A stretch of 40,431 bases of DNA from Mycobacteriales bacterium (GTDB taxonomy: Bacteria > Actinomycetota > Actinomycetes > JAFAQI01): positions 1-40,431 of the forward strand of contig DATJSI010000068.1 in NCBI GenBank assembly GCA_035504215.1. Direction: 5' to 3'. Positions within the stretch are counted from its first letter, which is position 1. Each line of letters starts with the position of its first letter. Below, one piece after another: positions 1 through 40,431 of this stretch. Made by a program: the position numbers and the translations under genes. The notes under the pieces are model-generated. The model was not told where the DNA came from and made no database searches. It saw only the letters and a program-made list of their open reading frames with translations.

Positions 1-222
1 GATCCCACTGCCGAGCGCCTCTGCGCCATGGACAACGCCCTCGCCCACATCGGCGGCCGCCCCGAGCTCCCCCTCGCCGAACTGCTCGGCGCCTTGGACG
101 AGTCCGCTCTCGTACTCCTCGATCGCGCGTCCCTCGTCGACCGCCGCCTCACCGAACCCCGAGAGGGCGGGTTCGACCTCCCCAAGCCCGATCTCGGTCG
201 GGAACTCGCCCTCGATGCTCAT
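1..222 (-). CDS. Hypothetical acidic Gly/Ala/Glu-rich protein, C-terminus beyond the window
   Basis: The minus-strand frame is open from an ATG at 222-220 to the left edge, giving 74 residues beginning MSIEGEFPTEIGLGEVEPAL. A GGGGGAA ribosome-binding sequence lies about 7 bases upstream. The visible part is strongly acidic, low in complexity and rich in Gly-Ala-Glu, with no membrane segment or signal peptide. I do not recognise a family. The high GC at third codon positions supports real coding on this strand; the overlapping plus-strand frame at 28-228 reads as a shadow. It is divergent from the alcohol dehydrogenase gene. Function unknown. Confidence 0.6.
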   Translation of the reverse strand, partial: MSIEGEFPTEIGLGEVEPALSGFGEAAVDEGRAIEEYESGLVQGAEQFGEGELGAAADVGEGVVHGAEALGSGI

Positions 223-266
223 CGCTGATTCCCCCTTCTCCGCCCCTGAGTGGATGAGTTGGACAA

Positions 267-295
267 ACCGTCGCAGCCTGCTCGCGACCTGTCAA
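267..295 (-). promoter_or_regulatory. Candidate sigma-70 promoter for the leftmost minus-strand gene
   Basis: On the minus strand a perfect -35 box TTGACA (295-290) is followed after 17 bases by GACGGT (272-267), which keeps the A and final T of a TANNNT -10. Predicted transcription starts about 40 bases upstream of the ATG at 222. The -10 is weak, so this is a suggestion only. Confidence 0.35.
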
Positions 296-394
296 CGAGC
301 CGATCGGGTCCCGCCCGCCTACCCCTCGGCCATCAGGATCGCAGCCTCATGACCCGAATCGGGACCAACTCCTCTGGCGGCGGCCGAACGCAAG

Positions 395-413
395 AGCGAG
401 CGTGGAGCTCGCT
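395..413. promoter_or_regulatory. Inverted repeat just upstream of the alcohol dehydrogenase
   Basis: AGCGAGC and GCTCGCT form a 7-bp inverted repeat with a 5-base centre, ending just upstream of the GGAAGAGAGG ribosome-binding region of the alcohol dehydrogenase. It could be an operator or a leader hairpin. No regulator gene adjoins it. Confidence 0.25.
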
Positions 414-436
414 TGACGTAGGAAGAGAGGATCGCC

Positions 437-1447
437 ATGAAGGCCGCCGTCGTCACATCGTTCACCCAGCCGCTCGAGATCCAGGAGCGAGCCGTTCCGG
501 AGCCGGGTCCCGGCCAGGTCCTCGTCCGGATGGAGGCCAGCGGGCTGTGTCACACCGACATCCACGCCGCGCACGGCGACTGGCCGGTCAAACCGACGCC
601 GCCGTTCGTTCCCGGGCATGAGGGCGTTGGGCTGATCGAGGCGGTAGGAGAAGGAGTCGACCCCGCACGGATCGGTCAGCGGGTCGCGATCGCATGGCTC
701 GGCTCGGCCTGTGGCCGCTGCGAGTACTGCATCAACGGGTGGGAGACCCTCTGCGAGCACCAGACCAACAGCGGGTACTCCGTCGACGGTTGCTACGCGG
801 AGTACGCCGTTGCGGCCGCGGACTATGTCGTGCCGGTGCCCGACGCGGTGTCCTCGTTCGACGCCGCCCCGCTCACCTGCGCCGGCGTGACGACGTACAA
901 GGCGGTCAAGGTCTCGGCAGCACGGTCCTCCGACCTGGTCGCGGTCTTCGGGATCGGTGGCCTCGGCCACCTCGCCCAGCAGTACGCGCAGATCGCGGGC
1001 GCGAGGGTCGTGGCGGTCGACATCGAGGAGAGCAAGCTGGCGCTCGCCCGAGAGCTCGGCGCCGCCTACACCGTCAACGCAGCCAACGAGGACCCGGTCG
1101 CGGCCATCCAGGCGCTCGGCGGTGCCGACGCTGCCATCGCGCTCGCCGTGTCGCCGGCATCGATGCGACAGGCCTTCGACTCGCTCAAGCGTGGCGGCCG
1201 GCTCGTCCTCGTCGCGCTTCCGCACGACAACGAGCTGGCGCTGCCGATCTTCGAGACGGTGCTGAAGGGCATCTCCGTCATCGGCTCGATCGTGGGCACG
1301 CGAACCGACCTCGCGGAGGTCTTCGAGCTGCACGCGGCCGGCAAGACGCGGATCGTCGCCGAGGAACGCAAGCTCGACGACGTCAACGCCTGCTTCGACG
1401 AGGTGCTGAGCGGGCGGGTTCCGGCGCGACTGGTGTTCCAGTTCTGA
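437..1447 (+). CDS. Zinc-dependent alcohol dehydrogenase (AdhP/AdhA type)
   Basis: This 336-residue medium-chain dehydrogenase would oxidise primary alcohols to aldehydes, or the reverse, with NAD(P) in the cytoplasm. Catalytic zinc ligands are visible at C38 (GLCHTDIH) and H61-E62 (GHEGVG). The structural zinc site is C92, C95, C98 and C106 (CGRCEYCINGWETLC). A Rossmann glycine motif GIGGLG lies near residue 172. Length and motif order match the AdhP-type family (about 340 residues). The ATG is preceded by GGAAGAGAGG. The gene stands alone, divergent from the acidic protein and convergent with the HTTM gene. The substrate cannot be read from sequence, and the NAD versus NADP preference was not assessed. 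Confidence 0.93.
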   Translation: MKAAVVTSFTQPLEIQERAVPEPGPGQVLVRMEASGLCHTDIHAAHGDWPVKPTPPFVPGHEGVGLIEAVGEGVDPARIGQRVAIAWLGSACGRCEYCINGWETLCEHQTNSGYSVDGCYAEYAVAAADYVVPVPDAVSSFDAAPLTCAGVTTYKAVKVSAARSSDLVAVFGIGGLGHLAQQYAQIAGARVVAVDIEESKLALARELGAAYTVNAANEDPVAAIQALGGADAAIALAVSPASMRQAFDSLKRGGRLVLVALPHDNELALPIFETVLKGISVIGSIVGTRTDLAEVFELHAAGKTRIVAEERKLDDVNACFDEVLSGRVPARLVFQF

Positions 1448-1464
1448 CCTGAACACGTGGTCGA

Positions 1465-1482
1465 GCGCGCCGTTCGGCGCGC
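1465..1482. terminator. Bidirectional hairpin terminator
   Basis: GCGCGCCG, TT, CGGCGCGC is a perfect 8-bp inverted repeat between two convergent genes, 18 bases past the alcohol dehydrogenase stop and 2 bases past the HTTM stop. It has no T-tract, as is common for actinobacterial terminators. Confidence 0.6.
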
Positions 1483-1484
1483 AG

Positions 1485-2384
1485 CTACGCCGGATCGGGT
1501 TGGGCGAGCGCGCGGCCACCCAGCCGCGCGCGCACCCAACCCGGCACCTCGCCGAGTCGTTCCAGTGGCAGGAACGCGCCGATGCACAGCACGTGCGGCA
1601 GGAAGCTGATCGTGATCGTGGCTTCGGACATGAGATGAAACGCAAGCATTGCCGCGACCGCGAGGTAGACCCCTCGCCCGCGTAGGAAGAGCACGACCGG
1701 CGAGACCAGCTCGCCGCAGAGGATGCCCCACTGCGCGACGTGCAGCAGCTGGGGCGCCTTCAGCAGCGGCGTGCCGAGCGCGGTGCCGCGACGCAGGATG
1801 GCCCAGGTGAGGACGGCGCCGTTGGCCCAGTCGAACCCGCCATAACGAAACTTGGCCCACGGCGCGAGCGCGTAGGTCGCGACCACCGCGACCTGGATGC
1901 AGCGCAACGCCCACCCGGCGCGCTCGGACCTGGCCCGGTCACCGCGTCGGGCCGGCCCAACCGTCGGCAGCACCGCGAGCGCAACGAGGAACGCGAACCG
2001 ATCGTGCGGCACATAGCCGTATGAGTCGCCCATCAGCAGCCAGTCGAAGTACAGCGCGAACGTGAGCCAGCCGAGCAGGCGCGGCGCCCGGCCGGTTGCA
2101 GCGAGCGTCGCGCAGCACGGCACGGCGATCTGGACGGCGAGCGCCAGTGCATGGGTCGGGGTCGGCAGGTGCAGGAACCGCTCGACGGCAACCGGCTTGT
2201 AGGCACTCGAGACGTCGGCGCGTTCGGTGACTTGCGGCGAGTAGACGAAGACGTCGAACCAGGAGAACAGGTAGACGATGACGCGAAGGGCGGCCACCCG
2301 GCCGAGCGGCAGCGGGGTGAACCACCACCCCTCGATCGCCGCAGCGGCGCGGCGGACACGAACATTGCTCACGACGCGCGCCAT
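1485..2384 (-). CDS. HTTM-domain multipass membrane protein
   Basis: The protein has about 299 residues and several hydrophobic helices. The early region (WWFTPLPLGRVAALRVIVYL), the aromatic YGYVPHDRFAFLVALAVL stretch and the LAPWAKFRYGGFDWANG segment resemble the HTTM (horizontally transferred transmembrane, vitamin K gamma-carboxylase-like) family. Most bacterial HTTM proteins lack a proven reaction, so no activity is assigned. The start is uncertain: the ATG at 2384 overlaps the upstream gene by 16 bases, while a GTG at 2372 makes a GTGA overlap with the upstream stop and has GGTGAG about 12 bases before it. It is translationally coupled to the gene at 2369-2866 and the two proteins probably act together in the membrane. 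Confidence 0.8.
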   Translation of the reverse strand: MARVVSNVRVRRAAAAIEGWWFTPLPLGRVAALRVIVYLFSWFDVFVYSPQVTERADVSSAYKPVAVERFLHLPTPTHALALAVQIAVPCCATLAATGRAPRLLGWLTFALYFDWLLMGDSYGYVPHDRFAFLVALAVLPTVGPARRGDRARSERAGWALRCIQVAVVATYALAPWAKFRYGGFDWANGAVLTWAILRRGTALGTPLLKAPQLLHVAQWGILCGELVSPVVLFLRGRGVYLAVAAMLAFHLMSEATITISFLPHVLCIGAFLPLERLGEVPGWVRARLGGRALAQPDPA

Positions 2385-2866
2385 CTCACCAGCGTGACGT
2401 CGGTCTTGCCGGCCACCGCGCGGTCGTGCAGCTGCCACCTGGTCTGCTCGATCCACAGCGCGATGTACGGCGACGCCGCCGGGTGCCGCTGGTGGTAGGC
2501 CTGCGCGAGCGCACCCAGCCGGGCCGGATCCGCCTCGTAGGCGCCGAGCTCGCCCTCGATGTCACCGCGCGCGAGCCCGATGTCGCTCTGCGTGACGACC
2601 ACGTCCCGGCCCGCGGCCGTGCGTGCCATCAGAAGGTTCGACGTGATCACGCCGTCCGGCGGGTAGTAGCCGGCGTACATGCGAAACGGGCCGAACGGAA
2701 ACATGTCATCGGTGCCCGCGACCGATCCGTACAGCAACAGCCCGAGCGCCACGACGACCAGGACCATGCGGGTCAGCCGCCCGCGTGAGTCGACGGTCGT
2801 GGGATCACAACCGGTGCCGGCGACCGAACGCCCGGCCGCGTTCGCGGTGTCGGCGACCACGCGCAC
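2369..2866 (-). CDS. Small membrane-anchored protein, partner of the HTTM protein
   Basis: This protein of 165 residues has one clear membrane segment near residues 34-52 (MVLVVVALGLLLYGSVAGT). A probable extracytoplasmic region of about 110 residues follows, including FPFGPFRMYAGYYPPDG and the repeated-Tyr stretch AYHQRHPAASPYIALW. The GTG at 2866 gives an N-terminal extension without a convincing ribosome-binding site; an internal ATG at 2767, right before the membrane segment, is an alternative. Its stop overlaps the start region of the HTTM gene, indicating one operon. The family is not recognised; a membrane-anchored accessory of the HTTM protein is an inference from the overlap. Confidence 0.68.
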   Translation of the reverse strand: MRVVADTANAAGRSVAGTGCDPTTVDSRGRLTRMVLVVVALGLLLYGSVAGTDDMFPFGPFRMYAGYYPPDGVITSNLLMARTAAGRDVVVTQSDIGLARGDIEGELGAYEADPARLGALAQAYHQRHPAASPYIALWIEQTRWQLHDRAVAGKTDVTLVRWRAS

Positions 2867-3000
2867 AACCTACGCCGCAGGAAGCACCCCCGCCGTCAGG
2901 TCGCAGCCAGCGCACCAGCGGGAGCCGGCCCACCCGCCCGCTGGACCGGCAGCAGCCCGCCACGGCGGCGAAGCCGCCCGCGATCTGGTGGGATCGGGTC

Positions 3001-3813
3001 ATGACAGCTTCCGGACCGGACCCGCTCGCGGAGGGCTATCCGACGTCGCTCGGCATCTCGACCCCGACGGCCATCCGACTGCTCAACCAGGACCTGGCCG
3101 AGGAGCTGATGGGACGGGTCGGCTTCGGTGCGCTCGCCTTCTGGCTGCTCGCCCGGCGCCGGCCCACACCGTCCGAGGTGCGGGTCTTCGAAGCCGTGCT
3201 CGTCGCGCTCGCCGACCACGGGTTCACGCCCACCGCGATCGCGGCGCGGATGACCTACCTCAGCGCACCGGACGCGCTGCAGGGCGCGGTCGCCGCCGGG
3301 CTGCTCGGCGGCGGCGCCCGCTACCTCGGCGTCACTGAGGACGCGGCTCGCTTCCTGGCCGACGCGATCGGGCCGAGCGACTCCCTGCCCGACGATGCGG
3401 CCGGCTGGGACGCGCTGGCCCGTGACGTCCTCGGCGCCGGTCGCGCCGCGGGCGGGTACGTGCCGGGTCTCGGTCACCCGGTGCACAAGACGGTCGACCC
3501 ACGCACGCCGCGGTTGATCGCCATCGCCCGCGAGGAGTCGACGTACGGCCCACATCTGGCGCTGTTCGAGGCGATCGGACGCATCCATCCCGAGGTCCTC
3601 GGCCGCACGCTCCCGCTGAACGGCGCCGGCGTGTGCGGAGCCGCGCTCGCCGACCTCGGGCTCCCGGTCGATCTGCTGCGCGGCGTGGCGCTGCTGGCCA
3701 GGACCGCCGGGCTGCTCGGTCAGCTCGCCGAGGAGCGGGCTCGGCCGGTGGCCGGGCAGATGTACGCCGAGATCGATGGCCGCGCCCGCGAGGTCCCACT
3801 CGACCCTCGCTAG
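3001..3813 (+). CDS. Citryl-CoA lyase / citrate synthase-like protein
   Basis: The 270-residue protein resembles the short citrate synthase-fold proteins annotated as citryl-CoA lyase, which cleave citryl-CoA to acetyl-CoA and oxaloacetate. GLGHPVHK (His at 159 and 162) matches the His320 region of citrate synthase. LQGAVAAGLLGGG occupies the place where citrate synthase has PLHGGAN, so the His274 equivalent reads as Gln. YAEIDGRAREVPLD fits the catalytic Asp region near the C-terminus. The frame is open from 2785, but the ATG at 3001 follows GGTGGGATCGGGTC and gives the family-like start. The reading is for a stand-alone small protein without a CoA-ligase partner in the window; the physiological reaction is uncertain. 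Confidence 0.75.
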   Translation: MTASGPDPLAEGYPTSLGISTPTAIRLLNQDLAEELMGRVGFGALAFWLLARRRPTPSEVRVFEAVLVALADHGFTPTAIAARMTYLSAPDALQGAVAAGLLGGGARYLGVTEDAARFLADAIGPSDSLPDDAAGWDALARDVLGAGRAAGGYVPGLGHPVHKTVDPRTPRLIAIAREESTYGPHLALFEAIGRIHPEVLGRTLPLNGAGVCGAALADLGLPVDLLRGVALLARTAGLLGQLAEERARPVAGQMYAEIDGRAREVPLDPR

Positions 3814-4021
3814 CGCGGCTCGCCGCAATCCGCCGCAATCCGGGCACCGGATCGCGCCCGACGCCGTTTTGCGCGCTTCGCCGCATATCCGAGGCGTCGC
3901 CTCACACGGACGGCGCAGTAAGTGTTGGTGCATTTGGGCGAGGCCGTTGGTCATCCTCGGCCGAACACGGAGGACGACGCGGGGCCGATGGAGGAGGAGG
4001 GACTGGGAGAGGGGGTTCTTG

Positions 4022-6277
4022 GTGGCGCGTATCCAGCGCAGCCACGTGGTGACGACCGTCGCCATGGTGGCGCTCGCCGCCTTCGTGATCTCCACCATTC
4101 CCGGCGTACGACCGCACCCGGGCTACAACCTCTACCTCGACGGCTTCCTGAACAACTTCGTCTACGCCATGTCCGCGGCGGTCTGCTATGAGCGGGCGCG
4201 AAAAGCGACGACGTTTCGGCCGAGCTGGTTCATTCTCACGATCGGCCTCGCGCTCTACGGCGGCGGGAACATCTACTGGACGATCTTCATCCGGCCGCTG
4301 AACCCTGAACCTTTCCCCTCACTCGCCGATGCGCTGTTCCTCAGCTTCATCCCCTGCGCGTTCATCGCGCTCGTGCTCATGGTCCGGGAGCACTTCAAGC
4401 GCTTCAGCCTCAGCCTCTGGCTCGATGGAATCGTCGGAGGCCTAGCCGCGACGGCAGGCGCCGCGGCCGCCATTCTCGGCCCGGTGCTGTCGACCACCAC
4501 CGGCAGCACCGCGGCCGTCATCACCACGACCGCCTATCCGCTCCTCGACCTCGTGCTGTTACTGACGCTGGTCGCGACGCTCTCGCTGTACCACTGGCGC
4601 CCGCCGGTCGGCATGTGGCTCCTGGCCTGCGGCCTGCTCTGCTTTCTCGTGGCGGACGGCGTCTACACCGTCCTGACCGCGCACAACTCGTACCAGCCGG
4701 GCGGCCTCAACGACGCCCTGTGGGTGACCGGAACGATGATCATGGCGATGGCGCCCGGCTGGCCGGACCGACTCGCGGGTCTTCGCTTGTCCGGCTGGTC
4801 GTTGCTCGCCGTACCCGTCGTGTCGACTCTCACCGCGCTCGCCCTGCTGGTGTACGGCAAGATCCACCCGGTCGCCGTCGGCCTCGCGGCCGCCACGATC
4901 GTCGTCGCGCTGGTCCGGCTGCTCGTCACCTTCAAGGAAGCGTCCAACCTCGCGGACAGCCATCAGCTCGCCTTGACCGACGACCTCACCGAGCTCGGCA
5001 ACCGGCGCGCGCTTTACATCCGCTCGGAGCAGGTGCTCTGCGAGCCGGACGTGCAAGCCGCGTTGTTGCTCCTCGACCTCGACCGGTTCAAGGAGGTCAA
5101 CGACAGCCTCGGCCACCACGCCGGCGACGAGCTGCTGCGGCTGGTCGCGCGCCGCATCACCGACACCGTGCCCGCCAGCGACTCGCTCATGGTTCGCCTC
5201 GGCGGCGACGAGTTCGCCGTCTTCCTGCTGCACGCCGACCAGACCCTCGCCGAGCGAGTGGCACTCGACATCCGCGAGGCACTGTCAATGCCGTTCGGGC
5301 TCGAGGACGTGTGCGTGCGGATGACGGGCAGCATCGGCGTCGCGATCGCACCCGACCACGGCCTCGAGATGTCCTCGCTGCTTCGGCACGCCGACATCGC
5401 GATGTACCGCGCGAAGTCGCAGCGCACCGGCTACAGCGTCTTCTCGCGGACCGGCGACGACGTCGACGGGCGCGACCGGCTCCACCTCATCGACGATCTG
5501 CGTACGGCGATCGTCGACCGCCAGCTGACCATGCACTACCAGCCGAAGGTAGACGCCAGCAGCTTCCGCGTTCTGTCGGTCGAGGCGTTGGTGCGCTGGA
5601 ACCACCCGACCAAGGGGCTGCTGCTGCCGGCGTCGTTCCTGCCGCTGGTCGAGGACTCCGGCCTGATGCACGAGATGACGGTCGCGGTGCTCGAGCAGTC
5701 CCTCGACCAGGTCCAGTCGTGGGTGGCCAACGGCACCAACCTGCCGGTCGCGGTCAACCTGTCCCCGTCCTCGCTGGTCGACATCGAGCTGCCGCAGCGG
5801 CTCGAGCGCATGCTGGTGGAACGCGGTCTCGACTCCTCCTTGCTGATCCTCGAGATCACCGAAGACGTGATCATGAGCGACCGCGACCGTGCGCGGCACA
5901 TCCTCGACGAGCTGCGCCGGATCGGCATCCAGGTCGCCGTCGACGACTTCGGAACCGGCTACTCCTCGCTCGCCTACCTGCGCGAGCTCCCGATCGATGA
6001 GCTCAAGCTCGATCGGTCGTTCATCGCGACGATGGGCGCCGACGAGCGATCGCTCGCCATCGTCCAGTCCGCGATCGACCTCGCTCACTCCCTCGGTCTG
6101 CGCATGGTGGCCGAAGGGGTCGAGGACGAGATCACCGCACGCCGGCTCTGCGACGCCGGGTGCGACGAGGCTCAGGGCTTCTATTTCAGCCAGGCACTGC
6201 CGGTCGCCGAGTTCGAGGCGTGGCTGTGCACCTACGAGGCCACTCTCGACACCGCCGACCTGAAAGTAGGGGCATAG
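4022..6277 (+). CDS. Membrane GGDEF-EAL c-di-GMP turnover protein
   Basis: This protein of about 751 residues begins with eight or so hydrophobic helices over roughly 300 residues, a MASE-like sensor of unknown ligand. A GGDEF domain follows with LTDDLTELGNRR and an intact RLGGDEF (GGDEF at 394-398), and then an EAL domain (EALVRW, EAL at 521-523). The EAL catalytic set looks complete: NLSP, EITED, DDFGTGYSS, LKLDRSF and AEGVED. The product-inhibition RxxD site is absent (ASDS aligns there). Both synthesis and hydrolysis of c-di-GMP are therefore possible. The start is chosen at GTG 4022 (TTG 4019 also possible) because GAGAGGGGG lies just upstream; the longer open frame from 3776 overlaps the previous gene. 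The acyltransferase gene begins 3 bases after the stop. Confidence 0.9.
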   Translation: MARIQRSHVVTTVAMVALAAFVISTIPGVRPHPGYNLYLDGFLNNFVYAMSAAVCYERARKATTFRPSWFILTIGLALYGGGNIYWTIFIRPLNPEPFPSLADALFLSFIPCAFIALVLMVREHFKRFSLSLWLDGIVGGLAATAGAAAAILGPVLSTTTGSTAAVITTTAYPLLDLVLLLTLVATLSLYHWRPPVGMWLLACGLLCFLVADGVYTVLTAHNSYQPGGLNDALWVTGTMIMAMAPGWPDRLAGLRLSGWSLLAVPVVSTLTALALLVYGKIHPVAVGLAAATIVVALVRLLVTFKEASNLADSHQLALTDDLTELGNRRALYIRSEQVLCEPDVQAALLLLDLDRFKEVNDSLGHHAGDELLRLVARRITDTVPASDSLMVRLGGDEFAVFLLHADQTLAERVALDIREALSMPFGLEDVCVRMTGSIGVAIAPDHGLEMSSLLRHADIAMYRAKSQRTGYSVFSRTGDDVDGRDRLHLIDDLRTAIVDRQLTMHYQPKVDASSFRVLSVEALVRWNHPTKGLLLPASFLPLVEDSGLMHEMTVAVLEQSLDQVQSWVANGTNLPVAVNLSPSSLVDIELPQRLERMLVERGLDSSLLILEITEDVIMSDRDRARHILDELRRIGIQVAVDDFGTGYSSLAYLRELPIDELKLDRSFIATMGADERSLAIVQSAIDLAHSLGLRMVAEGVEDEITARRLCDAGCDEAQGFYFSQALPVAEFEAWLCTYEATLDTADLKVGA

Positions 6278-6280
6278 CCC

Positions 6281-7300
6281 ATGACCGCACCTGGACGCAG
6301 CCTGCATGCTGCGCCCGTCCTCCAGCGTCACGTGAAGTACGGCGTGACGACGGTCGTCGCCGAGGCGTCTCGGCTGGCCATCCTCGCGGAGAGCGTTCCC
6401 GGCACGCCGGTCACCGCCCGCTGGCCCTGGCTGGCCGCGAGCGTGGTCAAGCCGGCGGCCGACGAGCAGCCGTGGATGGTCGGTGTGACGGCGGGCGACC
6501 GGCTGGTGGCGGCGGCGGTCCTGCTCGACGTACCCGGCACCCTGTGCCGGACCACGCTTGCCGGCACCGCTGAAGGGCATCGCGGTGCGCTGCTCGCGGT
6601 CGATGAGACGGCCGCCACCGAGCTCGGGATCGCGCTCGCCGATGCACTGCTCGGAGCCCCTCGGGACTTCACCCTCGGACCGGTTGGGCAGAGCCCGGCT
6701 CTCGCATCCCTCCTGCGCGAGCTGCCGATCGGGCTGACCATCGAGCACCAGCCCGTGCCCGTGGTCAGTGCCGGGCATCCGAACGGCATCGGAATGAGCC
6801 ACGGCGTCGAGCGAACGCTGCGCAAGGCGCGCAACCGCATGAAGGCCGACGGGCTCGAATGGGCGATCGACGTGACCGGTGAAGGCCCGGAGATCACCAC
6901 CGCGCTCCCGCTGCTCGAAAGTATCTGCCGCGACCGCGACCACGCCGGCGGCCGGTTGAGCCCGCTCGACCAGCCCGACCGGCGCCGGCTCTGGCACCGG
7001 CGCGTACTTGCGCTCGCGGCCAGCGGCCGGCTGCGGCTGGCCACCCTGCGCCTCGACGGCCAGCTGGCCGCCTACGTGCTCGGGATCGAGGACGGCCGGT
7101 CGTACCGCGTGCTCGAAGGGCGCTACGTGGACCGGTGGGCGCGCTACTCCCCCGGCCGGGTGCTCGAGGCGGCGATGCTCGAACGCGCGCTGGAGGGTGC
7201 CAGCTTCGATGTCTTCGACTGGATGACGGCGGTCGCCCCGGAGACGTTGCTCGCCGCGAACGACCTCGACCCGCTGGTCGTTGTTCGCGGCCGGATCTGA
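6281..7300 (+). CDS. GNAT/BioF2-type acyltransferase-like protein
   Basis: The 339-residue soluble protein has the two-lobed look of the BioF2-like/CelD family of GNAT acyltransferases (Acetyltransf_6). The C-terminal half contains RKARNRMKADGLEW, the acceptor-site region LARLRLDGQLAAYVLGIEDG-like strand-turn pattern near residues 250-275, and a final DWMTAVAPETLL segment. No membrane segment is seen. It starts 3 bases after the GGDEF-EAL stop, so the two are almost certainly cotranscribed and probably translationally coupled. The family is often linked to polysaccharide or cell-envelope modification, so an envelope process controlled by c-di-GMP is a reasonable inference. Substrate unknown. 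Confidence 0.72.
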   Translation: MTAPGRSLHAAPVLQRHVKYGVTTVVAEASRLAILAESVPGTPVTARWPWLAASVVKPAADEQPWMVGVTAGDRLVAAAVLLDVPGTLCRTTLAGTAEGHRGALLAVDETAATELGIALADALLGAPRDFTLGPVGQSPALASLLRELPIGLTIEHQPVPVVSAGHPNGIGMSHGVERTLRKARNRMKADGLEWAIDVTGEGPEITTALPLLESICRDRDHAGGRLSPLDQPDRRRLWHRRVLALAASGRLRLATLRLDGQLAAYVLGIEDGRSYRVLEGRYVDRWARYSPGRVLEAAMLERALEGASFDVFDWMTAVAPETLLAANDLDPLVVVRGRI

Positions 7301-7321
7301 CCTGCGTCCGCGCCGACCGGC

Positions 7322-7339
7322 CGGCCCGCTGACCGGCGG
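7322..7339 (+). terminator. Hairpin after the GGDEF-EAL / acyltransferase operon
   Basis: GCCCGC, a 6-base loop and GCGGGC form a short stem 22 bases after the acyltransferase stop. There is no T-tract. The following 85 bases up to the propeller gene contain another weak GC-rich inverted repeat and presumably its promoter, which I cannot pin down. Confidence 0.35.
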
Positions 7340-7424
7340 GCATCACCCGCGCGGCGGCTCACCAGGTGCTCCGCGCCGCCGTACCGTGATCTGACCGGTC
7401 ACGACACACCGACGGGGTGGGCAG

Positions 7425-8495
7425 ATGAGTCGATCGCGAAAGCCCGGTCGTACGGCGGCGGCCCGAGCAGCGAGGCTGCTGGGCCTGGCCACGTTGGCGG
7501 CCTCGACCTCGGCGGCGGTCAGCGCGAGCGACGCCGTCGGCGCCGCCCCGAGCTACCACTTCGACCGGCCGGCGGCGATCGCCGCGGCCGGCGGCCGGCT
7601 CTGGATCGCCAACCGGGACGGCAACTCGGTCACGATGGCCGGTGCCGGCGGAGCGCCGCTCGGTGTCCTCGCCGCGGCGAAGTACCGGTTCGGCCGGCCG
7701 GACGCGATCGCCGCGGCCGGCGGCCGGGTCTGGGTGTTGAGCCGGGCCGGCCGGGTCACCGAGCTCCGTGCGAGCAACGGCGCGCTGGTCCGCGTGGTGC
7801 GCGGCTCCAGATACCGGCTGCACGACCCGGTCGCGATCACCGTGGCGGGCGCCGATGTCGTCGTCGCCAGCCGGTCCAGCAACACGGTCACCGTGATCGA
7901 CGCCGCGACCGGCGATCTCGTGCGCGTGGTCTCGAACCACACCGCGTCGGGCTTGCGGCTCGACCACCCGATCGCGCTGGCGGTTCACGCCGGCACGGTG
8001 TGGGTCGCCAACCAGGGCGGGTCGGTGAGCGCGTTCCGGCTGGCCACTGGGACCTTCGTGCGGCGGGTCGCCGCGAAGGCCGACGGCTTCGCGACACCGG
8101 CCGGGATCGCGTATGCCGGCGGCCGGATCTGGGTGTCGGACCAGGCCAGCAACGCCGTGACCGAGCTGCGGACGGACGGGAAGCTCGTGCAGGTGATCAC
8201 GAACTCCAGCAACAACGCGAACTACGGCTTCGACGGCCCGACCGTAGTGGCCGGGCACGGCAAGCAGGTCTTCGTGGTCAGCCCGCCGGGGTCGAGCCCG
8301 ATGGTGACCAAGGTCGAGACCAAGACAGCCGACGGCGACTGGTACGAGTGCAATACGAACAAGCCGAACCCGCACTTCGCCAACCCGACCGGCCTGGCGT
8401 TCCTCGGCACGCACATCTGGGTCGTGAGCCCGGCGAACAACTCCCTCGCCGAGCTGCACTACTCGACCGGCGCCCTGATCAAGCGCTTCGTCTGA
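7425..8495 (+). CDS. Secreted YVTN/NHL-type beta-propeller protein
   Basis: The 356-residue protein starts with a basic N-terminus (MSRSRKPGRTAAARAARLLG) and a hydrophobic signal ending near residue 40. It then carries about six repeats of roughly 45 residues with the pattern (hydrophobic)-AIAAAGGRLWIANRDGNSVT, seen again as AIAAAGGRVWVLSRAGRVTEL, AVHAGTVWVANQGGSVSAF and AYAGGRIWVSDQASNAVTEL. Such repeats form a beta-propeller (YVTN/NHL class), usually a binding or scaffold module outside the cell. No catalytic signature is visible. GGGGTGGG lies just before the ATG. Its stop codon abuts the stop of the convergent phosphoesterase gene with no spacer. Ligand unknown. Confidence 0.82.
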   Translation: MSRSRKPGRTAAARAARLLGLATLAASTSAAVSASDAVGAAPSYHFDRPAAIAAAGGRLWIANRDGNSVTMAGAGGAPLGVLAAAKYRFGRPDAIAAAGGRVWVLSRAGRVTELRASNGALVRVVRGSRYRLHDPVAITVAGADVVVASRSSNTVTVIDAATGDLVRVVSNHTASGLRLDHPIALAVHAGTVWVANQGGSVSAFRLATGTFVRRVAAKADGFATPAGIAYAGGRIWVSDQASNAVTELRTDGKLVQVITNSSNNANYGFDGPTVVAGHGKQVFVVSPPGSSPMVTKVETKTADGDWYECNTNKPNPHFANPTGLAFLGTHIWVVSPANNSLAELHYSTGALIKRFV

Positions 8496-9464
8496 CTAGG
8501 CACCGGCTGACTTCGTACCGGCACGGCGCCAGATGTTCGTGATCGGCCTGCGGTGCTTGCTCTCGCCCAGCGGATGCAGGCCATAGGCCGCCTCCAGCGT
8601 CCGCAGCACGCGGTAGTGGTCGATGCGCTCGGCGTACTTGCCTGGTTTGACGCCGGCGCCGACCATGATCGTGGGGATCTGGTTCGGCACCACGTCCTCG
8701 TTCTCGTCCCACGTGATGATCACCAGCCCGTTGTGGTGCATCGCGGCGTGGATGTAGCGGCCCAGGTGGGTCCGCAGCCAGCTGTCACCCTGCGCGATCG
8801 TGCCGTTGTGCATGTCGTGGTTGAGGTTCGGGATCACGAACGACAGCGCCGGCAGCTTCGCGAACCGCTTCGGAAACGCACGGAACGGCTGATTCGTCGA
8901 CGCGGGCAGGTCGGAGAAGTTGACCCACGGGACGTGCTTGCGCGCGTAGACGCCGACGTAGCAGCCGGTATAGCCGGCGTGCGGGAGGCTCTCGGCGTAC
9001 CCGACGAACCGCTTGCCGGCGGCACGCAGCTCGGAGCCGAGGTTGCGTCCGGCAAAGGTGTGCGGGCACGAGTCGCTCGTGACCCCATGGGTCGAGCCGG
9101 AGAACAACGCGAGGTAGTTCGGCTCGCTCGGATGGGTGATCGCGAGCGAGTGGGTGAAGGATGCGCCTTTGCGGGCGAGCCCAGTGAGGTACGGCGCCTG
9201 CGGGTTGCCGATGATCTGCGAGTAGCCGTGGTTCTCCATCATCACGACGATCGTGTGCGCGGGCCGGGGAACCGCGGGATTGCGACCCGGATGCCTGTCC
9301 GGCCCGACCACAGAGGCGGACCCGGCCGAGCCGCCGGCCGGCAATGTCCCGCCACCCGGCCGCGCGCCGGTCGAAGCGGTCGGCGCGCAACCGGCGACGA
9401 CCAGGGCGGCAAAGGTCGATCCGACGAGCGCGGGGAGACTGATGCGACTCAGCGGGCCTGCCAC
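8496..9464 (-). CDS. Lipoprotein phosphoesterase (acid phosphatase / phospholipase C superfamily)
   Basis: The protein of about 322 residues has a lipoprotein signal (hydrophobic stretch ending VVAGC) and a phosphoesterase-family domain (PF04185 type). It shows MMENHGYSQIIG at the metal site, THPSEPNYLALFSGSTHG and a later TWDENED motif. It should hydrolyse phosphate esters on the outer face of the membrane; substrate unknown. The start is unclear: GTG 9464 lies inside the GGAGG Shine-Dalgarno-like sequence, whereas a CTG at 9452 is spaced 11 bases from it. Upstream in-frame codons to 9662 lie before the promoter at 9490-9518 and are unlikely to be translated from it. Confidence 0.82.
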   Translation of the reverse strand: MAGPLSRISLPALVGSTFAALVVAGCAPTASTGARPGGGTLPAGGSAGSASVVGPDRHPGRNPAVPRPAHTIVVMMENHGYSQIIGNPQAPYLTGLARKGASFTHSLAITHPSEPNYLALFSGSTHGVTSDSCPHTFAGRNLGSELRAAGKRFVGYAESLPHAGYTGCYVGVYARKHVPWVNFSDLPASTNQPFRAFPKRFAKLPALSFVIPNLNHDMHNGTIAQGDSWLRTHLGRYIHAAMHHNGLVIITWDENEDVVPNQIPTIMVGAGVKPGKYAERIDHYRVLRTLEAAYGLHPLGESKHRRPITNIWRRAGTKSAGA

Positions 9465-9489
9465 CTCCGGAAGATCCCTGCCCCGTCCG

Positions 9490-9518
9490 GTTATATGTCC
9501 GCGCTCTACTAATGTCAC
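9490..9518 (-). promoter_or_regulatory. Strong sigma-70 promoter for the phosphoesterase gene
   Basis: The minus strand reads -35 GTGACA (9518-9513), a 17-base spacer and -10 TATAAC (9495-9490), each 5 of 6 to consensus. Transcription should start near 9483, a few bases before the GGAGG sequence. This fixes the gene start to about 9464 or just below. Confidence 0.65.
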
Positions 9519-9621
9519 GCACAGGGCGCCGGGGCGCTCATCAGGTCGCAGGCCGCCGGATCGAAGGGCCTGCGACTGCCATCGAAGGGACCGGCATGGA
9601 CAGACCTCCGGCACGGCGGGC

Positions 9622-11922
9622 ATGACGACCGTGGGCCCGCCCCGCGGCAGCATTCTCGGCACCCGGGTCAGCCGGGTCGAGGACCCGGAGTTCCTGACGA
9701 CCGGCGCGGTCTACACCGAGGACCTGGTCGACGAACGACTCGCGAACGCAGCCAGGATCACCTTCGTCCGCGCACCGATCGCACATGCCCGGATCACCTC
9801 GATCGACACCTCGGCGGCGCTCGCCGCCGACGGCTGCGTCGCCGTCTTCACGGCCGAGGACCTCACCGACGTACCCGCCCAGAAGCCGATGCTGCCGATG
9901 TACCCGGAGCAGGTCGCGCAGCCGCTGCTGGCCACCGATCGGGTCCGCTTCGTGGGAGAACCGGTCGCGATCGTCGTGCACGAGGGCCGCTACAGCGGCG
10001 AGGACATCGCCGAGCTGGTCGAGGTCGACTACGAGCCGTTGCCCCCGGTGATCGATCCGAAGGACGCGCTGACCGGCGACTCGCTGCTCTTCCCCGCGAT
10101 GGAGGACAACGTCGTCCTCCGCCGCGACACCGATGAGCAGGCCGACCTGTTCGCCGACTGCGAGGTGGTGATCACGCAGGAGGTCCTCAACCAGCGAGTG
10201 GCCGTTGCGCCGCTGGAGAGCCGAAGCGCGGCAGCGGTCTGGGCGGACGGGCGGCTGACGACCTGGATCCCGAACCAGGGCGCGCAGAGCACCCAGCAGT
10301 CCGTCGGCGAGATGCTCGGGCTCCCGCTCGAGCAGGTTCGCGTCATCACTCCGGCGGTCGGCGGGGCGTTCGGCGCCAAGTTCGGTGCGGACCCGGAGGC
10401 GGCACTGGTCGGCTGGGCCGCGCGCCGGCTCGGCCGCCCGACCACCTGGGCGGAGACCCGCTCCGAGAACATGGTCGGGATGACCCACGGCCGGGCGCAG
10501 GTCCAGACCGTGAGCATCGGCGGTGACCGGGACGGCAACGTCAAGGCGTACAAGCTGCACGTGCTGCAGGACAGCGGCGCCTACCCGCGGTTCGGCGCGG
10601 TGCTGCCCAGCCTGACCCTGCTGATGGCGCCTGCGGTCTACGACATCGACCGGGTCGAGCTGTCGTTCGTGAGCGTGGTGACCAACACCACGCCGCTCGG
10701 CGCCTATCGCGGCGCCGGGCGTCCCGAGGCCACCGCCGTCATCGAGCGGGCGATGGACCTGTTCGCCGCCGAGATCGGCATGGACCCGGCGGCGGTACGC
10801 CGCCGCAACCTGCTGCCCGCCTTCACCGAGCCGCTGTCCACCAAGGGCGGCGCGCTGTACGACTCCGGCGACTACCCGATGGCGCTCGAGACCATCCTGG
10901 CCGCGGCCGGCTACGAGGGGCTGCGGCGCGAGCAGGCGCTGCGGCGCGAACGCGGTGACACCAAGCAGCTCGGCATCGGCCTGAGCGTTTACGTCGAGAT
11001 CACCGGCGGCGGCGACGAGTCCGGGCCGCCGTCCGAGAACGCGACGGTCGAGATCCACCCGGATGGCACCGCGACGATCCTCACCGGCACCTCGCCGCAC
11101 GGCCAAGGGCACGCAACCGTCTGGGCAATGCTCGCCAGCGACGAGCTGGGCATCCCGGTCGAGAACATCACCGTCAAGTGGGGCGACACCGACCTGGTAC
11201 CCGAGGGTGGCGGCACCGGTGGGTCGCGCAGCCTCCAGCAGGGTGGCGCGGCGGTGCGCCAGGCCGCGCTCGAGCTGATCGAGGTGGCCCGCCGGCGCGC
11301 CTCGGATGAGTTGGAGGTTGCACCGGAGGACCTGGTCGTCGACCTGGACATCGCCGGGCTCGCCGTACGCGGTGACCCGAGCGCGAGGGTCACCTGGGCT
11401 GCACTCGCCGAGAAGGAGCCGCTGAAGGTACGCACCGTCTTCAGCGCGCCGGGCGCGACCTACCCGTTCGGCGCCCATATCGCGGTCGCGGAGGTCGACG
11501 TCGAGACCGGCAAGGCGGTGCTCACCCGCCTGATCGCCCTCGACGACGCCGGCACTCTTGTCAACCCGCTGCTCGCGGAGGGCCAGCGACACGGCGGCCT
11601 GGCCCAGGGGGCCGCGCAAGCACTGGTCGAGGAGGTTCTCTACGACGAGGACGGCAACCCGACCACGACCACGTTCGCGGACTACCCGATCATCACCGCG
11701 ACCGAGCTGCCGAGCTTCGAGCTCGTCACGACAGAGACACCGACGACGTACAACCCGTTGGGGGCAAAGGGAATCGGTGAAGCGGGCACGATCGGTGCGA
11801 CGCCCGCGGTGCAGAACGCGGTCATCGACGCGGTCGCCCACCTCGGCGTCCGCCACATCGACATGCCGACCAGCCCAATGCGTGTCTGGCACGCAATCTC
11901 AGCCGCAAAGGACAACCGATGA
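9622..11922 (+). CDS. Molybdenum hydroxylase large subunit, CoxL form II-like
   Basis: This 766-residue protein belongs to the xanthine oxidase/CO dehydrogenase family and binds the molybdopterin cytosine dinucleotide cofactor. AYRGAGR at residues 361-367 is the form II CoxL signature; form I, the proven CO dehydrogenase, has AYxCSFR. The proposed catalytic Glu is E720 in [16 protein letters not shown] and [13 protein letters not shown] are typical Mo-cofactor loops. The likely substrate is an aldehyde, purine or other heterocycle rather than CO, but this cannot be decided here. The ATG at 9622 is the family-like start; the open frame extends upstream to 9253 through the divergent gene. It overlaps the small-subunit gene by ATGA. 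Confidence 0.92.
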
Positions 11923-12386
11923 ACGTCTCGATCACGGTCAACGGCACGACCCGCACCGATGACGTCGAGCCACGGCTGTTGCTCGTTCACTACCTCCGCG
12001 ACGTGTGCGGTCTGAAAGCGACCAACGTCGGGTGCGACACGACGTCGTGCGGCGCGTGCACCGTTCTCGTCGACGGCGAGTCGGTCAAGTCGTGCACGGA
12101 GCTGGCCGCGCGGGCGGATGGTGCCGCGGTGACAACGCTCGAAGGCCTCGCCGACGGCGCCGACATGCATCCCGTGCAGGCCGCGTTCCGCGCGGAGCAC
12201 GGTCTGCAGTGCGGGTTCTGTACGCCGGGCATGGTGATGGCAGCGGTCTCGCTGTTGGGCGAGAACCCGCACCCGAGCGAGCAGGAGGTACGGGAAGGGT
12301 TGGAAGGCAACATCTGCCGCTGCACCGGCTATCACAACATCGTGCGCTCGGTTCTGACCGCTGCCGAACAGCTGGCGGCACGATGA
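11919..12386 (+). CDS. Molybdenum hydroxylase small [2Fe-2S] subunit
   Basis: The 155-residue protein carries two [2Fe-2S] clusters that pass electrons from the molybdenum centre to FAD. The plant-type ferredoxin cluster has C39, C44, C47 and C59; the C-terminal helical cluster has C98, C101, C133 and C135 (CGFCTPGM and CRCTGY). All eight cysteines are present and the length is normal. It overlaps the large-subunit gene by 4 bases (ATGA) and the FAD-subunit gene by 4 bases (ATGA), so the three are one translationally coupled operon. Confidence 0.95.
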
Positions 12387-13195
12387 TCCCGCCGGCCTTC
12401 GACCTCGTCCGCGCCGGATCGGTCGAGGAAGCGGTTGCCCTGCTCGCCGAGCACGGGGACGACGCGAAGCTCATCGCCGGCGGCCACTCGTTGATTCCGA
12501 TGATGAAGCTGCGGTTGGCCTTCCCGTCGGTGCTGATCGACGTCCGTCCGGTGCGCGACGCGGCGTACATCCGGACCGAGGGCGACGACGTTGCGATCGG
12601 TGCGCTCACCCGGCACTGCGACCTGGTCGGCTCAGACCTGTTGCGGGCCGAGGCGCCGCTCATCCCGCTGACCGCGGCCCATGTCGGCGACCCGCAGATC
12701 CGGCATCGCGGCACGATCGGCGGCTCGGTGTCGCACGCGGACCCCGCTGCGGACCTACCCGCCGCGGTCCTCGCGGCGGACGCGACCCTGGTGCTGCAGG
12801 GTCCTGGCGGCCGGCGCTCGGTGCCGGCGACGGAGTTCTTCCTCGGCTACTTCGAGACCGCGCTGCGGTCCGACGAGATGCTGGTCGAGGTCCGCATTCC
12901 CCGGAACCCGGGAGCCAAGGCGCACTACGAGAAGTTCGTGCGCCGCGCCAACGACTGGGCGATCGTCGGCATCGCTACCACCGGCGGCCGGGTTGCGCTC
13001 GCGAACATGGGGAGCCGCCCACTGCGCGCGACGGCGACGGAAGCCGCCCTCGCCGGTGGCGCCTCGCCCGCGCAGGCCGCGGCGGTCGCCCACGAGGGCA
13101 CCGAGCCCGTGACCGACATGCACGCCGACCAGGACTACCGGCGACACCTGGCCCGAGTGCTCACGCGCCGCGCACTGGAAGCTGTTGCTGCGTGA
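12383..13195 (+). CDS. Molybdenum hydroxylase medium FAD subunit
   Basis: The 270-residue FAD-binding subunit of the hydroxylase accepts electrons from the iron-sulfur subunit. FAD contacts are in [13 protein letters not shown] (residues 33-45) and [18 protein letters not shown] (near 110-127), both standard for CoxM-like proteins. A CO-dehydrogenase flavoprotein C-terminal domain follows; at 270 residues it is slightly short. The start ATG overlaps the previous stop (ATGA at 12383-12386). The gene order large-small-medium differs from the MSL of form I and the SLM often reported for form II clusters. Confidence 0.93.
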
Positions 13196-13207
13196 GGTGA
13201 GCGGATC

Positions 13208-13714
13208 GTGAATGCCTTCGTGTTCCCTGCCGGCGACCCGGACGTCCGGCAGACGGTCGCGATTCACCGACTGACCAACGCCGAAGCGCCCCGGAGGTGG
13301 TCGGTCGACGTCAACCGCAACGAGGTGCACGAGGGCGACCTCGCCTTCCTGTGGCAGACCGGAGACCACAGCGAGATGTGGCGGCCGGGCATCTGGGCGG
13401 CCGGGTTCATCTACCGCTTCGACCGCAGCGACCGACCGCACTGGCGCGATCCGGGTCTCACCACGCAGTACGTCGATCTCGAGATGGTCTGGGTACCGAT
13501 CATCGACCGCGAGGAGCTGCGCGCCGACGCCGCGCGCGGCGGGCCGATGAAGGACTCGGTTCTCGCCGCTCGCTACCAGAAGATCCGCAGCCCGTTGAAG
13601 CTGCGCGACGCCGAACGGGACTGGCTCTTGGCACGACTTCCCCAGCCGACCCGGCGCTGGATCGAGCGCGAGGTCAGGCAGCCGTCGCTTCTGCCCGGTC
13701 GGCTTTCCGAGTAG
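13208..13714 (+). CDS. EVE-domain (PUA-like) protein
   Basis: This protein of 168 residues resembles the EVE domain, a PUA-fold relative of YTH domains that binds modified bases. The N-terminal FVFPAGDPDVRQTV, the central DLAFLWQTGDHSEMWRPGIW followed by a Gly-rich strand, and the YQKIRSPLKL region support this. EVE proteins appear in restriction and RNA-modification contexts, but no such genes adjoin it. GTG 13208 is chosen because GAGGTGAG lies about 6 bases upstream. It begins 12 bases after the hydroxylase FAD-subunit gene and may be cotranscribed, although a functional link is not obvious. Confidence 0.72.
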   Translation: MNAFVFPAGDPDVRQTVAIHRLTNAEAPRRWSVDVNRNEVHEGDLAFLWQTGDHSEMWRPGIWAAGFIYRFDRSDRPHWRDPGLTTQYVDLEMVWVPIIDREELRADAARGGPMKDSVLAARYQKIRSPLKLRDAERDWLLARLPQPTRRWIEREVRQPSLLPGRLSE

Positions 13715-13724
13715 ACCGCTCCGA

Positions 13725-15209
13725 TCAGCGCGCGACGACCCACTTCGCGTCCGGCTGGATCGTGATGACCATGAGCTCGAGGTCGCCCTTGGTCGCCGCG
13801 CCGCCATGCAGGTGCTTCACGAAGAAGATGCAGGAGGTGTTCTTCGCTGTCAGCCCGTGCACCCGGCACAAGGTGATCTTGTGCGAGTTGCGGTAGACGA
13901 TCGGCGAGGTCTTCGACGTCACGCCGGGCGTGGTCGCGTCGAAGTCGAACGTCAAGTGCGTCGAGTGCGTCGTGTGCGCAGTCGCGGCGCTGACCTCGAC
14001 CGCACGGCCCAGAGTCCGGTGACCGTGCAGGGTAGCCGGAGCGGGCCGCAGCTTCAGCCCGACGTGGTTCACCTTCGGGGAGCCGGCCTCGCTCGAGGTC
14101 GCGAGCACCACCCCTTCCGGCGCGGCGGCGGTCGCCTCCGGCTGCTTGCACAGCACCAGCGTCACGGGAGCACAGCTGCCGACTCCGATCTGCCCGCCGC
14201 GGTGCACCGGTGACTTCGGCACGGCGTTGCGGTTGATCACGATCGCTCCGCGCAGCACCGAGAACGACGGATGCCGCGAACCGAAGCTCACGGGTACGCC
14301 GACCACGACCGTGTTGGTGCCGCCGCCGTCCCGGACCAGGTTGCCTTCTTCGATCACGATCGGGGAGGTGGCCACGCTGCCGGCCACCTCGCGGTAGATC
14401 CCACCGGTGCCGTCGAACCGCAGCGTGCTCTTCGGCTCCGCGAACAGCTCGGTGTGGTTGCCCATCGAGACGTAGCCGTTGCCCGAGAACGTGGCGGATC
14501 CGAACAGTGTGATGACCCGCGAGGCGGTGAGCTCCGTGCCACCGAACGACGTGCCGTTGACGAGCAGCTTGCCGCCCGCCGCGATCACGGTCGCCCCGCC
14601 GCCCGGCTTGGTGTCGCCCGGGCAGCCCTTGGTCGACGGGTCGAACACGCACTCCGACGAGGTCTGAGTCGCAAACAGCTTGTGGCCTTTGACCTTCGCG
14701 CCGGTCCACTTCATGGTGCCGTGCACGGTCAGCGTGGCGTTGCCGCCGAGCGTCGAGGCGTCGAGGTCAAGCGTGCTGCGCTTGTCGACCGAGGAGGCAA
14801 CCGTCTTGTCACCGGTCGCCGCACCGAGGAACAACCGCCCGCCGGGCTTGATCGTGAGGGTCGCGCCGTCGCCGACATCGACTCCGGCAATGTGAAACGC
14901 ATCGGTGCCGCCGATCGTGACGTCGGCGGGTTTGCTGCCCTTGCCGTCCCCGATACAGACGTACTGGGTCTGGTACGTCGCGGTCGTCTGGTGGCGGTCG
15001 GGCACGGTGTTCGGCGACCAGTTCGACGCATCGGTCCAGCTGTGGCCGTCCCCCTTGCCGGTCCAGGTGATCGTCGTACCGGCTGTGTAGTTCACCGAGC
15101 AGAAGCTGCCGGCGGCCGCCGCGGTCGAGCCGAGCGGGACGAGCGCGAGCCCGGATCCGGCGGCGGCAAACCCGGCGAGGACGGCGACGAGGCGGCGGCG
15201 AGGCTGCAT
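13725..15209 (-). CDS. Secreted beta-repeat protein of unknown function
   Basis: The 494-residue protein has a Sec signal peptide (MQPRRRLVAVLAGFAAAGSG and cleavage near AAAAG, residue 34). A long Gly/Thr/Ser/Val-rich region follows with short repeats such as GDGATLTIKPGGRLFLG, NATLTVHGTMKWTG, GGATVIAAGGKLLVNGTSFGG and STLRFDGTGG. This pattern suggests a right-handed beta-helix or autotransporter-like stack. WTGKGDGHSWTDASNWSPNTVP near residues 49-70 resembles the sequence that starts many secreted pectate-lyase-like repeat proteins. Several Cys residues (37, 85, 188, 197) could form disulfides. No catalytic triad is evident. It may be an adhesin or matrix protein; function unknown. Confidence 0.75.
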   Translation of the reverse strand: MQPRRRLVAVLAGFAAAGSGLALVPLGSTAAAAGSFCSVNYTAGTTITWTGKGDGHSWTDASNWSPNTVPDRHQTTATYQTQYVCIGDGKGSKPADVTIGGTDAFHIAGVDVGDGATLTIKPGGRLFLGAATGDKTVASSVDKRSTLDLDASTLGGNATLTVHGTMKWTGAKVKGHKLFATQTSSECVFDPSTKGCPGDTKPGGGATVIAAGGKLLVNGTSFGGTELTASRVITLFGSATFSGNGYVSMGNHTELFAEPKSTLRFDGTGGIYREVAGSVATSPIVIEEGNLVRDGGGTNTVVVGVPVSFGSRHPSFSVLRGAIVINRNAVPKSPVHRGGQIGVGSCAPVTLVLCKQPEATAAAPEGVVLATSSEAGSPKVNHVGLKLRPAPATLHGHRTLGRAVEVSAATAHTTHSTHLTFDFDATTPGVTSKTSPIVYRNSHKITLCRVHGLTAKNTSCIFFVKHLHGGAATKGDLELMVITIQPDAKWVVAR

Positions 15210-15236
15210 CGCCGCACCGTACTACGGGCAGTTGAC

Positions 15237-15272
15237 GCACCGCCGGGCATCGGCCGGACCGGCCGGCGGTGC
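15237..15272 (-). terminator. Hairpin after the diguanylate cyclase gene
   Basis: GCACCGCCGG and CCGGCGGTGC form a perfect 10-bp stem (15237-15246 with 15263-15272), with a loop that contains further CCGG palindromes. The stem begins at the last base of the diguanylate cyclase stop codon. No T-tract follows. It also lies directly upstream of the secreted beta-repeat gene. Confidence 0.5.
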
Positions 15273-16291
15273 TAGTTGCCGCGGACGATCTGCTGGTAGC
15301 TGATGTGGTCGCAGTTGCGGCCGGCCTGCTTCGACGTGTACAGCGCCTCGTCGGCAGCCGTCAGCGCGATCGTCACCGGCGTCGAGTCGGTCACCGCAGA
15401 GATGCCGCTCGAGAACGTGAGACCCGGATGCATCGACGCCCAGCGGATCCGCATCCGGATCAACACGTCGAGTGCCGCCTCGGGCGAGGTCCCGGCCAGC
15501 AGCAGGACGAACTCCTCGCCGCCGTACCTGCCGGCCGCATCCTCGCCGCGCAGAGACGCGGTGAGCAATGCGCCGAAGTCGGCGAGCACCCGGTCGCCCG
15601 CCGCGTGGCCCTCACGGTCGTTGAGTGCCTTGAAGTGGTCGAGGTCGCACATCACGATCGTGTCGCCGACCTGCGCCGTCGTGAGCCGGTTGTCGAGCGC
15701 GCGACGGTTGATCAGGCCGGTGAGGGAGTCGATGTGCGCGTGCCGGGCGAGCACCAGCCGGTCACGCGCGGCTCGCTCGCTGCGGAAGGACAGCAGCTCG
15801 CCGACGAGGACCCAGATCAGCACGCCGATCACCAGCCGGATCGCGACCAGTGCCGACCAGGAGTCCTGGGCGACCAGCCAGACCGCAGACGCGACTGGAG
15901 CGAGCGCAACGCTGGTGAACGGCGGCTGGGTCAACCCGACGTAGACGAAGCAGAGGTTGATGAAGCCGGTGTAGGCGAGCGCCGCGCCATCGTCGGCGAT
16001 GCCGAGCGCGGTCAGCGCGGCCAGGACGCTGACCGGATAGATCAACGGCATCCGCGACGGCTCGTCCCGCCACGGCAGGTACGGCGTGAAGAGGAACACC
16101 GCGAGCATGCCCAGGCTGACGACGAGCAGCGCGTATGGAGTGGTCCTGGTCGGGTGCAGCGACCAGATCGTCGTACCCACGATGACGCCGCAGGTGAGCA
16201 GCATGGCGCGACCCAGTGCCACCTGGCCTACCGCCGAGCGCGGGCTGTGGAAGACCTCCGCTACCGACTCGACGCGCGGAACGCGCTTCAC
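15272..16291 (-). CDS. Membrane diguanylate cyclase (GGDEF)
   Basis: The 339-residue protein has about six hydrophobic helices (residues 25-170) followed by a GGDEF domain starting at DSLTGLINRRAL. The active-site motif is GGEEF at 257-261 (GRYGGEEFVLL), and RGED at 248-251 is a correctly spaced RxxD inhibitory site, so it is predicted to make c-di-GMP with product feedback. It has no EAL domain. The GTG start has no Shine-Dalgarno sequence, and a sigma-28-like -10 ends 6 bases before it, so the mRNA is probably leaderless. The N-terminal sensor input is unknown. Confidence 0.92.
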   Translation of the reverse strand: MKRVPRVESVAEVFHSPRSAVGQVALGRAMLLTCGVIVGTTIWSLHPTRTTPYALLVVSLGMLAVFLFTPYLPWRDEPSRMPLIYPVSVLAALTALGIADDGAALAYTGFINLCFVYVGLTQPPFTSVALAPVASAVWLVAQDSWSALVAIRLVIGVLIWVLVGELLSFRSERAARDRLVLARHAHIDSLTGLINRRALDNRLTTAQVGDTIVMCDLDHFKALNDREGHAAGDRVLADFGALLTASLRGEDAAGRYGGEEFVLLLAGTSPEAALDVLIRMRIRWASMHPGLTFSSGISAVTDSTPVTIALTAADEALYTSKQAGRNCDHISYQQIVRGN

Positions 16292-16297
16292 CGTAGG

Positions 16298-16328
16298 TAT
16301 GTCGGACGACCCAAGGCCCGGCCTTTAG
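16298..16328 (-). promoter_or_regulatory. Sigma-28/WhiG-like promoter of the diguanylate cyclase gene
   Basis: The minus strand reads CTAAAG (16328-16323), 17 bases, then CCGACATA (16305-16298). It resembles the TAAA-N15-16-CCGATA consensus of FliA/WhiG-type sigma factors with a slightly long spacer. The predicted start of transcription falls on the GTG at 16291. Confidence 0.4.
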
Positions 16329-16330
16329 CC

Positions 16331-16384
16331 CGTTCGGGCGAACCGGCCGGATCGCCCGAACGCATGCTCGGGTGCGACACCCGA
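16331..16384 (-). terminator. Tandem hairpins after the DAO oxidase gene
   Basis: Two perfect inverted repeats follow the oxidase stop. TCGGGTG/CACCCGA has a 3-base loop (16368-16384), and CGTTCGGGCG/CGCCCGAACG has a 10-bp stem and 12-base loop (16331-16362). Both are compatible with termination before the diguanylate cyclase gene, although the second stem borders that gene's promoter and could also act as a control element. Confidence 0.5.
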
Positions 16385-16389
16385 TGCGC

Positions 16390-17691
16390 TCAGGCGAACA
16401 CCGAGTTCGAGCTGTCGGTGTTGGGCGACCGCAGCCGCGAGTAATGCGCGAGATCAACCTCCGAGCCGGTGATCGGCGCGCGCCAGTGCACGGAACGGAC
16501 GTCGTGGTCACCGCCCGCCAGCCAGTCGCGAACGATGGCGGCGAGCAGCGAGCCGATCACCGGTGCGTTCTTGAACTGGTTGCCGCTGGTGCCGATGGCG
16601 ACGAAGTACCCGGGCAGCCCGGTCTTGTCATAGATCGGAATCCAGTCGTCGGACACGTCGTAGACCCCGGCGTGCCCGGTGGGCCGGTGCGGAACCGTGA
16701 CCGACGGCACCCGCCGGGCCAGCCGCAGGGTGTAACGCTCGAACGCCGCCGGGCTCGGATGCACGTCGTAGTCATCGGCATCGGTGAGCCACTCCATGGG
16801 GTCGCACTCGGCCTCTACGCCACCGACCAGCATTCGGCCGCCGGGTGCTGAGCGGAAGTACGTCCCGAGGTCGCCGTCGCCGACCGCCGGACCCGGATCG
16901 CCGCCGAGCTCCGGCGGTGCGTCGACGGTGTGCACCTCCTGGCGCATCGGCCTGGTGCGGACCCGGAACTCCTCGAGCACGCCGGCGAGCGCGTTGATCG
17001 CGCCGGAGTGCGGACCGGCAGCGTTGACGACGATGCCGGCGTCAACCGCAGTGCCGTCGTCGAGCGCGACACCGACGACACCGGCCGGGTCGGTCTCGAT
17101 CGCGGTCACGGCGCACCGGAACCGCGCCTGGGCCCCGGCCGCCTCCGCCGCCGTCCAGAGGTTGCGCGCGGCCAGGCTCGGGTCGTCGACGTATCCCCCT
17201 CGTGGCATGTAAAGGGCGCCGAGCGTCCGGCTCGACTCCGCCCAGAACTGCTCGTCCGACGGCAGCCGCGGCGGGTGGTATGCGGCCGCGGACAGGTAGG
17301 GAAAGCGTTCGCCCAGCTGCGCCGCATCCAGCCGCTCGTACGGAACGCGGAGCCGGTCGAAGTGGGTGCAGACGAGGTCCGCGTCGTACCCAGGGGTGTC
17401 GAGGAAGAGCATGCCCGTGTTGTGGTAGCGGGCGAAGCCGGACGGGTCTGGTACGCCGATCATGTCGGGCCAGCGTTCCCACTCGTGTTGCGCCTCCCAC
17501 GCCACAGCCACTCCGGCGAAGGTCGAGTAGTTCAGCCGCACGATGGCCGAGGATGCGCTGGTCGAACCCAGCCCGGGTCCGCCTTCGCGGTCGACGACGG
17601 TCACCGGAAGGCCCTCGCGCACCAACGCCAGCGCGATGCTGCAGCCGACCACTCCCGCGCCGATCACCACCGCAGCGCAATCGCGGGTCAT
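16390..17691 (-). CDS. FAD-dependent oxidoreductase, DAO family
   Basis: The 433-residue protein has an N-terminal Rossmann FAD site (VIGAGVVGCSIALAL, residues 9-23) and the DAO family signature around GSTSASSAIVRLNYST. A second conserved stretch, VVNAAGPHSG, is followed by the C-terminal FAD loop GLPGYFVAIGTSGNQFKNAP. Sarcosine oxidase beta, dimethylglycine dehydrogenase and glycine oxidase have this layout, so oxidation of an N-methyl or other secondary amine is likely. The substrate is not determinable. It is a single-gene unit with two hairpins downstream and no cognate sarcosine oxidase subunits in the window. Confidence 0.88.
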   Translation of the reverse strand: MTRDCAAVVIGAGVVGCSIALALVREGLPVTVVDREGGPGLGSTSASSAIVRLNYSTFAGVAVAWEAQHEWERWPDMIGVPDPSGFARYHNTGMLFLDTPGYDADLVCTHFDRLRVPYERLDAAQLGERFPYLSAAAYHPPRLPSDEQFWAESSRTLGALYMPRGGYVDDPSLAARNLWTAAEAAGAQARFRCAVTAIETDPAGVVGVALDDGTAVDAGIVVNAAGPHSGAINALAGVLEEFRVRTRPMRQEVHTVDAPPELGGDPGPAVGDGDLGTYFRSAPGGRMLVGGVEAECDPMEWLTDADDYDVHPSPAAFERYTLRLARRVPSVTVPHRPTGHAGVYDVSDDWIPIYDKTGLPGYFVAIGTSGNQFKNAPVIGSLLAAIVRDWLAGGDHDVRSVHWRAPITGSEVDLAHYSRLRSPNTDSSNSVFA

Positions 17692-17783
17692 CTCCCAACG
17701 CCTCCGTCGTTCGGCTCCGACCGTCTCCCGAACCTATCCGCCGCGCGCGCGTGGATGTCCGCGGAATCCCGCGCCTGCCTCGG

Positions 17784-17789
17784 TACATT
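17784..17789 (+). promoter_or_regulatory. -10 element of a probable leaderless promoter
   Basis: TACATT fits the TANNNT -10 consensus and ends 6 bases before the ATG at 17796, placing the transcription start on the start codon. No good -35 box and no Shine-Dalgarno sequence are present. Leaderless genes with this arrangement are common in actinobacteria. Confidence 0.45.
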
Positions 17790-17795
17790 GCTCGG

Positions 17796-17990
17796 ATGGC
17801 CAGAAAGACCCGTCGCATCGACGCCGAGCTGTGCCCCGAGTGCTGCGAGCACGGCGTGGCACTGGTGTGGTTCTGCGGCTGGTGCGCCGAGCTCGAGGAG
17901 TTCGGGACCAGCGACTTCGGCGTCTGGGGCACGGAGCTGGTCCTGCCGTGCGAGCACCGGACACCCGCCCGGCATTCCGAGTCGGCCTGA
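17796..17990 (+). CDS. Small Cys-rich (zinc-ribbon-like) protein
   Basis: The 64-residue protein begins MARKTRRIDAELCPECCEHG. CPECC, then CGWC 14 residues later and a final CEH give a cluster that could bind zinc. Almost every codon ends in G or C, which argues for real coding. The start has no ribosome-binding site but a TANNNT -10 lies 6 bases upstream. I do not recognise a family; it may be a short zinc-binding regulatory or structural protein. The neighbours are the divergent DAO oxidase gene and the PAS-EAL gene 160 bases downstream. Confidence 0.65.
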   Translation: MARKTRRIDAELCPECCEHGVALVWFCGWCAELEEFGTSDFGVWGTELVLPCEHRTPARHSESA

Positions 17991-18041
17991 GCCGCACGGC
18001 AGGGACGCGCCGGTAGGCCGACGAAGGCCCCCGGCCGGAGG

Positions 18042-18071
18042 GTCAAGCGCCCGATCTCGCAGTCCGATACC
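18042..18071 (+). promoter_or_regulatory. Sigma-28/WhiG-like promoter of the PAS-EAL gene
   Basis: GTCAAG (18042-18047), a 16-base spacer and CCGATACC (18064-18071) match the CTCAAG-N15-GCCGATACC form seen in actinobacterial FliA/WhiG-type promoters as I recall it. It is the best of three such elements in the window. Transcription would start near 18078, about 70 bases before the ATG. Confidence 0.5.
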
Positions 18072-18149
18072 CAACGGGAAACCGCACGCCGGTCGCGCCG
18101 CCGTGGCCGGAATCCAGTCGGCGTGCGCAGCACTCGGGCGGTTGTCGAG

Positions 18150-19559
18150 ATGAGCGGGCAGGATCCGGACGCAGCGACCGACGTGCACCGGCGGACACCA
18201 GGTCAGCCGCTGCACGGTACGGGGACCTCGATCGCGGTTCTCGTCCTCAGTGTGGTGCTCGTCGCGGTGGCGGCGGTCGGGGTCGGCACGGATCCGGGCG
18301 TCGCCATGGCCGCGATCGCCGTCGTGGCCGGTCTTGACGTCCTCGCCGCGTTGATGCTCGTGCGGCAGTACCGCACCACCGGCGAGCGACTGCGCCGCCA
18401 GCTCGATCGAGCCGACGAGCTCGAGCGCCTGCAGACCACTCTGCTCGACCACATGATCGACGGCGTGTACATGCAGAACCGGGACGGCAAGTTCCTCGCC
18501 TACAACCACGCCGCCCGCACGATCCTCGGTCTGAGCGAGGCGGAGCTCGCCGGCGGAGCCGCCCTGGACGCGTTCCGCAGCCGGCTGCTGCACGCCGACG
18601 GCAGCCGGTGGAGCGGCACCGACCTGACCCCGCCCCAGGCGACGTTTGCGACCGGCCAACCGCAGCGCGAGCTGGTCGTCGGGGTCGACAAGGGAACCGG
18701 TGAGCCGACCTGGATGTCGTTCAGCACGGCACCGGCAATCGGACCGGACGGGCGCGTCGAGGCGGTCGTCACGTGCCTCAGCGATGTCACCGACCGGCAC
18801 TCGGCGCGGCTGGCGGCCACATCCGTGGCGGCGCAACGCCGGCAACGCGTGCTCGACGTACTCGACCGGCAGCGCATCTCGATGGTGTTCCAGCCGATCA
18901 TGGCGCTCGACAACGGGCGCATCGTCGGAGCCGAGGCGTTGGCCCGGTTCCCCGGCCACCCCAACCCGACCCCGGACGTCTGGTTTGCCGACGCTGCCGC
19001 CGAGGACCTCGGCCTCGACCTCGAGCTGGCCGCGATCAGCGCCGCTCTCGGCCGGTTGCACGACCTTCCGGCCGGCGCCTACCTGTCGGTGAACGTCTCG
19101 CCGGCGGCGGTCCTGTCGCCGCAGCTGCAGCGGCTGCTCGGCGGCGTACCGGCGCACCGCATCGTGGTGGAGCTCACCGAGCACGAAAGCGTGGACAACT
19201 ACGAGGAGGTCGTCGGCGCGCTGCGCGTGCTCCGTGCGAGCGGGGTGCGGCTAGCGGTCGACGACGCGGGAGCCGGCTTCGCCAGTCTCCGGCACATCCT
19301 CAACCTCCGGCCGGACCTCATCAAGCTCGATCTCGGGATCACCCGAGGCATCGACGACGACCCCGCCCGGCGTGCACTCGCCGCCTCGCTGCTGGCCTTC
19401 GGCGCCGAGATCGGCGCCGGCATCGTGGCGGAAGGCATCGAGACCGCGAACGAACTCGATGCATTGAAGGCGCTCGGTGTCCGCTTCGGCCAGGGTTACC
19501 ACCTCGGGATGCCGGCGCCACTGCCGCTCACGGTCACCGAGGCGGCACTGGCGAGCTGA
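18150..19559 (+). CDS. Membrane PAS-EAL c-di-GMP phosphodiesterase
   Basis: The 469-residue protein has two membrane segments (about residues 25-50 and 55-78), a PAS domain (about 95-215, LLDHMIDGVYMQNRDGKFLA onward) and an EAL domain with E262 (EALARF). The EAL catalytic set looks intact: NVSP, ELTEHES, DDAGAGFASL in place of DDFGTGYSS, LIKLDLG, AEGIET and QGYHLG. It should hydrolyse c-di-GMP to pGpG, with the PAS domain or membrane part as sensor. No GGDEF domain is present. ATG 18150 is chosen because it starts just before the hydrophobic region; GTG 18123 adds nine residues. The DUF6458 gene is convergent 18 bases downstream. Confidence 0.9.
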   Translation: MSGQDPDAATDVHRRTPGQPLHGTGTSIAVLVLSVVLVAVAAVGVGTDPGVAMAAIAVVAGLDVLAALMLVRQYRTTGERLRRQLDRADELERLQTTLLDHMIDGVYMQNRDGKFLAYNHAARTILGLSEAELAGGAALDAFRSRLLHADGSRWSGTDLTPPQATFATGQPQRELVVGVDKGTGEPTWMSFSTAPAIGPDGRVEAVVTCLSDVTDRHSARLAATSVAAQRRQRVLDVLDRQRISMVFQPIMALDNGRIVGAEALARFPGHPNPTPDVWFADAAAEDLGLDLELAAISAALGRLHDLPAGAYLSVNVSPAAVLSPQLQRLLGGVPAHRIVVELTEHESVDNYEEVVGALRVLRASGVRLAVDDAGAGFASLRHILNLRPDLIKLDLGITRGIDDDPARRALAASLLAFGAEIGAGIVAEGIETANELDALKALGVRFGQGYHLGMPAPLPLTVTEAALAS

Positions 19560-19577
19560 TCGCCGTTCCGGTGGAGG

Positions 19578-19823
19578 TCAGGACTCGACGTGCGTGACGC
19601 GCGTCGTGCCGTCGTCGTACTGCGAGTAGGGAACCCGCTCGACGGTTTGGACCGAACGACGGCGCGGGGCAAACATCACGAGGTCGAGGACGATCCCTAC
19701 GGCGCCCACCGCCATGAGGATCACGCCAACCATCTGAAGGTTCACGCCGTTGACAGTCGCGTGTAACGCGAAGGTCAGGACGGCGCCAAGCGCGATGAAG
19801 AACAGACCCACTCCGATACCCAT
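19578..19823 (-). CDS. DUF6458 family small membrane protein
   Basis: This protein of 81 residues has two membrane segments (MGIGVGLFFIALGAVLTFAL and VGVILMAVGAVGIVLDLVMF) separated by a short VNGVNLQ loop. It fits the actinobacterial DUF6458 family. A charged tail, RVPYSQYDDGTTRVTHVE, faces the cytoplasm or the outside. GGGAG lies 5 bases before the ATG. A weak GGGTAT -10 occurs about 38 bases upstream (19867-19862), resembling SigB-type promoters. Function unknown. Confidence 0.85.
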   Translation of the reverse strand: MGIGVGLFFIALGAVLTFALHATVNGVNLQMVGVILMAVGAVGIVLDLVMFAPRRRSVQTVERVPYSQYDDGTTRVTHVES

Positions 19824-19861
19824 GTGCACTCCCGGATCGCGGCCTCGCACACGCGGAGGCG

Positions 19862-19867
19862 ATACCC
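19862..19867 (-). promoter_or_regulatory. Possible SigB-type -10 of the DUF6458 gene
   Basis: The minus strand reads GGGTAT, matching the SigB/SigF-type -10 (GGGTAT/C). No matching GNNT or GTTT -35 was found at 14-16 bases upstream, so support is weak. Confidence 0.25.
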
Positions 19868-19960
19868 GGTTGCTGCCCGCATGGGCACGACGTCAAACCT
19901 CAACAACCGCAAGGCATTTGGGTGAAACTTGTAAACGTCGACGAACCGGATTCGCAGCCG

Positions 19961-21637
19961 TCACTCGGTCAAGGTCGCGGTCACGGGACCTGGTTCGACA
20001 GCTGACGCCGTGACGTTCGTCGGCGTCTCCACCACACCGACCCGCGGCGCACGTGAGATCTCGTCGACACTGATGCACAGGATCGCGATGTCGTCGCGAA
20101 GACGATCCGGGTCCACGCCCTCGAGCACCAACGCGCACAGCGAGTCCGCATCGAGGTCGTCCGATGCGCCTTCGACCAAGGCGCGGAGCTCGGCCAACGA
20201 GTCGGACAGCGACACTCCCGGCACTTCCAGGAGACCGTCGGTGAACAGCAGCAGGATCGAACCTGCTGCAACCCGGTACTCGGCTTCCGCGCGCCTGGTC
20301 GGGGTGGCGACCGGAGCACCGAGCACGAGCGACCCGCCGGCGGCCAGCTCGTCGACGGTGCCGTCGGGCCGCCGGACGAACGGCGGCAGGTGCCCGCCGT
20401 TCGCGAACGACAGCAGCCGCTCGCCGTCCGCGTCCGGAGGGCCGAGTACGCCGTAGAAGACGGTCACCAGCTCGGAGATCTCGAAGCTCGACACCAGGTC
20501 GTCGAGGCGGTCGAGGACTTCGGACGGGCGCGCGCCACTCGACGCGTAGGCGCGAAGTGACGCTTGCAACTTCGACATCGCCGCGGCGGCCGCGATGTCG
20601 TGGCCGACGACATCGCCGATCACGATGCCCGTTCGTTCGCCATCGAGTGCGAACACGTCAAACCAGTCGCCGCCGATCTCCTGGTGAGCCGAGCCGGGCA
20701 GGTACCGCGCGGCCAGGCCCAGACCGGGCACGACCGGCAGCGTCGGCAGCAGGCTGAGCTGCAGCGCCTCGGCGACTCGGTGCTCGGTGTCGTACAGCGC
20801 GAGCGCCGACCGCCGGCGCCGGCTCTCGATCTCGACGACCACCGCCATGAGAGCGGTCACCAGCACGCCGCCGCCAAGGACGATCCACGGTGCCGCCGAG
20901 GTCGCGCCCCCGACCAGCGGGTGCTTGGCTGACGCCTGCAGCGTCCAGGTCGTGGAGCCCGCCATCAGTGGCTCGGTGTGGACCAGCCCGGTGAGAGGCA
21001 GCGTGCTAGTGGTCTCTGCAAGGACATCGCGCCGGATCGGTCGCGGAGCGGCATAGATGACGACGCGCAACTCGCTGAAGGGCGCGGCGCCGGCCGACCT
21101 CGGCGCTCCGATCGGACCGAGCAGGTCCTCGCGGTAGAGCACCGTCCCCGCGGGTGCGACCGGAGGGCCCAGCGCGAAGCCGAGCGCGCGGGTCGCACCG
21201 TGCCCGATAACCGCCGTCGGCACCAGCTGTGTCGTGGTCAGCGCCTGCTCGAAGGCGCGCGCTCGGGGCCCGGTGACCACCTCACCCTTGTGCAGGCCGG
21301 CGCCCTCCGCCATCGCGACGACAAATCCGGTCGGCGTCTTGCGGATCAGAGCGAAGGTCACCTGCTGGGTCGAGCCGGTCTCGGCCGCGGCGCTCGCCCG
21401 CTCGAACGCAATGGGCGACTCGTGGGTGGCACGCAGAACTCCGCCCAGCACCTGCAACGGAACCGGCAACGCGCTGATGGAGGAGTCCAGCACGAGTCCG
21501 ACCTCGTTGGTGCGCTCCTTGAGCAGACGACGCTCCTGATCGCGTACCGCGACGCGGGTGACCCAGGCCCCGACTCCCGTGATCACCAGCATCACCACGA
21601 TGACGGCGATGCTGAGCGGCCGCAGCTGTCGTGTCAT
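19961..21637 (-). CDS. Membrane SpoIIE/PP2C serine phosphatase (RsbU-like)
   Basis: The 558-residue protein has a membrane segment (9-29), an extracytoplasmic sensor of about 215 residues, a second membrane segment (251-270) and a SpoIIE-type PP2C phosphatase domain (about 305-535). Metal-binding aspartates are visible at D324 (GGDWFD), D342 (IGDVVGHD), D467 (FTDGLLE) and D515/516 (RDDIAI). It should dephosphorylate an antagonist such as the STAS protein encoded 1.1 kb away. Its ATG overlaps the stop of the HATPase gene by 4 bases, so the two are translationally coupled. The sensor ligand is unknown. Confidence 0.9.
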   Translation of the reverse strand: MTRQLRPLSIAVIVVMLVITGVGAWVTRVAVRDQERRLLKERTNEVGLVLDSSISALPVPLQVLGGVLRATHESPIAFERASAAAETGSTQQVTFALIRKTPTGFVVAMAEGAGLHKGEVVTGPRARAFEQALTTTQLVPTAVIGHGATRALGFALGPPVAPAGTVLYREDLLGPIGAPRSAGAAPFSELRVVIYAAPRPIRRDVLAETTSTLPLTGLVHTEPLMAGSTTWTLQASAKHPLVGGATSAAPWIVLGGGVLVTALMAVVVEIESRRRRSALALYDTEHRVAEALQLSLLPTLPVVPGLGLAARYLPGSAHQEIGGDWFDVFALDGERTGIVIGDVVGHDIAAAAAMSKLQASLRAYASSGARPSEVLDRLDDLVSSFEISELVTVFYGVLGPPDADGERLLSFANGGHLPPFVRRPDGTVDELAAGGSLVLGAPVATPTRRAEAEYRVAAGSILLLFTDGLLEVPGVSLSDSLAELRALVEGASDDLDADSLCALVLEGVDPDRLRDDIAILCISVDEISRAPRVGVVETPTNVTASAVEPGPVTATLTE

Positions 21638-22626
21638 CTGCGGTCGGCGTCCAGGTTCGTTCCCCCGGACGGCGCGGGTTCGTCGACCCCGTAGGGCCAG
21701 GAGGTGGCGGCTTGGCCCGAGAGCTGGCGGACGATCTCGTCGGTGTACCAGCGGCGGAAGCGGACCACCTCCGGCGTCGATGGAGGCGTCAGCAGCTCAC
21801 CGCGCCGGCAACTCGCGTCTGCCTCGTCGAGCTGGTCGGCCATCAGCGCGACCTGGGCATGAGATCCGGAAGGGAACAGCATCGACACGTCGACGGTTCG
21901 CTTGCCCGCCCGCCGCGCAGCCTCGACCTGGGCCCGGCGCTCCTCGTTGCCCACCCCGAACTGCTCGACGATCTTCGCCGCAAGAACCAGCAGGCCCGGC
22001 GCGACCCGCCCACCACCGTGGTCGGTGCCGGACTGCAGCAGCAGTGCGAACTCGCGCACGAGCGCGTCGTGGTGCTCCTCGACGGCGAGGTACGTCGCAA
22101 CCGGCAGCCCGCGCAGCCACACGGTGAAGGCGGGGCCGCCGAGCGTGCCCGGCGGGGCCGCCGCCGGCGCTGGTGCGACCGGCTCGCTGTCGTAGGCGTC
22201 GCGGCTGGTGACTTGGTGCCCCGGGCCGCTGCGGCTCGCACCGTCGGCGACACGGAACCACACCGACTTGCGCATCGCGTCCGCGTGCACGCCCCACTCC
22301 TCGGCGAGCGCCTCGACCAGATGCAGCCCTCGACCGGTCGCCGCGTCCTGCTGATAGGTCTTCAGGACCGGCTTGCTCGGGTTGTGGTCGGAGACCTCGA
22401 TGGTCACCACCGCCCCGGCGCGGGTCGCCGCCACCTCCACCACGTCGGTGGTGTGCAGGATCGCGTTGGTGACCAGCTCGGAGAGCAACAGCTGGACAGT
22501 CGCCAGGCCGTCCGAGGACCACCCGCTCAGGTAACCGGCGAGCCAGGTGCGGGCCTGGCCGACCGCGGCGGGATTCGCGGCAAGGTCGAGCCGTTCGCGG
22601 TCGGGCTGCGCCACGCGGCTCACCAT
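21634..22626 (-). CDS. HATPase anti-sigma kinase-like protein with extra C-terminal domain
   Basis: The 330-residue protein has an N-terminal HATPase_c domain of the RsbW/SpoIIAB type (about residues 10-125). The N-box has E50 and N54 (SELVTNAILH) and the G2-box is GRGLHLVE (98-105). This family phosphorylates a STAS antagonist and binds a sigma factor. Residues about 150-320 form a second, unrecognised domain (LPVATYLAVEEHHDALVREF onward, rich in His, Arg and acidic residues). The C-terminal domain is unusual for an anti-sigma factor of about 140 residues. It is divergent from the STAS gene and coupled to the phosphatase gene, giving a near-complete partner-switching set. Confidence 0.85.
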   Translation of the reverse strand: MVSRVAQPDRERLDLAANPAAVGQARTWLAGYLSGWSSDGLATVQLLLSELVTNAILHTTDVVEVAATRAGAVVTIEVSDHNPSKPVLKTYQQDAATGRGLHLVEALAEEWGVHADAMRKSVWFRVADGASRSGPGHQVTSRDAYDSEPVAPAPAAAPPGTLGGPAFTVWLRGLPVATYLAVEEHHDALVREFALLLQSGTDHGGGRVAPGLLVLAAKIVEQFGVGNEERRAQVEAARRAGKRTVDVSMLFPSGSHAQVALMADQLDEADASCRRGELLTPPSTPEVVRFRRWYTDEIVRQLSGQAATSWPYGVDEPAPSGGTNLDADRR

Positions 22627-22660
22627 CGCCTATCGGGCCCGGATTGCCCAGGCATCCGAC

Positions 22661-22666
22661 TAATCT
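22661..22666 (+). promoter_or_regulatory. Possible -10 element of the STAS gene
   Basis: TAATCT fits TANNNT and would start transcription about 70 bases before the GTG at 22743. No matching -35 is visible. The 116-base divergent region otherwise holds nothing I can identify. Confidence 0.3.
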
Positions 22667-22742
22667 TGACGATGACGCCAGCAACCGAGCCGACCGGGCC
22701 GACGACGGCTGCGGGTCGCCATGGAGCAGGGGGACCGGATCT

Positions 22743-23081
22743 GTGCAGTTCGGACTGACCGTCGACGACAGTCATCCGCCGTACGCGGTGCTCACCGCGT
22801 CCGGGGAGATCGACGTGGCAACCGCGCCCGATCTGCGCGCCGCGTTGCTCGACCTGATCGGCGAGGGCCGCACCCGCATCGTGGTCGACCTCGAGCAGGT
22901 GGAGTTCCTCGACAGCACCGGCCTCGGCGTCCTTGTCAGCACCGTCAAGCGGGTCCGCGCGGACGGCGGGGACCTCTCGGTGGTCTGCACCCGGCCGCAG
23001 ATCCTTCAGGTCTTCGAGATCACCGGCCTGACGGCGGTGTTCTCGGTGCACGACAGCCTGGACCAGGCGGTCGCCAGCTGA
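22743..23081 (+). CDS. STAS anti-sigma factor antagonist (RsbV-like)
   Basis: The 112-residue single-domain STAS protein has the phosphoacceptor motif DSTGLG (Ser at residue 58). In partner switching the unphosphorylated form binds the kinase and frees the sigma factor, and the SpoIIE phosphatase removes the phosphate. GTG 22743 is chosen because AGGGGGA lies 8 bases upstream and the domain starts directly after; the open frame extends to 22644. It is divergent from the HATPase gene by 116 bases. No sigma factor gene is in the window. Confidence 0.92.
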   Translation: MQFGLTVDDSHPPYAVLTASGEIDVATAPDLRAALLDLIGEGRTRIVVDLEQVEFLDSTGLGVLVSTVKRVRADGGDLSVVCTRPQILQVFEITGLTAVFSVHDSLDQAVAS

Positions 23082-23118
23082 CTCGGCCGACCGCCGGCAG
23101 TCCCCTCCCCCCACGTAC

Positions 23119-23137
23119 GCCGCCTAGACTCGGCGGC
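23119..23137. terminator. Hairpin between STAS and hydrophobic-protein genes
   Basis: GCCGCC, 7 bases and GGCGGC form a short stem that covers the end of the hydrophobic-protein gene, 38 bases past the STAS stop. It may end transcription from the STAS side. Confidence 0.35.
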
Positions 23138-23258
23138 CGGTGAGCAGGCTGGCGATGCCGATGATCACCGCCAGGATGAGACCCCACCACAGCACGTGGG
23201 CGGCGAAGCCGAGTCCGGCGAACACGACCAGCAGTATCAGCGCGATGATGAGTAACAC
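23124..23258 (-). CDS. Small hydrophobic membrane protein (44 residues)
   Basis: The 44-residue protein has two hydrophobic helices: LLIIALILLVVFAGLGFAA, then HVLWWGLILAVIIGIASLL. It ends in TGRRV. The pattern (VLWW in the turn) matches the short hydrophobic proteins common in actinobacteria and often stress-linked. The GTG start has GGAGG 5 bases upstream, and a SigB-like promoter lies about 30 bases further. I infer a membrane-stress function; no direct evidence. Confidence 0.75.
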   Translation of the reverse strand: MLLIIALILLVVFAGLGFAAHVLWWGLILAVIIGIASLLTGRRV

Positions 23259-23288
23259 CCTGACCTCCGATTCCGGTTGATCCGTTCA

Positions 23289-23314
23289 GTACCCCGATTT
23301 TCGACGCCGGACAC
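23289..23314 (-). promoter_or_regulatory. SigB-type promoter of the hydrophobic-protein gene
   Basis: The minus strand reads GTGT (23314-23311), 16 bases and GGGTAC (23294-23289), matching the Streptomyces SigB consensus GNNT-N14-16-GGGTAC/T. It lies 31 bases before the GTG at 23258 with GGAGG in between. Confidence 0.45.
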
Positions 23315-23420
23315 CCGAAACGTTGAACCGGCGAACAGGACTGGCCCGGAGCGGCGCCTCGGTTGACGCCGGGCGCCGATCGGCACGGCTCCACGATCAC
23401 GGACGCACAACCGAAAAGTG

Positions 23421-23567
23421 ACGGAATGACAACGGAATGGGGTGCGCGCACTGGGTGGCCGCGCGCTCCGACGAGCCGGCGACCCCGCGACCTGCCTTGA
23501 TCCGTCAGTCAGTTTGACGGCGATGGTCAATCGGGCTCCGGCGGCTGCCGAAGAAGGTTACGGAATG
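23421..23567 (+). repeat. Three ACGGAATG copies in a 364-base intergenic region
   Basis: ACGGAATG occurs at 23421, 23432 (11 bases apart, one helical turn) and 23560. A 6-bp inverted repeat CCGTCA/TGACGG lies at 23502-23520. The rest of the 23259-23622 region holds the SigB-like promoter and no gene. The repeats could be binding sites for a regulator of the gene at 23623; no regulator adjoins them. Confidence 0.3.
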
Positions 23568-23622
23568 CCACGGCGAGGACATTTCCACCCCGAGTCGCCA
23601 TGAGTCCACCTGAGGAGCCCGG

Positions 23623-24057
23623 ATGGAAGACCGTGAGATGCTGCTCACCGAGGCCTACGACGAGGGCGTCGTCACCGAGGTCATCCGGCCGGCGGCGATC
23701 GTTCCGGAGCAGGCGGCACGTCAGGTGCTGGTCGAGCTCGCGATGCGCGACGTCCGCATGGGTGGCCTGTGGTGGTCCGAGCCCACGATCTGGCGGCGCT
23801 ACGACCGGTCGTGGAACGGCACCGACGGTGGCACCGGATCGGCCGAGGTGCTCGGCACGATGCAGATTGCCTACGGCGTGCCCACGCGCTTCGACATCAC
23901 GATCTACCGCGCGACCATCACCCGGCTCGGCTGCGAGCACGGGATGACGGTGACCAGCCTGTGTGACGAAGCGCTCGCGTTCGGCGGCCTCACCCTCGAC
24001 ACCTGCCCGCGCGCCGATCTTCAACCGCCGCCGCGGCCGTTCCGCATCCGCTCGTAG
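23623..24057 (+). CDS. Hypothetical protein of 144 residues
   Basis: A soluble protein beginning MEDREMLLTEAYDEGVV. It has an acidic N-terminus, a Trp-rich middle (GGLWWSEPTIWRRY), a GVPTRFDITIYRATITRLGC strand region, and Cys at about 100, 110 and 125. The C-terminus is proline-rich and basic. GAGGAG lies 6 bases before the ATG. High GC3 and its own intergenic space support it. I do not recognise a family. It lies between the stress module and the HD-GYP gene (convergent). Confidence 0.7.
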   Translation: MEDREMLLTEAYDEGVVTEVIRPAAIVPEQAARQVLVELAMRDVRMGGLWWSEPTIWRRYDRSWNGTDGGTGSAEVLGTMQIAYGVPTRFDITIYRATITRLGCEHGMTVTSLCDEALAFGGLTLDTCPRADLQPPPRPFRIRS

Positions 24058-24060
24058 CAG

Positions 24061-24086
24061 TCGGCCGCGTGAAACGCGCGGCCCGA
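24061..24086. terminator. Bidirectional hairpin terminator
   Basis: GGCCGCG (24063-24069), a 7-base loop and CGCGGCC (24077-24083) form a perfect 7-bp stem, extended by TCGG/CCGA with one bulge, between convergent genes. It has no T-tract. Confidence 0.6.
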
Positions 24087-24106
24087 CGCTGTCCGGCTGT
24101 CAGTGG

Positions 24107-26338
24107 TCAGAGCACCGCGACGAAGTGCACGGTGCAGGTCGTGGAGGCACCGAGCACGTTTGCCACCGTGAAGGTGAGCGAATCCGTGCTGAGCAGACCC
24201 GCACCCGGCGTATAGACGATGGTGTGGGTACCGGTCACCCGTGCAGAGCCGTGCTTGGGTGATCCCGAGATCGACAGCGTCGACCAGTCGATCGGCACGT
24301 CGGGGTCCGCGACCAGGTTCGACGCATCGATGGTGACGGCCTTGCCGATCGTCGCCGAGAGGTTCACCGCAGTGGCGTCCGGGGCGACCGCGCCCACGAC
24401 GCCTGACACGTCGGTCCCGGTCAAAGTGGCCCCGCTCAGGACGATATTGCGAACCGTGGCGGAGGCAAGGTCGGCATCGGTCAGGTCGGCGTTCGTGAAG
24501 TCGGCACCGGTCAGGTTCGCGCCGGTCAGGTCGGCGTTGCGGAGCGATGCGCCGGTGAACGTGAAGCCGGACAGGTCCATCCCGGACAGGTCGACACCGT
24601 CGAGGTTCGCGTGCGCCTGGTCGTGGCCGAGCACGTTGACCGTCAGCTCGGCGGCGCCGCAGCGGCCGGCGCTGTCGCACACCTGGTAGGTCAGCTGATC
24701 CACGCCGACGAAACCGGGCTCCGGCTGATAGCTGACGTTCCCGTCCGAGCCGACCGTGGCGGTGCCGTGCGACGGGTGGTCGGCGATCTGCAACGTCGAG
24801 GCCACGACATTGGTCACGGTCGAGCTCAGCACGTCCACGGTCGCAGAGATGTCCTCGACGGCGTACATGGTCGTCGCGGCGATCGACAAGCTGCCCGGAC
24901 CCGAGCTCGGCGCCGGCGACGGCGTCGGCGACCCGCCACCGGAAACCGGGGATCCTCCGGTCGGTGTGCCCGGATCCGAGGCGCCGGGCGTGCGGGAAGC
25001 CTCTGGCGGAACGACGCCGCTCACGCGCGGCGGCAGGTCTGAGCGAGGACCGAGCACGGTTCCCGCATGCGCATCGGACACGGTCTCGACACCGCCCCCG
25101 GCGACGGTGCCGACGGACCCACCGGAGTGCAGCGCCGTCGCACCGGCCAACCGCGAACCGCCGTCCACGTGCCCGTGGGAGTGAGTGTGGCGATGCACGA
25201 CGCTGGTCACCATCGCGGGTGCGGCCGCCACGCCGATGACGCTCGCCGCCGCCGCAACGCCCGCGGTCGAAGCGCTCTGCAGCGGCAGTGCGCTCGCCTG
25301 CGTCCCGAACTTCGCGAGGCTGCGCAGGAAGGGCAGCTGTACGGCGAATGCCAGCGGCCCCATCGCCCAGAGCACGCGCGGCAGGGAGATCGACAGGAAG
25401 GAACGGACGAAGTCGGGGTCGAACTGGCTGCCCGCGCAGTCCGCGAGCTCGGTGCGCGCGGCCCGCGTGGTCATCGCCTTCTTGTAGACCCGTGCCGCCG
25501 TCATCGTCTCGAAGGAGTCGACGATGCCGACGATCCGGCCGGCTCGGGAGATCTCGGTGCCGGACCGACCATGCGGGTAGCCGCGACCGTCCCAGCGTTC
25601 GTGGTGGTCGACGATGCCGCCGCCCCACTCCCCCAGCCACGGCAGCAGCGGCGCGGCGATCTCCGCTCCCAGCGTCGGGTGCCGGCGGATGCGGGCGAAC
25701 TCTCGGTCGGACAGCTTGGCCGGCTTGTTCAGGATGGTGGGCGCGATCTCGAGCTTGCCGATGTCGTGCAGCAGAGCCGCCCACCGCAGCCGATCGCGAT
25801 CCCCGCGCGAAAGCCGCAGCTGGTCACCGAGCAGGTCGCAGTACAGCCGAACCCGCTCCGAGTGGCCGCGCGTCTTGCGGTCGTGGTTGCCGAGCGCAGT
25901 GATCAGCGTGAGAACCTTCTCGGCCGCCACCTGCGCCGTGTCGTCGTCGCTTCGGGCCAGCCGGGACAGCTGCTGGCCGGTCGACCCGGCGGCCCGCGCG
26001 ATGCGCATCCGCGACGGCGCGCGGTCAGGGAAGAGCATGGTCAGCCGGAGCAACGAGGCGAGCGGCAGCAGCCGCCGGGCTCCGCGTTCGACGACGAACG
26101 CGACCACGACAGCGACGGCGGCCAGCCCGGCCAGCCACCAGCCGCGGCCGCCGCTCGGCGCCGGCCACAGATGCGAGACAAGGAGGAGCGCCCCGCTGCT
26201 CACGACCAGCGGGGCGAGCAGGATCGCGGCCCGCAGCGTTCCGGCCGCGACCGGTCGCGCGTCCCAGCGATCCATCGCTTCCGAGTCAGCCGCCGGCGGG
26301 CGGGACGACTCCGGCGGGCTCGAATTCGCGCCATCCAC
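24107..26338 (-). CDS. HD-GYP phosphodiesterase with pentapeptide-repeat and Ig-like C-terminus
   Basis: With GTG 26338 as start the protein has about 743 residues. Two membrane segments lie near 35-83. A complete HD-GYP c-di-GMP phosphodiesterase domain follows (about 140-310): HSERV, HDIGK (H191-D192), HHERWDGRGYP (GYP 253-255) and RIVGIVDSFETMT. Further hydrophobic helices (about 321-381) precede a His-rich linker and a Pro/Gly/Ser-rich region. Then come an Ig/cadherin-like domain (about 490-570), a pentapeptide-repeat stretch A(D/N)LxG (576-645) and a second Ig-like domain with two Cys. The C-terminal half is probably outside the cell. The start is set at 26338 by the promoter; TTG 26383 and ATG 26275 are alternatives. 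Confidence 0.85.
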   Translation of the reverse strand: MDGANSSPPESSRPPAADSEAMDRWDARPVAAGTLRAAILLAPLVVSSGALLLVSHLWPAPSGGRGWWLAGLAAVAVVVAFVVERGARRLLPLASLLRLTMLFPDRAPSRMRIARAAGSTGQQLSRLARSDDDTAQVAAEKVLTLITALGNHDRKTRGHSERVRLYCDLLGDQLRLSRGDRDRLRWAALLHDIGKLEIAPTILNKPAKLSDREFARIRRHPTLGAEIAAPLLPWLGEWGGGIVDHHERWDGRGYPHGRSGTEISRAGRIVGIVDSFETMTAARVYKKAMTTRAARTELADCAGSQFDPDFVRSFLSISLPRVLWAMGPLAFAVQLPFLRSLAKFGTQASALPLQSASTAGVAAAASVIGVAAAPAMVTSVVHRHTHSHGHVDGGSRLAGATALHSGGSVGTVAGGGVETVSDAHAGTVLGPRSDLPPRVSGVVPPEASRTPGASDPGTPTGGSPVSGGGSPTPSPAPSSGPGSLSIAATTMYAVEDISATVDVLSSTVTNVVASTLQIADHPSHGTATVGSDGNVSYQPEPGFVGVDQLTYQVCDSAGRCGAAELTVNVLGHDQAHANLDGVDLSGMDLSGFTFTGASLRNADLTGANLTGADFTNADLTDADLASATVRNIVLSGATLTGTDVSGVVGAVAPDATAVNLSATIGKAVTIDASNLVADPDVPIDWSTLSISGSPKHGSARVTGTHTIVYTPGAGLLSTDSLTFTVANVLGASTTCTVHFVAVL

Positions 26339-26350
26339 GTTGATAGGTTT

Positions 26351-26376
26351 CGTCGGATTTGCGCTGTGTCCTTGAT
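26351..26376 (-). promoter_or_regulatory. Sigma-28-like promoter of the HD-GYP gene
   Basis: The minus strand reads ATCAAG (26376-26371), 14 bases and CCGACG (26356-26351). The -10 is followed by AAACCTATCAAC and the GTG at 26338, so the transcript would have almost no leader. It resembles the elements before the GGDEF and PAS-EAL genes, but the spacer is shorter. Confidence 0.35.
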
Positions 26377-26484
26377 GCCGCAAACCGCCTAAGCCACTCG
26401 CCCGTTCGGAGCACGCCGGGCGCGCCGCTGGACGGACCCGAACGGGTCAGGGCGCGTCCACTCGGAGGCGACCCCGCCGCGACC

Positions 26485-26490
26485 TAGGCT
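26485..26490 (+). promoter_or_regulatory. -10 element of a probable leaderless XdhC promoter
   Basis: TAGGCT fits TANNNT and ends 7 bases before the ATG at 26498. There is no Shine-Dalgarno sequence, so translation probably starts at the 5' end of the transcript. Confidence 0.45.
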
Positions 26491-26497
26491 CGTCGCC

Positions 26498-27442
26498 ATG
26501 TACGAGATCGCACTGACGGTGCGGGCGTGTCTGTCCGCAGGCACCGATGTCGACGTCGCGTGGGTGGTCGAGACGAGGGGGTTCAGCTCGCGCGACCATG
26601 GCGAGGCGCTGGCGATCACTCCCGGCGGTGGGCGAGTCGGGTCGGCCGCCTCTGGCGCCCTCGACGACCAGCTGGCACAGCTCGCGAGCGAACGGCGGAT
26701 CAACCGCATCGTCGACCTGCACGTCGGTGAGCTGGACGCGACCATCGCCGGGCTGTCGTGCGGCGGGGACGCCCGCTGCCTGCTGGTGTCCGCCGCTCAG
26801 CTACCTGACGAGCTCTGGGACGAGCTGCGTGATCGCCGCCCGGTCTGCCTGGTCTCCAAGCTCGACGGCGACGCCGTGACCGCCACGTCGGTCTTCACGG
26901 CGGACACCATCGGCCAGGCCGACCCCGACGCGGCCTCGCTGTTCGGGCGCTCGGTCAGTGCCACCGCGGTGCGCGACGACCTGGTCATCACCGTGTTCTT
27001 CCCGGTTCCGAAGCTGGTCGTGGCCGGCGCCGGTGCGATCGCCGACGCGCTCTCGGACGCCGCCGGGCTGCTCGGCTGGACGACCCAGGTGGTCGGTGAC
27101 GTCACCACTGCCACCGGCGTCATCGGTGGCCTTTCCGGGATCGACAAGGTCGTCGTGATCAGCCACGACAACGAGGTTGCCGGGCCATCGCTGGAAGCGG
27201 CGCTCGCGGGCCAGGCCGGCTACATCGGCGCCCTCGGCTCGCGGCACACCCAGCACTCGCGCGCGCAGTGGCTGGCCGACCGCGGCATCACCGACCTCGA
27301 CCGCGTGCATGGCCCGGCCGGGCTCGACATCGGCGCACGCACGCCGGCCGAGATCGCGGTGTCGATCCTGGCCGAGGCGCTCGCGACCGGTGCCGGACGC
27401 GATGCCGGATCGCTTCGGGCAAGGGATGGCGCGATCCACTGA
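26498..27442 (+). CDS. XdhC-family molybdenum hydroxylase maturation protein
   Basis: The 314-residue protein resembles the XdhC/CoxI family, which inserts or sulfurates the molybdenum cofactor of hydroxylases. An N-terminal XdhC domain (WVVETRGFSSRDHGEAL, residues about 22-38) is followed by the Rossmann-like domain VVAGAGAIADAL and the C-terminal GYIGALGSRHTQHSRAQWL. It lies 13 kb from the large-small-medium operon and is not cotranscribed with it, yet is the only XdhC in the window. It may serve that enzyme. The start ATG has no ribosome-binding site but a TANNNT -10 lies 7 bases upstream. Confidence 0.88.
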   Translation: MYEIALTVRACLSAGTDVDVAWVVETRGFSSRDHGEALAITPGGGRVGSAASGALDDQLAQLASERRINRIVDLHVGELDATIAGLSCGGDARCLLVSAAQLPDELWDELRDRRPVCLVSKLDGDAVTATSVFTADTIGQADPDAASLFGRSVSATAVRDDLVITVFFPVPKLVVAGAGAIADALSDAAGLLGWTTQVVGDVTTATGVIGGLSGIDKVVVISHDNEVAGPSLEAALAGQAGYIGALGSRHTQHSRAQWLADRGITDLDRVHGPAGLDIGARTPAEIAVSILAEALATGAGRDAGSLRARDGAIH

Positions 27443-27488
27443 CCGCTGCCGCTCGCCACTCACGGGCACCGCTTGCAAGGATCACCAC

Positions 27489-28718
27489 ATGACGTCGAGC
27501 TACCGAATGCCAGGCCTGGTCGTCACCGACCACACCATCGACGTACCGCTCGACCATTCGGAGCCCGCCGGGCAGCAGATCGCGGTGTTCGCCCGCGTGG
27601 TTGCGGACCCGGACGGACAGGACCGGCCGTTTTTGGTCTTCCTGCAGGGTGGCCCGGGGTTCGAGGCCCCTCGCCCGACCGGAGTGCCGCACTCTCCCGG
27701 CTGGCTGGAGCGGGCGCTCGCGGACTACCGCGTCGTGATGCTCGACCAGCGCGGCACCGGCCGCTCGACACCGATCCATGACGTTGCCGGGTGGGGTCCG
27801 GCCGAACAGGCGAGCTACCTGACCCATTTCCGGGCGGATGCAATCGTTCGCGATGCCGAAGCGATGCGTGCCCACCTCGGCGCGGAGAAGTGGAGCGTTC
27901 TCGGGCAGAGCTTCGGCGGATTCACGTTGCTCGCCTATCTGTCGCAGGCGCCCGAAGGGCTGCGCGAAGCGATGTTCACCGGCGGTCTGGCCGCCATCGG
28001 GCCGCGGATCGACGACGTCTACCGCACGACCTACTCGCGTGTGATCGACCGCTGCGAGCGCTTCTACGCGCGGTATCCCGGCGACCGCGACAGGGTTCGC
28101 GCAGTGCACGACGCGATCGATGCCGGCATCACGCTGCCGAGCGGTGATCGACTGACCGCGCGCCGGTTCCGGATGGTCGGACAGCAGCTGGGTGCGAGCG
28201 ACGGAGCCGAACGGCTGCACTACCTGCTCGAGCTCGACCCTCGATCGGCCGCGTTCGCCCATGACGTCGAAGGCACTGTCGCCTGGGGGCGCAACCCGCT
28301 CTACGCGCTCGTGCACGAGGCGTGCTGGGCCGACGGCGGCGTGACCCGCTGGTCCGCGCAGCGGGTGCAACCCGACGCCTACTCCGACCCGACCCTGTTC
28401 ACCGGCGAGCACGTCTTTCCATGGATGTTCGACGACATCGGCGCCCTCGGTTGTTACCGGGACGCGGCTCGCCTGCTCGCCGAGCAGCCCTGGCCACGGC
28501 TGTACGACGAGGAGCGGCTGGCCGCCAACGAGGTGCCTGCTGCCGCCGCGATCTATGCCCACGACATGTACGTCCCGCGCGAGTTCTCGGAGCCGAGCGC
28601 GGCCGCCGTGCGCGGGCTGCGGCCCTGGCTGACCAGCGAGTTCGAGCACGACGGTCTGCGCGCCGCGGGCGACCGCATTCTCGGGCGGCTGATCGATCTG
28701 GTCCGCGACCGCGCCTGA
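27489..28718 (+). CDS. Proline iminopeptidase-like alpha/beta hydrolase
   Basis: The 409-residue cytosolic hydrolase (peptidase S33 group) has FLQGGPGFEAPRP at the oxyanion region, MLDQRGTGRST and the nucleophile elbow GQSFGGF (Ser at 141). FTGEHVFPWMF follows near the C-terminal half. Such enzymes release N-terminal proline or other residues from peptides. The N-terminal sequence lacks a signal peptide. ATG 27489 follows AAGGA at 7 bases; the open frame runs upstream into the XdhC gene. Only 46 bases separate it from the XdhC gene, so cotranscription is possible. Confidence 0.88.
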   Translation: MTSSYRMPGLVVTDHTIDVPLDHSEPAGQQIAVFARVVADPDGQDRPFLVFLQGGPGFEAPRPTGVPHSPGWLERALADYRVVMLDQRGTGRSTPIHDVAGWGPAEQASYLTHFRADAIVRDAEAMRAHLGAEKWSVLGQSFGGFTLLAYLSQAPEGLREAMFTGGLAAIGPRIDDVYRTTYSRVIDRCERFYARYPGDRDRVRAVHDAIDAGITLPSGDRLTARRFRMVGQQLGASDGAERLHYLLELDPRSAAFAHDVEGTVAWGRNPLYALVHEACWADGGVTRWSAQRVQPDAYSDPTLFTGEHVFPWMFDDIGALGCYRDAARLLAEQPWPRLYDEERLAANEVPAAAAIYAHDMYVPREFSEPSAAAVRGLRPWLTSEFEHDGLRAAGDRILGRLIDLVRDRA

Positions 28719-28720
28719 GC

Positions 28721-28753
28721 CCGACCAGGCCACCGCAACCGTGCCCTGGTCGG
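28721..28753 (+). terminator. Hairpin after the hydrolase gene
   Basis: CCGACCAGG and CCTGGTCGG form a perfect 9-bp stem with a 15-base loop, beginning 2 bases after the stop codon. It separates the hydrolase gene from ftsH. Confidence 0.55.
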
Positions 28754-28826
28754 CACCATCGGCGAGGCGCATATCGTGATCACGGCGCGCCCAAGCGACC
28801 GGCGGCGCGGACCACGGGAGCGGGCC

Positions 28827-30797
28827 ATGACCATTCGCCAGGTTCACCTCTCGACGTCGGCGAAACCCGGGCCGCCGAACGACCGCCGTCCGGCGCCCGC
28901 ACCGCCGCCCCCACCGCCGTGGCGGCACTGGCTGCTCGTCCTCGGCGTTGCGCTGACGGTGCTGCTGTTCGTGCTCTCCGGCATCAATGCCGGGTCCTCG
29001 CCGAAGCAGCTGTCCTTCACCCAGTTCCAGAACGACGTCACGAGCGGGTTCGTGAAGACGGCGACGATCGGCTCCACCGGCCACGTGTCGGGCACCTTCA
29101 TCAAAGGTGCGACGTACACGTCTCAGATCCCCACCGCGCTGCAGGACACCGGGCTCAACCAGCTGTTGCGCGCGCACCACGTCAATGTCGTCGGCTCGCC
29201 ACCCAGCAGCGGGCTCTCGCTGCTCGCGGTCATCGTCGACCTGCTGCCACTGATCCTGCTCGTCAGCTTCTTCTTCTGGGTCAGCCGGCGCGCCCGCTCG
29301 CAGCTCGGCGGGTCAGGTATCGGTGGCCGGTTGATGGGTATCGGCGGGTCGAAGGCAAAGGTGTACGACGAGGAGCGCCCCACCACGCGGTTCAGCGACG
29401 TGGCCGGATACGAGGGCGCGAAGCGAGAGGTCTCCGAGGTCGTCGACTTCCTCAAGAACCCCGACCCCTACACGAAGGCTGGTGCAGTCGGCCCGAAGGG
29501 CGTGCTCATGGTCGGACCGCCCGGGACCGGCAAGACGCTGATGGCCCGTGCGGTCGCCGGTGAGGCCGAGGTTCCCTTCTTCGCACTGACCGGATCCAGC
29601 TTCGTCGAGATGTTTGTCGGCGTCGGCGCGGCGCGCGTGCGCGATCTGTTCGCCGACGCCCGCAAGCGCGCACCGGCGATCGTCTTCATCGACGAGATCG
29701 ACGCGATCGGCGGCAAGCGCGGCACCAGTTTCGGGGGCAACGACGAGCGCGAGCAGACGCTCAACCAGCTGCTCGCAGAGATGGACGGCTTCGACCAGTC
29801 GACCGACATCGTGATCATGGCCGCCACCAACCGCCCCGAGACGCTGGATCCGGCGCTGCTGCGTCCCGGTCGGTTCGACCGCACGGTTGAGATTCCGCTA
29901 CCGAACCTGGAAGAGCGCACCGCGATCCTGAAGGTGCACGCGAAGGGCAAGCACATCGCTCCCGACGTCGACCTCTCGATCGCGGCACGCGGCACACCCG
30001 GCTTCTCCGGCGCCGATCTCGCGAACCTGGTCAACGAGGCGGCGCTGCACGCCGTCCGCTTCCACCGGACCGTGGTCGACGCGCAGGATCTCGACGCGGC
30101 GCGGGACCGGATCCTGCTCGGGCGAAGGGACAGCTCCAACGCGCTGATGCCCGACGAGAAGCACTCCGTCGCGGTGCACGAGACCGGGCACGCGCTCGTC
30201 GCGGCACTCTCCGCCCACGCGGACCCGGTGGCGAAAGTGACCATCCTCCCGGCCGGGCAGGCGCTCGGTGTCACCGAACAGCTCCCCGAGAACGACCGCC
30301 GGCTCTACCCCGAGAGCTACCTGCTCGACTCGCTCGCGGTCCGCCTCGGCGGGCGCTCGGCCGAGCTCCTCGTGCTCGGCGAAGCCTCCACCGGCGCAGC
30401 CAACGACCTCGCCGGCGCCACGCAGCTGGCCACGAAGATGGTGCGCGAGTGGGGGCTCTCGCCGCGACTCGGGCCGATCGGCTACGGCTCCGACGGACCC
30501 GGTTACCTCGGGGAGAGCGGGCTGACGAGCCGCCCTTACGCCGAGGCCACCCAGCGCGCGATCGACGAGGAGGTGGCCCGGCTGCTCAACGAGGCCGAGT
30601 CCCGCGCGACCGATCTGCTCCGTGGCCATCGCGAGGAGCTCGACCAGGTGGTCGAGCTCCTCGTCGAGCACGAGACCATCGACGGCAAGCAACTCCTCGC
30701 GATCGTCAACGGCACGAGCGCTGACACCGCCACGGCCGGGAGCCCGGCTCAGCCGGCACCACCGGCCGTGGAGCAGTCGGAGCCGGTCGCGCAGTGA
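28827..30797 (+). CDS. ftsH: ATP-dependent membrane zinc metalloprotease FtsH
   Basis: The 656-residue protein degrades misfolded and selected membrane or cytosolic proteins. A proline-rich N-terminus precedes a first membrane helix ([18 protein letters not shown]) and a second ([20 protein letters not shown]) flanking a periplasmic-side domain. The AAA ATPase has Walker A GPPGTGKT (230-237), Walker B IVFIDEID and the second region of homology RPGRFDR. The peptidase site is HETGH (451-455) in place of HEAGH, with a downstream [11 protein letters not shown] motif. ATG 28827 follows GGGAG at 6 bases. It is a single gene with a hairpin upstream, and it may be one of two FtsH copies in the genome. 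Confidence 0.94.
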
Positions 30798-30834
30798 GCG
30801 AGCCCGCTGCCCGGCCGAAAGCGCCGAGCGGTTC

Positions 30835-31293
30835 CTACCGGCTGTCCTGAGCCGCTTCGCCGCCGGCGGCGTGGCCGAGTCGGTCGGCGTTCTCGATGTT
30901 GGCGACCCGTAGCTGGCCGCGCGCGACCAGCCGGCCGTCCCCGTCCGTGACCTCGACCAGCCAGAGCTGGGAGGTCCGCCCGCGATGGATCGGGGTGCCC
31001 AGGCCGCTGAGCCGTCCCGACCTGGTCGCACGGATGAAGTCGGTGCTGTTCGCGACCCCGACGACCTGCCCTCGGTCGCCGTACCAGATCGCGGCGGCGA
31101 CGCTTCCGACCGTCTCGACGACCGTGCACAGCACCCCGCCGTGCACGATCCCGTAGGGCTGAAGCAGGTCCGGCCGGATCTCGAGCTCGGCGGCCACGCG
31201 ATCGGGTCCGGCCTCGACGATCTGCAGCCCGATGAGGTCCTGGAAGCCCGACTGCGCACCGAACGGGTCGACGATCTCGCGTTGGTCGGTCAC
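30835..31293 (-). CDS. Hotdog-fold acyl-CoA thioesterase (PaaI type)
   Basis: The 152-residue protein fits the PaaI thioesterase family, which hydrolyses acyl-CoA. The motif YGIVHGGVLCTVVETVGS (HGG and the catalytic acid E) and the central GVANSTDFIRAT stretch are typical. The GTG at 31293 has no Shine-Dalgarno but a TANNNT element 8 bases upstream. The longer frame to 31605 runs through the neighbouring gene. It is convergent with ftsH, and the NlpC/P60 gene ends 27 bases upstream of its start. Confidence 0.82.
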   Translation of the reverse strand: MTDQREIVDPFGAQSGFQDLIGLQIVEAGPDRVAAELEIRPDLLQPYGIVHGGVLCTVVETVGSVAAAIWYGDRGQVVGVANSTDFIRATRSGRLSGLGTPIHRGRTSQLWLVEVTDGDGRLVARGQLRVANIENADRLGHAAGGEAAQDSR

Positions 31294-31301
31294 GGAGACC
31301 A

Positions 31302-31307
31302 ACGCTA
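31302..31307 (-). promoter_or_regulatory. -10 element of a probable leaderless thioesterase promoter
   Basis: The minus strand reads TAGCGT, ending 8 bases before the GTG at 31293, with no Shine-Dalgarno. The pattern matches the other leaderless candidates in the window. Confidence 0.4.
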
Positions 31308-31319
31308 GCGCCCGGCCGG

Positions 31320-32198
31320 TTACGGGCGGATGACCCCGGTGACGCCGGAGGGAACCGGTACGACATCGACGTACTGGCCGGTGTACGGCGCGTTCAGCAT
31401 CCAGCCGGACCCGAGATAGATGCCGACGTGGAAGATCGGGCGGCCGAACATGATCAGGTCGCCGGGCAGGATGTCCCTCCCGGGGATCAGCCGGCCTTCG
31501 TTCCACTGGGTCGCGGCATGGTGGGCGAGCAGCAGCCCGGCATGGGCATAGGCCCACTGCACCAGACCCGAACAGTCGTACGTGATCGGCCCGGCGGCCG
31601 CCCACACGTACGGCTTCCCGAGCTGCTGCAGCGCAGTCCGAAGCGCGACCAGGCCGACCGTGGGCGGTTTCGCCCGCTGGATCGTCGGATCGACGAACAG
31701 CCCGTCGGCGGTCTGGAACGGTGCGGGCTTGGCGCCGTCGTGACGGCGGTTGTGGCCGAGGCCCCGCGAACCGCCGTCGCTCACCGGCGCGACGAACGTG
31801 CCGAGCGCATGCGTCCGCGTGATGTGCGCGTGGCGCGGACGCTTGCGGAGATGGTGCTTGATGGTCTGCGGCACCGGGCCCATGATCGCCGTCGTGTCGG
31901 CCGGCTTGAGGGTCGGATCCACGTTGATCGCCATCTGGACCATCGCCGAGTCCGCCTGGAACAGGACCTTCGCCGGCGCCAGGTAGCTGGTGCCGTTCGG
32001 CAGCGCGCCGCTCGCTGCAGCCTGGGCCTCGATGTCGCTCGCGGCTTGCGAGAGGTTGGCCGCGTCGAGCTGCTGGAGCTCGACCGGCGTGACCCGGTGC
32101 GAGGAGGGAACGGCGAGGGCGGCGCTGCCGGTGCCGAGGGCGAGGCCGACCACGGCGCCGACCCCGACCAGGCTCAGTAGGGCGCGGCGCAGTGTCAT
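31320..32198 (-). CDS. Secreted NlpC/P60 peptidoglycan endopeptidase
   Basis: The 292-residue protein has a signal peptide (MTLRRALLSLVGVGAVVGLA and AALAVP) and a middle region without a recognised fold. A C-terminal NlpC/P60 domain follows with C209 (YDCSGLVQWAY), H257 (FHVGIYLG) and N269 (MLNAP) as likely catalytic residues. It should cleave the peptide stems of peptidoglycan. ATG 32198 is chosen because it starts the signal peptide; GTG 32237 adds 13 residues. It is divergent from the sensor-kinase gene. Confidence 0.88.
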   Translation of the reverse strand: MTLRRALLSLVGVGAVVGLALGTGSAALAVPSSHRVTPVELQQLDAANLSQAASDIEAQAAASGALPNGTSYLAPAKVLFQADSAMVQMAINVDPTLKPADTTAIMGPVPQTIKHHLRKRPRHAHITRTHALGTFVAPVSDGGSRGLGHNRRHDGAKPAPFQTADGLFVDPTIQRAKPPTVGLVALRTALQQLGKPYVWAAAGPITYDCSGLVQWAYAHAGLLLAHHAATQWNEGRLIPGRDILPGDLIMFGRPIFHVGIYLGSGWMLNAPYTGQYVDVVPVPSGVTGVIRP

Positions 32199-32204
32199 CG
32201 GTGG

Positions 32205-32233
32205 TTCATCGGTCAAAAGTCGCAACCGGTGAA
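32205..32233. promoter_or_regulatory. Imperfect inverted repeat in a divergent promoter region
   Basis: TTCATCGGT and ACCGGTGAA form a 9-base inverted repeat with one mismatch and an 11-base spacer, lying between the NlpC/P60 and kinase genes. It may be an operator. No GTTCAC-type direct repeats like those at 35474-35526 are here. Confidence 0.25.
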
Positions 32234-32274
32234 GCACACCACGGGAACTGTCCCGGCGGGGCGAGAATGGCGGA

Positions 32275-34749
32275 ATGCCCGACGGTCAAGTCCGCGGCCG
32301 GGCGCCGCGCAGCACCGCGCCGCTGCTCACGGTGCGCCGGCTGTCGGCCCAGTACGGCTCCCGGCCGGTGCTCGCGGGCGTGGACCTGGAGGTGCTCCCG
32401 GGCGAGGTGGTCGCGCTGGCCGGCGAGAACGGCGCCGGCAAGTCCACGCTGGTCCGCTGCATCGCCGGCGATCTGACCCCTGTCTCCGGCGAGATCCTCA
32501 TCGCCGGCGAGCGGATCAGGTCCGCGCCGAGCACGGTCGCGCGTCGCGGGGTCGCGGTCGTCTGGCAGGACCTCGCGCTGTGCGACAACCTCGACGTCGC
32601 GTCTAACCTGCTGCTCGGCCGCGAGGACCGGCGCTCCTTGCTGTCCGATCCGCGCTTCCATGCCGAGGCCACGGCGCTCCTGCGCCGGCTGGAGATCCCG
32701 ATCCCCGACACGACCCGACCGGTGGCCACCCTGTCCGGCGGACAGCGTCAGCTGGTCGCGGTCGCACGAGCCATGCGCGAGCAGCCGCGACTGCTGATGC
32801 TCGACGAGCCCACGGCTTCCCTCGGCGTCTTCGAGTCGGCCCAGGTCGAGGGGCTGACCCGCCGGCTGTCCGACGAAGGCACGACGATCGTGCTGGCATC
32901 CCACGACATCGACCAGATGTTCCGGCTCGCGGATCGGATCGTGGTCCTGCGCCAGGGCCGGGTGGTCGCCGACGTACCCACCGCGACGGGACATCCGGAC
33001 GACGTGGTGGCCTTCATGTCAGGCCAGCCGGTGGACTCCTCGCCGCGCCGCCAGCTGGACCGGCTGCACAGCCTGGTCGGCCGGCTGAGCCACGTCGATC
33101 CGTCATCCAGCCTGGCGGTGATCCTCTCCGCGCTCGGTACGGCGCTGGCAGCCGACCGGCTCTGCATCCACCTGCTCGACGGTGACCGGCTGCGGCTTAC
33201 CGCCGCCGTCGGCCTGCCGGAGGACCTGCTCGCCGCGTGGTCGGAGCTCGACACCGGCGCGGCCGGCGGCCCGCCCGGGGAGAGTGCGAACGCACGAGCG
33301 ACCATCATCGACCCGGATGTTCGCGTCGCCGGCGCATGGACGGCTTTCCGCCGGATCGCGGAGCGCGCGAACATCCGCAGCTCCTGGTCGGTTCCGGTGA
33401 CGGGCAGCGGCGGCCTGCTCGGCGTGATCACTGTCTTCCGCCGCAACCGCGGGACGCCGCACCGCGACGAGCTGGACCTGGTGACGTTGTACGCCGGGTA
33501 CGCCGCGAGCACCGCCGAGCGGGACCGGCTGCTCGGCGAGGTCACCGCGCGCAACCGCGTGCTCGAGACGATCCGGGTGGTTCTCGAGCAGCTGGCGGTG
33601 TCGGTCCCGCTCTCGGACGGCTTGGACGTCGCCCTCGACGCGCTGCGGCTGGGGCTCAACGCCGGCGAGGTTGCCCTGATCGGCCGGACGACCGGCGACC
33701 AGCCGAAGTGCCGCGGCTGGTCGGGTGACGCCACCGCCGGGCCCGATCCGGACTCCGCGCTGCTCGTCGCGCTCGATCCGGTGCTCGATCGAAGCACCGA
33801 CCCTCCCGACTCGGCGCCACTCAGCACGGTTGTCGTCGCCGGCACCACGGTGCTCGGCACGCGAGTGCCGAGCCCGGACGGCGCGCTGGCGCTGCTCGCC
33901 GCCTGGCCGGCCGGGAGCGGCGCCGGTCCGAACGACGACGCGGCGGCATTGGTCGAGGACGCGGCGCGTTCGTTGCAGCTCGCCCTCGAGCGCGAGACCG
34001 CCGAACGAGCCCACCGGGAGGCGGCCGGTCTCCGTCGTTCCCAGGAGCTGCAGCGTGACTTCCTCTCGCGGCTCAGCCACGAGCTGCGCACGCCGCTGAC
34101 GGCGATCCACGGGTACGCCGACAGCCTGCTGCAGACCGACGTGACGTGGGACGCAGAAACCCAGGACCGGTTCCTCGCGCGAATCGCGGCCGAGTCGGCC
34201 CGCCTCGGCCGGCTGGTCGGCGACCTGCTCGACCTCTCGGCGATCGACTCCAACCTGTTGCGGCTCCAGCCGGACTGGTGCGACATCGCCCTCATCCTCG
34301 ACGCCGCCCGAGCCTGCCTACCGCTCGAGGACCTCGACCGGGTCAAGATCGACTGCGCCGAGCTGCCGGCGGTGTGGGCCGATCACGACCGGCTCGAGCA
34401 GGTCCTCGTCAACCTCATGGACAACGCGGTCCGCCACAACGCCGTCGACACGAACGTGTTGGTGACGGCGCGGCTCGCCGGCGCGGACCGGCTCACGATC
34501 ACGGTCGCCGACGACGGGGTCGGGATGCCGGACCCGATCGACGGTCCCGCCGACCCCCGCGGGCGGCGCCGCTCGGCGACCTCGGGCGCCGGGCTCGGCC
34601 TCTCGATCGCCCGGGCAATCGTCACGGCCCACGGCGGCATGATCCGCCTGGAGCGCCCGGCCCGCGGAACCTGCTGGCACATCGACCTGCCGATCGCGGG
34701 CAAGGAGCCGGACGCCGAACCGGCTCCGATGGTGACACCAGATGGCTGA
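32275..34749 (+). CDS. ABC ATPase - GAF - histidine kinase fusion protein
   Basis: A single 824-residue frame holds, in order, a complete ABC ATPase domain (about 17-240), a GAF-like domain (about 270-420), a second GAF-like region (about 430-570), HisKA (about 595-660) and HATPase_c (about 700-815). ATPase motifs are Walker A GENGAGKST (50-58), Q-loop Q98, LSGGQ (153-157), Walker B LDE (D177, E178) and H210. Kinase motifs are the H-box SHELRTPLT (H602), N-box VNLMDNAVRHN, DDGVGM and GAGLGLSIARA. No membrane segment or signal peptide is seen. It overlaps the response-regulator gene by 8 bases and precedes a sugar transporter whose ATPase resembles its ATPase domain. I infer that it docks on the permease and links transport to phosphorylation. 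No frameshift or linker that would suggest two genes was seen. Confidence 0.92.
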   Translation: MPDGQVRGRAPRSTAPLLTVRRLSAQYGSRPVLAGVDLEVLPGEVVALAGENGAGKSTLVRCIAGDLTPVSGEILIAGERIRSAPSTVARRGVAVVWQDLALCDNLDVASNLLLGREDRRSLLSDPRFHAEATALLRRLEIPIPDTTRPVATLSGGQRQLVAVARAMREQPRLLMLDEPTASLGVFESAQVEGLTRRLSDEGTTIVLASHDIDQMFRLADRIVVLRQGRVVADVPTATGHPDDVVAFMSGQPVDSSPRRQLDRLHSLVGRLSHVDPSSSLAVILSALGTALAADRLCIHLLDGDRLRLTAAVGLPEDLLAAWSELDTGAAGGPPGESANARATIIDPDVRVAGAWTAFRRIAERANIRSSWSVPVTGSGGLLGVITVFRRNRGTPHRDELDLVTLYAGYAASTAERDRLLGEVTARNRVLETIRVVLEQLAVSVPLSDGLDVALDALRLGLNAGEVALIGRTTGDQPKCRGWSGDATAGPDPDSALLVALDPVLDRSTDPPDSAPLSTVVVAGTTVLGTRVPSPDGALALLAAWPAGSGAGPNDDAAALVEDAARSLQLALERETAERAHREAAGLRRSQELQRDFLSRLSHELRTPLTAIHGYADSLLQTDVTWDAETQDRFLARIAAESARLGRLVGDLLDLSAIDSNLLRLQPDWCDIALILDAARACLPLEDLDRVKIDCAELPAVWADHDRLEQVLVNLMDNAVRHNAVDTNVLVTARLAGADRLTITVADDGVGMPDPIDGPADPRGRRRSATSGAGLGLSIARAIVTAHGGMIRLERPARGTCWHIDLPIAGKEPDAEPAPMVTPDG

Positions 34750-35437
34750 GCGCACCCGTGTGCTGGTCGTCGAGGACGACCCGAACATCGTCGACCTGAT
34801 CCGTTCCAACCTCGCGGTGCGCGGTTTCGACACGTTGGTCTCGACCGACGGCGTGCGCGCGCTCGCGCTGCTCGAGAGCGGGCGCCCTGATGTCGTGCTG
34901 CTCGACCTCATGCTCCCCGGCGTCGACGGCCTGGACCTGTGCCGCGCGATGCGCGAGCAGTCCACGGTCGGGATCATCGTGGTCTCGGCGCGCCGTGGCG
35001 AGAGGGACAAGGTCACCGCCCTCAACGTCGGTGCCGACGACTACATGACCAAGCCGTTCAGCATCGAGGAGCTACTCGCGCGCATCACCGCGACGCTGCG
35101 GCGCAGCCGTCCGGCGCCCGAGGCCGAGCCGCAACGCACCACCCTCGCGATCGGCGACCTGGAGATCGACCTGGCCGGCCAGCGGGTCACCCGGGCGGGA
35201 GCCGAGATCCACCTGACCACGACCGAGTTCGCGCTGCTGCGCGAGCTCGCGATCGACCGCGGCAAGCTGCTCAGCCATGCCGACCTGCTCCGCCGGGTCT
35301 GGGGCGTCGGGTATCAGACCGAGACCGAGTACGTGCGGGTCTATATCCGGCGGCTGCGTGCAAAGCTCGAGGTCGAGGGCGCTCCGCGCCTGATCATCAC
35401 CCAGCCCCGTGCGGGCTACCGGCTGGCCGCGGAGTGA
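34742..35437 (+). CDS. OmpR/PhoB-type response regulator
   Basis: The 231-residue protein has a receiver domain (about 5-120) with acidic pocket E11-D12-D13, phosphoacceptor D55 (VVLLDLMLPG), S82 and K104 (DDYMTKPF). A winged-helix DNA-binding domain of the OmpR/PhoB type follows (about 130-230; LTTTEFALLRELA, TETEYVRVYIRRLR and the wing PRAGYRLA). It overlaps the kinase gene by 8 bases and must be the cognate regulator. The following intergenic region contains 11-base direct repeats, as expected for this family. Confidence 0.95.
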   Translation: MAERTRVLVVEDDPNIVDLIRSNLAVRGFDTLVSTDGVRALALLESGRPDVVLLDLMLPGVDGLDLCRAMREQSTVGIIVVSARRGERDKVTALNVGADDYMTKPFSIEELLARITATLRRSRPAPEAEPQRTTLAIGDLEIDLAGQRVTRAGAEIHLTTTEFALLRELAIDRGKLLSHADLLRRVWGVGYQTETEYVRVYIRRLRAKLEVEGAPRLIITQPRAGYRLAAE

Positions 35438-35473
35438 CCCCGCCCGCAGGGCCTGTTACCGTACCGAGACATT

Positions 35474-35526
35474 GTTCACAGATTGTTTCTGACCCGGGTC
35501 GGATGTTCACGGGGTGTTCATGCAGT
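35474..35526 (+). promoter_or_regulatory. Four 11-base direct-repeat units, PHO-box-like operator
   Basis: GTTCAC-type units start at 35474 (GTTCACAGATT), 35485 (GTTTCTGACCC), 35505 (GTTCACGGGGT) and 35516 (GTTCATGCAGT). Each pair has an 11-base period and the pairs are 31 bases apart. The layout matches the 11-base direct repeats bound by PhoP in Streptomyces (GTTCACC units). A possible -10, TTATCG, lies at 35533-35538. The response regulator encoded just upstream is the obvious candidate to bind, and the target is the transporter gene cluster. Confidence 0.55.
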
Positions 35527-35620
35527 TGAGCCTTATCGTCCGCTCGACCGCACGAATGCTGTCTCGTCCCGGTGGGAATGAGCTCGCCGGGCGCGAACAG
35601 CTCCGCCCCTGGAGGACATC

Positions 35621-36838
35621 TTGCCGTTGATCAACAAGCGCGCGATGGCCGTCGCGCTCGCTGCCGTCGGGCTGACCGCCGCGGCGTGCGGCAGCAGCTC
35701 GTCCGGTGGTACGCCGCCGGCATCGAGCACGTCGCCCACGGCTGCGGGCTCGTCCGCGCCATCGACACCGAACATCACCGCCAGCTCGTTCACCCGTGAC
35801 TTCTCGGCGATGGCGCAGCTGAAGTCGCTCGCCTCGCAAGGGAAGGGCAACGTCGGCGTCATCCTGCCGGACACCACGTCGTCAGCCCGCTACGCCGAGT
35901 TCGACGCCCCGTACCTGACCAAGGCGTTCGAAGACGCCGGTTTGACCTCCTCGCAGATCAGCATCAAGAACGCGCAGGGCTCGGACAGCACGTTCGTCAC
36001 CGACGCCGAGGCCGACATCACCAACGGCGCTTCCGTGCTCCTGATCGACCCCGAGGACCCGGGCACCGGCGGCCGCGTCGAGACCTACGCCAAGCAGCAC
36101 GGCGTCGCGGTCATCGACTACGACCGGATCACCCAGGGCTCGTACTACATCAGCTTCAACAACGTCGAGGTCGGCAAGCTGATCGGCAACGGTTTCGCGA
36201 CCTGCGTGAAGGCGTGGCATGTCGCCAAGCCGGACCTGATCGAGATGAAGGGCGACCCGACCGACAACAACGCGACGTTGTTCGCCGAGGGGTACGGCGC
36301 GGTCATCAAGGCGCACCCGTCATGGACGGTCGCCGCGGTCCCGCCGGGCACCTGGACGCCGGGCACCGCGCTCACCGAGTTCGAGCAGGCCTACACCGCG
36401 CACTCCGGCGTGAACTCCGCGATCATCCCCAACGATGAGAACGGCGCGCCGATCATCACCTACCTGAAGAACCACGGGATCAAGCCGCGGACCTTCCCGA
36501 TGACTGGGCAGGACGCCACCCTGGTCGGCCTGCAGAACATCCTGTCCGGCTACCAGTGCGGCACTGCGTACAAGCCGATCTACCTCGAGGCCCAGGCAGC
36601 GGCTGCCGTCGCGATGTACGTGCGCGCCGGCCAGACCCCGCCGTCGGCTCTGGTCAACGGCTCTACCGCCAACCCGAACAACCACGGCAAGGCGATGCCG
36701 TCGGTCCTGCTCAAGCCGGAATGGGTCACCCCGTCCAACATGAACGCGACCATCATCAAGGACCAGTTCGTGCCGGCCAAGCAGCTGTGCACCAGCAAGT
36801 ACAAGGCAGCCTGCAAGGCAGCGGGGATCAACGGCTGA
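35621..36838 (+). CDS. Lipoprotein sugar-binding protein of a CUT2-type ABC transporter
   Basis: The 405-residue lipoprotein (lipobox AAAC, Cys at 23) resembles periplasmic-binding-protein-like I sugar receptors, nearest in feel to XylF. GVILPDTTSSARYAEFDAP, NGASVLLIDPEDPGTGGRVE, GVAVIDYDRIT and DENGAPIITYLKNHGIKPRT are typical of this fold. It would bind a sugar outside the membrane and deliver it to the permease at 37662. The start is TTG 35621, 5 bases after GGAGG; a second ATG lies at 35645. The substrate is not determinable. The upstream region carries the direct repeats and a leader of about 75 bases. Confidence 0.93.
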   Translation: MPLINKRAMAVALAAVGLTAAACGSSSSGGTPPASSTSPTAAGSSAPSTPNITASSFTRDFSAMAQLKSLASQGKGNVGVILPDTTSSARYAEFDAPYLTKAFEDAGLTSSQISIKNAQGSDSTFVTDAEADITNGASVLLIDPEDPGTGGRVETYAKQHGVAVIDYDRITQGSYYISFNNVEVGKLIGNGFATCVKAWHVAKPDLIEMKGDPTDNNATLFAEGYGAVIKAHPSWTVAAVPPGTWTPGTALTEFEQAYTAHSGVNSAIIPNDENGAPIITYLKNHGIKPRTFPMTGQDATLVGLQNILSGYQCGTAYKPIYLEAQAAAAVAMYVRAGQTPPSALVNGSTANPNNHGKAMPSVLLKPEWVTPSNMNATIIKDQFVPAKQLCTSKYKAACKAAGING

Positions 36839-36843
36839 ACCGC

Positions 36844-37656
36844 ATGACAGTTGACGCAAGCGCAGAGGCCCGGTCACCAGACCGGGCCTCTGCGGCACCG
36901 CTCCTCCAGCTGGAAAAGGTCGGCAAGAACTTCGGCCCGGTGCAAGCGCTGAAGGACGTGGACCTCGAGATCCACCCCGGTGAGGTCCTCGCACTGGTCG
37001 GTGACAACGGCGCCGGCAAGTCGACGATGATCAAGACCATCTCCGGCATCTGGGGTGCTGACCACGGCCGGATCCTGTGGGAGGGCAAGGAAGTCCACAT
37101 CCGCAATCCGCGTGACGCCGCAGCCCTCGGCATCGCGACGATGTACCAGGACCTCGCACTGTGCGACAACCTCGACATCGTCCAGAACATGTTCCTGGGC
37201 CGCGAACCCGCGCCGCACTTCTTCCTCGACGAGACCGCAATGGAGATCTCCGCGCGGCGTACCTTGGCGGACCTGTCGGTGACGACGGTGCGCTCGATCC
37301 GGCAGCCGGTCGGGTCGCTCTCCGGCGGGCAGCGGCAGGCGGTCGCCGTCGCCCGTGCCGTGCTCGAAGACGCGAAGCTCGTCATCATGGACGAGCCGAC
37401 CGCCGCCCTCGGTGTCTCGCAGACCGCAATGGTGCTCCGACTGGTCAAGAGCCTGAGCGAGCGGGGCGTCGCCGTCCTGCTGATCTCGCACAACCTCAAC
37501 GATGTGTTCGCGGTCGCGGACACTCTCGCCGCGCTTTATCTCGGCCGGATCGCCGGGATCGAGAAGGTCGCAGACATCGACACGCAACGCGCGGTAGAAC
37601 TCATCACAACCGGATCGATCGCCACACACAGCGCGAACGGCCGCGGGGAGGGCTGA
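36844..37656 (+). CDS. CUT2-type sugar ABC transporter ATPase, single domain
   Basis: The 270-residue ATPase has Walker A GDNGAGKST (53-61), Q-loop Q102, LSGGQ (159-163), Walker B (D183, E184) and H216. It is a single ATPase domain rather than the double RbsA/XylG type, so it works as a dimer or with another ATPase partner. QDLALCDNLD at 102-111 matches residues 98-107 of the kinase fusion. It begins 5 bases after the binding-protein stop. A perfect hairpin spans its first 6-17 codons, which are poorly conserved, so a later start cannot be ruled out. Confidence 0.93.
   Translation: MTVDASAEARSPDRASAAPLLQLEKVGKNFGPVQALKDVDLEIHPGEVLALVGDNGAGKSTMIKTISGIWGADHGRILWEGKEVHIRNPRDAAALGIATMYQDLALCDNLDIVQNMFLGREPAPHFFLDETAMEISARRTLADLSVTTVRSIRQPVGSLSGGQRQAVAVARAVLEDAKLVIMDEPTAALGVSQTAMVLRLVKSLSERGVAVLLISHNLNDVFAVADTLAALYLGRIAGIEKVADIDTQRAVELITTGSIATHSANGRGEG
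36861..36894 (+). terminator. Perfect 15-bp hairpin between binding-protein and ATPase coding sequence
   Basis: CGCAGAGGCCCGGTC (36861-36875), ACCA and GACCGGGCCTCTGCG (36880-36894) form a perfect 15-bp stem with a 4-base loop, 22 bases after the binding-protein stop and inside the first codons of the ATPase gene. It has no T-tract. It may stabilise the upstream mRNA or partly terminate, so that more binding protein than ATPase/permease is made. Confidence 0.65.
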
Positions 37657-37661
37657 CACCG

Positions 37662-38975
37662 ATGACGACCTCGCGTCCGGACACCCAGGTCGAAGGCGAC
37701 ACCCTCGAAAGTCCTGACCCCACGAACGCCCCGGCACTGCTCGGCGGCAACGAGCTGGTCGCGAACTCCCTCGGCGAGTACATCGCGGGAATTGGCAAGC
37801 GGATCCGGGCCGGCGAGAGCGGCGCGCTCCCGGTCGTCGTCGGCCTCGTCATCATCGTCGCGATCTTCCAGAGCCAGAACTCGCACTTCCTGTCGACCAC
37901 GAACCTGACGAACCTGATCGAACAATCCGGCGTCTTCGTGCTGTTCGGCATGGCGGAGGTCTTCGTTCTCCTGCTCGGTGAGATCGACCTGTCAACGGGA
38001 TACGTCGCCGGCGTCGGCGCGGTGGTCACAGGGGAGCTCGCCACCGACCCGCACAACGTGAACTGGCTACTCGCGGTCATCGCCGGGTTGGCCGTGTGCG
38101 CGGTGATCGGCGCCGTCCAGGGTCTGCTCGTCACGCAACTCGGGCTGCCCTCGTTCGTCGTCACACTGGCCGGCCAGCTCGGCGGCTACGGGCTCTTGCT
38201 TTGGCTGATCGAGAAGGACAAGTCAGCCACTGGGGGCAGCATCGCGGTGACCAGCAATGTGCTCAACGACATCGTCAACGGCTCGATGACTCCGACCGCC
38301 GGTTGGGTGCTCATGATCGTCGTCGTCGCGGTGTTCGGAGTGCTCACGGTGTTCCAGCACGAGCGACGTCGGCGCAGCGGCCTGGTCACACCGCCACTCG
38401 CCCTGACCATCATCAAGATCGCGGTTGTTGCCGCGGCCGGCATTGTGCTGGTGCTCGTGTGTAACGCCAATCGCGGATTCGGGCTCACCCACCTCGTCGG
38501 TGTGCCGTGGATCGTGCCGATCCTGCTCGCCGTGTACGCGATCTACACCGTGCTGCTCGGCCGGATGCGCTTCGGCCGCTACCTCTACGCGATCGGCGGC
38601 AATGCCGAGGCGGCCCGCCGGGCCGGCATCAACCTGACCCGCGTGCGGCTGATCGCTTTCATCCTGTGCAGCTTCACGGCCGGGTTGGCCGGCATGGTCT
38701 ACCTGTCGCAGCTCGGGTCCGTCTCCAGCGACGTGCCGGGCGGCAACCTCGTGCTGTACGCCATCGCGGCCGCGGTGATCGGCGGCACCAGCCTGTTCGG
38801 CGGGCGCGGCAAGATGATCCACGCGGTCCTCGGTGGCGTGATCATCACCACGATCTACAACGGGATGGGGCTCATTCAGATCGGCGCGGCCGGCCAGAGC
38901 ATGGTCATCGCGCTGGTCCTGCTCGCAGCCGTCACCGTCGACGCCGTCGCCCGGCGGGGGCGCGCGAACTCCTGA
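37662..38975 (+). CDS. CUT2-type sugar ABC transporter permease
   Basis: The 437-residue permease has a soluble N-terminus of about 60 residues and about ten hydrophobic helices. GGNAEAARRAGI (312-323) is the cytoplasmic signature of the RbsC/XylH permease family that meets the ATPase. AAAVIGGTSLFGGRGKMIHA is a second conserved region near the C-terminus. GGAGG lies upstream of the ATG and the gap from the ATPase stop is 5 bases. With one permease and one single-domain ATPase, the complete transporter should be a permease dimer with two ATPase domains. Confidence 0.93.
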   Translation: MTTSRPDTQVEGDTLESPDPTNAPALLGGNELVANSLGEYIAGIGKRIRAGESGALPVVVGLVIIVAIFQSQNSHFLSTTNLTNLIEQSGVFVLFGMAEVFVLLLGEIDLSTGYVAGVGAVVTGELATDPHNVNWLLAVIAGLAVCAVIGAVQGLLVTQLGLPSFVVTLAGQLGGYGLLLWLIEKDKSATGGSIAVTSNVLNDIVNGSMTPTAGWVLMIVVVAVFGVLTVFQHERRRRSGLVTPPLALTIIKIAVVAAAGIVLVLVCNANRGFGLTHLVGVPWIVPILLAVYAIYTVLLGRMRFGRYLYAIGGNAEAARRAGINLTRVRLIAFILCSFTAGLAGMVYLSQLGSVSSDVPGGNLVLYAIAAAVIGGTSLFGGRGKMIHAVLGGVIITTIYNGMGLIQIGAAGQSMVIALVLLAAVTVDAVARRGRANS

Positions 38976-38992
38976 CCGCGAACTGCGCGGTC
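38974..38992. terminator. Hairpin after the permease gene
   Basis: GACCGCG, 5 bases and CGCGGTC form a 7-bp stem that overlaps the permease stop codon, followed by GGGGGG and TT. The convergent regulator gene ends 7 bases away. Confidence 0.5.
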
Positions 38993-38998
38993 GGGGGG

Positions 38999-39352
38999 TT
39001 AGCTCTCGCCGTCCTCGAGGGCCGCCAGCCGGCGTTCGAGCTCGACCAGCCGGCCGCGTAGCAGCTCCAGCTCTGCCTCCTGCGCGAGCCGGCGCTCGGC
39101 GGCCCGGCGCAGCCGGGGGGAGGCCTCGGCACGCGCCGCCACCTGAGCCAGCGGCACCAGCCGCTGCGGCCCGTGCGGTCCCTCGACCAGCCGCGAGGCG
39201 AGGGCACCCGTGCGATACCAGCTACGCAGCGCGGCACGGGAGACCCCGGTCTGTGCTGCTGCGCGCTCCAGCGTCACCCACTGCGAGTCCTCGTAGCGCG
39301 CGGTGAGCTCGAGCTGGACCTCCCAGTCGTCGAGCCGGTCCTCCCAACTCAC
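38999..39352 (-). CDS. MerR-like helix-turn-helix regulator with coiled coil
   Basis: The 117-residue protein has a MerR-like DNA-binding region (about 25-70, LERAAAQTGVSRAALRSWYR) and a C-terminal coiled coil rich in Glu/Arg/Leu (about 72-115). No effector domain is seen, so it is probably a small regulator that dimerises by the coiled coil. GTG 39352 is the start, with GCGGGA near. It is divergent from the Clp N-terminal gene with 100 bases between, and convergent with the permease. Confidence 0.72.
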   Translation of the reverse strand: MSWEDRLDDWEVQLELTARYEDSQWVTLERAAAQTGVSRAALRSWYRTGALASRLVEGPHGPQRLVPLAQVAARAEASPRLRRAAERRLAQEAELELLRGRLVELERRLAALEDGES

Positions 39353-39400
39353 GGTGTCCCGCTCATGGTGCCTCGCTCACTGCTGCCTCCGATCCCTTCC

Positions 39401-39434
39401 CTATTAATAGCATGGTATTGACGAGGTTCAAGGG
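39401..39434. promoter_or_regulatory. Palindrome and divergent promoter elements
   Basis: CTATTAATAG (39401-39410) is a perfect palindrome in an AT-rich patch of otherwise GC-rich DNA. TTGA-N6-TCAA (39418-39431) is a second inverted repeat. On the minus strand TTGAAC followed after 16 bases by TATTAA gives a plausible promoter for the regulator gene, overlapped by the palindrome. These could be operators for the MerR-like protein controlling both genes. Confidence 0.45.
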
Positions 39435-39452
39435 CCGGCGCACCCTGGTGCC

Positions 39453-40431
39453 ATGTTCGAGCGATTCACCGACCGAGCCCGGCACACGATCGTCCTCGCG
39501 CAGGACGAGGCCAGGGCCATGCAGCACAACTACATCGGGACCGAGCACATCCTGCTCGGCCTGCTCGGCGAGCCGGACGGCATCGGGGCCCGCGCCCTCG
39601 ACCGGTTCGGGATCACCCTCCCGGTCGCCCGCGACGATGTCCTGACGATCATCGGACGAGGCAAGCGGACCGTCGAAGGTCACATCCCGTTCACACCGCG
39701 GGCGAAAAAGATCCTCGAGCTCGCCCTGCGGGAGGCGCTCGCGCTGCACCACAACTACATCGGGACCGAGCACATCCTGCTCGGCCTGGTCCGCGAAGGC
39801 GACGGCGTGGGCGCCCAGGTCGTGCGCAAGCACTGCGAGGACATGCTCGCGTTGCGCATGGCAGTCCTCGACCTGGTTCCCGCCGGCAGCCCGTCGGCCG
39901 CGCGCGGCTGGCTGCGCTGGCGACGCGGCCGCGCGACCGAGGCCGGCATCGAACGCGAGGAGCTGCACACGAGCGAGGCCGCCGAAGCGATTCTCGATCG
40001 CGCCTCCCGGCTGGCGGCGGGTCAGCCGATCGGCTCCCACCATCTGTTGCTCGCCGGGCTCGAGGACCCCAACAGCGCGGTCGTACGGGTCCTGTCGGCG
40101 CTCGACATCGACCTCGACCGGCTGACCGAAGGGCTGCGCGGCGTGGACGTGACCGGAACCAGCGACGAACCTCCCGAGGAAGCCGGGCGCCGGCAGATGA
40201 AGCTGGTCGTCGCCGACGACCGCCTCACCATCGAGGTGACCGACCCCACCCTCATCGACCTGGCGAAGCAGGCACTAGCCGCACTCGGTGAGTCGATCGA
40301 GGCCGACACCATTCCCGGCGACCTACCGGCCAGCACCAGCCTGGCCGGAGTCTGGGAGGCCACCCAGGCGAGCCTGCACGACATCCGCCGCCGCTCCCCC
40401 TCGGGCGCGGAGCCCGCAGCCGATACCGAGG
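39453..40431 (+). CDS. Clp N-terminal repeat protein, C-terminus beyond the window
   Basis: The frame is open from ATG 39453 to the right edge (326 residues). Two Clp N-terminal repeats are obvious: HNYIGTEHILLGLLGE (about 25-40) and HNYIGTEHILLGLVRE (about 102-117). A third, weaker repeat follows (about 168-235, SHHLLLAGLEDPNSAVVRVL). ClpC uses these repeats to bind adaptors or substrates. No Walker motif is visible before the edge, so it may be a ClpC ATPase with extra repeats or a stand-alone Clp-N protein. It is divergent from the MerR-like regulator gene. Confidence 0.85.
   Translation, partial: MFERFTDRARHTIVLAQDEARAMQHNYIGTEHILLGLLGEPDGIGARALDRFGITLPVARDDVLTIIGRGKRTVEGHIPFTPRAKKILELALREALALHHNYIGTEHILLGLVREGDGVGAQVVRKHCEDMLALRMAVLDLVPAGSPSAARGWLRWRRGRATEAGIEREELHTSEAAEAILDRASRLAAGQPIGSHHLLLAGLEDPNSAVVRVLSALDIDLDRLTEGLRGVDVTGTSDEPPEEAGRRQMKLVVADDRLTIEVTDPTLIDLAKQALAALGESIEADTIPGDLPASTSLAGVWEATQASLHDIRRRSPSGAEPAADTE

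Follow-up and report, generated by a model that had tools for sequence, protein, structure and literature searches.

How can an HD-GYP domain and what looks like a surface module be combined in one polypeptide, and on which side of the membrane does that module lie? The question is raised by a gene on the minus strand of the window, by which we mean the whole stretch of 40,431 nucleotides analysed here, taken from a draft genome of 150 contigs. A first-pass annotation had placed at 24107-26338 a single open reading frame in which an HD-GYP domain is followed by hydrophobic helices, a Pro/Ser/Gly linker, an Ig-like domain, about 14 pentapeptide repeats and a second Ig-like domain. The frame and each of these elements are present in that order, and they are preceded by an N-terminal membrane hairpin that had not been listed. 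A TTG at 26383, adding 15 amino acids, and an ATG at residue 22 are alternative starts. The complete order is as follows.

24107..26338, minus strand: whole gene, HD-GYP/Ig/pentapeptide protein, 743 codons (743 amino acids), GTG start
26174..26230, minus strand: TM1, residues 37-55 (Kyte-Doolittle 2.25)
26087..26143, minus strand: TM2, residues 66-84, then RGARR, positive and inside (Kyte-Doolittle 2.03; Lys + Arg counts)
25412..25900, minus strand: HD-GYP catalytic domain, residues 147-309 (HD_5, 3e-31; family conservation; alignment to 4mcw)
25322..25378, minus strand: amphipathic segment H1, residues 321-339, R..GP..W/F...P (column profile of the family)
25193..25264, minus strand: TM3, Ala/Val/Gly-rich, residues 359-382 (Kyte-Doolittle 1.91; near-chargeless columns 360-374)
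24899..25192, minus strand: Pro/Ser/Gly/His-rich linker, residues 383-480 (from the sequence; GC3 0.79 for 386-480)
24635..24880, minus strand: Ig-like domain 1 (Big_9), residues 487-568, with the Cys pair of CDSAGRC (Pfam, 2.3e-20)
24401..24610, minus strand: 14 pentapeptide repeats, residues 577-646 (Pfam; unit count against shuffles)
24110..24394, minus strand: Ig-like domain 2, about residues 649-743 (second Big_9 stretch)

Pfam analysis of the whole protein places the HD_5 stretch at residues 147-309 (E = 3e-31), with both the HD and the GYP motifs present. The best pentapeptide stretch, residues 577-616, scores 66 bits against a cut-off of 20.2 (E = 2.1e-18), and the repeats number exactly 14 consecutive units, whereas 2000 shuffles of the tail reach at most 7. 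When the tail is analysed alone two separate Big_9 stretches are found, each below 0.001 on its own, which supports the second Ig-like domain; the best stretch of Cadherin_4 (652-709) reaches only 0.038, and Pfam finds no PASTA domain in the window protein. GC3 lies between 0.79 and 0.94 across seven segments of the gene, so that the composition gives no sign of a chimera. Single-sequence AlphaFold2 models of the tail and the N-terminal part had mean pLDDT values of 47.1 and 44.3, too low for use.

Is this architecture peculiar to the window protein? Using residues 1-391 as query (E = 1e-50), the TM-TM-HD-GYP core is found in at least 49 sequences (the window included) from at least 36 genomes. 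It is matched in at least 18 of 393 genomes of the class and at least 18 of 396 of the phylum, our own genome being in both counts; these are lower bounds, as four candidates per genome were scored in both large searches. Three follow-up searches at family level (17, 5 and 4 genomes) added one genome, G751. The phylum searched is presumably the Actinomycetota, and the genomes are presumably actinobacterial. Within the window's own taxonomic family there are members in three of 11 other genomes (G003, G005 and G007), and none of these four sequences has an Ig or pentapeptide tail. The set includes four frames that lack a stop codon (G369, G082, G427 and G540).

The tails of these proteins are diverse, with a mean column identity of 7% in their alignment. 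Pfam was applied to 47 of them, leaving out G427 and G540. Ig-like domains (Big_9) occur in six, those of the window, two neighbouring G471 genes, two G618 genes and one G751 gene; PASTA domains occur in two, G449 (E = 3.4e-12) and G480 (E = 1.2e-13). The remaining 39 match neither of these nor pentapeptides and are mostly rich in Pro/Ser/Thr and Ala/Gly, so that a recognised binding end is unnecessary for most members. The combination of HD-GYP and pentapeptides, which the first-pass annotation had proposed to seek in other actinobacteria, is, among these 47, confined to the window protein. Its impression of an unusual layout was right in that the catalytic domain is indeed followed by a membrane-like segment and tail, but this layout is a trait of the family, and within the 47 tails only the pentapeptide block is unique. 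The window protein is probably an elaboration of a broader family of receptor-like HD-GYP proteins, built like the PASTA kinases.

Cysteines are distributed differently in the two parts of these proteins. Of the 11 tails with Cys, 10 have an even number and the window, with three, is the exception; in the membrane and catalytic part the number is odd in 27 of 49, even in 17 and zero in five. The CDxxGxC type of Cys pair is seen again in G618a, G618b and G751a, the last being a protein of 1652 amino acids whose tail has ten Big_9 stretches and 20 Cys. Among the 39 unmatched tails, those of G211, G496a, G003, G005a and G007 each have a pair of Cys, and these five are possibly folded. Some individual loci can be noted here. 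At L100:2856-8802 two neighbouring HD-GYP genes have Ig tails, with similar-looking Cys-pair ends that have no Pfam match. The PASTA-tailed G480 (L110:5399-7102) has GYH for its GYP motif. In G541a (L123) the HD-GYP frame stops early and Ig-coding sequence continues in another frame; having no Pfam match, it was counted as lacking Ig.

The hydropathy of the window protein has four 19-residue peaks on the Kyte-Doolittle scale, at residues 37-55 (2.25), 66-84 (2.03), 315-333 (1.45) and 359-377 (1.91). The first two constitute the N-terminal hairpin. Lys and Arg number three in the 15 residues before TM1, one in the hairpin loop and four in the 15 residues after TM2; these counts apply to the window alone, since in about half of 23 sequences the stretches picked automatically as TM1 and TM2 coincided or overlapped. 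The other two correspond to the hydrophobic helices noted earlier after the catalytic domain. Both segments exist, but only the second is likely to cross the membrane. Of 48 family sequences, counting the window, 43 have a TM3-like segment that scores 1.4 or more, measured as a 19-residue window 83-143 residues after GYP, and 27 of them reach 1.6; G540 is excluded, its contig ending before TM3. The five that score lower are G256a, the PASTA-tailed G480 (1.22), G421, G496a (1.04) and G628b. As a control we took 24 other HD-GYP frames (L007-L030), of which four were too short, and just one of the 20 scored (L027, 1.65) reached 1.4. The first-pass annotation had made its case hang on a C-terminal helix that spans the membrane, and this comparison supports it. 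Moreover, Asp, Glu, Lys and Arg make up 0-4% of columns 360-374 of the family alignment although the residue types vary, which is the mark of a membrane segment. In the window TM3 is Ala-rich and of only moderate hydrophobicity. A-x-A patterns after TM3 might mark an internal signal-peptidase site, but carry little weight in Ala-rich sequence.

The segment H1 has a different character. Among 49 sequences R321 is found in 38, G327 in 42, P328 in 38, Trp or Phe at 331 in 39 and P336 in 41. The frequency of charged residues is 88% at column 321 and 50% at column 323, and from 325 to 338 there is a largely uncharged core of about 14 residues. H1 probably lies in the plane of the membrane. An internal N terminus, two crossings, a cytoplasmic HD-GYP domain and one further crossing would place the tail outside. 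The TM3 pattern, the PASTA and Ig tails of relatives and the even Cys numbers all suggest that the C-terminal half is probably extracytoplasmic, and we strongly infer this C-out topology. The extracellular second half of the first-pass annotation is thus probable, but would be reached by a single crossing at TM3 and not by both C-terminal segments.

Is the catalytic domain intact? Its motif residues are H159, H191/D192, K195, H220, H245/H246 and D274, with HDIGK at 191-195 and GYP at 253-255. The solved chains closest in sequence are 5z7c, the 3'3'-cGAMP-specific phosphodiesterase 3, and PmGH (4mcw). The metal ligands of PmGH are H189, H221, D222, H250, H276, H277 and D305, plus E185 (PMC4159591). 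On alignment seven of the eight are kept in the window, as H159, H191, D192, H220, H245, H246 and D274, together with the equivalents of PmGH D183 and K225. None of these varies within the family alignment, where the constancy of H191, of the GK that ends HDIGK (K195) and of the GY is partly built in by the family motif filter. The eighth position, E185 of PmGH, is K155 in the window and is replaced in 48 of the 49 family sequences. The column contains R (19), K (8), H (6), A (4), P (3), L (3), V (2) and S, M, G and E once each, and never D, Y or F. The HD-GYP subgroups described in the same paper are E/D-T-G and Y/F (PMC4159591). The window has K155-T-R in place of the E/D-T-G of the trinuclear subgroup, and with R or K in 27 of 49 sequences and E in one, the family belongs to neither. 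It looks like a further variant of the HD-GYP metal site, perhaps one that binds two metals. The putative substrate of the window enzyme is c-di-GMP.

The content of the genome fits the receptor reading given below, with 19 matches to PF00990 (GGDEF) and one to PF13487 (HD_5). The window holds four genes for c-di-GMP-type enzymes, the HD-GYP gene included, clustered within about 20 kb of the latter. The other three were assigned by Pfam.

3776-6277, plus strand: GGDEF-EAL gene
15272-16291, minus strand: GGDEF gene
18123-19559, plus strand: PAS-EAL gene

Near the HD-GYP gene (19961-23081) there is also a partner-switching set of SpoIIE phosphatase, HATPase_c_2 and STAS, and a 144-residue frame with no Pfam match at 0.001 faces it (23623-24057, plus strand). 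No Pfam family is common to the window's ten scanned frames and 18 neighbouring frames at seven other loci.

The origin of the tail was sought by searching with the Ig-pentapeptide-Ig half (268 amino acids). In the 393 class genomes no full relative was found at 1e-12; four other genomes gave partial matches only, one of which is the pentapeptide block of an NTPase-like protein. The possibility raised earlier that the C-terminal half is a separate protein in relatives was not borne out, as among these matches parts of the tail occur only inside other proteins. By identity, the cores most similar to that of the window are in G069a (56%) and G569 (55%), whose tails, of 138 and 101 amino acids, are of low complexity. 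A scan of genome contigs for related loci gave one, which lies in an Anaerolineae MAG and aligns with residues 546-646. A match of G013 to residues 483-740 (1e-5) was rejected as a tail relative, being an Ig array that lacks the pentapeptide block. On the tree of the core the Ig tails require three changes. A single gain followed by two losses would account for these, only one change is forced by well-supported branches, and the bootstrap had not converged, so that repeated gain is no more than possible. On present sampling the pentapeptide block is lineage-specific.

Similar modules are found in other proteins. L073 has an Ig array of the CDxxGxCD type like that of the first Ig-like domain, and ends in LPHTG plus a hydrophobic stretch, which we take to be a sortase signal. 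L067 is a pentapeptide protein with a signal-peptide-like start, and L076 is part of an open frame of 5404 amino acids in which pentapeptides follow an Ig-like array; these two are likely precedents for extracytoplasmic pentapeptides. The pentapeptides of L070 and L075 are within NTPase-like proteins that are presumably cytoplasmic. L074 is an open stretch of 919 amino acids, nearly all of it pentapeptide repeats.

What would such a protein do? We think it rather probable that the window protein is a single-chain, receptor-like HD-GYP phosphodiesterase, in which contacts made by the tail outside the cell alter the activity or the location of the enzyme. The N-terminal hairpin and the HD-GYP domain would be on the cytoplasmic side, followed by H1 in the membrane plane and by TM3, which would cross it. 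The flexible linker would bring the Ig-pentapeptide-Ig rod to the cell wall or through it, where the rod could bind envelope, matrix or a neighbouring surface. Binding would be passed via TM3 and H1 to the C-terminal helices of the HD-GYP domain, changing its activity or cellular place and hence the local level of cyclic dinucleotide. The domain order, the TM-like segments, the retained catalytic residues and the PASTA or Ig ends of relatives are read from the sequences; signal transfer, ligand and direction of control are what we infer from them. On this evidence the most likely function is to link the hydrolysis of cyclic dinucleotides to contact with the envelope or a surface.

Several observations sit less easily with a receptor. 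Recognised binding domains are missing from most tails, and this makes anchoring without regulation its main rival. The tail would be outside but would only position or retain the enzyme, by wall anchoring, spacing or localization, with catalysis left unregulated. The 39 unmatched tails among 47 and the free variation of tail sequence fit such a role, as does the extracytoplasmic domain of PknB, which consists of four PASTA domains and is reported to bind muropeptides and to be needed for localization (PMC3145798). Yet H1, just before TM3, is conserved family-wide, a sign that it may be coupled to the catalytic domain, and we regard pure anchoring as unlikely, though as the strongest of the alternatives. 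The odd Cys number of the window, the moderate hydrophobicity of its TM3, the five low TM3 scores, the control at 1.65 and the lack of a Pfam family shared with the neighbouring frames at the seven other loci also count against the receptor.

The side of the membrane could also be wrong. H1 reaches 1.45 in the window, and were it to cross as well as TM3, or were neither to cross, the tail would be a cytoplasmic scaffold for protein interactions; pentapeptide proteins are often cytoplasmic, as in L070 and L075. We consider this improbable, given the short uncharged core of H1, its two conserved prolines and flanking Arg column, and the occurrence in certain relatives of PASTA and Cys-paired Ig domains at the corresponding position. 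Least probable is that the Ig-pentapeptide-Ig half is a functionless recent fusion or a misjoin of the draft assembly. It is known from one draft genome, with no full relative of the tail in the class search and none of this half in the nearest core relatives, but it is encoded in one frame without a stop, GC3 is alike in both halves, the 14 pentapeptide units are unbroken, and Ig tails occur in five other family sequences.

Extending the receptor reading to the whole family is more tentative, and we would not yet lean towards it. The family might comprise widespread actinobacterial outside-in receptors, analogous to the PASTA kinases, in which a C-terminal ectodomain that binds wall or surface directly controls an intracellular HD-GYP domain of non-canonical metal site, with no two-component system. 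If so, the state of the peptidoglycan or cell contact would set the level of a second messenger through PASTA, Ig/cadherin-like or Ig-pentapeptide-Ig ectodomains. In monoderm bacteria little is known of how the state of the cell wall or surface reaches cyclic-dinucleotide signalling. The surface may directly control an internal signal molecule, with other outside domains at the same place in some relatives. If a phosphodiesterase carried an ectodomain of its own for binding wall or surface, the link from wall to signal could be tested in one protein.

In the literature searched, with most subscription papers outside it, we found no HD-GYP protein with a pentapeptide repeat, a PASTA domain or an extracellular immunoglobulin-like domain, and no description of this receptor-like family; some papers do mention HD-GYP together with cadherin, and one mentions it with Actinobacteria, transmembrane and extracellular domain. 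Known systems nevertheless share parts of the design. PmGH and 5z7c have the same type of catalytic domain; seven of the eight PmGH ligands, the D183 and K225 equivalents and GYP are kept in the window protein, which differs at the E185 position and adds what is probably a C-terminal TM segment with an ectodomain. In Streptomyces venezuelae, HdgA and HdgB are also actinobacterial membrane HD-GYP proteins, but are described as 6TM-HD-GYP and 6TM-degenerate HD-GYP, respectively, with no further domain listed (PMC6205966). L067, L073 and L076 have the module types of the window tail, apparently outside the cell judging by their signal-peptide-like or LPHTG ends, but no HD-GYP domain in the parts examined. 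A parallel in layout is with the PASTA Ser/Thr kinases such as PknB and PrkC, in which a cytoplasmic enzyme is followed by a TM segment and a C-terminal extracytoplasmic module, and which are thought to act through contact of the ectodomain on the intracellular enzyme. The order of enzyme, TM and putative ectodomain would be the same, and two relatives of the window protein (G449 and G480) carry PASTA itself; in the window the enzyme is of the phosphodiesterase type, and Ig-like domains and pentapeptides take the place of PASTA.

What the first reader, a model, noticed from the sequence alone, without database searches (positions are those of the whole stretch)
32275..38975. Histidine kinase fused to an ABC transporter ATPase beside its transporter
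One continuous 824-residue protein has all motifs of an active sugar-type ABC ATPase (K56, Q98, LSGGQ, D177/E178, H210) and of an active histidine kinase (H602, N-box, G-boxes), with GAF-like regions between. It is followed by its response regulator (8-base overlap) and a CUT2-type transporter whose ATPase gene encodes only one ATPase domain. Transporter-coupled kinases are known (BceS with BceAB, PhoR with PstB), but there the ATPase is separate. Here the sensor would be the ATPase domain itself, so the kinase could form a mixed ATPase dimer with the transporter ATPase and sense transport, sugar load or ATP state. I know of no description of this arrangement.
Basis: partly seen in the sequence, partly recalled or inferred. 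Interest (0 to 1): 0.9.

Follow-up and report, generated by a model that had tools for sequence, protein, structure and literature searches.

The report
Sensor kinase carrying a transporter's motor
Some actinobacteria make a signalling kinase with a complete sugar-importer ATPase built in as its input domain, always beside an importer's binding protein and membrane channel, and in one branch the importer's own ATPase gene is missing, which suggests that the kinase plugs into the channel to sense sugar.

Summary
Window 32275-34749 is one unbroken 824-residue protein (ABC ATPase, two GAF-type domains, HisKA, HATPase_c), followed by its OmpR/PhoB-type regulator (8-base overlap), a sugar-binding protein, a single-domain ATPase and a permease. 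It is no artefact: 22 relatives with the same domain order were found in other actinobacterial genomes, and all 20 with enough flanking DNA sit beside a binding-protein and permease pair. Three new results bear on mechanism. (1) The gap before the transporter genes holds a four-half-site direct repeat (35474-35520), unique in the genome and at the same place in five other loci; near-identical transporter operons without the kinase lack it. So the pair most likely regulates its own transporter. (2) In one supported clade of 14 loci the operon has binding protein and permease but no ATPase gene. (3) The kinase ABC domain keeps the transporter-type permease-docking groove (66% identity there, 33% elsewhere). 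Docking, signal direction and substrate are inferred. No description of this architecture was found in the papers searched.

The parts
32275..34749 (+). ABC ATPase-GAF-GAF-histidine kinase fusion, 824 aa
   Evidence: Pfam, family alignment, structure model
32323..32979 (+). ABC ATPase domain, residues about 17-235; Walker A 50-57, Q98, LSGGQ 153-157, D177/E178, H210; permease-docking groove about residues 95-118
33100..33510 (+). GAF domain 1, residues 276-412
   Evidence: Pfam GAF/GAF_2
33610..33939 (+). second GAF-like domain, residues about 446-555
   Evidence: not found by Pfam; secondary-structure order of the model only
34051..34251 (+). HisKA, residues 593-659, phospho-acceptor H602
   Evidence: H602 invariant
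34381..34695 (+). HATPase_c, residues 703-807
34742..35437 (+). response regulator, OmpR/PhoB type, acceptor D55
   Evidence: Pfam Response_reg + Trans_reg_C
35474..35520 (+). four-half-site direct repeat GTTYA-N6-GTTY-N16-GTTYA-N6-GTTYA, likely operator of the regulator
   Evidence: unique in own genome at up to 3 mismatches; same place in five other loci
35621..36838 (+). sugar-binding lipoprotein, Peripla_BP_4 (TTG start; 35627 is possible by comparison with G001)
36844..37656 (+). transporter ATPase, a single ABC domain
37653..38975 (+). permease, BPD_transp_2, coupling loop GGNAEAARRAGI

Best explanation
A cytoplasmic sensor kinase whose input domain is a transporter-type ATPase, and which senses by docking on its neighbour importer's permease. 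The kinase dimer (through HisKA and the long helices) presents two ABC domains that can pair and sit on the permease dimer as a transporter ATPase pair would. Sugar-loaded binding protein engaging that permease changes the nucleotide-driven opening and closing of the ABC pair. The change passes through the two GAF domains, which may add an intracellular ligand, and the connecting helices to H602. Phosphate goes to D55 of the regulator, which binds the four half sites at 35474-35520 and controls the binding protein-ATPase-permease genes. In the window's clade the kinase shares the permease with the ordinary ATPase; in the clade without an ATPase gene, binding protein and permease have become a dedicated receptor for the kinase, or the kinase itself powers transport. 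Shown: architecture, conservation, co-occurrence, operator-like repeat, absence of the ATPase gene. Inferred: phosphotransfer pair, docking, sign of regulation, substrate.
For: Fusion conserved in 22 relatives; binding protein and permease adjacent in all 20 with enough flank. Fourteen loci keep kinase-regulator-binding protein-permease without an ATPase gene, one clade (support 98/96). Groove residues 95-118 are 66% identical to transporter ATPases against 33% for the remainder, while a tandem CUT2 ATPase has only 32-36% there. Permeases of no-ATPase operons form their own clade with an altered coupling loop, GSN..ARRAGI against GGN.EAARRAGI. Operator-like repeat once per genome at the transporter promoter in four genomes scanned whole, none in four genomes of the other types, reversed control none. 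Catalytic motifs kept in 22 of 23 kinases.
Against: No complex was modelled or measured. The groove resemblance may partly be shared ancestry. No co-variation between cognate kinase ABC domain and ATPase was seen. Other operons in the f20 genomes encode single-domain ATPases that could serve the permease. Transporters 69-80% identical to the window's work without any kinase in G004 and G008, so the kinase is not needed for transport there. In G759 the ABC domain has lost the Q-loop Gln, signature Ser and H-loop His.
Confidence: 0.5

Rival explanations
1. Mixed dimer: one kinase ABC domain pairs with one transporter ATPase on the permease, so the kinase rides in the transport cycle of the ordinary transporter.
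For: In 7 loci the ATPase is a single-domain protein in the same gene group; both ABC domains have complete motifs.
Against: Fourteen loci have no ATPase gene in the operon; a kinase dimer would leave a second ABC domain unpaired or need two transporters; no cognate co-variation.
Confidence: 0.15
2. Soluble energy or ligand sensor: the ABC domain never touches the permease; it acts as an ATP-driven switch inside a cytoplasmic GAF kinase that merely regulates the neighbouring transporter.
For: No transmembrane helix in the kinase; GAF domains commonly bind small ligands; the kinase-regulator-operator link alone explains the co-occurrence in the 7 ATPase-containing loci.
Against: Does not explain why the permease-docking groove is kept, nor why the ATPase gene rather than the permease is missing in the 14-member clade.
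Confidence: 0.25
3. Vestigial fusion: the ABC domain was captured once and has no role in signalling.
For: The kinase ABC domains group together, consistent with one origin; G759 shows motif decay.
Against: Walker A, Q-loop, Walker B and H-loop are kept in 22 of 23 proteins across distant families.
Confidence: 0.05

Closest known systems
BceAB-BceS/BceR and related peptide-resistance modules
   Same: A kinase that reads the ATP-driven cycle of an ABC transporter and controls that transporter's genes (PMC10314905, PMC6978683)
   Different: There the kinase is a membrane protein contacting BceB and the ATPase is a separate chain; here the kinase is soluble and carries the ATPase domain itself, beside an importer with a binding protein
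PstSCAB-PhoU-PhoR
   Same: An importer ATPase (PstB) relays transport state to a kinase (PMC6978683)
   Different: Relay through PhoU and a separate PstB; negative signal; no fusion
SLC5/STAC histidine kinases (CbrA, CrbS, RpuS) and KsAmt5
   Same: A transporter part fused to a histidine kinase as its sensor (PMC9100948, PMC8534201)
   Different: Those fuse a membrane translocation domain of a secondary transporter or channel; here the cytoplasmic ATPase of an ABC importer is fused and the membrane part is a separate protein
CUT2 sugar importers with a single-domain ATPase
   Same: Binding protein, ATPase and permease of the window belong to this kind; 77-79% identical ATPases in G004 and G008
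   Different: Those operons have no fusion kinase and no four-half-site operator

Membership tests
HisKA/HATPase_c histidine kinase | HisKA with phospho-acceptor His, N-box and G-boxes | tested here: met
   H602, N713, N717 invariant
HisKA/HATPase_c histidine kinase | autophosphorylation and transfer to the cognate regulator | not testable with these tools
   adjacent overlapping regulator only
ABC transporter ATPase (sugar type) | Walker A, Q-loop, signature, Walker B, H-loop | tested here: met
   window protein complete; 22 of 23 family members keep Walker A/B, Q and H, G759 does not
ABC transporter ATPase (sugar type) | docks on and energises a permease | not testable with these tools
   groove similarity only
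Bce-type module | membrane-anchored kinase with a separate BceA-type ATPase and BceB-type permease | tested here: not met
   ATPase is in the kinase chain; the partner is a BPD_transp_2 permease with Peripla_BP_4 binding protein
SLC5/STAC or Amt-fused kinases | membrane transporter domain in the kinase chain | tested here: not met
   no such domain found by Pfam in P0001
CUT2 importer (neighbouring genes) | Peripla_BP_4 binding protein, BPD_transp_2 permease, sugar-type ATPase | tested here: met
   sugar substrate not tested

The most novel reading that the evidence does not exclude
An ABC importer rebuilt as a receptor: in a deep actinobacterial clade the permease's own ATPase was replaced by the kinase, so that binding protein, permease and kinase form one transmembrane sugar receptor in which the ABC domains are the transmission element; the window's clade is the state in which kinase and ATPase still share the permease.
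Probability: 0.35. Interest if true: 0.9.

Novelty: new variant of a known kind. Interest (0 to 1): 0.77.

Why it matters
Kinases that read ABC transporters are known, but how a transport cycle becomes phosphorylation is hard to study because the contacts are indirect. Here the transporter-type ATPase and the kinase are one chain, and two matched states (operons with and without a transporter ATPase) exist in related genomes. That makes the question whether a kinase senses transport through an ATPase domain directly testable by mutating single motifs. It would also show a route by which an importer becomes a receptor for a soluble kinase.

Tried and rejected
Assembly or frameshift artefact: rejected, same frame in independent genomes. 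Isolated fusion: rejected (21 of 21 linked). Recent duplication of the operon's own ATPase into the kinase: rejected, kinase ABC domains group apart from the transporter ATPases (quick tree, some long branches). Co-variation of kinase ABC domain with its cognate ATPase: no signal. LacI-like palindromes (GTAAACG-CGTTTAC) in the Solirubrobacterales and f20 gaps were considered as the regulator site; I kept the direct repeat because its 11-20-11 register is shared by six loci, although the Solirubrobacterales fit is weaker (2 mismatches). The f20 loci show no such repeat; their target is unknown. Plasmid search: only ordinary ABC or kinase hits. The genome-contig scan used two narrow peptide patterns and missed the f20 genomes, so absence outside Actinomycetota is not shown. 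Rfam and tRNA scans of the window: empty. G773 is an ordinary GAF/PAS kinase without ABC. Literature searches gave no description of an ABC ATPase-histidine kinase fusion; subscription papers, InterPro and MiST could not be searched. A complex could not be modelled with the tool given.

Full report
Observation. Window 32275-34749 encodes one uninterrupted 824-residue protein. Pfam finds ABC_tran, GAF, HisKA and HATPase_c in that order, all above their cut-offs. The structure model (20-row alignment, mean pLDDT 79, pTM 0.38, so relative placement of domains is not reliable) shows ABC domain, helix, GAF (about 276-395), helix 397-441, a second GAF-like fold (446-555), helix 556-619 running into HisKA, then the catalytic domain. 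The best whole-chain fold match is a bacteriophytochrome, followed by many transporter ATPases. The response regulator starts 8 bases before the kinase gene ends. Binding protein, single-domain ATPase and permease follow.

It is a family. In its own genome the protein is single copy; the next best hit is the neighbouring transporter ATPase. Searches with the whole protein, its GAF region and the GTDB contigs gave 22 further members: G001 of the same family (a Frankiales MAG, 70%), G034 (57%), a short contig labelled Melainabacteria, two Solirubrobacterales MAGs, G171, twelve genomes of one family coded f20, and G542, G762, G629, G759 of another class. They cover at least six families and at least two, probably three, classes. 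Every one has ABC, GAF and kinase parts in one frame. It is rare: 16 of 394 sampled genomes of the class had a strong match (ten weaker matches were not members of the fusion family), and 3 of 396 in the phylum sample, the window's own genome included.

Neighbourhood. Flanks were annotated by comparison with the window proteins and key genes confirmed with Pfam. Of 21 loci with enough DNA, counting the window, all have kinase, regulator, binding protein and permease in that order and direction. The other two (G034, BOG) stop at a contig end. Seven (window, G001, two Solirubrobacterales, G171, G542, G762) have the ATPase gene between binding protein and permease. Fourteen (twelve f20, G629, G759) do not: in L059 the binding-protein and permease reading frames overlap, leaving no room. 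In nine f20 genomes a separate binding protein-ATPase-permease cassette follows, behind a ROK-type repressor gene where checked; in G108 one precedes on the other strand; in G200 and G209 similar cassettes lie elsewhere in the genome. An ATPase from another operon could therefore in principle serve the permease. The kinase tree puts the fourteen in one clade (98/96, one change). Their permeases also form one clade, with an altered coupling loop (GSN..ARRAGI against GGN.EAARRAGI). In that table two rows labelled HKop by a distance rule, L065_G108_HKop and L070_G171_HKop, are neighbouring cassettes; the true operon permeases are L065_G108_HKop2 and L070_G171_other.

Operator. Between regulator and binding protein the window holds GTTCACAGATTGTTTCTGACCCGGGTCGGATGTTCACGGGGTGTTCA (35474-35520): four half sites spaced 11, 20 and 11. 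Direct repeats of 11 bp are the usual layout for OmpR/PhoB-type regulators (established knowledge). With up to 3 mismatches it occurs once in the genome. The same register lies in the same gap in G001 (0 mismatches), G542 (1), G762 (2) and both Solirubrobacterales (2), and nowhere else in the loci read. A scan of eight genomes finds one site each in G000, G001, G542 and G762, none in G004 and G008 (77-79% identical transporter ATPase, no kinase) or in G629 and G200 (no ATPase gene), and none for the reversed pattern. G171 lacks it. So in the ATPase-containing type the pair very likely controls its own transporter and, by this double site, nothing else in the genome.

What the ABC domain does. 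Walker A, Q, Walker B and H are kept in 22 of 23 proteins; the no-ATPase clade has LSRG in place of LSGG (one clade, so one event), and G759 has lost the Q-loop glutamine, signature serine and H-loop histidine. Kinase ABC domains group together against 38 transporter ATPases, one of them a tandem type (quick tree). Yet residues 95-118, which follow the Q-loop and form the groove for the permease's coupling helix in known importers (established knowledge), are 66% identical between kinase ABC domains and transporter ATPases while the remainder is 33%; a tandem CUT2 ATPase from the same genome has only 32-36% there. This points to a shared docking partner, though shared ancestry contributes.

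Mechanism. The kinase dimer carries two ABC domains, the permease is encoded by one gene, and the kinase stays with permease and binding protein even where the ATPase gene is gone. I therefore favour a kinase dimer docking on the permease in place of the ATPase dimer and reading binding-protein engagement through the ABC cycle (0.5). A soluble energy or ligand sensor is the main rival (0.25). G759's degenerate ABC domain suggests that in the no-ATPase clade the permease may act as receptor rather than pump. Docking, sign of regulation and the sugar are inference.

Known systems. BceAB-BceS and PstB-PhoU-PhoR are kinases reading separate ABC transporters (PMC10314905, PMC6978683). SLC5/STAC kinases and KsAmt5 fuse membrane transporter domains to kinases (PMC9100948, PMC8534201). 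None fuses the ATPase of an ABC transporter to the kinase. My literature searches found no such description, with the limits stated under Tried and rejected. I rate it a new variant of transporter-coupled signalling, with a receptor-conversion reading that would be more.

Noticed in passing
L098 (G759), kinase gene at 8152-11532 (-): The kinase of a no-ATPase operon has a partly degenerate ABC domain (Q-loop Gln, signature Ser and H-loop His replaced) while Walker A and B stay, as if ATP is bound but not hydrolysed.
   Followed up: partly
L071 (CAJCIY010000264.1): A contig labelled Candidatus Melainabacteria carries a kinase about 71% identical to the window's; probably a mislabelled or contaminated bin.
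   Followed up: no
L058 13005-17563 and the same place in eight other f20 loci: A second binding protein-ATPase-permease cassette with its own ROK-type repressor follows the kinase operon; a GTAAAC/GTTTAC element upstream of its binding-protein gene resembles the one in the Solirubrobacterales kinase loci.
   Followed up: partly
window 9253-11922 and 26498-27442: Molybdenum hydroxylase large subunit (xanthine dehydrogenase type) and an XdhC-type maturation protein.
   Followed up: no
window 19961-21637 (-) and 21634-22626 (-): A SpoIIE-type phosphatase gene next to an anti-sigma-type HATPase_c_2 protein, a possible partner-switching pair.
   Followed up: no
L056 9300-9640 (G001, upstream of the kinase): Tandem repeats of about 50 bp (CGCCCTCAGCCCGA.TTCACCCACGCAATGTGGCATTGCTAGGCGAAAAC) lie upstream of the kinase gene.
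   Followed up: no
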